Source of the DNA: Siphonodentalium dalli
Taxonomy: Eukaryota > Mollusca > Scaphopoda > Gadilida > Siphonodentaliidae
Length of the DNA stretch: 64,000 bases
Direction of reading: 5' to 3'
NCBI GenBank assembly: GCA_032622095.1
Contig: CP136063.1
Span: 73,757,980 to 73,821,979, forward strand
The position numbers and the translations under genes are program-made. The notes under the pieces were generated by a model that searched no databases, had not been told where the DNA came from, and saw only the letters and a program-made list of their open reading frames with translations. Positions 1-64,000 of the stretch are shown piece after piece (within the stretch, counting starts at the first letter, position 1; the number at the start of each line of letters is the position of its first letter).

Positions 1-871
1 TGATTTAAACATACATTGACCGTCGCTTTCGTCGTTCAATTACGAACATATTCGGCGAGAATATCAATCAAACTACCCAGTTGACAGGCATACCATAATC
101 AGGCCGATATAATGGTTATTAGCTCACCCTCAATTAATTCGAACAATTTCACTCTTATAATAACCCCTGTGTGCGAATGAATCAATTGTGACATGATAAT
201 ACACAGTCGCCACTCCCATAGACACGCCTCAACAACCGATGTTACGTGCAGCTCCACCCATGTAAACAGCGGTGCAGAACAGACGGATTTGCCATATCAC
301 ATCAGGTCTATAGACTCCCCAAACTGGGTTCAGCTGGACCATCGAATTATATGGTTTAGTTGCCGGTTTATAGTTATAAAACGCAGATATTGATCGCAAT
401 GAAGAAAAACGTATTCCCACACATTTTATATGTGCGGGCGTTTCTCGGTTATACATTTTCCAATAAAAATATGCTTTTTGTCGTAATTATCTATTTTCGT
501 TGTTGATAGAACGCGGTCTGTCCGCATTAGGAAAGTACGATTCTTTAGCTCACAGTATAGAGACAATGCTATTAAACAACGGGTCTGTCTGGACTATAAG
601 TTTAAATCAGAGATGACGAATGCGTTAGTTACATCGACGATCTCGGGTTTAAACAACGGATTTAACTGCCAATTGGTGGTTTCCACATAGCGGTTTGTGC
701 AGTACAGGTTTAAACCTGAGAATTCGAATTGTATCTTCTTTTGGTACTTGAATAATGTATGGCGATTTGTGTATATCTGCTTGTTTATATAATGGTTATT
801 GAAGTGTCCTGCATGTAGCATTAGGGATCTACACGTATATATTCGATTGGTTGTACCATTACATGTTTCAG
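1..871. other. non-coding, probably intron of the glutamate receptor
   Basis: No coding signal is seen. The stretch is AT-rich and ends in a clear 3' splice site (pyrimidine-rich run then tttcag, AG at 870-871) in front of the receptor exon, so its right part is probably intron. Short reading frames on both strands have no recognisable motif. Confidence 0.5.
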
Positions 872-1214
872 CATCATGTCTATGCAAGAGGCTGGGTTAA
901 TTCAGTATTGGGCGAAAAAGTGGATCCCGTCTGCAGCAAAATGTATTATGGGAGAAACAACCAGTGGTGCCACGACCCTAGGGATGAACCACGTGGCGGG
1001 ACCATTTCTAATATTCGGTGGAACAGTCATAGTCTCGGCCGTCTGTTTGATGCTGGAAATCGCTTTGAGGCGAAATATTGGGATCTCTTGCTCTGCCCTG
1101 ACCAGGAGACATGTCGACGATATCGTGCAAACCGGAACTGAGATGAGCACCAATATAACAAACAGGGAATTGAACTCGGTCGATCTGGATTCTGACATCA
1201 TAACTAAGCTCTGA
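872..1214 (+). CDS. ionotropic glutamate receptor, terminal exon (end of ligand-binding S2 lobe, TM4, cytoplasmic tail)
   Basis: This is the last coding exon of an iGluR-type ligand-gated cation channel; earlier exons lie outside the window. It opens right after a 3' splice site (AG at 870-871) with one base of a split codon. Counting from the Met at 876, residues 5-23 read EAGLIQYWAKKWIPSAAKC, the conserved end of the S2 ligand-binding lobe, with its ligand-lobe cysteine at 23. Residues 38-61 (NHVAG... to LMLE) match the fourth membrane helix, including the usual N-x-A-G entry and glutamate exit. A 50-residue polar tail follows and ends at TGA 1212-1214. The non-NMDA style of the TM4 entry suggests the AMPA/kainate/delta-like branch (inference). 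A truncated paralogous exon lies at 37111-37184. No frame damage is seen, so it could belong to a working gene. Confidence 0.82.
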
Positions 1215-1367
1215 GTTGACGTTTTCCGTTAAAAATTAAAGCTCATGTTATGGAAAGCCAAAACTATATATATTCTAGATTATGTACTATGCGCACCTAA
1301 CGACATGAGAGTGTAATCTTCTTCACGGTTGAATGACATCATGACGTCGTGTGCGAGGCCGTTAACC

Positions 1368-2422
1368 ATGGTTCGCGCTGCCTCTTGTCAAATTTGCCAA
1401 TGGCAAAAATAATTGGCATTTGACAAAAAATATTTTTATTTGGCAAAAATGTGTAAGTGTTGGCTAGTCATTTCTCAATTTCTCAAGAAAAGATCAATAC
1501 CACTAATTTCAGGAAAGTCTTACAATACAATTGTATTACTCTTGTTTTAGAAGGTTTAGGAATGTTAACACCTCTATCAAGATGCAGTTAATCTGATAGC
1601 ATTGGTATAGGCGGGTGGATGGATTACTATTATATATTTCCATACTAAGTGTGATTATCACTAAATCCAGCATTTCGATTGGTCGGCGCCCACGTGACTA
1701 GTTGCAATTATTTCTCAGTGAACGCGCAACAGCTCATAACTGCAACCCCATAATTACATCGACGCGTCACCGATACCGGAAAGAAAAACGTGTAATGTTT
1801 TGGGCGCATTTGGACTCGCGCAGGATTGACTTAATAAATCATCAGGTTTCAATATAAAGAAATTGTTCCTGTTAAATTTTCCCAAGGGTGCTATGGGATA
1901 TTTTGGGCTGGTTTTGTCACGATACACTTTTCGATTTAAATACATTTACAAAAGTGGCTTTTTCGCTAAATGTATATAAATATAAGGATTAACTGTTATG
2001 TGGACTGTTTTTATGGAGATGTAACCGTGATGTAAGTGGTCATAACTTGTATGTAAAACCCTATACCCTTCGGGTTTTACATAGGTTATGACCACTTACC
2101 TCACGGTTACATCTCCATAAAAACAGTCCACACGACAGTTAATCCTTATTTATTGCGGTGGTATTTGCATAGCTAATTCTCTTTTTTTATGATAAAGCAA
2201 CACTTGTAGAATGTTGCTATTCAGTTATTGGATTATTGTTATTATAAACCATAATAGAGATACGAGAATAATTGATAACTAACTGCCTTCCTATCGATAT
2301 ATACGACTCAATGTTGCAGATATTGATACCATCGGTGATACCATACTAAAAGAATTTGGCAAAAATTATTTCATTTGGCAAATTATTTGGCAAAAGTAAG
2401 TTTCGGTCTAGCGTGGACCCTG
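1368..2422. mobile_element. hAT-type non-autonomous element, family 1 (diverged copy, with internal insertion)
   Basis: The left end (ggttcgcgctgcc) and right end (agcgtggaccctg) are diverged forms of the CAGGG-type termini of the intact copy at 36520-37084. Internal 'atttggcaaa' motifs and whole segments (1375-1640, 2200-2422) are shared with that copy. The flanks ccgttaac and tcgttaac match at 7 of 8 positions, consistent with an old 8-bp target duplication. It is about 490 bp longer than the intact copy, partly because of the foldback at 1984-2149. No coding capacity. Confidence 0.6.
1984..2149. repeat. foldback element (long hairpin)
   Basis: Two arms of about 70 bp are nearly perfect reverse complements: left arm from aaggattaactgt, right arm ending acagttaatcctt. 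They flank a short centre around ccctataccc. The arms differ by few changes, so the palindrome is young or maintained. It sits inside the hAT-type element at 1368-2422. Confidence 0.8.
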
Positions 2423-4974
2423 TCGTTAACGTTCTGACCATTTTATAGTGCAAACATATAATGGGAATATCGAAAAACCTGACTGTCGAATGGCCTTGTC
2501 ATTCACAATCCCGATACATCATACACTGTTTCAAACGTAAAGAAACCGTGGTTCCGATGTACTAATTTGTTAGTTCCGATTATAATTAATGAGCAACCCA
2601 TTGTTTTCTTAAGTATACCACACAGCGTGACATTTTACATCCGTACTGAATAATGACGTATAGCTGCCAAGAGGTTAAAGGGATACTGTACGCCATTTGC
2701 AATACATTCACGGTGATAACAACGATCTAATATCGATAATTTATAGAAAACTAAGTAATTTGAGTCGAAGATGTATTATGTAAGCGTTCAGGTTAATAGA
2801 TTATCTTAAAATCAAAGTTAATAATTTGATATAAATTTAATTTATGGCTGGAGCCATAAATTAAATTACGAATTTCCGTGTACAAGACGTAGGCCTATAA
2901 TCAAAATTTAGATTTGGCAACGCGTGGCACACATGATTGTGTAAAAAATTATATTGATACCGGGCGTAAACTCAAGCGACTCACGGACTAATGACTATAC
3001 AATGACTTAAATGAGTATATGGGACCAGTATCCATATAATATAACATTTTTTTTATACATTTGTTTGAAAAATTGGTAATTTCGCATTCCAGCTAATCTG
3101 TCATCCGTAACATTACTTCGTACTCAACAGACTTTCAAATAATGGACATATGATTACCTTATTCTACGACTCAGAGACTATAGAAACCAACAACAACATT
3201 TGAGTACAGTATCCCTATAATATGTTTGATAAGGCACGAATAATAGTGCGGAATGATATAACTATAGAGGTGCAGCATCCCTCCGCGATGGCACACGTGT
3301 CATATCTATAAACCCATTAACACACGTGTCGTTCTGTCTTTATTATACACGCCACCCGTCCTAGAATCCGAGATTTAAAAAAAAACAGAGGTTTATTCGG
3401 GCAAATATACAGCGCTTGTTTTGGTCATGTCTTAAAGTGCGATCTATCTTTTTAATTGAATATGTGTGCTACTTTAGCTACTGTTAGTTTATTGGTGGAA
3501 GACATGTTCATGAATACATAATTATGGCACGTGTGTTAAACACGTGTGAAACATCCACTTATCAATTTCGATGTGGTGAAGGTTATCGCACGAGTCAAAC
3601 CGTTCTTGTCCATTGTCCTCGAAGAGAAACCATTGTTCGTCGAAATGACGACTTCCTGATTTTCAAACTCTAATTTACCAGTCGCTTTACTTCTAATTAC
3701 CGTTGGGATAAAACATATTTTGCTCCGTTTGAGAAGTTTGCGTAATATCCAGCGCTGTGGGGAATTCAAAGCCAAATATATCTACTAAAATGCAAGTTCA
3801 ATGTGAACGGCATGATGTTCTCATACACGAATTATATTTCAAGTAACTATCAAAATCAATCACTGGGTCATGGGAATGCCAGTACAGTGGTATTGTGAAG
3901 TAAAAAAAGAAAGGTAATTTCTAAGAATTCTGTGGTATACAAGCAATTATGTTCCTTCTTTGAAGACGAAACATTATATACTATAATTTATGTAACTTTA
4001 AATTACAATAGATATGGCTTAATGGTTATATTAAAATTCAACAACAAAGACAACATACGACAAATCATTGGACGCCATTATGTTTGCTCTATTTACTGGT
4101 AGCCTTCTTCTGCTAGAATGATCACAGTACAAATAAAGAGCGTTTCCCTCACTTAGTTGAGAAAACTGGAAAATATTTATTTTTATTGTTATGACTTCTG
4201 CAAGTTTCTTCGTTTGTTGTAGAGTAGTCTTTGATTTATTAACCCAACTGACATATTGATTCTTGTATGTTATAATTGTTCTCTAATTCAGTAATGCACT
4301 AATGGGTCAACGGGATCGTGACGTGAGTGATTACTATGACAAATTGATAAAGTTCTCGATCCGATTTATTTGGTATCAATTAGTTTTATTAACAAGCATC
4401 ATAATTATGAAACACAATGCATGTGATGTCGATAGTGATCCGGGAGTGGATCTGGAATCCAGCTTGGGCTCTGAGATAACTAATGAAATGCTTTAAAATT
4501 ATCAAATAAATGTTATGAATAAAAGTTCTTTAATTTATTAACTATTCTTGTTATACTATTTGGTCGGTCTGGTACCGTGACTTGTTATGGTGTCCACCGT
4601 TGCAACTACCTATATATTATTATTTTTCTTAAAAAGTAAATATGAAGACTGGATCTATTCGGCAAAAATATTTCAAATTTATTCCACACCCATTGACGTG
4701 AGGTACATGTATTCAACGGAATCCCAGCCATTGGATACATATTAGTGTTTATTACACGCTTGTTCCCAGAAGTACAGTGTTATTGCTGTTCCATAGTTAC
4801 AAACACGTATGGAACGTACGTTCCATACGTTTCTCGTTGGCGTAAAATGACGTACATGACGTTCACCTCAACCATGAAACCAGAACTATAAAATAAAAGC
4901 ATCATCACACATGACTAAACACACCATCTATTTGCCGAAATAAACCTTCTGAGCTTCTAATAAACCTTCTAATA
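2423..4974. other. no gene seen
   Basis: AT-rich sequence without convincing exons. It holds a perfect 16-bp-arm palindrome at 2834-2867 (arm aatttaatttatggct, 2-base loop); a related half copy is at about 40865. The reading frame at 4302-4496 was considered and left out because it matches nothing I recognise and lacks splice signals. The 12-mer ATAAAGAGCGTT occurs at 4134. Confidence 0.5.
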
Positions 4975-4989
4975 AACCTTCTAAGCCTC

Positions 4990-5051
4990 GTGCTGTCGCG
5001 GAAGGATAGAACTCGAGGCGCAAGCGGCGTTCTATCCTTCCGCGACAGCAC
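4990..5051. repeat. perfect 23-bp-stem hairpin
   Basis: The stem gtgctgtcgcggaaggatag plus aac (4990-5012) is exactly reverse-complemented at 5029-5051, with a 16-base GC-rich loop. No T-run follows, so it does not look like a terminator. Probably a foldback remnant. Confidence 0.8.
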
Positions 5052-5337
5052 TCGTGCCGTATCGACAAACCCATTTACACATCGTGTCGTTCTGTGTATA
5101 TACACCTAGTGGAATACAAGCCGGAACTATTCTTGTTGACTTTGTCGCCAAGAAAGATGACGTATACATTACGTCGATCATCCGCTTCCGGCAATCCCCC
5201 TATAATTACTGGTTATTTGTCAGACTTAAATCACAATAAAGGTAGCTATAGTAACAATGGAGGTGACATTCATGGATTGATCTTATGTGACTGAACAGTG
5301 TAGAATAAATAAAGAACCCAACTTGCATCATAATCTC

Positions 5338-5385
5338 GAATCTTTTATCGAACTCGCCATCCGCAACTCATTCGATAAAAGATTC
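5338..5385. repeat. hairpin, 14-bp stem
   Basis: gaatcttttatcga at 5338-5351 is exactly reverse-complemented at 5372-5385 around a GC-richer loop. It lies 300 bp from the previous hairpin, in AT-rich non-coding DNA. Confidence 0.7.
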
Positions 5386-5838
5386 TCGATTAAGATGCGC
5401 GTTGTGTTCTGTCTATATCATCATCTATATTGAATATAGAATCTGAAAAGTTATAAAGAAACCCCAAAAACAGTGTATTTTAGAGCATCTGAGAGTAAGA
5501 CAATATCATATATGTTTTGGTCCCTTTAGGTCCCAGGAACTTTAAGAATAATCCAATCACCAAACAGCGTATTGTCTCGTTGCCGAAGAGATTCATAAAA
5601 CCCCTGTCACACTCAGGCCGGCGCTTGCACTGCGCTGCAAAAGTACCAAAATATGAGTAACACGCAGGAGGAGCGCCGAAAACTGTCCCAAATTGTGAAA
5701 CTTTAAAAACAAAGTATGCTCCTATTGCGTTCCTACTTTGTCAAGTCTCACGCTCTTATTGCGTTCAAGTCGCTGTCATTGTGATGCTAGTACGTTCTCA
5801 ATACGTTTGCAAAACGCTCTCTGCGCGGGCGCGGAGAA

Positions 5839-5880
5839 TATAAATAGCGTCTCATGCGTTCTCCAGTCATAGTCAGTTTT
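5839..5880 (+). promoter_or_regulatory. candidate Pol II core promoter (TATA plus initiator)
   Basis: TATAAATA at 5839-5846 follows a GC-rich segment. CATAG and TCAGTT at about 5868-5878 offer initiator-like starts 30-36 bases downstream. It lies between the two left termini of the large element, so it may be a promoter of the element. No long reading frame follows it. Confidence 0.35.
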
Positions 5881-5940
5881 TAGTTTGTGGGGAATATACC
5901 CAAAAATTCGCAATAGATTAGCTGTCCGATTAAATCACTG

Positions 5941-6360
5941 TCACACTCCGCTGCGATCAGGCCGGATCTTGCATTGCGCTGTAAAATTATCAAAGCGCCG
6001 AGCAAAGCGCACTAATGTATCTAAGAACCGATTGGTGACGCTGTAACGTAGCAGTTGACACTGGCTAGGACGGGAGAGGGTCCCCGTGATCGCCTCTGAG
6101 CGCCAGAGCGCCGCATGCATGCACAAAACAAGCGCAGATGTTCGGCGTTTTGACCAGGCGCAGTACCGTCGCCACGACAGAGCAACGCGAACGACATGAG
6201 CGCCACGTTGACGTAGCAAGGACGGATACAAGCTAATCGTGGTCGCAGCAAGAATTCCTCTGCAATAAGCTTACTATGACTTGGTCAGAACGCCGAGACT
6301 CTGTCTACATATATGGCAAGAAACGTGAGCAAAAAGTTAAGGGGGTATGTTTTTGTCCCA
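5941..6360. repeat. left arm of the large inverted repeat
   Basis: Diverged reverse complement of 15655-16075. Shared blocks include gcaacgcgaacgacatgagc, the gcacaaaacaagcgc segment, and the ttaagggggtatgtttttgt junction with the 83-bp array. The frames here (5941-6251) are accidental. Confidence 0.75.
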
Positions 6361-6369
6361 TGTACATGT

Positions 6370-6995
6370 AGAAAGCCTTGATACAGAGCGGGACAAGCGT
6401 TACAGAAGCTGACAAAATATGTTTTTATTTCTCATCGTTATCTGCGTCCCAGTGGTAACCCTTGATACAGAGCGATACAAGCGTTACAGCAGTTAAAAAA
6501 TCGTTTTTATTTATCATCGTTATCTGCGTCCCAGTAGTAACCCTTGATACAGAGCGATACAAGCGTTACAGAATCTTACAGAGTTGATTTTATTTCTCAT
6601 CGTTATCTGCGTCCCAGTAGTAACCCTTGATACACAGCGATACAAGCGTTACAGAAGTTTAAGGAATCGTTTTTATTTCTAGTGATTATCTGCGTCACAG
6701 TAGTAACCCTTGATACAGAGCGATACAAGCGTTACAGAATCTTACAGAGTTGATTTAATTTCTAGTGATTATCTGCGTCCCAGTAGTAACCCTTGATACA
6801 GAGCGATACAAGCGTTACAGAATCTTACAGAGTTGATTTAATTTCTAGTGATTATCTGCGTCCCAGTAGTAACCCTTGATACAGAGCGATACAAGCGTCA
6901 CAGCAGTTAAAATCGTTTTTCTTTCCAGTGATTATCTGCGTCCCCGTAGTAACCATTGATACAAAGCGATACAAGCGCAACTCGTTAAAAAAATT
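6370..6995. repeat. 83-bp tandem array, about 8 copies
   Basis: The word cccttgatacagagcgatac recurs at about 6375, 6457, 6539, 6622, 6705, 6788, 6871 and 6953, always with tctgcgtcccagtagtaa before it. Two to three inverted copies (15440-15650) lie in the right arm of the same element. Confidence 0.9.
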
Positions 6996-6999
6996 CGAC

Positions 7000-8179
7000 G
7001 TATTTTTTTTGGTCACAAAGTCACCAATACTTATCGTGGAAAAACTCCAATTAGAAAAATGAAAATATTATTTTATAAGGGGGATAACGTTGTTGAGAAT
7101 GCGAATCTGCAATTCCCGAATTTCAGCGAAGCCATATAGTACAGGCGAATTAGGGTTGAACCCGGAACTAATTGCAACACAAATGCCAAAGGTGCCACCA
7201 TATAGAGTAAGTCAATGCATGCAACATACACAAAATTTAGAGAACAATATTTGGGACAATAGCAAAATTTCTGTTTCCATGGCAACGAGTGGTGATTTTA
7301 ACTGACTGTGGAAACTAGGTGTTACATTGCGTGTGTGGCGAGAACTGTTTCAATTATTTCAAATATTATGTTGTTTTATATGAACACTCATTATTGTCTA
7401 ACTTTTGAAACGAGGTTCACCTCTTGGGAAGGTGAAGGTCATATGTAAAGGTCAAGGTAATTGTTAAAAAATGTGTGCTTTTTCCGATACTATCATATAA
7501 CTTCGACCCACTTGATTGAAATTAAAGATGTAGAGAGACGAAGATATATTTAAAATAATTTGGAGGACAACTGCTTAGTACAGAATTATAGTTTTACCAA
7601 TAATATCAACTCATTCCCAAGATATAGACCTTCAAAGTTGGTGGTACCCTTTCGTGATAAGCAAAATTGCGTAGTATTTTGACCAGACATGGTTATACGT
7701 GTAGGTGAGCGGCCATTAGAGGAAAAGGGCCATATTTAAGAAGTTTAATACAAATTCGGATTGTTTTATACCGTTGGAAAGCTTATGGATTGTCCATTCT
7801 TATTAACCCTGTAGTAGTGAGCAAAAGTGGAAAGAAAATTTAACTATTATTGTTGCCATGGCAACGGTTATATACTATTTTTGTGAAAAAAATGGGAACA
7901 AAGGTCATATCTAAGAATATAATTGGTCTGGGTAAGAATAGTTCCTATAAAAATATACATATAGGTAAATGTTCAACATGATGTTCCGTCATCTGTTATT
8001 TTTGTAGGTCAAAGTCACACTTACAGGTCAAGGTCATTCGGGAGGAAGTTGAAAACACCGGTTTTGCTCACATAACAATAACATATATATGCAGCCTGCA
8101 TGTCCCTGTGATATTGCAAGAAATAAGAACGCAATAAATAATCACATACAATTTCTAAACAATATGATATATTACATTC
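7000..8179. other. no gene seen
   Basis: AT-rich interior of the large element. It contains scattered 'aggtcaaggtca' words, common in repeats of marine invertebrate genomes, and short frames without motifs. Confidence 0.5.
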
Positions 8180-8187
8180 CCCATGTG

Positions 8188-8951
8188 CAGGGACGTGGCG
8201 ACAGGGGGATTGTGTGTGTCTCACCCCCCCCAACTTTGGTCAATATTTTCAACAGTTGGAAATTTCATACCTAACACAACATTAGTTGGAAATTTCACAC
8301 CAACAGTAGGTTTAAAATGTTCTTGTAGTTTGATTTTCAAACAATTTATTCGGGGAATTTATTGTTTTTGGACCAATATTTGCATATCTTCCTACTGTGG
8401 TCAAAATTTTGGACTGAAATGGCCATCAGTTGGAAATTTTCCAACCTTATGGGGGGTGTCAGGTTAGAAATTTCCAACACTTGGAAAGCTTATGTCCTGG
8501 TCCCTCCCCCGTGGCCAGTCAAAAACTGCTAGTTAATTTAAGAAAACAATATTGTCCTACATTTGGTCAACATTGTCATTGGAATTGTCATCAGTTGGAA
8601 ATTTTACAGCCTAAGTGGGGCTGTCAGGTTTGAAATTTCCAACTCTAGGAAGGCTTGAGGCTATAGTCTAGATGCTAGGATTTTGCGATTTTCTTGTTCA
8701 GATTTCAAAATTTTCACACACCGGGCCGAACCATGTTCCTTCCCCGTGGCCAATACAAAAAAACTGCTAATTAGTTTAAGAAAACAATATTTTACTACAT
8801 CTAGTAAAAATTGTGGACTGAAATGGTCATCAGGGGTGCAACTGGAATTATGCAAAACATGTTTGTCGGCCGGATTCAAGTGGGGGGGGGGGTGCAGTTG
8901 TAATTCTACAAATTGGACACCCCCAACGGAGACTCTCAAGCCACGTCCCTG
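8188..8951. mobile_element. hAT-type non-autonomous element, family 2, with perfect 8-bp target duplication
   Basis: Begins CAGGGACGTGGC and ends with the exact reverse complement GCCACGTCCCTG. Both sides carry the 8-base duplication CCCATGTG (8180-8187 and 8952-8959). CAGGG termini with 8-bp duplications are characteristic of hAT. The interior is a diverged direct repetition (cagttggaaattt, cccgtggccagtcaaaaactgc) with poly-C and poly-G runs. It encodes no transposase; frames crossing it (for example 8661-9101) are accidental. Related pieces lie at 33860-34251 and 56270-56572. Confidence 0.88.
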
Positions 8952-8959
8952 CCCATGTG

Positions 8960-10440
8960 TGTGTATTTCAATTTCATAAGGATGTACATAATGTGTGGGG
9001 TACGTGATTTTCGGATTAGGGAGTGTGGTTCCTGACAGCGACGCATTTGTTTTGGTCCGATATGTTTGACAACTGTATAAGCATGCTAAGTTATGTATCA
9101 ATGAGTAATTTAGGTGTGGTTAACCTTTTTCAGTTCAAAATTACACATTTGAGAGTATTTATACACCATATATATTGTAGCTGATTATCATGGTAATGCA
9201 TGTGTACACTTAACGTTGGTTCAATACTTCGAGAAATGATTAATCTTATTAGATGTCCGTTTTCTGTGACATCTAACGACATTCCAAGATATATAGACAC
9301 GCACCTCGCAATATATATAACTGCAAAAATATCACAATGGCGCCAATAACGCAATGACATCACACCCGATATGTGAGCCAAACACAATATACATAGGGCA
9401 GGCCTACCTCCTCAGTACTGCTTCCATAGTTGATTACGGTGATTAACGAAACAGAGCTATATTTAAAGATGGTCTGTCCCTTTGAAAACATGTGCTACAT
9501 AGTTACCGGGGTATAAAATATTATATATAAATCGAAGATCCCTGTCCGGAAATGCTTCAATCGATTACTATTGATTATAGTTCGAATATTTTCTGGTCTA
9601 AAAATGTGTGGTTGTTTACCTAACGAACAATAGTGGTTATGTTGACGAGACCATATATTTTATTTTGTAATTTTGTCACAAATAAACGTTAATTAGACTC
9701 ACTATCGCTTATAACTATCTAACGAAACAATACAAACAATCAATATGGGACATTTGATGTTCGGTGCATAGCTATGGGAACACCCTAATGGTCTCTATCT
9801 CTACATGGTATCGCCTAAATGGTCTGTTATAAAAATAGAACAATAACGTGTCCCACTTAATCATCTCATTTAAAATAAGCGTTTCCGGACATGGGACTTC
9901 ATTAATATCTATTATTTTATACCCACGAAACTATTTAAAAATTGTTATATAAAGAGATAATCCATCTTTAACAATTTCAATATACAATATCACACAGATG
10001 GAACTACATTGAGTGGATATATTTACTTTCCTGTGTCCATGGGCAACAGAATAATATAATGATGTTCGTAATTCTTTTCGTTCAAGAGTTATTCTTGTTT
10101 TTTTTTCTGAAAATAATGGTGTTCTGTTCATCCACACAGATAACTGAGTCATGCATGATCTATCAGAACTCTACGAAAAATTGGGTCGCCATCAGCAGTG
10201 CTTTCATTAGAGCATTTCCAAAAAAACAATTGACCGATATGGTTCCATTGTAGAGATATTGTCGCTCCTATTTTGGATGACTATTATAATCAGCATGTCC
10301 GTTTGCTTGTCTGGTTGTCTGAATCATAACTTTTAACAATATTAAACAGAACTAGATTTCAAGTTCCCGGCGGAAATGTGAATACCTCCATATTTTAGAC
10401 TTCCATCAATAGAAATATATTATATTTCGTAAAATAACAA
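8960..10440. other. no gene seen
   Basis: AT-rich, no exon-like signals, no tandem structure noticed. Confidence 0.45.
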
Positions 10441-10960
10441 TGACAAGGACAACGGCATATGAAATAGCGACATAGAAGCTTTCATTTTGAAAGATCGTTG
10501 ATCGCTGGGTGGATGAAAATTATATTTGGCCTTTTTCTGACACCCACTCCTGGCCCATTTCCTGGTGCGACGTCGACCAAAGTTACCCCATGTGTTAGAT
10601 TCAGTATTCTAAACAAAATGTCAAATCGAATAGCGTCATAAATGCTTTCATTTTGAATGAGTACGGGCGACATGCCATTCTAGCCCATTAGTATTAATGT
10701 TTATGGGCTTTTTGGATATCACCAGTTTCATGAATTTTGCGAATTTGTAATCGCCATCTCTCAGAGACTTTATTTTCTGAGTTTGGTGATAATCAGATCG
10801 AGAACAAAATTTGGCCATTTTTAACACCCCCCCCCCCCTGACCCCGCGCCTGATTGGACCTTCGCCAAATTACCCCATAAGTTCGTCTTAGTATTCCCAA
10901 GACAATGACATATGAAATAGCAACACATATGCTTTCATTTTGAAGACGTTTCGTTTTAAC
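10440..10960. repeat. two-copy diverged direct repeat
   Basis: Two stretches (about 10440-10670 and 10790-10950) share 'gaaatagc.acat..gctttcattttga', 'tttggcc.ttttt.acacc', a CCC-rich run and 'accaaa.ttaccccat'. Probably an old tandem duplication. Confidence 0.55.
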
Positions 10961-12230
10961 CGTGGTAATTATATCCCCATCCCAAAAGATGGGGGTATAA
11001 TGGATTACATACGTCCGTCCGTCTGTCAAGCCGTCCGTCTGCCCGACTCCAGAGGTACAAATGTGGGTTATTTCACACGTACACGGCATACGAATGGGTT
11101 GAATTTTACTTGTGTAATGAACCCCACAAATTCATTGTCAAAATTTCAAATTTCGACTAGCAACCCACCAGTAGCCGAACATTTTCACACCCCGCAATTT
11201 CTGTCAGTTATATATTTTAATTGTCCGTCCGTAATTTGATGTGATTTTGACATTGTGAGACTCTCACGTGACTTTAGAAATTAAATATTGATATGCGCAT
11301 GTCCATGTGCAAGGCCGTCCTGTAAATTCTGTAATTGTGGGTGTAAATTCTGTAATTGTGGGTTTTTTGGAAAATATGGGTATTTTGGAAAATATTCAAC
11401 TTTTCCTGATGTCAGAATTTCGACATTACATTTTCTTATTTATTTGATACCTATAATGGAAACACATGCAGAGAAACATGTTGTGAAAGTAATTGAGGTG
11501 AATGTAATGCCAAAAGGGTTGAGATTGCTGCCTGAAGTGTGTTGAAAGTAAAAATTAATAATAGATTTTCAGCCGAAAAGTAGTGTGTTACTTGTAGGTT
11601 TCTTAGTTTGTTTTAATTTCATCGCATATTAATGATTGGTAAATAAAATGACAACCTTGAATGGTGAGATTATACAGTGTTTTGTACCTGACACCAGACT
11701 AAAATGATCCACGTTAAAGAGCATATCGCTGTTATAACGCTGAGGATATGCACATATACGGACGGTGAGCCTCACGAATGGGTACTTGTTGTGTGCTTTA
11801 TATTGTTCGGACGACTTGTGCGCTGCACCCCACAAGTAAATTCTTCGAAAATGCCAATATTAAAAAGCATCTGGTTTAACCCTTTGATAAATGGATAGTA
11901 GCTGAGAAGTTGTTACTTGGTGCGCATTCATTCGTTTGTAGGGATTAAATATAATACGTTCAGCAGACAGCTGCTTGTTGAACTTATTATCTGAACATCC
12001 CTGTAGATAAATTAATGGTAATCCCTCGAGAAATATCAAGGGGTTTCCTGTAACAACACCGCTACAAATGAAGTAGGGTCACTGCAACACACACTTTTGG
12101 AACTTATTGAACTGATATGCGCAAGTACGGATGACGAGCCTCACGAATGGACATACTTGTGGGGTGATTTCAATTTTTCGGATGACTTGTGCGCTGCACC
12201 CCACAATTAAATTACCATAAATGGCCAGAA
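10960..12230. repeat. dispersed repeat family Y, copy 1
   Basis: Shares long blocks with 45380-46920 (direct) and 47320-47830 (inverted): 'gtaaattctgtaattgtggg', 'tcagaatttcgacattaca', 'gaaagtaattgaggt', and 'gacttgtgcgctgcacccca'. The site 11540-11556 (gtgttgaaagtaaaaatt) corresponds to the place where the TTAA MITE sits in the 47-kb copy. The frame at 11288-11545 lies in the repeat and is not credited. Confidence 0.7.
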
Positions 12231-12279
12231 ACGTGGTCAATTTTGTTTTGGTAGTCATATATAGGTCCTTTGTGATAAT

Positions 12280-12860
12280 GAGTGAAAGAATTAGGAAACA
12301 GAGTTTCAAACTCGATTCTAGCGGTGCTATATATGCTGCTAAACTGATAATTAATGAAAGAGTTAAGAAACCGCTTTCAAACTCGATTCTAGCAGTGCTG
12401 TGATGCTAAATTTCTAACCAAAAACAGAGTTAAGAAAATAGAGGTTCAAATACCATTTTAGCTGAGCTATGCTGCTAAATAATGGCATAATATAGAAAAG
12501 AGTTTCAAACTGGATTCTAGCGGTCCTATATATGGTACTCAACTAATTAAGAAACGAGATTTTCAAACTCGACGTTAGCGGTGCTATACTGCTAAACTGA
12601 TCATTAAGAAAAGAATTAAGAAAAGAGAGTTTCAAATTAGATTCTAATGGTGCAATATTATGCCATACTGTCAATTATTGAAATAATTAAGAAAGAGAGG
12701 TTCAATCATATGCTGCTTTAATTAATGAAAGAATTAAGAAAGAGAGTTTCAAAATCGATTCTGGCGGTGCTGTGGTGCTTAACTGCAAATAAATTAAAGA
12801 ATTAAGAAAAGACAGGTTCAAACTTAAATCTAGTGGTTCTATGCTGCAAAACGGCGAACT
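12280..12860. repeat. tandem array, ~75-85-bp unit
   Basis: Around eight diverged copies of 'gaattaagaaa.agagtttcaaactcgattctagcggtgctata.tgctgctaaactg'. Units vary in length. No coding signal. Confidence 0.8.
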
Positions 12861-12924
12861 AATAAAATAAATTATGTAATATATGTTTAGGATTGTAATT
12901 ACAATAATTATGTTGACACGAAAG

Positions 12925-13272
12925 TTTAAAGGGGTTCTGAAGTTGCTAACCAATTGGTGCAAAAGAGGCTGACGTAGCACCACGCACATCCGTGATTATG
13001 AAGTTACAACAAACCAATCGGAGCATCTGAACGCATATGAACCCAGAAGCTCTATATACGTATCCGCATACAGGGCACACATTTAAAATTTCGCAGGAAG
13101 AGAACACTTCTGAAGTTACGAACCAATGGGTGGAAACGAAGCAGTCTTGTCAACACGCAGATCCGTGATTACAGTATTAACAAACCAATGGTAGCATCAG
13201 AACGCTTATGAACCTAGAACCTTCTCATCGGTATCCGCTGGCACATATTTAGAATTTTACAGGAAGATAACA
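12925..13272. repeat. two-copy tandem duplication, ~175 bp
   Basis: Both halves share 'cttctgaagttac.aaccaat', 'cacgca.atccgtgattat', 'aacaaaccaat..gagcat' and 'gtatccgc'. The second copy begins near 13106. Confidence 0.75.
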
Positions 13273-13965
13273 CTCCAATAGCGATGCAATACATTTGCTT
13301 CGGGGTTCACGCTCAATCTTTCTGGTTATAAAACAAATCCCCGCCAACAAGCATACAGACAGGACCGCGAAAAAAGGTCCGGTACCGGTCCACGGCTGTA
13401 CCGGACCGGGGACCGAACCAACCCTTCTGGACCGGTTCAGACTAGATATGGTTGTTGTGGAACTATTACATATATAGCTTACAAATATATGTGACTTCAA
13501 CATGTAGACTGCTGAATACTGTTAAGAAATAAAACATTTGGTACTTTTTTAAAGCTGGACATGATCATGCTATAATATCTTTTTTTACGGTAGAGTACTA
13601 CTAATAATTTTAAATTTTACTGCGTTATCTCTACCGTCAATCCTGGAAATAACTCAAATGTTGGTGCTGAACCAATGTTGTCTGTTGTCATGTCTAAGAC
13701 TAATAGACTATTCATTGTTATTGTTGTTGTTTCTGTTTTTGTAACGATACAATTATAAAATATGACAGATAATTAGTCTGATAAACATTTGAAGACCAAA
13801 TGACCCATCATTGTCGGAAATAATGTCAAACACATTATTCTGTTTCATGATGTCATGTTAAAATCAATATTTTAGAGCAATAATTTGTCGTGAATGTGTA
13901 CTTAACCGTGATGATGATATGACCTTTAACTGCTCACATATGTCCCGCAAGTCACCCCGATGCCA
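13273..13965. other. no gene seen; small ACCGG cluster
   Basis: Contains a compact GC-rich knot at 13377-13437 with repeated ccggt/accgg words, otherwise AT-rich. Confidence 0.45.
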
Positions 13966-13969
13966 CCCA

Positions 13970-14570
13970 TGCCTTTTTTATTTCACCGATGTGTTTGTGC
14001 TCCATTTTTTCAACTTTATTCATCAAACAAATTCCAAAAACAAAACGAGTCTGCGACTGGCAGTACGTTTTGAGCCGCTTGCTGACTGTAAACAAGTAAC
14101 TCCGGAACTGTTTTAACAGTAAATAAGATATTTTAACCGTTTTTATCATGCATGCGCCAGGTTTAAAACACTCTTCAAAGAGATTTGTCTTATGCGCACG
14201 GAAGAAGAAGATTGATTGACAATAATAGAGAGATGTTGGCTTGAAAAAAAATCAATTACGCATAGATATCCGATGGAGTATTGAAGAGACACTTGAATTA
14301 TTAATTTTATCTGTGCAAAGAAGTTTATCTGATTTTAAAACAGAAGTGAAGTGAAAGTATTGTTAAATAATTGGAATTTGTTTTGATACAATATTAAAAT
14401 TCTGCGAATTTCAATAGTGGCAGTGTAACCTTGACCCACCAATTCTTGTTTTACTTTCGCTTTCAAAATTTACTGCGATTCGAAGACACGTCTTATTTTT
14501 TGGAATTCATTTGATGAATAAAGTTGAAAAATTGGGCACAAACACATCGGGTAAAATAAAAAAAAAATGT
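13970..14570. mobile_element. inverted-repeat element, ~600 bp, arms ~85 bp
   Basis: The left arm includes 'caccgatgtgtttgtgctcc' and 'cttttt.caactttattcatcaaa'. The right arm carries the reverse complement ('tttgatgaataaagttgaaaa', 'acaaacacatcgggt'). The arms are diverged. Frames inside are short. Superfamily unknown. Confidence 0.65.
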
Positions 14571-14707
14571 AGGCCTATGTGTGTCTTCGGATTTACTTAC
14601 GGAATATGTATGAGCATTTATAGGTTATGTCCTTGCGTTTCAGTACACGCTCGTGACAAATTATTGCTCGAAAATCCTGATTTTATAACTTTATATTCGC
14701 TTTGGGG

Positions 14708-15436
14708 TTCAACTATATATTAGTCATGTACGGATGCAGGACGATTCATATATGTCCCAACGTTCATATTATATCGCAAGAATCCAGATATTTAGACTCC
14801 TACCCATTATATATGAAGGGCCCTTATCATGGTGAACCCCAAATTGGAGCCAGTGCGGTGAAACCCTAAGTCAACTATATATTAGTCATATAGGGATGCA
14901 GGACGATTCATATATGTCCCAACGTTCATATTATATCGCAAGAATCCAGATATTTAGACTCCTGCCCATTCTCTATGATAGGCCCTTAACATGGTGAACC
15001 CCAAATTGGAGCCCGTGCAATGAAACCCTAAGTCAACTATATATTAGTCGTGTACGGATGCAGGACGATTCATATATGTCCCAACGTTCATATTATATCG
15101 CAATAATCAAGATATTTAGACTCTTACCCATTCTCTATGATGGGCCCTTAACTTGGTGAACCCCAAATTGGAGCCCGTGCGGTGAAAACCTAAGTCAACT
15201 ATATATTAGTCATGTGTGTATGCAGGACGGTCCAGAAATGTCCCAACGTTCATATTATATTTCCAGAATCCAGATATTTTGACTCCTACCCATCCTCTAT
15301 GATGGGCCCTTAACATGGTGAACCCCAAATTGGAGCCCGTGCGGTGAAACCCTAAGTCAACTATATATTAGTCATGTACGGATGCAGGACGATTCATATA
15401 TGTCCCAACGTTCATATTATATCGCAAGAATCCAGA
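14708..15436. repeat. 162-bp tandem array, 4.5 copies
   Basis: Unit starts 'caactatatattagtcatgt' at 14710, 14872, 15034, 15196 and 15358 and holds 'aggacgattcatatatgtcc' and 'ggtgaaccccaaattggagc'. Copies are highly similar. The fifth is cut at 15436, where the inverted 83-bp repeats of the large element start. Confidence 0.92.
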
Positions 15437-15439
15437 TAT

Positions 15440-16076
15440 GTTTTAACTGCTGTAACGCTTGTATCGCTCTGTATCAAGGGTTACTACTGGGACGCAGAAA
15501 TAAAAACGATTTTTCAACTGCTGTAACGCTTGTATCGCTCTGTATCAAGGGTTACCACTGAGACGCAGATAACGATGAGAAATAAAAACATATTTTGTCA
15601 GCTTCTGTAACGCTTGTCCCGCTCTGTATCAAGGCTTTCTACATGGGACAAAAACATACCCCCTTAACATTTTGCTCACGTTTCTTGCCATATCTAAGAC
15701 TCTGCGCTTGTTTTGTGTTTGCACAAAACAAGCGCGTCGCTCTGACAGCGCAACGCGAACGACATGAGCGCCCCGTTGACGTAGCAATGACTGATACAAG
15801 CTACTCGTGCATGGTCACAGCAAGAATTCAACTGCAACTGCAGTAAGCTTACTACGCCTTCGCCAGAACGCAGAGCCTCTGCGCTTGTTTTGTGCATGCA
15901 CAAAACAAGCGCGGCCCTCTGGTGCATGTATGGGCGACCATGGAGACCCTCGCCCGTCGTAGCCAGTGTCCACTGCGTCACCAATCGGTCCTTGGAGACC
16001 TTAGTGCGTTTAGGTGTGCGCTTTGATACTTTTGCAGCGCAATGCAAGCGCCGACCTGGGTGTGACAGGGGCTTTA
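15440..16076. repeat. right arm of the large inverted repeat
   Basis: Holds two to three inverted 83-bp repeats (15440-15650) and then the reverse complement of 5941-6360. It contains two perfect hairpins with gcgcttgttttgtg arms (15712-15743 and 15880-15911); the left arm has only a half copy. The frame at 15694-16110 follows the repeat and is not credited. Confidence 0.75.
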
Positions 16077-16204
16077 GTGCCATAATGTTGAGTTTTTTTT
16101 TTATTTGCATATGACATCACACCCATATACATTACAATGAAGTATAAAGCAGCCAATAAAAGTGCAGGGCAAATAAAACAAATGTTGGGATTAAGTGTGG
16201 TCCA

Positions 16205-16618
16205 ACGAAGATGACTTCCATTCCTTATTCGAAAATCTATATTTTCTCTAAAATAAAGGGTGTTTTAGTGTAGCCCTAAGATCCAAAATGGCCACCGATC
16301 AGAGAGGTTCAAATGGGTCGCCCATGCCATTTCTCGCCCCCTTGACAGATTTATGCCAGACAAAGTGTGTTGTTGTGTGCCCCCAAACCACCCTAAATAG
16401 TCACACCACGCACACACACCCAGAACCAAAATGGCCACCGCAAAGAGGGGTACAAATAGACCATCCATGTCATTTACTGACCCCTTGATCGAATTAGGTC
16501 AAACATTTTGGATCGGGTGCGGGTGGGGTGTGTTAAAATGGGGTATTGTGTGTCACCCTACAACACTTTATTTTTGCGAAATATTCTTTTTAGAATAAGG
16601 ATTGGAAGTCACCTTCGT
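16205..16618. mobile_element. MULE-type MITE with 9-bp target duplication
   Basis: Termini are ACGAAGATGACTTCC on the left and, read inward, ACGAAGGTGACTTCC on the right; the match extends about ten bases further. The 9-base TGTGGTCCA stands on both sides (16196-16204 and 16619-16627). A 9-bp duplication is the hallmark of Mutator-like elements. At 414 bp, with no transposase frame, it must be mobilised in trans. It contains two copies of 'caaaatggccaccg'. Confidence 0.85.
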
Positions 16619-16639
16619 TGTGGTCCAATAAAGCAGATA

Positions 16640-17100
16640 GCAATCATCTTTGCCATAATGTTACGAGATATGGTGGTCAGCTTGATTTTGGTTATGAGCC
16701 CATTACCTGGAACTAATCTCATCCAAATTGTTCATTGATCAAAATGCATGCAATGGCAATTCTGTAATATAGATAATTATTCATTGATATTTGCCTTTCT
16801 AAAAGAAATTATTGATGAAATGTTATGAATCAAGAAAACACGAATCTCGCTCACGATCTTCAGATACGATACGATTTATTTGCATAAACTCCAATAAAGG
16901 CAGTATGCTAACAAAGCAATACAATTAATAATAAATTAATAATTAAATTAAATTAATAAATAAATACATTTGAACATACATGTATGCCTACTTACATGTA
17001 TTTTCATTGCGTGATGACGTGCATAATATTTATTCAGAACCCTAATCAAAGAAGCGCCGGACCACGTTGCAGATTTTGCTGCTTATGTCAGGTTTATCAT
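16640..17100. other. no gene seen
   Basis: AT-rich, including a simple 'aattaataaataaat' stretch near 16920-16970. Confidence 0.45.
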
Positions 17101-17107
17101 CATTATA

Positions 17108-17665
17108 CAATTATCACATTGTTTCGAGGTTGACATGAGGAATTGTCAACCCGGGGAAGACAATATTCACCAAGGCCGTTGGCCGAGGTGAATATTGACT
17201 TCCAAGGGCTGACAATTCCTCGTGTCAACCAAGAAACAATGCGATAACTGTTTTATTATATGAAACACACTTTGATTGGACAAGACGTTTTATTATATGA
17301 TTATAAGTTTCTTTCCCCAATTTCTATGTTAAAACGTAAAGAAAAAATGAGATATCTAACGATGTTCACCTCATTAATGAAACAACAGGTTAATAACAGT
17401 TCTGAGTGACGTCAGATACTTCAAAGGTTAACATAACTTATTATCAGACCTGGAAATAGATCAAGTTTTCCCATCGACGTTCAACGTCACAACGTCTTGT
17501 CCAATCAACGTGTGTTTCATATAATAAAACAGTTATCGCATTGTTTCTTGGTTGACACGAGGAATTGTCAGCCCTTGGAAGTCAATATTCACCTCGGCCT
17601 ACGGCCTTGGTAAATATTGTCTTCCCCGGGTTGACAATTCCTCATGTCAACCTCGAAACAATGGA
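17108..17665. mobile_element. pair of inverted hairpin elements
   Basis: 17108-17289 and 17497-17665 are reverse complements. Each centre is itself a hairpin: gttgacatgaggaattgtc pairs with gacaattcctcgtgtcaac, around an inner accaaggccgttggccgagg palindrome. The pair brackets and interrupts the outer part of the left arm of the 13.6-kb inverted repeat; the corresponding place in the right arm (about 30640) is uninterrupted. Confidence 0.75.
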
Positions 17666-18025
17666 GAGTGGCTAAAATGCAAGCTTGGCGCCAAGCTTGG
17701 CAGTTTTTAAGGCAGGTGACTAAAAGACAAGCTTGGCGTTTTCAAATCTTTAAAAAGCCTTTTAAACGCTGTTTTGGGGTGAATTATGCGGGAATAGCAC
17801 CAGTTAATTACTTATATGGCCCATTTTCGTAAATTAATCGACAATAGTGGCAGTAATGTCCCCGATTGGTTGGTTAATAGGGGGCGTGGTCACAAAATCA
17901 AAACATCGTCTTTTTACGCAGATTTCTTGTCGGTTTTTGGTCGATTTCTCTTTTTAAACATCAGTTGGACTCAGTTTTTTATTCAAAACATGTTGAATGG
18001 TTATCATTTATCACTCTCATAGTCG

Positions 18026-18870
18026 AGCTTGGCGGTTTTGAACATTATATGCGAAGAATTTTTGACTTTTATATGACCGACCACCGAACCGCCAAGCTCG
18101 AATAAAAAATCAAAATATTAAGCTGAATTTTCGCCGATTTCTCGTTTCTAAAACACGTTTCAGCTAGTTTTTATGTAAAAACGTGTAAAATGATTATCAT
18201 TCTTCACAAATATAATCGGGCTTGGCGGTTTTGAACATTATATACAAAGAATTTTTGACTTTTAGATGACCGACCACCGAACCGCCAAGTTCGAATAAAA
18301 AATCAAAATATTAAGCTGAATTTTCGCCGATTTCTCGTTTCTAAAACACGTTTCAGCTAGTTTTTATGTAAAAACGTGTAAAATGATTATCATTCTTCAC
18401 AAATATAATCGGGCTTGGCGGTTTTGAACATTATATACAAAGAATTTTTGACTTTTAGATGACCGACCACCGAACCGCCAAGCTCGAATAAAAAATCAAA
18501 ATATTAAGCTGAATTTTCGCCGATTTCTCGTTTCTAAAACACGTTCCATCTAGTTTTTATGTAAAAACGTGTAAAATGATTATCATTCTTCACAAATATA
18601 ATCGGGCTTGGCGGTTTTTAACATTATATACAAAGAATTTTTGACTTTTAGATGACCGACCACCGAACCGCCTAGCTCGAATAAAAAATCTAAATATTAA
18701 GCTGAATTTTCGCCGATTTCTCGTTTCTAAAACACGTTTCAGCTAGTTTTCATGTAAAAACGTGTAAAATGGTTATCATTCTTCACATATATACTCGAGC
18801 TTGGCGGTTTTTAACATTGAGTACTTAGAATTTTCGACTTTTATATGACCGCCCACCGAACCGCCAAGCC
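18026..18870. repeat. ~193-bp satellite, left arm, ~4.5 copies
   Basis: Units start cttggcggtttt at about 18028, 18221, 18414, 18607 and 18801. Inside each unit cttggcggtt is reverse-complemented 50-60 bases later (aaccgccaag), so each unit can form its own hairpin. Confidence 0.9.
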
Positions 18871-18984
18871 AAGGCAAAATGATACCCAGACCAAACCGAG
18901 GCAAAATGATACCCACCAAATATTGTCAACGTGTACCCATTAATGATCGTCCATGCAACTAATCAAACTTGTTCAATTATGCTT

Positions 18985-19384
18985 TTTTACTGTATGTGGT
19001 CGGCATATGAAAGTGATTATCTATCACACGTTCTGAAGCCATCTCACCCTCTGAAGTGTGAGGTGTGATTAGTCGACTGGTTACTGTGTAAACAACCTGC
19101 TTCTATTGTTTTGATAGGATAAGAATGGGGACAACAACGGTTAAGGGTTTCCCAAACTCCAGAGATAGTGAGATGAACTCAGAAAATAAGAGAAACTATA
19201 ATATCAATAATATGAAAACAGTTCATTTTTCATTTTCATAAATCTATATATTTCTATATGTATATTATGTTTATGTCATATGTTTGATTTTTTAAAATAA
19301 ATATTGTTTACACCAAATATATCATAATAGGAACTTAAAAAATTAATTTATCAATATATATTAACTTATTTACAACTTTAATAC
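18985..19384. other. no gene seen
   Basis: AT-rich start of the central part of the 13.6-kb unit. Confidence 0.45.
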
Positions 19385-19395
19385 AAATGTAACAC

Positions 19396-19485
19396 CCGGG
19401 CCAACTCGCCCCTGAAAGCTGGGCCAGCTCGCCCCAAAATCTGCCTGGGGCGAGTGGGCCCTGGGGCGAGTGGGCCCGGATCCAT
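19396..19485. repeat. doubled inverted repeat of ggggcgagt(g/t)ggcc
   Basis: Two copies of gggcca.ctcgcccc are followed by two copies of ggggcgagtgggcc on the same strand. This GC-rich cluster stands out in AT-rich DNA and could fold in more than one way. Confidence 0.75.
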
Positions 19486-19604
19486 CAGTCTTAACTTGAT
19501 AGGCTACGTCCCTGTAAGTAGGGAAAGGACCATGCATGCCCATGTGTCAAAATAAATACATTCATGACATGTCCCGATTGGTCATCTAGTTCCTACTTAG
19601 CATG

Positions 19605-19990
19605 TACTAACAAATAATTGGACTTAAGTCCAAATAAATTCTCCAATTGGACTAAAGTCAAAATAATTGGCATATAATAATAATTGGACTTTCCAAATAA
19701 TTGGACTTAAGTCCTATGAGCAAAATCAGACCTGCTTAATATCTGTTGGGAGTGTTTCTTATACAGTTGAATTGCACTTAAGTGCAAATGAGTTGTAAAA
19801 TACCACTTAATTGTGAATTCGGCGAGGAACTGGCGTCCAAATAGATTAAAATATCAGTAATTACACTTAAGTGTAATTCACTTGCACTTAAGTACAATTC
19901 CTCGCCGAATTCACATTATGTGGTATTTGGACTTAAATCAAATTATTTGGGTTCAGGTCCCTATCTAGCATGTAATACCAATTAATTGGA
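19605..19990. repeat. cluster of CTTAAG-centred palindromes
   Basis: Repeated 'attggacttaagtccaaat' words. A larger inverted repeat at 19775-19915 has arms with gcacttaagtgcaa and ttcggcgaggaa, reverse-complemented as attcctcgccgaattcaca. Probably a decayed foldback element. Confidence 0.6.
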
Positions 19991-20078
19991 CGTTTAAAAT
20001 CCAAATAATTTGTGAAAACGGGTTGCCATATATATACGAAAGGTATATATCTCATATATATTTTGAAGACCTCTGTCT

Positions 20079-20103
20079 GTCTGTCTGTCTGTCTGTCTGT
20101 ATG
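20079..20103. repeat. (TGTC)n microsatellite
   Basis: About five CTGT/TGTC units next to a widespread 'atcgaaaacggctggctcg' repeat. Confidence 0.85.
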
Positions 20104-20339
20104 TCCTTTATAGAATCGAAAACGGCTGGCTCGATTGAGTTCAAACTTCATATCTAAGGGTAAAATCCCACGGACACCGTCGGCGTCGCGTTTTGGAGAA
20201 GCACAGACCACCCGTTCTCCACTCTCAGTCACAAAAAAACGGCACTGCGGTGGTTAATCAAGTGATAATTTAATGAGCGTTTGTTTTTGACGCATCGCTA
20301 TAAAGAGCGTTTATTTACCATTCAACGTTATTAGCATCT

Positions 20340-21500
20340 GCAGAGATATATACTCGGAAACGGGTGGAGCTATCGACTTGAAATTTGCTATGTGAATGTA
20401 TCTTGCCCCGGATACGAATTTTATCGGGTCGCCGAGCCCGTGCGACGCAAGCTTCGCGCATGCGCAGACCAGATCTCGGAAACGGGTGGAGCTATCGACT
20501 TGAAATTTGGTTACCAGATCTCGGAAACGGGTGGAGCTATCGACTTGAAATTTGGTTTTTGAATAGCCCGGACAACGGGCTCATCTGCTAGTCTATTATA
20601 TATTTTGGAAGATCTGTGTGTGTCTGTCTGTGTGATCGCGATGAACTCGAAAACGACCGAGCCGATTTCGATGAAACTTGGTATGTGGGGGTATTTTCGG
20701 CCGGGGACTGGCATAGGCATATTAATTTGTCCGTGCGACGTGACCTTGGCCTTGACATCGGGTCATTTCAAGGTCAAACGTCCGAATATCACGGGATTTC
20801 GATGAAACTTGGTATGTGCGGGTACTTTCGTCCGGGGAGTGGCATGGGCCTATTAATTTGCCCGCGCGACGTGACCTTGACCTTGAAATCGGGTCATTTC
20901 AAGGTCAAACGCCCGAATATCACTGGATTTCGATGAAACTTGGTATGTGGGGGTACTTTCGGCCGGGGAGTGGCATAGTCCTATTAATTTGCCCGTGCGA
21001 CATGACATTGACCTTGAAATCGGGTCATTTCAAGGTCAAACGCCCGAATATCACGGGATTTCGATGAAAATTAGTGTCTATGGATACTTTCGTATGGGGA
21101 GTCTCATAAGCCCGTGTGACGTGAGCTTGAAATCTGAAATTGAAGGTCAAATCGCCAATTTTGATGGGATTTCGACAAAATTTGATACGTGGGTTACTTT
21201 TGTCCACTGAGTGTTTTGGACGGGTCAAATCGTGACCCCGACCTGACCTTGACCTTGAAAATGATCAATTCGAGGTCAAATCCCACCAAATATCCCGGGA
21301 TTTCGATGAAAATTGGTGTCTAGGGATACTTTCGTATAGGGAGTATCATAAGCCTATTCAGTTGCCCGTGCGACGTGACCTTGACATCGGGTCAATTCAA
21401 GGTCAAATCGCGAATTTTGATGGGATTTTGACGAAATTTGATACATAGGGTTACTTTTGTCCACTGAGTGTTTTGGACGGGTCAAATCGTGACTCCGACC
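20340..21500. repeat. ~125-bp tandem array with 'caaggtcaaa' words, ~7 copies
   Basis: After two short copies of 'tcggaaacgggtggagctat' (20470-20560), the array repeats 'gatttcgatgaaacttggta', 'tttcggccggggagtggcat' and 'ttgaccttgaaatcgggtca'. The unit length often divides by three, so open frames of up to 106 codons run through it (20605-21210). These are a by-product of the repeat, not genes. Confidence 0.9.
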
Positions 21501-21645
21501 TGACCTGACATGTACGAGAGAATGTTACCCCATAGTTTCCTTGCTGCTTGAGTGATAAGGTATAACACTGTGTGCAAATAAGTTATTGAAATGGTTTATT
21601 ATTTTCAAGAGTAAGCATGTATATATATGAAACAATAACATAAAT

Positions 21646-21800
21646 GTGTTCTCATTCTGTTCTCTTCCATCGATGTTGGGGGTATTCCTGTATTTCCATT
21701 TAGGAATTTGTCTTATTCTTCTTTTCTCCTCTTCGTCGATGTTGGTGGTATTCTATTATTCTTCTTTTCTCCTCTTCGTCGATGTTGGGGTTATTCTATT
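21646..21800. repeat. ~54-bp tandem repeat
   Basis: About 2.5 copies of 'cttcttttctcctcttcgtcgatgttgg'-type sequence. Confidence 0.75.
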
Positions 21801-22349
21801 ATTGTTGTCATATATCTGTGTTCTCGGTCTGTTCTCCTCCGTCCATGATGTGTGTATCTTTGATTTCGGTCGATATATCTGAGCTAACGTACTCCTATGA
21901 TTGCCATGATGTTAGTTGGGCTATTTCATCTATAATATCTCTGGTGGTGGATAACTCTTCTTGGATATACATGATATTTACAATACATGTGTGCAACTTT
22001 CTTACACAATATTCAATTACAACGAATAAAAATGGTGTCAATAAACATCATTCAGGCATATTTGCAGTATAGATAAAAGCAATGTGTTCAAAGTAGATAT
22101 ACACAATACAGTTTTATATACAATAGTCTTTGTATGGTGTTATATATATGTTCTGAACACGACATGTATCATGGATTACAAATAATAAAATATACCATGC
22201 AATACCAGTTTCGTATTGTACAAAAACAGTTATACATATAGAATCAGAAGCACTGCGTTAATATATAATCTTAAGCATGGTCACTACATGTATGTAAAAT
22301 AGTGCAGTCGTGAAGCTGCGGTTGTTACGATTTAATGTGGAAAGAAACG

Positions 22350-22510
22350 ATTACTTGTGACACACATTGGAGCCATCTACACCAACTAGCATCCAAGAAC
22401 ACCCAACATTAGAGGTAGGCAAACTCTGCCCTCGGTGGAACATTGGGCAGAGCTTGTTCTCCTTGAAGTCAGTAGGTGGAAATGGCTCAATGTGCGATTG
22501 TTTCGCTTGC
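22350..22510. repeat. partial copy of the repeat downstream of the MULE gene
   Basis: Matches the centre of the tandem copies at 22845 and 23338 ('acattagaggtaggcaa', 'tggaacattgggcagagctt'). More diverged than the other two and lacking their right part. Confidence 0.75.
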
Positions 22511-22844
22511 CGATAAATGTACGATGATATGTTATTATACATTAAGCATGCATGCATCATACATATACAACAGGCATTCACGTATAGTACGGTATATATG
22601 CTAATAAATATGATGTCAACTAAGATCATCCACATCTACAGTATAAACAACAGCAACGTAGATTATACACAATACACATCTATATACAATATACGTCCTA
22701 TGAGGCAGTGGTATAAATACAACTTGTAGCACAAACAATAAAGCACAAAATAAACAAGTACCAAGCACAAAATACATATATAGCATGCACTTGACATATG
22801 TTCAAAATATAACACGAAGCACTATATATAGGCCTAATTAACTA

Positions 22845-23094
22845 AGCATGAAAATATGCATGTAAAAGAATACTCTATAATTAAACGCTTCCTGAATGCA
22901 GATGTGGTTGATATGAATTTATCTGGAAAGACCATTGAAGCCACATACACCCACTGACATTCAAGAATACCCGACATTAGAGGTAGGCAAGGTCTGCCCT
23001 TGGTGGAACGTTGAGCAGAACTTGTTCTCCTTAAAGTCAGTGAGCGTAAATGGCACACGGTGCAATTATGTGCATATTCTATATAGTGTTTGTC

Positions 23095-23156
<62 letters not shown>

Positions 23157-23337
23157 AGAAACAATCAGGCATTTAATTTTTTGTTTAATATAATATGTTA
23201 CGCGGGTGGTAGCCGTTACCATAAGTAATAATTTCACCAAAAAAGAGCCAGAAGGGCTCAGTATAATTATCGTGCCAGAGCAGATACGTAAATTAAGTGT
23301 GTGTGTGACATAGCGAACACTCCCACGTTCCTTTAAT
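22845..23337 (-). repeat. duplicated 3' end of the MULE gene, outer copy
   Basis: Matches 23338-23758 along its length, except for a longer (TA)n run (about 23095-23155). Its right end carries a degenerate copy of the last codons of the gene: on the minus strand near 23295-23335 it reads KGTWECSLCHTHT then stop, against KGTWECSPCHKQT in the gene. So the duplication took the end of the coding sequence plus about 380 bp beyond it. Confidence 0.82.
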
Positions 23338-23715
23338 GAATATATGCATGTAAAATAATACGCTTACTGAATGCAGATGTGGTTGATATGAATTTATCGG
23401 AAAAGAACATTGAAGCCACATACATCCACTGACATTCAAGAATACCCGACATTAGAGGTAGGCAAGGTCTGCCCTTGGTGGAACGTTGGGCAGAACTTGT
23501 TCTCCTTGAAGTCAGTGGGCGAAAGTGGCACAATGTGCAATTGTGTGCATATACTATATAGCGTTTTGTCATATATATATATCCAGCAAAATCGGGCATT
23601 TAATTTGTTGTTTAATTTAATATGTTACGCGGATGGTAGCCGTTACGCTATGTAATAATTTCACGAAAAATGTGCCAGAAGGGCTCAGTATATCGTGCCA
23701 GAGTATATACGTAAA
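23338..23715 (-). other. 3' flank/UTR of the MULE gene (inner duplicate copy)
   Basis: Follows the stop codon directly. It lacks a canonical AATAAA on the minus strand, but ATTAAA variants occur near 23600-23625. The same sequence is repeated outward at 22845-23337. Confidence 0.5.
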
Positions 23716-26700
23716 TTAAGTTTGTTTGTGGCACGGCGAACACTCCCACGTTCCTTTCATCGCGCGATCGACAATATTCTGACAATGCATATGATACCAT
23801 TTCTTACAACATGAACACTGGATCATGTTGTCGTAGCAATCCGGCATTGCACACCCAGGAGACTCGCAGTTCTTTTCTATTTCTACCTCAGTGTGTCTAG
23901 CTTTTGTTCGCACACTTAGGTTGTTTCTTGGAAAAGCCGTGAAACGTTTATCATGTAGACATTTTAGCAAATGTTTTCGCATTTCCTGCGCCCGGAACCT
24001 ACAATAGCCTGTTCGACCAAAACATGGATCTAAACAAAATTCTACGATGTTGGCCACGGCAAACACACCACAATCGTCAGAGTTTGCCTGCCTCTGTGTG
24101 TGAGGTATACGGACGGACAGTTTTCCTAGTTGTGATCCACGACCATATATAGACCATAATTGTATCATACTAGATGTAGTTAGAGGGTCCAATTCGTTGA
24201 GAAGTGAGTCAAATAGGTAGACAGACTCATTGTCGTGGCTTGGTATGTATGTTGACGCAATCCAGTGACTATGGCCGGTGTGGTGGATTTGGGCTACAGG
24301 TTGAGAGGGGCCGAAACCGGTAAAGTGACTGAAACCACCAGGGTTATACATTCCTAATGACATGTCTACGTTAGGCGCAAAAAGTGTGTCCTGAAATCCA
24401 AGAAACCATGGAAACTGGTCGGCGAGAATAGTCTGAGAGTCCCTAATTATACTGTCACAGAGCCACTGACCCGTGCTGATAGTCATTACTTTACTGGGTG
24501 TCAATTTATGAACAGTATGTTGCGTCCTTACCGGAGATGATTGTTGTGATGACATTTTCGGCGGCGACGGCGCCGGCGAAAACAGCCTTCTACGCTTTGC
24601 GGTGGATATAGTGGGCAGAATAATCGGTTGATCCGGTGATAAGACGGGAGAAACTGTGGGTGAAGGTGAAAGTTGGATATCGGTGAATACTGCCGGATTT
24701 GTTTTTGGTGATTGAGAACGCTCTGGTGTAAAAGACACGTTTGTCGGAGAACTAGAGAGTATCTGTGTGAAATCAGGCAATTGTGATGTATTTCCCTGAG
24801 ATGCAGGGAGCGGAGGAGTTGTAGTCAATGGTGTAGACATTTTTGAATTGGCGGCACGAATTGTGGTTATAGGATGAGTTCGGGTAACGTTGAAAGTTAT
24901 CTTCTGGTTGCCATGTCGTGTCTTTTTTAGACAAGATTTTGGGGGAGTTGGTGTGGTTATCGCGACAACTTCAGGTGATGTTCTGACAGGTGAGCTCACA
25001 TTTGATGCGGTCACATAAATTGGTCGAGGTGACTGAGACTGCTCTGGTGTAGTCGGAGATGAGCTTACAATTGATGAGGCCAAAGAATCTGATGCGGGTG
25101 TACTCACATTTGATGAGACCAAAGAATCTGGTGCGGGTGTGGACAGACGATCATAATCGTTTTTTCTTGGCTTCTTGTTGCCAGATTTTTTATCCTCACG
25201 CGAGCGACCGCGTTTCCGGAGAACCGTCAGGTTAACAGGCCTGGTTTCTGGGTTATCAACTCCCATGCCGACGAGTAATCTGGCGGCTAAAATGTGGTAA
25301 CATGTGGCATTTGATGCACAACCACATGTCTCTTTGGGGAAGAGTTTTATGCAGTAGTTGTCGCCTCTGCTGCCAACTACACAAAATAGATGCTGTTCGG
25401 GGACAAACGATATTCTGTTTGACCTAATAACTTCATTAGCGAGAGCAATCTGACCACTGTATCTAGTGGGTTCTGATTCGGTTTGTGAATCAGGTTGCGA
25501 AGCAGGGATTTGCCCGTCGTCACCATCAGAATCATCCATATTGAGACGACCATTCCTTGTTTCCTCGACAATGTCACGCCAATGTGTTACTCCTGGAGGC
25601 ATTATACACTCTCCATCTTGGAGTCTGGCTGACTCGTAAACCTCTCTTAGTACAAAGTTGCCTACTCCAAGTCGTCCTCTTTTGTATTCGTAAAAATAAA
25701 ATTTACAAAGAAAATACAAAGAAAGTACAATTGCGTCAATCGGAGCCTCTTTCCAACCTTGCAACTGTTTCAAGACAACATTGAATGACTCAGACTGATT
25801 GTTTGTGATGCCAGAGAGAGAGTCGTACACTTTATGTGGACGGAGCAACCAGGCACCAGCGCCTCGTTTGATGTCGCTTTTCATATTTCTATCAAAATAA
25901 GATTTAACTGACTGTGTCCAATTAGAAGTGAGGTCTTCGTACCTCTTCTCAAAATCATCCTCAGAATTTGCCTTCAACAAAGATATCAAGTCCCGCTTAT
26001 AAATGGCAATTTCGTCTACATTAGCCTTGAGTTCAGTTTGTAAATATCGATGGAGATCCCTTTTGAGATGGTTCCAGCAGAAAAAAATGGGCATACTTGG
26101 AAAGATTGTGCTCACAGCATTCGAGAAGGCGTCCTCTCGATCAAAAACTATGGGGATTCGACTTTGAAACTTTGCAAGGTTTGGGATCTTTTCCCTCACC
26201 GCCTCGAAAAGACGAGTATGTGGCTTTTGATATTTCCGCTCGTGGATGAGAAACGCCAGTGGAAAAACAGGAGAACCTTCAAACAAAATATTTCGAATGA
26301 CAAGAGATGAAACGTAGCAGTCACCAACGTTGAATGTTGTGTCATAACCGAGAACGAATCGACGAGAATCCTGGTCAATTTCGAGAAGATCATTTACCTC
26401 ATTGGACCATTCTGGGTAATGAAGAATGACATACAGATCGTTGTCAAGGTAGCAAACTTCAGGTAAATGCTTCAACTGATGTGCCATTTGCAAAAGGTCC
26501 CTGATGGGATCTTTAGACCTTGTGCCCGCAACTACATGCGCCTTTGAATTCCGTACCTGTTTCGTATTTCTTGGATTGAGGACACCGTTATGATCTGGCT
26601 GAATATTATGATCTGACACGAGGCGTTGGTATATGGTATGGGGGTTGGATTCAGAAGATGTCACAGCTTCTCTGATAGAATGCAATGCAGAAGGTGCAGT

Positions 26701-27712
26701 TCGGTTGAATTTGGAACGACTATTTTTTGAATTGAAATGAGGGAAGCCAGAAGATAATGATTCGCTGCCCATATAATGGATCAGCACTTGATTTGAATTT
26801 TCATATAGGGTATACGCAGTGCGCACAAACGAGCCTGATCCTGTTCGATCACCAGCTCCCTGTTTTATATAGAACCGAGTTCTTGTGATAAGAGGGTCCT
26901 TCTTTGGAAAGTTGTTAGGCCCTTTGTTAACCCAACGATGCTGATCAGCTTTCCAATCGTCACGCTTAACTGGGTCATCATTTTTGTAGATATATAACGT
27001 GCCACCGATTGGCTTAACGGGTGGGGTGTTACCAACCTTGACCAGTCGATTTTGGTTTGATGAAAGTATGTCTATCGCATCGTCATTTGAAAGGGGACCG
27101 TCCCAGCTATCAAGTTCAGAATTTGGACTGGCTGCAGTTTCAGCATCAGGATTTGTGTCTATTCCCGAATCCTGTAAAAGACAAAAGGTCAACGTTAAAT
27201 ACACGTTATTGCAATCATATTAGTTAAAAGATAAAATATACGATTTGATACTAGATCGTACGAATTTCAACGAAGTCTTAACGTTCGAATTGTGTTAGCC
27301 TATATTTATAAATTATAATGACCGTCTCATATAAAGAGCGTTCACTTTACCGTGACTTCATGTATTTTCTCGGTTTTTTTTTGTAAAGTAAGCTGAACAA
27401 TCATTTGATATCGAATAGGACACCGCATATGTGCCATGAAACTACTAAATCGTAGTGCGATACAACAATTCAATTAGTGACAAATAGAACACATTCAAAG
27501 GTTATGATTTTATTTGTTGTCGTGGAATGATGTCGACATTAACTATAGTGTTTATATTAGGCTTTTCTAATATCACAATTATTTGCATCACCTAAATGTT
27601 TTTTCTTCACAATATACTGTAGAAAAAAAATATTATTTGACTTCCCATGAAAAAACGGACCAATAACAGTTGAATGCTATATACATATGCAATATTATAT
27701 ATTACTCACCAT
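23716..27712 (-). CDS. MULE transposase fused to SWIM finger, C48/Ulp1-like protease and PHD finger; CG-1-like N-terminus
   Basis: Spliced model: ATG at 27712-27710, intron 27709-27172 (GTGAGT donor, cttttacag acceptor), exon 2 27171-23716, 1152 residues. Residues ~56-136 resemble the CG-1 DNA-binding domain (GGTLYIY, DDWKADQHRW, then F.RTAY..., VLIHY). The MULE core spans ~270-480: D278 (GYDTTF), D345 (FDRED), C366-x2-H369 (CWNH) and E462 (NNQSESFN) supply the DDE triad and its Cys-His insert. SWIM: C617-x-C619-x5-C625-x-H627. A Ser/Thr/Pro-rich linker with basic patches (~650-890) follows. Protease: H970-W, D989 (LFDS), Q1029 and C1035 (DDCGVF), the C48 His-Asp-Gln-Cys set. PHD: cysteines from 1103 to 1148 (CSCCKKWYHMHC, WECSPC). 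Expected role: nuclear cut-and-paste transposition, perhaps with deSUMOylation and histone reading (inference). No stops or frameshifts. It lies inside a 13.6-kb inverted repeat; domestication cannot be excluded. Confidence 0.9.
27172..27709 (-). other. intron 1 of the MULE gene
   Basis: The donor GTGAGT (27709-27704) follows ATG directly. The acceptor tttgtcttttacag ends at 27172 and precedes GAT. Exon 2 is in frame with the ATG (phase 0). The frame stays open for 11 codons into the intron, so a start at 27204 would be possible without splicing, but the promoter and splice signals favour the spliced start. The 12-mer ATAAAGAGCGTT lies at 27331. Confidence 0.8.
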
Positions 27713-27727
27713 TGCCACTGTCTTTCT

Positions 27728-27764
27728 GGAACTGATGTTGTTCGCTCACCAGCGGGAATTTATA
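27728..27764 (-). promoter_or_regulatory. TATA box and initiator of the MULE gene
   Basis: On the minus strand TATAAATT occupies 27764-27757 and TCAGTT 27735-27730. The A of the initiator (27733) is 31 bases from the first T of the TATA box, the standard spacing. This predicts a 5' UTR of about 20 bases before the ATG at 27712 and an exon 1 of about 24 bases. Confidence 0.7.
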
Positions 27765-27769
27765 GCAAG

Positions 27770-28748
27770 AAGGCGTGTCTAAATCAACTCAAACGAAACC
27801 CATACCGTCGCACGTGTGTGTCACCGTTAACACTTCGCATGATCGGCGGCATGTACACAAAAGTGACGAGTGTTCTGTGGGGAAGCCAAAAAAACAACCC
27901 TATCAAAACAGCGGCACATAGACGTGTCACTGAATAAACAGTTCCACCACTTCACTTACCAATGCACTGTATGGTGTGTTTATGAGCGATAACAGTTTGT
28001 CCGATTGAGTAAGCGTCATGAATTGTTTTTAAAGCAATTGCTAGTCAATTGAGCTGTGTCAAAAAAACTAAAACAAATCATGAGTTGGGGTTCAGATTCC
28101 CACGTTGAACCAACGCGTTTAGTTTGATAATTCTGACAGAGGGTATGGATCTATTCTGTAACGGAGTTTTCGTGTCGATTATAATTCACTTCATCCTGGT
28201 GAGTAAACTACTCGAATTGCAACTAACCGGTTCTTGGCTAGTCAGTGATATATATAAAATAAATGAAACCTAAATTAATGGGGACGGATGAAAGAAAACT
28301 CAAGAAAGCTAAGAAAAAGAAACATTATCTCAAGCCTTTCCCATCTGATCGATACCCCTCCCTCACTTATCGGGGAAGTGGCATGTCGCCAAAGAGGAAA
28401 AGACTTCATATAAGCCATCGGGCTTGTTGTCTGGTCCTCATTTCCATACATTATCTCTTCTATTTTGCTTATTAATTGTGTATCACCTGTACACGTGCAT
28501 ATTATGTTATGTTGGAAATAAAAATATGTTTACACTAAAAAGAAAGAAAGAATGACGTCTCAGGTCCTTTCAAATCCTCCTGGGTCAAATCCCCCCCCCC
28601 AAAACAAATAATAATAATAATAATTTATTGTGGATGGAGAATTAAATTATATTACAGTTTGCCCTCTGGAATTCATGTATATTATCATTGTGACCGTTCC
28701 ACACACGTGCCAATTAAATCACAATGCTACATCGAAACAAGAATATAA
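27770..28748. other. upstream region of the MULE gene, no other gene seen
   Basis: Moderately AT-rich. Contains a poly-C run (28590-28600) and an (AAT)n stretch (28607-28624). The lysine-rich frame at 28263-28475 has no recognisable domain and is not called. Confidence 0.5.
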
Positions 28749-30858
28749 CATAATTGAACAAGTTTGATTAGTTGCATGAACGATCATTAATGGGTACACG
28801 TTGACAATATTTGGTGGGTATCATTTTGCCTCGGTTTGGTCTGGGTATCATTTTGCCTTGGCTTGGCGGTTCGGTGGGCGGTCATATAAAAGTCGAAAAT
28901 TCTAAGTACTCAATGTTAAAAACCGCCAAGCTCGAGTATATATGTGAAGAACGATAATCATTTTACATGAAAAATAGCTGGGACATGTTTTAGAAACGAG
29001 AAATCGGCCGAAATTCAGCTTAATATTTGGATTTTTTATTCGAGCTTGGCGGTTCGGTGGTCGGTCATCTAAAAGTCAAAAATTCTTTGTATATAATGTT
29101 CATAACCGCCAAGCCCGATTGTATTTGTGAAGAATGATAATCATTTTACACGTTTTTACATAAAAACTAGATGGAACGTGTTTTAGAAACGAGAAATCGG
29201 CGAAAATTCAGCTTAATATTTTGATTTTTTATTCGAGCTTGGCGGTTCGGTGGTCGGTCATCTAAAAGTCAAAAATTCTTTGTATATAATGTTCAAAACC
29301 GCCAAGCCCGATTATATTTGTGAAGAATGATAATCATTTTACACGTTTTTACATAAAAACTAGATGGAACGTGTTTTAGAAACGAGAAATCGGCGAAAAT
29401 TCAGCTTAATATTTAGATTTTTTATTCGAGCTTGGCAGTTCGGTGGTCGGTCATCTAAAAGTAAAAAATTCTTTGTATATAATGTTCAAAACCGCCAAGC
29501 CCGATTATATTTGTGAAGAATGATAATCATTTTACACGTTTTTACATAAAAACTAGACGGAACGTGTTTTAGAAACGAGAAATCGGCGAAAATTCAGCTT
29601 AATATTTTGATTTTTTATTCGAGCTTGGCGGTTCGGTGGTCGGTCATCTAAAAGTCAAAAATTCTTTGTATATAATGTTCAAAACCGCCAAGCCCGATTA
29701 TATTTGTGAAGAATGATAATCATTTTACACGTTTTTACATAAAAACTAGACGGAACGTGTTTTAGAAACGAGAAATCGGCGAAAATTCAGCTTAATATTT
29801 TGATTTTTTATTCGAGCTTGGCGGTTCGGTGGTCGGTCATCTAAAAGTCAAAAATTCTTTGTATATAATGTTCAAAACCGCCAAGCCCGATTATATTTGT
29901 GAAGAATGATAATCATTTTACACGTTTTTACATAAAAACTAGATGGAACGTGTTTTAGAAACGAGAAATCGGCGAAAATTCAGCTTAATGTTTTGATTTT
30001 TTATTCGAGCTTGGCGGTTCGGTGGTCGGTCATCTAAAAGTCAAAAATTCTTTGTATATAATGTTCAAAACCGCCAAGCCCGATTATATTTGTGAAGAAT
30101 GATAATCATTTTACACGTTTTTACATAAAAACTAGATGGAACGTGTTTTAGAAACGAGAAATCGGCGAAAATTCAGCTTAATATTTGGATTTTTTATTCG
30201 AGCTTGGCGGTTCGGTGGTCGGTCATCTAAAAGTCAAAAATTCTTCGCATATAATGTTCAAAACCGCCAAGCTCGACTATGAGAGTGATAAATGATAACC
30301 ATTCAACATGTTTTGAATAAAAAACTGAGTCCAACTGATGTTTAAAAAGAGAAATCGACCAAACACCAACAAGAAATCTGCGTAAAAAGACGATGTTTTG
30401 ATTTTGTGACCACGCCCCCTATTAACCAACCAATCGGGGACATTACTGCCACTATTGTCGATTAATTTACGAAAATGGGCCATATAAGTAATTAACTGGT
30501 GCTATTCCCGCATAATTCACCCGAAAACAGCGTTTAAAAGGCTTTTTAAAGATTTGAAAACGCCAAGCTTGTCTTTTAGTCACCTGCCTTAAAAACTGCC
30601 AAGCTTGGCGCCAAGCTTGCATTTTAGCCACTCTCGAAACAATGCGATAATTGTATAGTGACGTTGAATGTCGATGGGAAAACCTGATCTATTTCCAGGT
30701 CTGATAATAAGTTATGTTAACCTTTGAAGTAGCTGACGTCACTGAAAACTGTTATTAACCTGTTGTTTCATTAATGAGGTGAACATCGTTAAATATCTCA
30801 TTTTTTCTTTACATTTTAACATAGGAATTGGGGAAAGAAACTTATGATCATATAATAA
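28749..30858. repeat. right arm of the 13.6-kb inverted repeat, with ~193-bp satellite
   Basis: Reverse complement of the left arm. The satellite runs from about 28870 to 30275 in roughly seven units, against 4.5 on the left. The frame at 30277-30483 is the mirror of 17816-18022 with a single amino-acid difference; this reflects arm identity, not selection. Confidence 0.9.
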
Positions 30859-30859
30859 T

Positions 30860-31033
30860 CTTTATTATAACATTACATTTTGATCGTTTGGACATTGATG
30901 TGATATCTACCAAAACTTTGGAAAGTTCATTTCTGATATCGCAATAGTGTGGACATTTCATAATGAAATGATTCTCAAATTTTATATTCTTTGAACCGGT
31001 CCTGCATTTAAAGCGCAACTTCTTCCATTCCAT
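30860..31033 (-). mobile_element. LINE-type reverse transcriptase tail fragment
   Basis: The minus strand encodes KFENHFIMKCPHYCDIRNEL, the short Cys/His motif (E-x-HF-x-x-x-CP-x-Y-x-x-x-R) often found after the RT domain in non-LTR retrotransposons. It begins exactly where the right arm ends, so it is either the sequence into which the unit inserted or part of a neighbouring broken LINE. Confidence 0.5.
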
Positions 31034-31079
31034 AAGTACATGTATAGGCTAATGATGCTCACTTTTCTAATCACATGAC

Positions 31080-31925
31080 ATATTTTTCATGCCATAAATG
31101 GAATAGTAACTAAGGTTATAATTTCCAAAAAGTTGATGGTTCTTAAATATTGTGTCACAATAATCGCTTGCAATACATTTCAAAAAGAAATTCAGAATAA
31201 TTTTTAGATAATCCATTTGGAAATATCAGCAAATGTTTGGCAAAAACGTGCATCTGCTCTTTAAACTACTTAGTCGGTTATTTATTTGCTGTGATCTGCT
31301 TCGGTCCAATCAAAACTGAACTCTCATCACTGTTTTCATTGGTGAATATCTCGCTCGCTGTTGATGACCGTGGCTCTATGCTGTTGTAGCAGCGTTGTGA
31401 ATTGTTCTAACAAATTCATCATCGGTAGAGGGCGCTCCGGCTCAACCGTCACATCTGAAGTAACTGAAATTAATTTCATACATGTGAGAGTGTCATGCGT
31501 CTGAATAGCCACTGCATAGTACCACCTTATTGTAGGTATATCGTGTGCTAAGATCTGCGCAACAAACATATGTTCAGTACTGCGCAGGCAGTATGTCGGT
31601 TGAAAGAATGCAACCATCAACTATTATTGGCAACGAATTCACCCACATCGGTCAATTCGGCAGTCTCTTTTAAAAGCCGACAATAATTTTCTCTGGAACT
31701 GATATTCAGATTCCATTTCTAGGACCAATCGGCTTTCCCAAGACGGCGAAATATATACACATATAATGCATGCCTAATGTAGTAAAGGTTTGTGAGAATC
31801 GTAGTCTTCAGTACTAGTTATAAAACTAGATGAGTAATATGTATAATTGACAGATACAAACTATGAAGATATTGTCTCCTAGATTGCAATGAGTATAATG
31901 ACTTTTGAATATGTCGCCTGTATTA
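31080..31925. other. no gene assigned; one weak exon candidate
   Basis: On the minus strand, 31459-31339 follows an attaatttcag splice acceptor and stays open to TGA. Its composition is protein-like (VEPERPLPMMNLLEQF, then Gln- and Thr-rich) but I recognise nothing. Left uncalled. Confidence 0.3.
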
Positions 31926-31931
31926 TATGTT

Positions 31932-32064
31932 ATTAATTGGTTGTTTCCACATTGACCGAGTTATGAGGCCGAGTTCTGTCGTATTGACCTGAGGCCGCAG
32001 GCCGAAGGCTAATACGACAGACCGAGGCCTCATAACTCGGTCAATGTGGAAACAACCAATTAAT
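31932..32064. repeat. long hairpin, ~55-bp arms
   Basis: attaattggttgtttccaca at the left end is exactly reverse-complemented at the right. The match continues through 'ttgaccgagttatgaggcc' and, after a small gap, 'tgtcgtatt'. Centre: gaggccgcaggccgaagg. Probably a foldback MITE. Confidence 0.85.
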
Positions 32065-32404
32065 AAGTATTTTAATAATTAGCAACAATGTAATAATTGT
32101 TTCACAGGATGAATATATTAACATAGATCTACCATTGTGTGTTTTATTAAATTAACAATTATTCCAGCAATTTTTATTCTTGTGAACTTTCCGAAGAACT
32201 TGCAGCGATTTCACAGTACTGTCTGTTTCCACTGGGAATGCTATTGATACGGATGCATGTAGTTCATCCACGTACATGTACATTTATTCCCAAAAACAGT
32301 GACTGTCCGTAATTCATCCGAAATCAACTGCAATCTATCTTCCGTCGACCCAATATTCTTTGCCGATCAAGCTAATTACGTATGACGTCATTTACGTTAC
32401 CTTG

Positions 32405-32520
32405 ACTTATTGGCCGCGTTTTCTACTTATTGGCCGACTTTTTGTTACTTATTGGCCGAGTTTTCTACTTATTGGCCGACTTTTTGTTACTTATGACGCG
32501 GGCAGCGTTCTACTTATTGC
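32405..32520. repeat. short tandem repeat of 'acttattggccga'
   Basis: Alternating units 'cttattggccgagttttcta' and 'cttattggccgactttttgt' repeated twice, followed by a decayed unit. Confidence 0.85.
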
Positions 32521-32548
32521 GGCCGATAACCTGTAGCTAATTAATAAT

Positions 32549-33309
32549 CAGGGGCCTGTTTCATGAAGCAAGGTCATAAGATTATCTTAAGATGGACTTA
32601 ATCTAAGATCTAAGGTGGATCTTATGATGTAACTTTTCCGTTTCAAGAACGCGTTTCACAAATCAAGATTAAGTCCTACTTAAGTAGTAAGTTAAGTTCC
32701 CGCTCATTTAGACTGGTTATCGACAATTTTCTACAGTCCGGAACAACAAAATGTGGGCTTGTGCAATCTTTATGTACGGCATTGAGAGGTTATCGAGAAA
32801 GAGCCGAGTCCGAGTTGACATTATTGTGTTACAGGGATGCTGGATAGCGGCTGGGGTGGGGTGGGCGAATCAGCGCATGTATCTTAGTGTCTATAGTAAG
32901 TGGCCTTATATTCGCATATGGATCTTAGACTTGTATGAGTTCCACGATGTGAATTCGAACATGAGTACATCGCAGGCTCTTAAAATGACAGGCTTTGCGT
33001 TTACTGACGAGTGGCGGTGTCAGAAATAAGACAATATAATTATATGGATCGATGCATGACTGCGACCATGCATTCACGCCGAGTTAATCCACTGAGAGCA
33101 ATGATCAGGCGGCGATGTTTTTTTGTGAGCCGACATAACTCGTTTATTATCGACCACCGCTCTCTACGTGTAACAATAATCAAAATAAATCGGCGGTGTC
33201 ATCAGGACACACATAGGTCATTTTTCGATTCAAAGGGAAATGAAAAATATTTGTTAGAGTAACTTTTTTATTAGTTGTATGCAGATGTTTTATGCGGTTG
33301 TCATACCAT

Positions 33310-33345
<36 letters not shown>

Positions 33346-34750
33346 CTACGTTTTCATTAGCACACTCGTATTAAGGGGTGTCATCGTTACGGGTGTGTGT
33401 ATCATATATACAGTATGCTGTACAACGGTCATCCCACCCCTGCAAAAAAAACATGACAAAAATTTGGACAGCCTTGAAAATCACGACATATGGGCGTGGG
33501 CAAAAACTCAATAAAAATAATATTCTCTATAGAAAATTGTCACTATTTCTAAAACATATTTTGATAAAGAGCGTTTATGTTACCTTTCCTATGACATATC
33601 TGCTTTGTAAACAGCCGTCGGAAATTTGGAAAGAGGAAAGAATCAATACATTAATTGATCTCATTTTACCCCATCTCCCCACACACATAATTCTGGAATA
33701 ACATAGAGGAGATTGTGAGCTTTGAGCTAGGCCATAATTCTTATCAAAAGTTTAATTCGTGAGTAATACAATTTTATAATATATATTATCTATAGGTCAC
33801 ATACACAGCTGATAATTGACTATATCCTACATTCGACGAGGCTCGGTGGTGGCTAGTTGGTCTCTGTGGTGTGGGGGGGGGGGTACATCGTGCAATTTCC
33901 AACTGCACCCGCCCCTTAATTGAAGCGGGCCAAACTTCCATGTTCGCGAAATGCCATGTCCACCCCACCCGTTGGATTTAAACTTTCCAATTGGTATCTC
34001 AAATATTCCAACAGTTCGAAATTTCTAACCTGACTATCCTAAAGTTGGTGATTTTCGGTTGCTGCCAGTTGTCTAAAACAACACATTCCTTTACTAGTTA
34101 GAAATTCAAACAATTGAAACCTATAATATGTAGTGTACGATTAATGTTGTTGTCAGGCATGACATTTCCAATTGCTAAACATTTTGACCAAAGTTTGTGT
34201 GTGGGGGGGGGGGGGGTAGACAACACACAAACCCCATTCGCCACGTCCCTGATGATAAGCCTGTGCTCTGAATTGTTTTTACCAAACTAACCCTATGGTT
34301 ATACGGTGGGGGGGGGGGGGGTGTTGCCCTCTCCAAACTTCGGTTTTGGAAAGTTTGAGGTACCAGTTGGAATGTTTAAACCCAAAGAGAATTTGTTGTT
34401 GTTTAAGGGGGTGTGGTTGGACATTTCGAGGCGAACACCTCCTCTCACTCTATAGCCACGACCCTGTATACCAGACGACGAATTGCCCACACAGACAATG
34501 CACAGATATCTCCGTAATTTGCAAAATAACATAGGCCGCCATACTTGTGATCGATATGCCACTTATCACGTTGGTCTTAACTTTAAGATTATCTTATGAC
34601 ACCTCACAGCAGTCTTAAAGTTAAGACCAAAGTTAAGACCATCTTAAGTTAAGACCTTGTTCGTGAAACGCACTTATGACTGAAGTTTGAACTTATGACC
34701 ATCTTAAGTCCCCACTATGTCATAAGTTGCTTTCATGAAACAGGGCCCTG
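32549..34750. mobile_element. 2.2-kb element with CAGGG(G/C)CCTGTTTCATGAA ends
   Basis: The left end reads caggggcctgtttcatgaag. The right end is the near-exact reverse complement, ending ...catgaaacagggccctg. Subterminal regions are rich in cttaag/aagttaag words in inverted order (32580-32690 against 34575-34735). I see no target duplication (flanks ttaataat and tattataa). GGGCCTGTTTCA-type ends occur in several animal DNA elements; I do not assign a superfamily. The 92-codon frame at 32751-33029 has no transposase motif. A (TA)n run (33309-33345) and hAT family 2 fragments lie inside. Confidence 0.65.
33860..34251. mobile_element. truncated hAT family 2 copies
   Basis: Ends in gccacgtccctg like the right end of 8188-8951 and shares poly-G next to cacacac, 'gaccaaagtt', 'tttccaact' and 'ttggaaattt'-like words. 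The left terminus is missing. A second related end, gccacgaccctg, is at 34454-34465. Confidence 0.6.
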
Positions 34751-35402
34751 TATTATAACATTTGTTGTGCTCCGCTATGCGTGGGAAAATTGTCAACACT
34801 TCATTGACCTCCGAACTCTCGCCATTTAAATATAAGCAACCACGAAGCAGTGTTTGTAATTGCCTTTAAGTTTGGAGTTTGGGCTGTCAGCCCTCTCCTA
34901 CAACCCACATTTGTATGCTGTAATTCCACTGAAGAGCAAATGTATAGGGTTTGTGATTTTGTAAGTAGATTACTATCTGCCCATACACATTAGGCGTTTG
35001 GACTTGTTCGGGTGCGTGAAATTGATAAGTTAGTACTCGCGCGCTATGCCAATTGGAGGAATGTAACATTCTACTAACACCGCCGAAAATCCATAAAAAC
35101 ATCGTCTGAACTACGCTCAATTGTAAATATTTACTACTCGATTCGCTTTCTTTCAATTTTTGACTACAACGAGCTTGATTAAATGGCTGGTATCTAACTT
35201 ATTCGTGATCAGGCTTAATGTTTGTTTTGTTTACGTTTGTAGTCTTATTATGCTTATTCACATATATTAGTCAAAACTATAAGATATTAGACACTTGTCT
35301 TTCTCATTTGCCCTTTAAGAGGGAGGTAAAGTGGCAACAATTGAATGGGGAAATCAGTGTTCATTGGTTATATGCTCAAACATTCCAACAAGACGAGTTC
35401 TA

Positions 35403-36780
35403 TTCTACGGTTTGTAAATATTGAGTAATTTTGTCTTGAAAATTAACACTGAATTCCCCAAATGTTTCCACTTTGCCTCCTCTTAAGCTATTGCGTTCGC
35501 TCTCAAATGGTGGTTTAAACTCAGAGGTTCCCATATACCTGGTTAGAACTCGAGTTGACAAATCCGGCCATGATGTCTGTTTTGGTGTTTAGGGATTATT
35601 TGCTATGCACTGCATGTGCGCAGAATGGCATATCTGGTTTATGAAATGTTCTTCATGATAAATACGGGATCTATATGCCATATATGCAGGGTTCGCGCTG
35701 CCACTTGGCAAACAATGTTTTCAAAAGTTTTTGGCAAGTCACTTTTTAATTGCTCAATAAAGTTGAAAAATATCGGTCAATCAACACCATTCATTTTAGG
35801 AAGTATTACAATGGAATTATATTAGTTGTATTTTATGTGGTTTCTGAAAAGTTAACACCTCCATTAAGATGCATTAGTATCGATGGGTGGCAATCTTTCA
35901 TGTTTATCAGCATGTTTAACGATAAGAGCGATGGTAATTGAGGGACTATATTTTATCTAGCGAATTAAATTTAAAATAAAAAGTCGTGAATTGGCTGAGT
36001 GTTTTCTATGGCCGCACATTTCGTTGATAATTACGAGGCATTTGTTTGTCTAAATAACGTTTTAAAGTTCGAAGAGCATTAGAATGGGGATAACAGTGTG
36101 GTGTTTTGTGATTTCGGAAAGTACATGGCGAATATACTATGGCAAATACCCGTTAATGGGCTCCGGCTCCGCCGTCGCCCATTAACTAAATTTGCCACAG
36201 TATATTCGCCATGTACCTTTCCGAAATCACAAAACACCACACTGTTATCCCCTAATTCTACGGTTTGTAAATATTGAGTAATCTTGTCTTGAGAATTAAC
36301 TCTGAATTCCCCATTTAAATGTTTCCACTTTACCTCCCTCTTAAGCTATTGTGTTCGCTCTCAAATGGTACTTTAAACTCAGATGTTTCCATATACCTGG
36401 TTTGAACTGGAGATGATCAATATGTGTTGTGCTTGGGGATTATTTGCTACGCATGAATGTACGCATAATGGCATATATGGTTTATGAAATGTTCTACATG
36501 ATAACACAGAATCTATATGCAGGGTTCGCGCTGCCACTTGCCAAATTTGCCAATGGCAAAAATAATTCACATTTGGCAAAAAAATGTTTTAATTTGGAAA
36601 AAGTTTTGGAAAGTCACTTTTTAATTCCTCAATAAAGTTAAACAATATCGGTCAATCAATACCATTCATTTTAGGAAAGTATTACAATGGAATTATATTA
36701 GTTGTGTTTTATATGGTTTCGGAAAAGTTAACGACTCCATTAAGATGCAGTTAATCTGATAGCATTAGTATCGATGGGTG
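35403..36780. repeat. tandem segmental duplication, offset 853 bp
   Basis: 35403-35890 and 36256-36780 match closely: 'ttctacggtttgtaaatatt', 'cccatatacctggtt'-like words, and 'ggcatat.tggtttatgaaatg'. Both copies carry the left end of hAT family 1 (cagggttcgcgctgcc), but only the second keeps the right end. The foldback at 36081-36259 marks the junction. Confidence 0.85.
36081..36259. repeat. foldback element, ~70-bp arms
   Basis: 'gggataacagtgtggtgttt' and the following 'tgatttcggaaagtacatgg' are reverse-complemented on the right. The centre is ccggctccgccg. Located at the junction of the tandem duplication. Confidence 0.85.
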
Positions 36781-37084
36781 GAGGGATTATCCGTATTTAG
36801 TGTGATGCTCCCTTCTGATGAAGCAACGCCTCTACCATTGTTTTGTTCGGTGATTGGTTTATTGTTGTATGATAAACCACAATAGTGATGTGAGTATAAT
36901 TATTAACTAACTGCTTTTCTATCGATATCAAACCGTGAGTGTCGAATGATAAGACTCAATCGTGGTTGCAGAAGATGGTACTATTGGTGATAATATTTGG
37001 CAAATTCTAAACGAATTTGGCAACAAATATTTTCATTTGGCAAATTATTTGGCAAAAGTAAATTTCGGTCCAGCGCGGACCCTG
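36520..37084. mobile_element. hAT-type non-autonomous element, family 1, with perfect 8-bp target duplication
   Basis: Begins CAGGGTTCGCGCTG and ends CAGCGCGGACCCTG, inverted with one mismatch. The 8-base TCTATATG stands on both sides (36512-36519 and 37085-37092). It has no coding capacity. It ends 26 bp before the acceptor of the glutamate receptor exon copy, so it sits at the 3' end of that intron. Confidence 0.9.
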
Positions 37085-37110
37085 TCTATATGTTCGATTT
37101 ATTGTTTCAG

Positions 37111-37184
37111 CATAATGTCTATGCAAGAGTCCGGATTAATCCAGCGCTGGATAAAAAAGTGGTTACCATCGACCGATAAATGTC
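37111..37184 (+). pseudogene. second iGluR terminal exon, cut by a MITE
   Basis: After the acceptor attgtttcag (AG at 37109-37110) the frame reads IMSMQESGLIQRWIKKWLPS then TDKC. This matches the exon at 872 in most positions and shares its split-codon phase. Right after the cysteine codon the sequence runs into a TTAA MITE (37189-37727); TM4 and the tail are not found after it. It represents a duplicated receptor gene or exon, in the same orientation 36 kb away, now inactivated. The ESG motif here is the family consensus, while the copy at 872 has EAG. Confidence 0.8.
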
Positions 37185-37188
37185 TTAA

Positions 37189-37727
37189 CCATTTCAGTGT
37201 TAATTTACGGTCTGTAAAATCGGCCCTAAAAAAATAAAAAAAAATGTTGTTTTTTTTTAGAATATTTTTTTTTTTGTGTTGAATTTGTTTGGGTATGCTT
37301 AAGCATGCTATATCGAATTTAAAAAACAAACTGGTTAAAACCTTATGGGCATGTTATAACTCAAAACTATCATCAAGTATTCATAGTAATAATTTTGATG
37401 CCCATGAAAAACGTAAGATTCCCTGGCACTAAACCTACAAAATAAGTCTGTTAAAGAATATAAGAAAAAATTATTAAAATTGTAAAAAATTGTAAAAAAT
37501 AATTAAAAATGATGAAAAATTGTTAGGCCAATGCATTCTCTTATATAATTATGCGTGGCGACATATGGTCGCCTCGCATATATAAGAGAATGCATTGGCC
37601 TAACAATTTTTTTTTTTTTTTTTTTTTTTACATTTTTTTACAATTTTAATAATTTATTCTTATATTCTTTAACAGACTTATTGTGTAGGTTTAGGGCCGA
37701 TGAGATCGGCCCCTGGCACTCAAAGGG
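37189..37727. mobile_element. TTAA-type (piggyBac-like) MITE
   Basis: Flanked by TTAA on both sides (37185-37188 and 37728-37731). Ends are CCATTTCAGTG and, read inward, CCCTTTGAGTG, followed on both sides by 'atcggccctaaa' blocks. CCC ends with TTAA duplications point to piggyBac-like elements. The centre is an A/T-rich inverted repeat holding the hairpin at 37517-37611. It interrupts the glutamate receptor exon. Confidence 0.75.
37517..37611. repeat. hairpin family H, copy 1
   Basis: ccaatgcattctcttatat is reverse-complemented at the other side of gcgacatatggtcgc. The stem extends outward through attgttaggcc. Copies: about 40090-40200 (decayed), 47072-47141 and 47221-47289. Confidence 0.85.
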
Positions 37728-37734
37728 TTAATCT

Positions 37735-40700
37735 ATAAGATAAATGATTATCAATGTGTTCATCACATGCAAAAATGTCACATATGTGTATCCATTCCTT
37801 CCTTGATGGAGACCGATCAGTCGACATCTACATTTATATCAGACTTACGTGATGAAAATATTGGCAAGTAAAGTTAGTGAACTCAATTCTACGACATACA
37901 TGCACTAAGCCAAAGAAAATGTGCATTGTGGCATCCAGTGCATGCATACACTTGTCTATACTTCATACTACTTTGACCAGAATTCGGAGGTGTACTAGTT
38001 TCGATTCTTTACACAAAACACAATATTACCCATGGATCAGTCCCAAGACTTATTTCTGAACTTATCTGACGGGTATGAATTTTAAATGACAAATTAATGC
38101 AGTATGTCAATATAATCAGATGCATGTACAGGTACACATACAGTCCTTAAAATCCAAAACAGAGAATCAAAATATATCAATCTAAAGTGAATCAACTGCT
38201 TTTAATAGAATCAAATTGAGAATCATGGTTCTGATTAGAATTCGGCATATTTTAAACCTTGATGTATATTATCTAGTACGGTGAATTGAAGCCTAATTTT
38301 AATATCTAATGTTCCTTTATCTTTGTCAACTTGCTTTATCACCGCGTCATGTTTATTATGTGTGAAAGCAGCTTAAAGCGGCTTATACATGTACCGTACA
38401 TTTAAAGATAAATAATCCGAATTCACGCTCCTAAATTACTATTTCGTTGGCGTCATGGGTAAAAACACATCTGATTCGAGTCAAGGAACTCACACATCAG
38501 AGTTATCAGATATAAATGTTTTAAATATGTTATTTTTCACCACCTGGAATATTTGCAGGGCGAACAAATATTCGACGAGCCGACCGACATACTCTCGATA
38601 CCAAATTGCGTTGAACAAAATGATGACATATATAAAACGTTTTTTTTTAAATGTTATACCAGAGTTGACAGTGGTTAGCATTATTGTTTGGCAATTAATC
38701 GATTCTGATAACTATAGCGTCCTTTTGAGAAATGTTGTTGTTGTTGTTGTTGTTGGAATCTAGTGATGCGCCACACGGGGACCATCGAATCGGATTGTGA
38801 CCTTTAATTGTCCATGTTAACTTTGAAGCATAGCATTTGTTCTCTGTTTTGCATCCCTACATAGAATGGGGTGGTAAATTTAAAAATCATGGTCTTTCTA
38901 TTCAGTGAGTCACTTTAACTAATATATACGAAAGAATGGCATTGCCTGCTGGCAATTTTTATAACCATTACTGTTACAGTGACATTACCAACCAACATCC
39001 AATTAGATACCAAAGTTTAATAAAAGCTTAACACTTACATGACTGGAGCTTCCTGAAATTTTGCTAAAACCTTGTGCAAATGCATTATCTAACATATATA
39101 TACATGTACATGTATATATGTGAGTTCCAATAATGAGCCTAGCATATAATATGATCATACGCAAGCGTAATAAACGAACCAATGCTAAAACAATCACATA
39201 GGGCGGGGGTTCTGCATTTAGCGTTTAAAACAATTCTTGTCAAAATCACTTTATAGATTCCAACCAAATAAGATCCACATGCATAAGGCTTATGTTTGGT
39301 GGGGTAATTATAAATAGTTATATATGTTGTCGAGAGTGCACGAAACTGAAACTAACCATTATATTACTTGGCGTACTGGGGGAGCTCTCCGCTTCAGATA
39401 CTCAGGATGTTCATTTCACTGATAACATGTCATCATGTCGATTTCAACGATAGTCGAAAAACTTTCACCATTGACCGAATTCGCGTGGAACTGAATGAAT
39501 CTTCTGCTTTGTTGATAAGTATGTGTTTTCATTCTATTCAAGAAAATAGGATATATATGGATTATCAGATGCATGTAAGTATGCAGACTTATGATAACAA
39601 TCAAATCCATAATAAATATTATCTTATTTCCTTTCGCACGGTATAGTCTCTACAGAATCATGCAGTATTGATCAACTGCTGTGAATCAGTTGGAAAATAA
39701 AGCTTTGAGATACACGTGTTGAGTTGTGGTGATTTTAGTTTATTAAAAAAAATATTAAAACTCCCTAGGGTCCGATGATTTGATCCAGTAGAGTGCCGGA
39801 ATAGACCCGTTAGAAATTCAGTATGGACCTACTTTCCCTTTTAAATGTAAACAAATAAATGATTTTATGACGTTTATATAAATAGCAGAATGTTGCACGT
39901 CGACTGATTTGGGTTGGCCTCTTAGCAGCCGATTACGACATTAATGCTTTAAGCCCACCAATCTACTGTGCGACATTCGCACTCCCGAAATTCAAAACAT
40001 CAGCGTCGTATTAGATAATAATTGGTGACGTCACAAGATTAGATATAGTCTATATACGACCCAAAGCGGCCGGTGCGTTATAACAGAATACATTGGCCTA
40101 ACAATTTTTACATTGACCTTGTAATCCAAGCATTCTCTTATATACGTGAGGCTCCCAGTGGGAGACTTGCAGATACAAGAGAATGCACTGGCACATGATC
40201 TTTAATACATCACCAGCGCAGCTCCCGCCATGGAAGGGTTAGGGTGTTACATACTTGTATGTCATTTCTGTATGTAAAACAATGTATTCCGCCTGCGCGC
40301 GATCGGTCCATGTCAATAGGCGAGACAAATCATACTATCTGCTATCATGAAATGTCAGTCTAGTCATAAACATGTCTTCTTTCATGGAAGCCGAAATGAA
40401 TAAATCATGTCTGATATCTGTTGCTGTTTTACACGATTTCCAATTCATTTCGAAAAGTGGATTTGAGTTCGTCGATTTTATTCATTATTTGTTTCTCGTC
40501 ATTTCTTGAAAACAGGGTCATCCAAAACACAAATAAACTATGCAGAATTTGGAGCTCTTTTAGGACGATACCGCTTTGTTGAGATTTCTCGGATTTATAC
40601 GATGTCCGCTAAATGAACATCCGTTAATTAATTGTGATGCCGTCGTTACACAGAAATTCGTAACTTGGTTTATGACTCCAGCTATAATCTAATTGATAAT

Positions 40701-42100
40701 AAATAATCAAATTTGTTATGATAGCCTGTTAACGGGAACATTATCCGCCGACAGCTGTTATTTATATATATATATTATCGATACTTGATCGTTGTTACTA
40801 CAAGCACTGTTCTGAAATTGGCATACAGTCACCCTTTAAAATCAAATTTAATGATTTAATATAAATTTAATTTATGGCTCCAGCCACTTCATAGCACTAG
40901 GTCTAGTTTGGGGAATGCTTACTCTTGTGTCCGAATAAAAGCGAGACTAAAATATAAGAGCAGGGTGGAAAAACCGGCGAGAATTAATATAAGTGCAGAC
41001 TACATGGAATATGAGTGCAGGGTGGAACATTTAATCCGGGCAGGGGATCTCGGACTTGATTCCTAATTCAGGAATAATGGCAACTTTTTAGTCTGGGTTT
41101 TTTATGTTGATTACTATTCTGGTGGAGTTATTTACTGCGAGTTGTCTGATGTTTTATTATCGTGTTGAGCCACAGTTAAGTTCTTAAAGCAACTTCATTT
41201 CTTTGTTTGGTGTTTTATAATACATTGTCCAATGTCCATGGGCAATCATTATGATTGTCACCCAAAGTTAAAGTACACATGCATGTATGCCTACTAGTAT
41301 GTGACTGCATTAATCTGTTATGCCTCTTGAACAACAAATGCACGAGCCAATTACACACTGGAAACTACCCAAACTGTCCATGGTTTGGGTCAGCAACTTT
41401 TTTTGCAATCGAGTGTGATATATGTAAAAATTTGAGTACACATAATTAAATAAACGTGCATACTGGAATAAGCTTTGTGCAAGGTGGAATTTAATTGGAT
41501 GCATGTTTATTCCAGACAAGAGAGTAAGCATACATGTATGTACAAGGAACATTTTGTCAGAACCAATGTACCCCATGTAATTGGGTCTCAACTTTCCTAT
41601 TGTAGAATGTCCACATCCCTATATATTATCTAATCAGTACTAGTACAAATATATATACATTCAGTACATGAAGTTTGAATGAAGAATTTGTTCAAAGGCA
41701 GCCGGTTAATAAACAATTGAAATACCCAAAGAACTTCAGTTTTACTGTTATGCCTCAGTAAGTTCCAGCAATGACGTTATGGGTGGGGTATATAGGAAAC
41801 AGCTTGCCCATCCGTCTGTCTTACCATCCGTCTGTCTTACCATCCGTCTGTCTTACCATCCGACGTCCGTCTGGACACAACTTTGTACCAGTTTCTATTC
41901 CTACATTTTTTAGTCTAGTTTTTAAAATCTGTGCATATAGTTAGTACCACGGGGATCTGTACACCTGTGATTATGAGGTATATCTACCTTGTTTAGTCAG
42001 TTATCTCCCCTTTTGGACAAAGCAATTTTTGGCAACCTGGCATGAATTACTTTGTCCGAGCATGTATTTCTATCTTTTAGGGTCAAATTTGTGTAGAATT
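37735..42100. other. no gene seen; repeats only
   Basis: Contains a (GTT)n run (38731-38756), a decayed copy of hairpin family H (40090-40200), a half copy of the 2834 palindrome (about 40865) and a 16-bp tandem 'ccgtctgtcttaccat' repeated three times (41813-41862). The frames at 38455-38763 and 39368-39646 show no family motif. A diverged pair of repeats links 39905-40060 to 54215-54370. Confidence 0.45.
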
Positions 42101-42107
42101 CCATAGG

Positions 42108-42966
42108 AAGACCGTGGATGCATACCCTCAGGCGGTAAGTCGGCTAGAGAGTTGTTTTCTGGACGTGAAACACTGGATGCAGATGAACAAATTAAAATTG
42201 AATGATGATAAATCCGAGTTTATTGTAATAGGCACAAAACATTTTTTAGTCTACTATCACATCAAATCAACGGCAACGACAATGAACAGTTTTATGTCCA
42301 TTTGGCAGGTTAATAAATTAAATCTTGTAACAACTTGAGGAATCTTGGTGCATATTTTGATTCGAACATGAATATGAACGTTGTGGTGTCCAATATGTTA
42401 CGAACCTGCTACGTCCAACTCAGAGTACTACGCAGGGTTCGATGTCATCTTAGCAAGGAAGCTATAAAACGTGCCATTGTGTCCTTGATTCTATCGCGCG
42501 TGGACAGCTTGAACATTATCTTGACACATATCACAAAGGATAACATCCGACGAATTGACATTCTGATAAACAACTGCACCAGACGTATCACCAACGTGTC
42601 CAAATATGACCATATAGATTTGATCTGTATTTTATGTCATTCGAATTTCGTGTAAAATATAAGTGTGCAATAACTGTGAACAAGGCCATAAAGGGACATC
42701 TACCATCTTACATCTGTGACATGTTCCAACTTAAGATCGGCGGGCGTGTCACTAGATCAAGCACATGTGGTCTTGACCTGAAAAACACCACGCGGAAGCC
42801 AGAAGGAAAGTACGGAGAGGATTGTGCACAACAGAAAGCAGTAAATGTGTGGAATGAACTACCCCTTACTCTCAGAAAAGCGAAAATTCTCCAAAAATTT
42901 AAGAACGCTCTCAAGACTCACCTGTTCATAATTTGCTTCTGTGTTAAACCTACTACTCCATTTTAA
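42108..42966 (+). mobile_element. LINE (L2/CR1-like) 3' fragment, decayed
   Basis: Three consecutive frames, separated by shifts, give the end of a non-LTR reverse transcriptase. They contain WMQMNKLKLNDDKSEFIVIG, RNLGAYFDSNMNM, a thumb region (LRVLRRVRCHLSKEAIK), and the C-terminal NVWNELPLTLRKA...FKNALKTHLF. This is the known layout after the YADD block in L2/CR1/Jockey-type elements. Frameshifts near 42330 and 42640 mean it is dead. The 5' part (endonuclease, catalytic RT blocks) is missing. Confidence 0.85.
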
Positions 42967-45170
42967 CTGACATTTTAACTGTGACTTTTAATCTTTCACT
43001 TACTTGTGACTGTTTTCCGTTACTTTTTTATCATTTAATTTTGTTGATAGTATTTTTTATCTATTTCTTTGGTTAACCTTGTTGTCTGTTTTTTCTTTTA
43101 TAATAAATTTTTAGCCATAAGCTTTTTCATAATTTGAACTATTTTTAATTATGTTTTTTAATTATAAGTCGCATGATTATGGTCGCTGGTTTTTTTTACT
43201 TTTGTTTTGTTTTTTTTAGTAATTTCTTAGTCACATGCAGATGGTCGTTATGAATTTTTTAATGCTCATTTACTACTTTTTATCTCTTACCTTGTATATT
43301 TTTATTTTTATTGATTGATTGATTGATTTTTATTTTTATTGAAATTAATTTACTGTAGAATGCGTTTTAAATGTATATATAATAATAATAATAATAAATT
43401 AACAAATAAATTGGCACATATATTTAACACTATACGACCATGCGCGCCTGCTTAATAATAAATCAAATTCCATCTCGCAAAACTCCCATGAAGCAGAAAT
43501 TGATGCAGTCAATTACTGATGCTAGTAACCTTACCATCCCCCAGAACATTCACCTTAGATGATACCATTATAAATAAGGTTGTAAGGCTATAAAACCAAT
43601 TATGCTTAATCGTAATAGAGTTACGCTTTAGTGTAATTAGCTATTACATGTGAAATTGGTCTCCCATTATGACAGTGATATACGCAATGTTGTTGTTTGA
43701 GGCATCCAACTGATTTTGGAGTATAAATATAAGCAACAAGCGAAATAATTAAAATATAATTTATTTTATATGATAAACAAGCATCAATTTCGAACAACTT
43801 AGCAATAGCTCCTTGTTACAAGTGTTGAAAAGGCCCAACACTGGATTGCCTTCAGAGAAAGCCAACGAAAATACAATATAGGTGATTTACTTCCCAAATT
43901 GCATCGTAGTTTCTGAATCTTTTTCCGGCAAGATAATGCCTATACAATTGTTCTAACCATATTACAGCTGCAACATTCATCTTAAACAAATCTGAATTGA
44001 CCTAGCTGTGCATTTTGAAACATCGGTGTCGCTAATGGGCATGGAGTCGTTGTGGTAATGTGTATACATATATAGATGCACACTACATTGGCATTTATGT
44101 ACACATAAATGCATACCATTATTGTGTAGTGTCACGTGGCGGGTCATTGTCAAATTGTTTTATACATAAATGCACACGTGTTTATATATATTGTAAGGTC
44201 CCTGTTTAACACTAAGAACAATATGCGACCGACGATCAATTTTATTGCAGTTTCGTCATTGTGGTAAAAGAATGTCTTTATCAAAACTTATAGTAATGAC
44301 CTGAAGCAGACAGCAATTATTTACGCCAAAATTTCAATCTCGCGCCGACTGAGACTGTGTGCATTTATGTATAAAATGTTACGACCCCTTTAGCATCAGT
44401 GCCCAGATTGGGACTACCATTCTATCTGATTTCTATGGTATTGGATACCCTTTAAGGTTTTTTGTCACATGTTTGTGTGGGCCACGTTAATATTGTTATT
44501 TAGAACGATAATCGTGCATCATTGCATGTCTTCTTGACTTGGAAGTTGAATCTTCTGAAGTTCTACAGCACTAACACAACTTCACAAGACTTTAGTGATG
44601 CGAAAAATCTATGTCAGAAGCAACAAACCAATCGCTGCTCTTTCCAATCGGTTTCCGCGTCTTAGCTGTGTCGAAAACTTCTTATTTGATCGTCGTTTAT
44701 GCCAATTTAAGCTCAATATCTGTCCTTTTCTTACGACTTCGGAAGAATTGCCATTATTACATGGCTCATTCGCGCAACAAAAACAAAGGGATATCCCCAA
44801 TATATTTATAGCCATAATCAGTGGAGATAAACCATGCATAGAGCGCTTTAGTAGCATTAGGAATTGGGGCCGGGACAATGTAAGATACGCTTTAAGTTCC
44901 ATATCAGCAGTGTTTTACACTGAGCAATAAGAGCAAACAATTTTCGTTTTCCAAGACTTTATTTAAGGCAAGAATTTTGTTTTGCATTCAGAAGTATATT
45001 TCAACCTTTGTATCACCGTAACATGACAAAGTTGATAAGCTATTAGGCTTGGTTTGGTGTGTGGGGTGTATGAGTCTCTAGCATCGATGGCTCCCACCCA
45101 AAGGTCACTCCGAAGACACATACGAAATTTGGTGATGGTCGGATGTGGTCTGTAGGGTGAGCCAAAGGAT
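42967..45170. other. no gene seen
   Basis: T-rich tail of the LINE fragment to about 43380, with a (TGATT)n stretch at 43309-43330 and an (ATA)n run at 43379-43395. AT-rich unique sequence follows. The frame at 44595-44930 (111 codons) has no recognisable motif and an overlapping antisense frame of similar length. Confidence 0.45.
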
Positions 45171-46919
45171 TTCATCATGCAAAGATTAAAATCCAAGATG
45201 GCTGCCGGCGGCCATATTTTTCATGGAAAATCGCTAACATTTGATAGCTCCCATCTAGGGCTGAACCTAAAGATGTCTGTAAATTTTCAAAACATTTCTC
45301 CAATAAATGCGGCTGCAGAATGTGCCGATGGATTCAAATTTGAAATCCAAAATGGCAGCTGGTGGAAAAGTTGAAGTGAGCATTGTTCCCAAAAAGCCCC
45401 CAATTTACAGGATGGCCATGCACATGCGCATATCAATATTTAATTTGTAAAGTCACGTCACATGGGGGTCCTGTAAATTCTGTAATTGTGGGTTTTTTTG
45501 GAAACAATGCTAACTTCAATTTTTCTAATGTCAGAATTTCGACATTACAGTTTCTTATTTATTAGATAACTAATTCGGATACACAGAGAAACGTGTTGTG
45601 AAAGTAATTAAGGTAAATGTAATCCCAAAGGGTTGATATTACTGGTTGAATTGTGTTGAAAGTAAAAATAAAAAACTGAAAATATATTTTCATCCGAAAA
45701 GCAGTTTGTTACTTGTGGGTTATTTCATCACATATTAATGACCCCTGGGATTTCGCCATAGGTTAATTTATTTGCAGGGATGTTCCAATGATAAGTTTAA
45801 CAAACAGAGCTAGGCAGTCTGCTGATCTTTTTATTATTGTAACATCCCTACACACGAATGAATGGGAATCAAGTAACAATTTGGCAGCTACTATCCAGTA
45901 TTAAACTGTTAAACTATATATTTTAGTATTGAAATTTTTCAAGAATTTACTTGTGGGGTGCAACGCATAAGTAGCCAGCAACATAGAAGTCACCCCACAA
46001 GTATTACCATTCGTGGGAAACGCCTTCCGTACTTGGGCATATCCTCTCACTGAGTTCTAAAAGTGTGCGTTGCAATAGCCTATACGTCATTTGTAGCAGC
46101 TGTCTGCTGAACGTATTATCTTTAATCCCTACAAATGAATAGATGGGCATCAAGTAATAGCTAGTATCCAGTTATCAAAGGGTTAAACTAGATGCTTTTT
46201 AATATTGACAGTTTTGAAGAATGTACTTACGGGGTGCAGCGCACAAGTCGTCCGAAAAATAGAAATCACCACACAAGTACCCATTCGCGAGTCTCGCTCT
46301 ACGTCGGTTCGTCCGTACGTGTGCACATCGCATCGTTCAGTTCTAAAGGCATGCATCACTTGATTGGCATATTCTTCATTTCTTGTGACAGAAAACACCC
46401 CTGGGAATTATCCATGTATTCCCGTTAATTTATTTGCAGGGATGTTCGGATAATAAGTTCAACAAGCAGCGTTGGGCTGTCTGCTGAATGTATTATCTTA
46501 ACATCCCTACAATGAATAAATGGGAATAAAGTAGCAATTTGTCAGCTGGTATCATGATCCAGGTATCAAAGGGTTAAACTAGATGCGTTTTAATATTGAC
46601 ATTTTTGAAGAATGTACTTGTGGGGTGCAGCGCACAAGTCGTCCGAACATCGTTAGGTTCTGTATAACGTATATCATTTTAGTTGGATCTCTGGTATAAA
46701 CCGCTGTATATTCTCAGCGATATAACATCGGTAGGTTCTCTAACGTAGATCATTTTAGTTTGATCTCTGGTATAAACCACTGTATATTCTCACTCAAACA
46801 CCAATCAAGGTTGTCATTTTATTAACAATCATTAATATGTGATGAAATAAAAAAAATGATAAAGAAACCCACAAGTAACACTCTAATTTTGGGATGAAAA
46901 TCTATTGTTAGTATTTTAT
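45170..46919. repeat. dispersed repeat family Y, copy 2
   Basis: Begins near a widespread 'aaaatccaagatggctgccg' motif and then follows copy 1 (10960-12230). The unit with 'cttgtggggtgcagcgcaca' and 'tcaaagggttaaactagatg' occurs three times (about 45950, 46190 and 46590). A 72-bp tandem pair lies at 46655-46795 ('gatctctggtataaacc'). Confidence 0.7.
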
Positions 46920-46923
46920 TTAA

Positions 46924-47315
46924 CCCTTTACCCAACAAACCGGCCAAAACCGGACAAATAAAGCTTCAACAGCCTAAAATATCTTCGGTCTGTCTCAATA
47001 GAACCATACAGATATGGATATCATTGGAACCGGCTCCTTGACCACATTGTGATAGTTACAGTTATGCCCTGTGCCAATGCATTCTCTTATATATGCGAGT
47101 AGACCATAGGTCGCCTCGCATATATAAGAGAATGCATTGGCCTAAAAAAAATCTTTTTTTAACACTTTTTACCATTTTTTCTTATATTCTTTAACAATTT
47201 TATAATTTTTAATGAGTTAAGCCAATGCATTCTCTTATATATGCGAGGCGACCTATGGTCGACTCGCATATATAGGAGAATGCATTGGCACAGGGCCGTT
47301 CTGTTGGGTAAAGGG
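46924..47315. mobile_element. TTAA-type (piggyBac-like) MITE inserted in repeat Y
   Basis: TTAA on both sides (46920-46923 and 47316-47319). Termini are CCCTTTACCCAACAAACCGG and, read inward, CCCTTTACCCAACAGAACGG. It holds two copies of hairpin family H (47072-47141 and 47221-47289). The flanking sequences join into one continuous repeat Y; the corresponding empty sites are at 11540-11556 and about 45654-45670. Confidence 0.88.
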
Positions 47316-47319
47316 TTAA

Positions 47320-47830
47320 CTTTCAACACAATTCAGCCCGTAATATCAACCCTTTGGGATTACATTCACCTCAATTACTTTCACAACAAGTTTCTCTGTG
47401 TATCCGGAATATTTATCAAACAAATAAGAAATTGTAATGTCGAAATTCTGACATTTAGAAAAGTTGAAGTGAAGTCCAAAGACCCCACGACTACAGAATT
47501 TACAGGACGACCATGCATATGCCCATATCAATATTTAATTTGTAAAGTCATGTGACATTCTCACAATGTCAAAACATATTAGTTCATGATCTCGGGCAAA
47601 TTACGGAAGGACAACTAAAAATAGATTACTGACGGAAAATTGTGGGGAGCGAACATTTTCGGCTACTTGTGGGTTGCTTGTCGAAATTTGAAATTTTGGG
47701 AATGAATGTGTGGGGTGCAACTCTCAAGTAAAATTCAACTCACAAGTATAACGTGTACGAATGAATCAACCCACAAGTGCCCCAGGATTCGGACGGACGG
47801 ACCAACCCACGACAATAGCTCAAAATTTAC
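47320..47830. repeat. dispersed repeat family Y, inverted piece
   Basis: Reverse complement of 10965-11545, including 'aatgtcgaaattctgacatt', 'acagaatttacaggacgacc' and 'gacggacggaccaaccca'. Confidence 0.75.
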
Positions 47831-49050
47831 AATGTAAAGTTGAGCTAAAAATGCTTCCTCATAACCAATTATAGTTTGTCTGAGTCATATATAGTCATAT
47901 GGGTGTATGTATGGTTCGTGGATGTCTTGGTAGATGGAGAGACACCGGAATTGGTCCCATTTTACTGGGGTGGATTGCCGTGGTGGATTATCATTTGTTT
48001 CATCCGCAGTTGGGTGCTTTCATTGGAATTGTAGCATAATCATTTTCATTAGATTGACCAAGATATTTTCCTAGATTTCAATTCAATATCAAAACTATCT
48101 AATGTAGATGCATAAACCTAACTTTAGACTCCCTACATACAACATTTCAGGATCACAATGTATTTTTCTATATTTTATAGCCAAAAATGTCTCCTTTTTT
48201 AGATTTTGTGTGTGCCAAATAATTTAGGTGCTGGATTCAGATGCGATATTCATTAATACACTCGTATTTACCTAACAACGAAGATTTTATAAACTTTCAG
48301 CGTCAGAGAAAATTTTGCTGAAATTTCAGCATCAAAACCTCAAAATGTTTCAAATTGTGACATTTTTAGGTAATTTCGAGAAATTCCGTTTAACATTTTT
48401 ATCTCCAAAACAAACTTCAGATTTTGAGATTCTGTTGACTTCACTGTTCTTTTTCAATCATTTCAATCGATGAATTTTCAAGGTTTGTGGTATCAAAACT
48501 ATTCCTCTATTTCAACTTGATTATAAAATTTCATTTTACCAAAATGTGTTCATCAAAATTCCGTTAAAAATGTCTTTTCCTGAACGGGCAGTTTTTTGTC
48601 AATTCCATCACTAACTGAAAACTAACACAATGTTATCTGGATATTATCTGGGCATGGTAAAAACATAAATAAAACACTTTGGCAAAAACAGATTATATTT
48701 TATTGATATACAGTATTTCCACTTGTTAACAAAATGTCCTTTCCTGATCTTTTACTTTACATGAATGGTCTGCTCAAATTCTGCTATCAAAGACAATACC
48801 TTTATTGTGTTCTAATTTTATATCATAGTATGACTTCATTTACATATACTTTAGGTGTTTAATCACGTTTCCTCTAACGTTCGAATGCTACAGCCGTTAT
48901 AGGGATAGGCATATACGGTGGACTATGATGCGTGCCCTGATATTATATGTCCATATATGACGATTATGGACATCCACCTTATTTGGTCATGTTTATTGTC
49001 AGGATTAACTGGAAAACCAATTCACATTCAAATAACGGTAGCACAGATTT
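47831..49050. other. no gene seen
   Basis: AT-rich with T-rich runs. No exon-like or repeated structure noticed. Confidence 0.45.
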
Positions 49051-49059
49051 TAAGTAACA

Positions 49060-49925
49060 TTATGTGAGTTTGAAGGGAGTGGTGCAGTTACAAAGGAGGG
49101 TATGCAGTTAAATGGGAGGGTGTGTGGTTACAGAGGAGGGGTGCACTTACACGGGTGAGGGTGCAGTTACAAGGAAGGTGTGCAGTTAAAATGGAGGTGT
49201 GTAGTTAATAAGGAGGGGTGTAGTTACAAGGGAGGGTGAAGTTACAAGTGAAGAGAAGTTACAAGGGATGGTGTGTTACATGGGAATGTGGAGTTACAAG
49301 GGACGGGGTGTAGATACCAGGGGTGTATTTACAAGGGAGAGGTACAGTTACCATGGAGGTGGCAGTTACAAGGGAGGTTGTGCCGTTACAAGGGATGGGG
49401 TACAGTTACACGGGAGAGTGTGCAAGGTATGGGTACAGTTCCATGGGAGGGTGTGCAGTTACAAGGGGAGGTGGTACAGTAACAAGGGAGGGGTACATTT
49501 ACAAGAGAGAATATGCAGTTACATGGGATGGGGTACAGTTACAATGGGGTAGTTACAAGGGATGGGATGCAGTAACAAGGGAGGGTATGCAGTTACAGGG
49601 AGGGGTTTATTTACAAGGGAGTGGGTAGAGTTACAAGGGGGCATTCAGTTACAAGGGAGCGGCAGTTACAAGGGGTGCATTTATAAGGGAGTGGGTGCAG
49701 TTACATGGGAGGTTATGCAGTTACAGGCAGGGAGGTGGTACAGTTAAAAGGGATGGGGAACTGAGTTACAAGGGAGAGGTAGTTACAAGATAGCGTGCAG
49801 TTACAAGGGATGGCATGCAGCTACACTGGAAGAGTGCAGTTACAAGGGAGGTGTAAAATGTAGGTAGCAGTTATAAGGAAGGGAAGGAGCAGTTACACTG
49901 GAGGGTACGCAGTAACAAGGGATGA
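49060..49925. repeat. minisatellite of 'agttacaaggga' units
   Basis: Dozens of 17-30-bp units built from (g/c)agttacaagggagggg(t), very G-rich on the plus strand. Open frames of up to 101 codons are a repeat artefact. Confidence 0.93.
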
Positions 49926-50440
49926 TGATGATTGTTTATTTGTATAATATTTACAAGCTTATGACAATGGTGATAATAAACAAACAAAAAATGATATTTT
50001 ACAGGAGCGACATGGCCCAGATGGACCGCCTTCCTGTCGCCCCTACGTATACAAAGTTACAAACATGAAGTGGCAACTAATGAAGTGAAGTGATAATGAA
50101 AAAGATAGAATGTAGTTCATAATAGACAAATAAAGTATCCAAACCACTTATGGGATGCATCTACATGTATATGTATTAATACATATATATTGGTTGTATT
50201 CGTGGGCTTATAATAAATATGTCACTAATGATGGGGGTATGGCCGGGGCTGTTTCGATTCTTTACTGGTTAAGAAAATAATGGCTTCCGATTATCAAATG
50301 AATTGAAAGATAGTTGTTGCTGTAGCAGATATTTGTTTCAGGTTATCGAGGAATTCATATCTCGATATGTAGGAAGCAATTTCTCGTTTCGTCCCGCCAA
50401 AATGTTAAGGTGAACATACCAGACTGCATTACAATGACTA
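49926..50440. other. insertion splitting the minisatellite
   Basis: Unique sequence between two halves of the array. The first 130 bp ('gatgattgtttatttgtata', 'acatggcccagatggaccgc') look like a SINE or LINE tail. No target duplication was identified. Confidence 0.45.
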
Positions 50441-50860
50441 TAATGAGGGAGGGAACACAGTTACACGGGAAGGGGGCAGTTACAAGGTAGAGGGCAGTTA
50501 CAAGGGTTGAAGTTACAAGGGAGGGGTAGTCACAATGGAGGCATGCAGTTACAAGGGATGGGGTACGGTTACAAGGGAGGGAATGCAGGTACAATGAGGA
50601 GGTAAGTTACAAGGGAAGGGTACAGTTACAAGGGAGAGGTGCTAGTTACAAGGGGTGCAGTTACACTAGAGTGCGTGCAGTTACAAGGGGGGCATGTAGT
50701 TACATGTTGAGGGTTACAGTTACAAGTGAGGGGCAGTTACAAGGGGTGCAGTTACAAGGGAGGAGGTGCAGTTTGTATTTTGGTTTACAAGGGAGGGGTG
50801 CAATTAAAAGTGTCGAAGGTTGCTGCAGTTACAAGGGATGGAGTGCAATAATTTTGTGAC
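50441..50860. repeat. minisatellite of 'agttacaaggga' units, second block
   Basis: Same unit family and orientation as 49060-49925, after the insertion. Confidence 0.92.
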
Positions 50861-51680
50861 GCAGTATATGAAAATAATATTGACCCTGTTCAGTCTTATC
50901 AGATTTAGGTTTCTAGAATTTCCCCATGATGAGGCAATAAATTGTTTCCAAATATGGAGTGCATGCTTGGTGTAGTGAATATTTGTGAGAATCGTAGTAT
51001 TTAGTAGGAGTCATTATAATCAGTAATAATAGCCTAATAAAAACTTGAAGGAGCTGCCTCAGATTGCGATGAGTAATTGTATGGCATTCAATTGTGAATA
51101 TATTGCCACCATATGTATGGTGTCAGCAGTTCGAAAAAGCAACTACATGCATGCTTTATACATGGTTTACCACAGTGATGGGACAATTAGTGTGTATTTT
51201 TTAATGAAGCTTTGTCTGAAAATAATATTTAGAAAACTTTTAAAGTATAGAAAGATGAATTTTGGTGAAGCCAAATATATCGTCTTAGTCAGCCCCATAA
51301 ATTATTACCGGAATACCGTTTTTCCGTGGTCGAGGGCTGTATAAGTATGGATGGCGTTAACATATGCGTATCCAATGCAGTAATCTGGTAATGCAAATTG
51401 AAACATAATTAAGACAATACTGTATTCGTTGTGCACATTCCTTTTTTATATAGTTATTGGTACTAAGCTGCTAATACTTGTACTGTTATTTACCAGTTTT
51501 GTTCGGATTCACCTAATTCCAAAAAGCATTATAGATTACATGTACCCATTTAAATTCTTTTCATCTGATGAACAATTGTCAAGACTATCCTGTCTTTCGT
51601 ATAACACATCATATGGATGACTAATATATGAATCAGAATGTGCTCTTAAACTTCACTATAGAGACATGTGATTACATATG
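50861..51680. other. no gene seen
   Basis: AT-rich. The frames at 51045-51344 and 51429-51620 have no recognisable motif. Confidence 0.45.
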
Positions 51681-51684
51681 TTAA

Positions 51685-52170
51685 AGGTACGGTTGGCCTT
51701 GGCGGTGGGTATCCTGTGAAAATATTTACAAAACCGCCACAAACAGAAAGAACATCAAAATGTAGACAGACTTTGTCCGTATACAAATAAGAAATATCGC
51801 ATAAACAGTATGTTATTGTCATATGTTTGACCATTGTTATGTAAACAAACGCATAAAAAGTAACTTGTCTGGCGTTTGTTTATATTATGATGGTAAACAT
51901 AAAGAGCGTTCTTTGTTGGTTAATTCCTGATAGGGAGCTAATAAAGAGCGTTTATATCATTTATGTGTGATTAGCTAGTAGCATTGTGCTGTGTTCTGTA
52001 ACACAATCAGGCTCTTGCTTAGGTAAAATATAGTAGGTCTTTATGATAACATGCTGTTTACGCGATGGCCATGGTATATATGGACGAAACTGTATGCGTT
52101 TTAATGTTTTTCTGTTTACGGTGTTTGGAACAAATATGAATATTTTCGACAATTAAGGCCAACCGTGCCT
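51685..52170. mobile_element. TTAA-type (Kolobok-like) MITE
   Basis: TTAA on both sides (51681-51684 and 52171-52174). Ends are AGGTACGGTTGGCCTT and, read inward, AGGCACGGTTGGCCTT: 16 bp with one mismatch. A non-CCC start with TTAA duplication is more like Kolobok than piggyBac (inference). 486 bp, no coding capacity. It carries two ATAAAGAGCGTT motifs 42 bp apart (51899 and 51941). Confidence 0.82.
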
Positions 52171-52179
52171 TTAAGAGAA

Positions 52180-55100
52180 GAACATGAAACTCCTATAAAT
52201 TTAAAATAATGAAAAACAGTTTTGACCACGTTATAATATATTCCGTTGTAAATTGTCCTTTCCTGAAAAATTTAAGCAAATTGTGAAACAGCTTATTAGT
52301 TATTATAAATGTGGACCTGGCTCGCCACTAATTGTCATGTTTAATTTGTATATAGTTGAGGTAATTATTTTCCTGCTAAGCATACATCCTGCTCCCTGTT
52401 TGATCTATGTGTTCATGTTTTCATATATTAGAAGCGAAGGTTCCTTCAATTTGGACTCGCATGACATATGTTTTCTTGCATTATTTTGTTTTCACGGAAT
52501 TACACTTTACTCAAATATCTTTCATGTCTGTACAACTAACACAATGGTGAAACAAGTTAATATGCCTTGTATTTATACAAAATCTCCATTGATTATATAT
52601 ATGGTTGCTCTATCTGTATGTTTGGGTGAGGTGATATACATTTACATAATACTGTAACTTTTAAAATAATAATGCCAACGCTCCGAAAATTCAGCATATG
52701 ATCTCCAATATATCCAATTACAATATGAAAGTAAAAAAACCTATTAAATTTTTTTGTTGCTGTTTTTGGCACATTTCGTGCAACAGTTCTGTGAAAGCAC
52801 CCAGTTGTTACTTATCCCATGTATAGTTTATTTCGCGCTTATGATTTCTAAGTGCTTTGAACGTCTAAACTTGCGTTTTGCCATCATTCTTATAGGCACC
52901 ACAAGTGTGTTGGCGAGTGGGCGTCGTAAGCCTTTCCCATTGTAAGTTACATGATATTTTCGTTATGTGATATTTGGGCAATCCAATGTATATCGTTAAA
53001 TTGACACACATTCACACACAGGACTACGCCAATATCCACAAGGTCGATTAATTTTCAGGTATATAAATCATAAGACATATTCGCGAAGCCCATACCACAG
53101 AGAAATAAACATGAAGTGTTAGGGAAGTTTATTATTTATTAGGTTTATACGATGTTTCGTTGTCTTGCTTCAAAACCTGTCATCAATCATAATCCACATT
53201 GGATGACGTTTCACGAAAATTTGATGCTGGTTATATTTACTACAGCACCAAAGAAGACAAAATCTAGCGTATCTGCCTTGTACAATTTAGAGAAGTGATG
53301 ATTTCGAGAAAGAAATGGTTCCCCGTTCACAGATATCTGGAAGTAAAAGAAATCACATTTAATTAACGACTTGAATTTGATTGGACTGTTCTGTCACATA
53401 TATTCGAGGTTGGAGACTGTTAGTGTTTCTCCCGTCTACATTACACCTAAAAGTACGATACGATGCTGGAGGCAGGTTTTCCCGGATCATACAGAATAAA
53501 AATATATCTGATAATAATATTAATGTTGGGACAAATGTATCATTATATACTTTTTTGTTAGATGTCAGCCACTATCGCTTTCTTTGTATGAATTTTTAAA
53601 GACTCGATTCCAATGTGTATCCAGTCGTCAGTAGAAAAGACGTGAGGAATATAAATCAGCCATGACCTTCGAAACTAAAATCGCTAAACTGTCCAACTGC
53701 TGACGCCGTCCTTCCTGAACAGACAAGTCGAGTCTCCTGAACTAATAAACCATAACATAACGTAAAGTGGATCGAATAATTTGGAGACTGCAACGGCTAT
53801 TTGGAGGATATCTACAAACCTCCTACGGAATATGCTGGAATTTTGCTCACGATTGCAGTCATCTTGGATTTATATGTCACATGACATTCATAAATTGGAA
53901 TATAGTCCAATTATTTAACACAGCCCACCCCGACGTTGAAAATATATATTCCTTGCTTCTAACACAAACGTTTACAGGCGCCAGTTTTTTTTAACAATTA
54001 GCCCCACACTATCAGGATTGCGATGGCGGGTGAACTATTTGACCAGGTCGATAGCGGATGAACTGGAAATAAGTTTCTGAGTCAAATTTATTTCATCCAA
54101 TTGCGCTAACGCCGACTTGAAGCCCAATCATAATGTGTAGCCAATTATATAACCATACATAATGAGAATGTTCGTTTAAACAAGATATGTCAACGTTGCG
54201 GCGATGGTAATGAGTGGTTGCACATTGGCCGATTTGGGTTGGCCTCCTGATTACGACAATATAGGCCAACATTTCTGCTGTGCGACAAATCTGCTCCTCT
54301 AAACAACTGTCCGTTTTTCGGATATCTAAAATATCGGTGACGTCGCAACATCTACGAGATTTGGGTCGTTATTACTAATGTGTGCTTTTGCAAAATTTCG
54401 CGATTAATGATAATATACACTATTACGTGTGAAGATAACAACCACCGTGTCAATACGGATATTTTGATTTATTATTCAGTTTGTTACTCTTCCACATATT
54501 TGACTGGAAGAACACTTTGTTGACTTTCTGATGTGAAAATATGACATCTTGGCAGCCATTTTGAAAACGGTTGCCATGGAGACGGGAGAACCATTTGACG
54601 AAGTATACCCAAATTTTCTTGGAAGCCCTTGACCCAAGGTACATAACTTTTATAGAGTCTGATCTAGAGCAAGAAAATCCTACGGAGTCATAGGCCAGGG
54701 CCAGTACTAGATGCTTGTGATATAAGAATGAATTTGATTGCGAGTATTTTTTCATTTTTTTTCTTTTGCAGGGAAAGCGGCAATTTGGCCAGGTCATTCT
54801 GACTAATTCGATGTAAAATATGACTATGCATCTTTAAACATAGAACACAAAGCAATTTCCAGGTTCAGCCACACATACCTGTGACTTGTAAAGGATGTTA
54901 TTGATATTGAGATGCACTTGGTAGGAAAATCCACGCGATTTTACAGCGCCACACCTACACGTTTATAGATATCACCCAGCGTCAACCAAAACGTGTGAGC
55001 AATAATCGATAGTGGTGACCAGCTACAATCACCTATATCCTTCACATGATACAATCACAATGAACTCTTTCCGCGATGGCAAATCACAATGTAAACAAGC

Positions 55101-55200
55101 CTGCACAGTGGTATACGTTTTTTCTAAATTGAGCTCCCTCAATATCACAACAAAGGCGCGCCTAAAAATACCACTTCTTCTGACTGGTACAGTATTGTCA
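52180..55200. other. no gene called
   Basis: AT-rich. A hydrophobic 134-codon frame (52253-52657) lacks a standard start and recognisable family. 54450-54797 overlaps a widespread 'cagccattttgaaaacggtt' repeat. The 54215-54370 segment is a diverged copy of 39905-40060. Confidence 0.4.
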
Positions 55201-55216
55201 TGATGTACGGATTCAC

Positions 55217-55335
55217 CTGTTAAAACAAAAACTGTGTTTACAAGTGACTGGACAATTTCATCCCTTATACATGTATACATGTTACCAAAAAGTATACCAT
55301 TTGTCGAGATTGTGAAATTGGAATGCCAAAAACTC
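55217..55335 (-). CDS. probable galectin exon (C-terminal half of the carbohydrate-recognition domain)
   Basis: On the minus strand, between a gttctaag acceptor and an acag/GTGAAT donor, the frame gives SFWHSNFTISTNGILFGNMY and on to NTVFVLT. This fits the galectin strands after the core (F-x-I-x-x-NG-x-x-F ... G). The required phase (two bases from the previous exon) does not match the phase-0 end of the exon at 55894-56104. Either an exon is missing between them, an acceptor is different, or they belong to separate or broken copies. Confidence 0.42.
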
Positions 55336-55893
55336 CTTAGAACGACATGGAGATGGCCTGGGAGATGACTATATATAACTTTGTTGGATATCGGTGAATT
55401 GAACAATCTTATAAATGCTAGTGAATCTCCTCTCGCCATCCATGACTTTAGTTGGCAATAGCAATACACGTTACAATTTACATGTGCGTGTGGTTAAACC
55501 TGACTATAACTACTGGTAAGTGACCAACATTAGTCAAGTGCAAGAAAGCCAATGACATCGAACGCAAATTATATATCGCCTATCCGGACCGGATTGTGGT
55601 TAATATACACGTGCATATATATCTCGAGATTCAGAAGGTGCATGTGTGTTTAAGAAATGTTGGCTGAAAAACATGTCACCAGTCTCTTGACAAATGATTG
55701 TCGTAACCGAACGCTTCAACGCTGTTTGTAATGTGTAATCACACGGATACCCATTGGCTAAGAAATTGCTGGATGAGACATTTCGTATTCTGTATGACAC
55801 GCAATAACGTATTGCCATACATGGTAGTGTCCTCAGATAGAGCCTGCAAAACAACGTAAAAGAACAATTGCAATGACATCGGATGACCAGTAC

Positions 55894-56104
55894 CTTGTTT
55901 TGAGTCTGGGTAGATTCTATGTTGATTGTGAATGGCTGACCACGAACGAATGGATATATTGGACCAAACGTAGCATGGCCACTCCATTGTCCATTTACGA
56001 CATGGTCCAGCACTGTATGGGCGGAGTCGAACCTAACACCGAAATGAAGCTCACTTCCTTTGTCAACACGTCCATATGAGTAAAACATCAAGTTTATATC
56101 AAAT
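55894..56104 (-). CDS. galectin core exon (carbohydrate-recognition domain)
   Basis: A 211-bp exon between tttgttttcag and AAG/GTACTG. It encodes FDINLMFYSYGRVDKGSELH, FGVRF, then VVNGQW and YPFVRGQPFTINIE, the central galectin fold signature: H-F-x-x-R, later V-x-N-x-x-x-W, then PF-x-x-G-x-x-F. In canonical galectins the motifs are H-N-R, N and W-G-x-E. Here the Asn of H-F-N-P-R is Gly, and the Glu after Trp is replaced (WSGHA), so sugar binding may be changed or lost. Earlier exons are not identified, though 57300-57191 (minus) is bounded by good splice sites and may belong to the same gene. Galectins are soluble beta-galactoside-binding lectins, often with immune roles in invertebrates. 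Confidence 0.7.
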
Positions 56105-56269
56105 CTGAAAACAAACCAACACATTTTTGAAGGTGCAGACCCATCTATACGTTTGGTGCATAATATTCTCCAAAAAGTACCAGTAAACCCTGATTATAGA
56201 GAGACGTGACTTGGGGATCTATACGGTGTGGGTGTAATGTGCCTTAGCATTGAACCACTTTGAAGTAGA

Positions 56270-56572
56270 TGGACTGTTTCAATTCACATAGATTGTATAA
56301 ATTTTGCACCCCGCTTGGTTTGGGTATTTCCAACTAGTATTTCAAACATAAATGCCATTTTCTCATTTCAGTCAACACATTGGCCGAAAGTAAGACGATA
56401 TTCGACATTGTACCTGGGCAACAATTTTGACAGAACTTACTAGTTGTAATGTCAAACTATCAGAACAATTTCAACTAAGGTTGTGTCAGGCATGATATAT
56501 CCAACTATTACACATGATGTCCAAAGTTCTTGATGAAACACCACCAAATTTCCGTCGTCACTTCCCTGAATA
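56270..56572. mobile_element. decayed hAT family 2 copy
   Basis: Contains 'gtatttccaacta', 'tgtcaggcatgatat.tccaa', 'atgtccaaagtt' and ends 'gtcacttccctg', a decayed form of gccacgtccctg. It lies in the intron upstream of the galectin exon. Confidence 0.5.
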
Positions 56573-57190
56573 GTATATACATGTTTGTCGCAACTCCGTT
56601 GTCCAGTTATTTATTGCAGTTCTAGTCTACACTTTGTTCGTATTATACGGCTTTAACTGGTTCCCAATTGCTTCGACGTAAACGTTGGTCATCTAAATCA
56701 CCATTGGCGGCAAACAAGTGTTACAGTTGTGAAAGTAAACCCGGTTTATTCCATAGCACACATAATATTTGCTCTCAACTCAACAAGAGTTGTCAACTAA
56801 AAGTGGTAATTTAATGTGAACAATATACTGTTTATATGTTCATGAATTCAAAAGAATACAAACTGATTTGACCTCGCGACTTCTAAATAATTCAGTCTTC
56901 TGTATAAGCGTAAATAATTAAAATGTCAGCTGCTCCCAATTACACGGCATATTATGTTCGTTAAATAACATAAAAGTTTTCTTATGAATAATGAATCATA
57001 TACCTGACAATTGTTAATGGTAGTATGGTTTAGTGCTGCTTTCGCTGTTTCATATAGCACGGCACTGCTTCTGAGAGGAGGAATGCCGCGTTGTGGATTA
57101 ATATTACTGTGAGACAACTCCCTTACATGTAAAAACCAGCGGCATCAGAAAGCAACTGACAAACGTGTACAGATACATGCATTGGGTTAC

Positions 57191-57300
57191 CTTCCCTGAA
57201 CATGTACGCCCAATTTGCATCTGAGTTTCGCCATCGCTGGACGACCTCGGTTGCCATCAATGGTTCTGAAATTGTGTCCCGTTTTTGGAACAATTCTGTT
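57191..57300 (-). CDS. exon candidate of unknown family upstream of the galectin exons
   Basis: 110 bp on the minus strand between 'aaatttagtattcag' and GAAG/GTAACC. Open frame: RTELFQKRDTISEPLMATEV, VQRWRNSDANWAYMFRE. The splice signals are good and the composition is protein-like, but I do not recognise a domain. Its exit phase does not fit the next galectin exon directly. 57106-57004 is a second, weaker candidate. Confidence 0.3.
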
Positions 57301-57419
57301 CTGAATACTAAATTTGTTTCAAGTTGGAACCAGAAAATGAAACCATATAGTTCCTTTTTGTTCCCCATGTTTTTATTCCAGCAAACAAGTATGTGCCGTG
57401 ACAATATGTTGTAATTCTG

Positions 57420-58220
57420 AGTATTGGTTCAATGAAATCCGGTGTCTATGCAAATACTGTTTATGGCAATTAGATAGCACCATCATAAACATATTCTAGT
57501 GAATTATGAACTGTTCAGGACTTTCTAGTGTCAGCTGGTGCCAATAAATCGAGAATTTTCAACAGAAACTGGCACAGAAATGCACTGTGCATTTCATGTT
57601 ACAAGATTTGTGGAAATTAAGTGACTGAAATATTCAGACACTTAAGACAATTCAAAGACTTGGACATAAGAGAATACACTCGACGACTAGCTTTTCATAA
57701 AAGCATGGCAACTGTGGTGCACTGCCGGATATATAAAGTTGACAGTTGCAGGTGGTGTTTAATTTAGTGGTTGAAGAATATTCCAGATGTTCATTCAAAC
57801 AAACTGGATTTTCCGTGAAAGTAATACTGTTGCCAATACATTAGCTGACCAACCGCACATTTTTTGGATGTGTACGATAATAGAGTATTCAATTAAATTG
57901 ATAGATGAATATGTTGACTGTTGTGTCATAGATAGATATATGGATCATTTATTGCAAAATGCCCAATTAACAAAACAAAATAATAAATAAAATAAGATAC
58001 AAAATATAAATTGGAATACAACCTCAAAAGAAAATAGAAAACACAAAAATGACAAAAAATGCAGGCAGTTTGCCTGGGGCAGACACAACTATATACCCGT
58101 GCTGCCTTCATATCTGTCCCAGTATCCTGGTACTTGAGTCATCTTATCCAAGCGATGAGTTGATGATACCCAAAGGCGGAAGTAGTTCACCCCCTCCCGC
58201 ACACACTGAAAAAGCGGGGA
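57420..58220. other. no gene seen
   Basis: AT-rich, no repeat or exon signal recognised. Confidence 0.45.
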
Positions 58221-59595
58221 ATAGGTCGAGATATTATGTCCGATATGTTGGAAGTTTCATGTTCAGTGACTGAAACAATTTCCGAAGGACTTCCTGGGAC
58301 TTCTTTATATTTCCATTATTCCAATCCAACATGAACAACACGACGTGTAGTTTATATATATCATCCACTGACAATTTAGTTTTTGTGGAATAGTGGTTCG
58401 GTGTGACAATTATATCGTTTATTATTAATGAGCCTCATACTTTTCTTTTAAATCAAGAACATCATATGTGCATTCTTGATATGACCCCATATGTGGATAC
58501 CGTAAAGTAGATGACTGTGGGCCAGCAAAAATATAGTGATTTTAAGGCCGAGAATGGGAGAATATTTTTGATTTGCTTAATGAAAAGTTGGCTTGTGCTA
58601 TTTCTGAGTACGCACATGCTCGATATATGTAGATTGAAGGAGAGATGTTCGTCAATAGATATGCCTATGAATTTAATCGTTGTGGTGTTACTTACACGTT
58701 CTATTACCTAGCCATGGATTGTTAACTCGGTACTTAGTATTTCAACTCTGTTGGAGGGTTGAAAATCATATATGGTGTCTTCTTCACAGTGAGTGAGAGA
58801 CGGATTTCACAACACAAATCAACATGTTTTGTTAGTTCCTAGTTAATTAAGATTTGTAATCGCTATATGTTATCATCGGATGCATGTACTGTCGTGTCAT
58901 CAGAAAAAAAGTACATTCAGCTTTCATAATCGGTGTATATTGTTGATGTAGATAAAACACTTATCGGACCGAGTATGATCCCTGGGGCACACCAGAGCTG
59001 AGTTGTGTAGTTCTGGATATCCGACCATTGAAGTCGACGTATTGCGATCTATTTGATAAATAACGTTGGAACCATACCTCTAACTCCATAATGGTGGAGT
59101 TTTCGTAAACAGAATTGCATGATTTATCGTATCAAATGCTTTGGACAAGTCAAAGTAGGTAGCCAAAGTTCAATTCATTGTTTGTTTTTAGTGCTTTATG
59201 TAGCTATGTTATTCAAACGATGAAGGATCAGGGTGAATTGTTCAGTAGCCAGATCTAAATCCATATTGCTGTTTATACGGAATATTGTTTTTTTCCAACT
59301 AGTTTGATAATCTGCTTCGCATTGTTTTCACTAATATTTTTGAAAATGTTGGTAATATGCTTATCGGCCTATAGTTATCACAGTTCTGTTTGTCCCCTGA
59401 TTTATAAATGGGAATGACCCTGGCTATTTTCTCATGCTCGGTACTGTAGCAGTTTCGAATGATCGGTTGATTATATATAATATTTGAGATAATGGAGTGG
59501 CAATTTGGTGGATTATAATTTCCATGAGAGAAACTGACATGTCATGATAGTCTCGGCCAAATTTGTATTTCATCGTGCTACAATGGGACATTATA

Positions 59596-60470
59596 CAGTT
59601 GTCGCCCGCTGTCGAGGGAGACATTGAGATTTGTCACCCGCTCGAGAACGGAATGTCTCCCGATGTGCTTTCTTTCCCGATGATATATATTTTCAGTAAC
59701 TACTTATCGTCCTATAGGATTTCTGTTCCATATAGAGAGTCAAGCGTTTGATAATCAGCGTTTATTTACGATCATTTTGGTGGTTAAATCGTCAATATCG
59801 GTCCATGCAATGTAAACCAATAAGCCATATAGGTATGTTATCACCTTCTGAAATGTGGCATATTCAATGTCGTCTTGTGCGCGGAATTTACTCGCGATGT
59901 TCATTTCATAACGGTCTTCCCCGAAAGCTATTGGGAAGTTGTCAATTTCTGTAATGTACATTCATATGTGTCAGGCTCTCAAGTACATGGCGACCCTCAG
60001 ACAAAATACCTCTATGATCACATTGCAGACATCGCGGAGCGGTCTGATATCACGGATAAGCTTACAGTGCCATTCGTTCGCGACAAACGTGTGCATTACG
60101 TTGTCTACCAACAAACATTTATAACCAACCAACCTCAAGGGATCCACTCTTTCAATCTTGCACCATAATGTCGACATGAACATATTGAATCACCGAGATG
60201 TTTCGATATAAAAAGTACATAATAACGCTTGTCCGATAAAAGTATCAACTTAAAAGTTCGAATATTAGTGTTCACTAAATATATGCAAATTGGCAAACAC
60301 CACAACTGGTGTGTTTTGCGAATCCGTGGGGTATATAAGAACTATGATTTTCTTACGTGGTAGTGATGTGAAATAGATGAGTTACTGCAGTTTGTGTTTG
60401 GAGATATTCTTGCAATATAACATCAAGAGGGCGACAAAAACAATGTCTCCCGACTCAGCGGGCGACAGTG
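59596..60470. mobile_element. DNA element inserted in the LINE (TIR with tgtcgcccgct)
   Basis: The left end is cagttgtcgcccgctgtcga; the right end read inward is cactgtcgcccgctgagtcg. Both are followed by ggagacatt and a second tgtc(a/g)ccc block. 875 bp with inverted ends of about 45 bp. Frames inside (59875-60168 and antisense) are not recognised. No target duplication seen; superfamily unassigned. Confidence 0.65.
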
Positions 60471-60561
60471 TGATTTGTCGCCCGGCACGTGACAGGACAT
60501 GGGCCAATCAGAAGGGTGGAAAATAGGGAGGAGGGAAACAATATTGTTTGCTGGTACCCTC

Positions 60562-61188
60562 CAGGGGGCGATTCCTTTTATTAAGCTGGGCTACAATGGG
60601 TAAATTACCCTGGGCAAATATGATGAGAATTATTTTTAGTGACCGGAGTAATCTAAAAATAGCATAGTAACAACTGCAAACAAAACATAATAATATGTTC
60701 AGGACATTTGACAAAACTCACACTGGGCGTGTCGAACAGACGACGATTTTAGTGAATGAGCAAAAATAGCTGATATTTACAATGAAACTAACGAGAATTT
60801 TCACTTTTATCGAAGTAGCAAAATACCTAATTTTAGAACAACCTTGACACTAAGTATCTAAAACTTTGGATAAATAACCTTAACTGTCATTCAATTGAAT
60901 TATATATTTCTGAACTATATGTTACATATCTATGACAAATTATTAAAAATTAAATTCATTTGATCCATTACATAAATATTTTCCACGTGCTTTCTCAGTT
61001 GACAACCTATCTTTTCGCGGAAAGTGACGTCATATTAAAAAACGATCGAAATTACACCACCTCGTCCGTAGGTGTAGTCAGCGTACTCGGAGTTTTTACG
61101 CTGAATTTACGCCCGATCATTCCATTCATTGTCCATTGTAATTTCATTACTCGTTGTTGCCGAGCGTAATGAGTGGAATCGCCCCCTG
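60562..61188. mobile_element. DNA element inserted in the LINE (TIR CAGGGGGCGATTCC)
   Basis: Perfect 14-bp inverted termini, 627 bp. LINE linker coding resumes directly at the right end (61189). CAGGG ends suggest hAT, but the flanks (gtaccctc and atagctga) show no 8-bp duplication. AT-rich interior without coding capacity. Confidence 0.68.
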
Positions 61189-62548
61189 ATAGCTGATGAA
61201 AGAGGTACTTGTGGTCGTAATATGTGAGCATATATTCAGACCTATACTTCCGAAGAAATCGTAGAAACCATGTGATATTTGTTTCGGGTCACCAATCACG
61301 GACCCATTTATGTTAAATGTTCATGGCAAAGTGTTTTATTTCCCGCGGTTTGTAGCTACATTTAATATTTCCCAGCGTTTTTTCTTATTAAATTTGTTTT
61401 CCTCTAAGGCATCTCTACAATATTTCGCTTTACATTCACGGTTGCATTTATTGAATAACCTACAATAATCCTTATAGTTTGTTTTATTGCTTCCGTGGCC
61501 GATTTGATATAGGTTCTATATAGATTTTGTTTTTCTTGATTAGGTTAGCAGTCCATCAGTCATCCATTCTGTATCCTGACATGTTTAGGTTTGGGCCGTA
61601 TTGGGTCATATGGGAAATCATTATTAAAAGGCCGGGTTATGAATTTCATAAAGTTTGTATACGATTTTTCGGGAAAGTTTTGTCAGTATTGGTGTGGAAT
61701 CCGCAGCTAGCATTGTTCTTTTAAAACTATTTACAATTGCCACCGAGGTGACATGAGGTATCTGTTTTTGATTGGTTCCGTTGCATGCAGTTCGCAAAAT
61801 AGAAAGTTCCAAAGTGGTCTGATACATCTGAAATTACGATTCCAACTTAAGTTTTCTGTGAAATTGTTCGTGTAAATGTGGTCAATAAGGTTTGCCGAGT
61901 GGTTCATTACGCGTGTTGGTTCTGTTATTAAGGGTAAAAACCTTTAGAAAACATATCGTCAACAAACTCATTTGTTTTGGCGTGTTCCCTATATTTTAAA
62001 AGATCAAAATTAAAATCGCTCGAAATCATTTGCTCGTTTACCAGACTTTTTAATTTTCCCAGTTTTTCAATAGATAAGTTCATGTCAGCCTTTGTTGCTG
62101 TATTTGGCCTATACAATACGCCACATATTATGTTTATCACTTTTTCACAAATTATTTCATTAAATAAGGATTCAAAAACGTTGAGGATAAATACGTTTAA
62201 ATCATCTCTTAGTATAAATTTCGTGCCACATTTGATATACATTCCGATCCCGCCCCTTCCTTCTTTTTCGCCAGTCCGATATTTGAACGCTGTTGAGTGT
62301 TGTTGTGTGGATCGTCCCGATTTGCAGACACCTATTGTTTTCGGTATAGGTTGGGGTAGAAGTGTGAATAATCATCTTAATAATTACCTCGGCCTTTCCT
62401 AGTTGGTTTCATTGGATTCGGTTTTCGTTTCTGTTAGCCCTTTTGATTTTGAGAGAGAACGAAAGTTTGGGTTTCATTTATGACTGATTATTAGTTTTGG
62501 ATAATATATACATGCAAACAGATCAAACAAAAACATGCGGTACAAACA

Positions 62549-63170
62549 TTAACGAATTAGAAACTTATAAATGATAGCAAAATAACGGCATAACTTGGCA
62601 ATCTCATCCAGGAACTCTACTTCATCTATCTCCCCTGCCAAGTATACTCTCTTCAATTTATGTCTGGAATTTTCTAAGACACGATACTTTCGCTTCGGTG
62701 GTGTCACTCTGTCGCCCACTCTTATCTGTAACAACTTGCATTCATTGAACGCTTGCTCCTTTATGAAGTATATCAGTCGGAATAAGTTTGGATGGGAGCC
62801 CGCTATCCTCAGCTGCAGTTTTCTGTGCCACCCTTCTATGTGGTTCACGGTCCGTATCCCAACAGCGTGAACGTGGTTCCCAATAGTTCTTCCGCAGTCG
62901 CCATCCACCAGAAGGTTGTCGTGTAGTCTGTAAACTGCGTTACCACGTGCAGGGTCGACTTGTTGGTCATTGGTCAGTGATATTTCGTACTCTTCGAGTG
63001 TGGTAAACCAAGCGTCGCTAATCTTGTCAACCGGTAGAAATGGCAGCGCGATGGCCCTTCTGATTAAAATAGGCATATTCCATTACACTCTGGCTGTAGT
63101 GGAAGATTCGACATTTGATAGTGGCTGTCGAGAAAGTCAATCGTATGGCATTTTGAGCAGCATTTTCGTA
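62549..63170 (-). pseudogene. second MULE transposase, C-terminal fragment with frameshift
   Basis: Minus strand. Upstream frame (~63165-63075): AIRLTFSTATIKCRIFHYSQ then SVMEYA, the MULE block with its C-x-x-H-type motif (normally FP-x-x-x-x-x-C-x-FH-x-x-Q-x-x-x-R). After a shift, from 63076: RRAIALPFLPVDKISDAWFT, then NHIEGWHRKLQLRIAGSHPN, which carries the catalytic Glu region (N-x-x-E-G-W-H), and a Lys/Arg-rich tail to a stop at 62549. The NHxEGWHR style is that of FLYWCH-linked MULEs common in animals and differs from the gene at 23716. About 40 residues between the two blocks are missing. Confidence 0.75.
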
Positions 63171-63337
63171 GTACATGTTTTTTTATTGCAGATTTGGAAG
63201 GGGCGGCACCCCTTCCCTACAACCCACTTCGATTTTGGAAGGGTCATGGTATGGTATTACAGTACACATGAGTGGTGAAATGATGGATGGAAATGATCTA
63301 ATTTTTGTATGTGTTATATCTTTCTTTTTTAGGTTTC

Positions 63338-63338
63338 A

Positions 63339-63378
<40 letters not shown>

Positions 63379-63400
63379 GCCACTGCTGCTGCTGCTAACG
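63338..63400. repeat. (GTT)n with adjoining (GCT)n microsatellite
   Basis: About 13 GTT units followed by a short GCT run. Frames through it are artefacts. Confidence 0.92.
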
Positions 63401-63540
63401 CTTCTTCTGTCCTTTTGCTTGTTTTTTCTGTCTCTTTGGCCCATTTCAGTATGTTATCGCAGAACTGTTACGTCTCTGCCAATGTTTTAGGAGTGGAAAG
63501 GGCAGAGCTGCTGATGGTGTTATAGGTGTTGTTGTTGTCG

Positions 63541-63594
63541 CTGGTGGAGATGGAGGACACCGGTGTGTAATTGTACTCCGGTGTCCATCTCCAC
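63541..63594. repeat. hairpin, ~20-bp arms
   Basis: gtggagatggaggacaccgg is reverse-complemented as ccggtgtccatctccac around gtgtaattgtact, with a small bulge. Confidence 0.8.
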
Positions 63595-63599
63595 GACGA

Positions 63600-64000
63600 A
63601 GTCTGCGACAGGGACGTCAAGGGGAATTAATTATAAATGACAAACATTGCTTCCCTATCACATGCCACATGGTACTTATCCATACTAGTGCAACACGCAT
63701 GGCCATATGCAGATTGTTTGTCCCCTCCTGTCTGAAAAGGTATATCATATAGCTCCCAAAAGTGATAGCATTGGTCCCAATCAGCTTCAGTAATTCACCT
63801 ATGTAAATGGACTATAAGTGCGTTATCTTACTGGTGTATTTTACAAATTGTACCATAACCATTAACTGTTTTATTACTGTATGGATTATCTCGCTCAGTT
63901 TCGAAGAAGCCTATAAACTTTTCTTCGTTGACATGTATTTGCATACCATAGTAGACAGGGATACCCTTTATAGTCATGTGTAGGTTAATGCACAAATATT
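63600..64000. other. no gene seen
   Basis: AT-rich, no signals recognised. Confidence 0.45.

Follow-up and report, generated by a model that had tools for sequence, protein, structure and literature searches.

The 64,000-nt stretch of DNA analyzed here (the window), from the mollusc Siphonodentalium dalli (Mollusca; Scaphopoda; GCA_032622095.1, contig CP136063.1, 73,757,980-73,821,979, forward strand), contains what is, as judged from its sequence, a complete and recently mobile Mutator-like (MULE) DNA transposon whose gene encodes the transposase. The protein carries, in order, a CG-1 domain, a DDE/MULE catalytic domain, a SWIM-like motif, a C48/Ulp1-like protease, and a PHD finger. Taken as a whole, these features are probably best explained by a transposase of such an element acting through its CG-1, DDE, C48, and PHD domains. 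A preliminary description had recognized the transposase, as borne out below; it did not include the ends of the transposon, its target-site duplication, or any further copies, all of which are found here.

The Element and Its Copies

Mutator-like elements are characterized by a MULE-type DDE domain with a CxxH insert, terminal inverted repeats (TIRs), and target-site duplications of 8-11 bp (typically 9 bp). All of these are present in the window element (Table 1), with a 9-bp duplication whose two copies agree at 9 of 9 bases. The TIRs measure 1.3 kb on the left and 1.9 kb on the right, the right being longer because it contains more tandem units. There is also a likeness to an empty site: over 141 bases, 17 of them beyond the junction, the joined flanks match the other arm of the inverted repeat in which the element lies at 137. 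A wider element ending at 17290 and 30858 was rejected, as that stretch belongs to an older inverted-repeat element that served as the target of the insertion. None of eight internal open reading frames at 19936-23599 matched a Pfam family above its cut-off.

Table 1. Features of the window element. Positions are those of the window; the strand of the element is that of its transposase.
Feature	Position	Strand	Remarks
Whole Mutator-like element, 12,972 bp	17664..30635	-	Matching TIR ends; perfect 9-bp target-site duplication; ends shared with further copies in the genome
Target-site duplication, left copy GAAACAATG	17655..17663	.	
Target-site duplication, right copy GAAACAATG	30636..30644	.	
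Left TIR	17664..18981	+	97.2% over 1,206 bp to 30635-29430; inner part runs on to 18981/28749
Right TIR	28749..30635	-	Outer 363 bp differ from left TIR at 3 positions
193-bp tandem array in left TIR, 4.6 copies	17976..18869	.	
193-bp tandem array in right TIR, 7.6 copies	28861..30323	.	
TATAAA box, candidate promoter	27759..27764	-	From sequence; putative promoter function
Predicted exon 1, coding part (ATG)	27710..27712	-	Sequence; kept in 5/5 other copies read
Predicted intron, 538 bp (GTGAGT...ACAG)	27172..27709	-	Sequence; junctions kept in other copies
Exon 2, transposase residues 2-1152	23719..27171	-	Open frame, relatives, near-identical copy
CG-1 domain, residues 29-135	26770..27090	-	PF03859, relatives, fold
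DDE/MULE catalytic domain, residues about 232-500	25675..26481	-	
SWIM-like zinc motif CxCx5CxH, residues 617-627	25294..25326	-	Motif kept in 25/25 rows with all four positions
C48/Ulp1-like cysteine protease domain, residues 886-1079	23938..24519	-	Predicted catalytic C1035 at 24070-24072
PHD finger, residues 1108-1148	23731..23853	-	Pfam below cut-off; family profile; phmmer
Transposase stop codon	23716-23718	-	

Copies of the element are numerous. The genome contains at least 53 protein matches to the transposase, the window itself included, and one other full-length protein copy, intact and 99% identical, lies on another contig (best 40 of 2,438 candidates scored). The terminal 363 bp recur in at least 41 places at 99-100% identity (best 40 of 837 candidates scored). 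Perfect 9-bp duplications, each different, flank six of the eight end-pairs checked; the other two (C9:52.2M and C7:17.3M) have no matching duplication. It is very improbable that a host gene has been domesticated here, encoding a transcription factor or chromatin protein that merely derives from a MULE. MULEs are known to undergo domestication, and a long stop-free frame with a suitably spaced TATA box would suit such a gene, but the inverted repeats around the frame are intact, the target duplication is perfect, and many copies are 98-99% identical, with differing duplications at most of the elements checked. Because of these intact ends, the target duplication, and the copies, domestication is rejected in favor of a mobile element.

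Longer copies carry a second gene, encoding an SGNH/GDSL hydrolase, which is missing from the window copy. In a 19.6-kb copy the two genes are convergent, one from each TIR, a layout also found in maize MuDR. The mudrB gene is not known to encode an SGNH hydrolase. A blastp comparison of the SGNH protein with 45 fetched proteins returned no match at E <= 1. A simple scan around four diverged copies (C5:134.7M, C7:76.3M, C6:183.1M, and C8:14.05M) found no inverted repeats within 17 kb; the SGNH gene adjoins two of the four.

The Transposase Gene and Its Catalytic Core

The open frame of the transposase spans 1,167 codons from stop to stop (23716..27219, minus strand). The gene is predicted to have two exons, with ATG joined to GAT across the intron: the coding part of exon 1 is the ATG alone, the donor reads ATG/GTGAGT and the acceptor TTTTACAG/GATTCG, and both junctions are preserved in all five other copies examined. 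The extent originally given for the gene, 23716..27712, proved right, 27712 being the A of the exon 1 ATG. Residues are numbered from MDSG... in a protein of 1,152 aa. Comparison of the sequences excludes a chance frame, since the relative P0001 is 33% identical at 97% coverage and the intact 99% copy stands on another contig.

The assignment of a MULE transposase with a CxxH insert in its DDE domain is confirmed. The window protein scores 28.8-28.9 bits against PF10551 (cut-off 27.6), with catalytic residues D278, D345, and E462 and the insert C366xxH369. Among aligned rows with a letter at the position, the first aspartate is conserved in 31 of 33, the second in 33 of 33, and the glutamate in 27 of 28. 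Fold comparison matched ISCth4 and Hermes, and an NCBIfam IS256 match (E 9e-6) fell far below its cut-off. This domain most likely cuts and joins the DNA with a 9-bp stagger. The SWIM finger stands as a conserved CxCx(n)CxH motif (C617xC619...C625xH627); PF04434 itself gave no listed match in the window protein or in its subfamily copy and reached E <= 0.01 in one of 34 family members. The assignment comes mainly from motif and family.

The architecture is not peculiar to this copy. Domain order is the same in relatives at 26-39% identity and is preserved at 43-44% identity within the same genome, where the frames of the subfamily are open. Of the five species named among the relatives, four are bivalves, and the architecture is also kept in the bivalve protein P0006, with CG-1, MULE, PHD, and C48 all above the Pfam cut-off. 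That separate genes were joined into one five-domain frame by chance or by the assembly, for which nothing speaks beyond the sub-threshold scores of three domains, is scarcely credible and is refuted by this conservation of architecture.

CG-1 and Recognition of DNA

The CG-1 domain, first proposed from motif likeness only, holds up by profile, fold, and motif. The window protein scores 23.9 bits against PF03859 (cut-off 23.5) and the 43-44% identity subfamily copy 26.6 bits; relatives reach 45.2 bits (P0023), and 14 of 34 members match at E <= 0.01. Links of CG-1 to the SSR4 and NAC folds are named in the available text of PMC9252788. The CG-1 model has the alpha-beta5 fold of the WRKY/GCM1 clan and best matches SSR4 and NAC, with modest scores in a comparison that included no solved CG-1 structure. 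The DxxxW motif is present as D77...W81, with both residues kept in 21 of 22 rows. A PDB sequence search with the N-terminal 200 residues returned only a cyclophilin (E 0.3), and the model had no match at E <= 0.001 in a viral fold library.

Helped by the SWIM-like motif, CG-1 most likely binds repeated sites in the inverted repeats. GCTTGGC, which occurs 32 times in the inverted repeats versus 0 in the remaining 60.8 kb of the window and is present in the terminal 363 bp, is a candidate binding site on the strength of this distribution; it is not a CAMTA site. The CAMTA core CGCG is absent from the TIRs. After CGCG, VCGCGB, VCGTGB, and TACGTG, the motif (A/C)CGTGT was tried; it occurs at 6.8-6.9 per kb of TIR versus 0.8-1.0 elsewhere, in tandem units that are not independent. 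A single 193-bp unit has two such sites; 20,000 Markov resamplings gave a mean of 0.10, and two sites were reached in 0.5% of them. No CAMTA-type site, (A/C)CGTGT included, lies in the terminal 363 bp. A CAMTA site as end-recognition motif was therefore rejected, and because (A/C)CGTGT is confined to the arrays and the inner part of the TIRs it is not claimed as a binding site.

These distributions also bear on the possibility, doubtful but worth weighing, that CG-1 directs the transposase to host DNA while another region binds the transposon ends. It is favored by the lack of CAMTA-type sites in the terminal 363 bp, where the GCTTGGC present is of another type. FLYWCH, like CG-1, belongs to the WRKY/GCM1 type of DNA-binding domains. 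Against host targeting stand the N-terminal FLYWCH domain characteristic of Phantom MULEs (PMC3169594, available text) and the enrichment of (A/C)CGTGT in the arrays, with the caveats on unit independence and prior motifs given above.

The Protease and the PHD Finger

Of the protease-like domain originally described, the predicted His-Asp-Gln-Cys set (H970, D989, Q1029, C1035) and an Ulp1/SENP fold are found; at 15.9 bits the window protein falls below the Pfam cut-off of 20.7, as does the subfamily copy (20.6), and the cut-off is passed in P0002, P0003, P0006, and P0017. At the transposition complex, the domain would most likely strip SUMO or a related tag, either from the transposase or from host proteins of repair or silencing. 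There is a serious possibility that it is instead no SUMO protease, acting on ubiquitin or NEDD8 or serving as a binding module only.

The PHD finger is likewise sustained mainly by motif and family. Its C4HC3 ligand set is complete (seven Cys and one His), with an unusual four residues between the first two Cys. The family profile matches solved PHD fingers at E 2.8e-9, and the window protein alone matches the TAF3 PHD at E 0.0057 (phmmer). Pfam scores of 16.6-16.7 bits in the window protein and 16.3 in the subfamily copy lie below the cut-off of 24, which is passed in P0001, P0006, P0007, P0010, P0012, P0016, and P0041. The finger would most likely anchor the complex to histone H3 tails, thereby biasing insertion.

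Relation to Known Systems

The design had been called striking for its all-in-one character. In part it has precedents, as Mutator transposases with a C-terminal Ulp1 have been described in hydra and lancelet, and the Ulp1 and PHD domains aligned in a figure of that paper come from both Ginger1 and Mutator transposases (PMC2836005, available text). What stands is the CG-1 domain, which a literature search for CG-1/PF03859, with word counts in the available text of PMC6446971, PMC13359780, and PMC2836005 and Repbase reports outside its scope, did not find in a transposase among the papers listed. One listed paper has the word transposase only within the name ATAC-seq. The SGNH partner gene was likewise not encountered in the text consulted.

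Animal Mutator (MuDR) elements share the MULE-type transposase with Ulp1; CG-1 occurs 0 times in the available text of PMC2836005, a distinction drawn from the description, and those elements may themselves carry CG-1. Ginger1 has a C-terminal Ulp1, with PHD in one listed family, added to a DDE transposase that is Gypsy-integrase-like rather than MULE (PMC2836005, same text). The related group Rehavkus resembles the window element in its 9-bp duplication and MULE-like DDE, and its PHD finger and the mini-satellite it has close to a TIR may be further likenesses. Its TIRs are listed as 26-400 bp, versus 1.3-1.9 kb in the window element, its mini-satellite precedes the 3' TIR instead of lying inside both TIRs, and neither protease nor CG-1 is listed for it, by description, in the available text of PMC6446971. 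In that text the molluscan MULE-Mollusca (group 19) and MULE-Cg (group 15) are described with no zinc finger or other motif listed. Phantom/Tm1 elements are also MULEs with 9-bp duplications and composite, repeat-rich (Foldback-like) TIRs; their transposase has 496 aa, and C48 or PHD is not mentioned in the available text (PMC3169594). Plant Kaonashi/KI-MULEs share an Ulp1-like (C48) peptidase and belong to a plant lineage, CG-1 or PHD not being named in the available text of PMC6117577. CAMTA transcription factors combine CG-1 with TIG/IPT, ankyrin repeats, and IQ motifs; of these, a Pfam scan of the window protein (E up to 10, with filters dropping most matches above about 0.1) listed CG-1 and no TIG, ankyrin, or IQ.

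Origin of CG-1 and Significance

Other regulators of the WRKY/GCM1 clan are thought to have arisen from transposases, and CG-1 in a transposase hints at the source of the CAMTA DNA-binding part. A broader reading, speculative and rather unlikely as a whole, would make CG-1 the end- or target-recognition domain of an animal MULE lineage from which the CAMTA family arose, with a self-contained transposase that, besides, removes a ubiquitin-like tag and chooses its insertion site by reading H3 tails, and an SGNH hydrolase as second gene. According to the available text of a 2026 review, presence of CG-1 is essential and adequate for naming a CAMTA (PMC13290587); a conserved N-terminal CG-1 occurs in a mobile MULE, and therefore this rule can misname transposases. 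In Phantom elements FLYWCH takes the place that CG-1 has here, and phylogeny can now test directly whether the CAMTA DNA-binding domain came from a transposon or was captured by one. The same single protein offers PHD-mediated chromatin targeting and removal of a ubiquitin-like tag by C48 to test through single point changes, in a host genome that holds near-identical copies with target duplications.

Structure and Insertion Site of the Element

Sequence comparison identifies the window element as a MULE transposon that encodes a predicted five-domain transposase (CG-1, DDE/MULE, SWIM-like motif, C48/Ulp1-like protease and PHD finger) and has moved recently. Its nine-base duplication, its inverted repeats and its MULE-type DDE domain are all hallmarks of the Mutator superfamily. 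Comparison of the flanks revealed inverted repeats of 1,206 bp with 97.2% identity. The ends of the element are exact, each beginning GAGAGTGGCTAAAATGCAAGCTTGG, and the identical nine bases, GAAACAATG, flank both of them. Arrays of a 193-bp unit are found inside both inverted repeats (4.6 and 7.6 copies). The target of the insertion was an older inverted-repeat element, in one arm of which it now lies. With the flanks joined over one copy of the duplication, 137 of 141 bases match the other arm of this older element, and 17 of these 141 positions are past the junction; the match shows the empty site.

The transposase gene is predicted to consist of a coding exon 1 comprising only the ATG, an intron, and exon 2, which lies in the sole frame of at least 200 codons in the ORF list for the window. 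The preliminary description, which had proposed a single protein at 23716..27712, is borne out in its end point, since 27712 is the A of the ATG, followed directly by a GTGAGT donor. A TATAAA motif is present at 27764-27759, about 50 bp upstream of the ATG. Exon 2 opens at 27171 behind the acceptor TTTTACAG with the frame unchanged, giving a protein of 1,152 residues that begins MDSGID. All five other gene copies read retain both splice sites, the two search motifs lying 524-529 bp apart.

Coordinates of features of the element and its relatives (unprefixed positions, window; C, genome contigs of G000; L, stretches read there)
Feature	Position	Strand	Remarks
Mutator-like element	17664-30635		12,972 bp
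Older inverted-repeat element (insertion target)	17104-17663 and 30645-30858		arms 17117-17289 and 17491-17663, 98%
Inner part of older element	17290-17490		recurs at 30858-30658
Transposase open frame	23716-27219	-	1,167 codons, stop-free
Tandem repeat inside element	20664-21069		131 bp
Tandem repeat inside element	20998-21506		242 bp
Partial repeats of last transposase codons and 3' flank, downstream, 216-bp units	22308, 22876, 23351
Partial repeat of last transposase codons and 3' flank	23268-23337		vs 23691-23760; 70 bp, 89%
Strong GC skew	48001-52000		0.28, 0.25 over 4 kb; rest of window differs
SGNH/GDSL hydrolase gene	L029:4389-4958 = G000:C7:31344388-31344957	+	190 aa; inside C7 copy
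SGNH/GDSL hydrolase gene, further places	L028:6155-6724; L016:7487-7999		inside longer copies
Broken MULE piece beside SGNH gene in C7 copy	L029:5469-5846		45% identity to window transposase, 101 residues
Short element	C3:118956882-118959985		perfect 9-bp duplication
Short element	C3:78974684-78976707
Short element	C5:16460967-16465762		perfect 9-bp duplication

Domains and Relatives of the Transposase

Two domains of the window protein exceed their Pfam cut-offs: MULE (28.8-28.9 bits; cut-off 27.6), as originally described, and, narrowly, CG-1 (PF03859; 23.9 bits; cut-off 23.5), which had been proposed from motif likeness only. PHD (16.6-16.7 bits; cut-off 24) and C48 (15.9 bits; cut-off 20.7) fall below theirs, and SWIM is absent from the Pfam matches listed for this protein. 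The weak domains draw support from family relatives, of which three protein searches gave at least 45 distinct ones at E ≤ 0.001; in each search, scoring was restricted to about 8,000 candidates with the most words in common. The relative P0001 aligns with 97% of the query at 33% identity, P0002 and P0003 come from Pinctada imbricata, and other named sources include Mytilus edulis, M. coruscus, and the crustacean Oratosquilla oratoria. In P0006, from Ruditapes philippinarum, CG-1, MULE, PHD, and C48 all exceed their cut-offs in a single protein. Among 34 aligned members, many of them fragments, Pfam (E ≤ 0.01) recognized MULE in 30, CG-1 in 14, PHD in 12, C48 in five, and SWIM in one. The highest CG-1 score belongs to P0023 (45.2 bits, E 9e-12), which is 34% identical to the window CG-1 region over 142 columns.

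The catalytic sets read in the preliminary description are conserved in the 34-row alignment, in which only rows with a letter at a given position were counted. The DDE residues are kept in 31/33 (D), 33/33 (D), and 27/28 (E) rows, and the SWIM CxC...CxH motif is intact in all 25 rows having all four positions. In the 15 rows reaching all four protease positions, His is kept in 14, Asp in 14, Gln in 15, and Cys in 15; this count excludes P0038, which ends in a protease of another kind (USP), and P0021, P0022, P0032, and P0033, each with a stray letter at a single position. The window PHD finger has seven Cys and one His; its first two Cys are spaced by four residues, which is unusual. All five motif sets occur in seven of 46 scanned sequences (window, P0005, P0006, P0008, P0010, P0017, and P0041), of which P0010 is doubtful for CG-1 because it begins downstream of that domain; the simple patterns overlook some likely cases, e.g., the P0001 protease.

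Two relatives depart from this architecture. P0031 (874 aa) carries FLYWCH, CG-1 in two stretches, and a MULE region that lacks both the CxxH insert and the third of the catalytic residues; it is a candidate for a transposase that has been domesticated or has decayed. In P0038 (769 aa), the family CG-1 and SWIM region is combined with a protease of the ubiquitin-specific type (UCH, 85.6 bits) and there is no MULE match; this may be a gene-model artefact or a real fusion.

Copies and Mobility

The genome (2.23 Gb, nine contigs) contains at least 53 matches to the transposase (40 of 2,438 candidates scored); they include the window's own and one other, on C7, that is full-length and open at 99% identity. 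For the terminal 363 bp, scoring 40 of 837 candidates gave at least 41 places with 99-100% identity. Both ends were examined for eight elements from a longer list. Perfect, mutually different 9-bp duplications flank six (window, C4:266.1M, C7:31.3M, C4:14.6M, C3:119.0M, and C5:16.5M), and a matching duplication is absent from C9:52.2M and C7:17.3M. Three short elements (2-5 kb) that share the element's terminal repeats are likely non-autonomous derivatives.

The window and C7 coding regions differ at 2, 4, and 5 of 1,148 first, second, and third positions, with six gap columns, differences too few for selection to be tested. Open frames were also read at three places for a second subfamily, which shares 43-44% identity with the window protein; at one of these places the match begins only near residue 107. 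The subfamily member at C5:134.7M exceeds the cut-offs for MULE (35.5 bits) and CG-1 (26.6 bits), falls below those for C48 (20.6; cut-off 20.7) and PHD (16.3; cut-off 24), and has no Pfam SWIM match; SWIM, protease, and PHD motifs are readable in its sequence. That an open frame and the catalytic residues persist at 43-44% identity is the strongest evidence that selection acts on the entire protein.

A Second Gene in Longer Copies

The C7 copy (19,627 bp) has an extra 5,932 bp beside the left repeat, not present in the window copy, with a convergent 190-aa frame matching Lipase_GDSL_2 (34.0 bits; cut-off 32.9). The SGNH-hydrolase blocks GSS, GxND, and DxxH are present in this frame. The C9:52.2M and C4:14.6M copies carry the gene at 99-100% identity, C1:101.5M shows its end, and relatives of 37-40% identity lie beside two of four diverged transposase loci read (L024 and L021). 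It is absent from the window and C4:266.1M copies, for which both ends are known, and was not seen in C1:262.9M within the 17 kb read. In maize MuDR, two genes are transcribed towards each other from its two repeats; the two-gene copies resemble MuDR in having convergent genes, one from each repeat.

Candidate Binding Sites and Relation to CAMTA

The CG-1 domain would bind the element ends. The window inverted repeats contain 32 GCTTGGC sites, four of them in each terminal 363 bp, and the other 60.8 kb contain none, making this sequence the best candidate for a transposase binding site. Counts in repeats versus interior are 23 versus 0 in the C7 copy and 28 versus 0 in C4:266.1M, but these copies are near-identical and not independent. 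GCTTGGC is no CAMTA site; one study gives (A/C)CGTGT as bound by CAMTA CG-1 domains (PMC10417383). (A/C)CGTGT is enriched in the 193-bp unit arrays and absent from the outer ends of the window inverted repeats, from which CGCG is absent throughout. The PHD finger may bias target choice. The family PHD profile matches the fingers of EBS, Spp1, and PHF2 (E 2.8e-9 to 2.1e-8), which read histone tails, and the window finger itself matches TAF3 weakly (E 0.0057).

The all-in-one design had been considered striking. MULE with SWIM, MULE with Ulp1, and MULE-like transposases with PHD are each already in print (PMC6446971, PMC2836005, PMC6117577), but searches of a literature library for CG-1 or PF03859 turned up no transposase bearing this domain, and the text of PMC6446971, PMC13359780, and PMC2836005 has none either. 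A 2026 review holds that the presence of CG-1 suffices for naming a protein CAMTA (PMC13290587), a rule that these transposases contradict. On the boldest reading, the CAMTA DNA-binding domain may itself have originated from a CG-1 transposase of this type.
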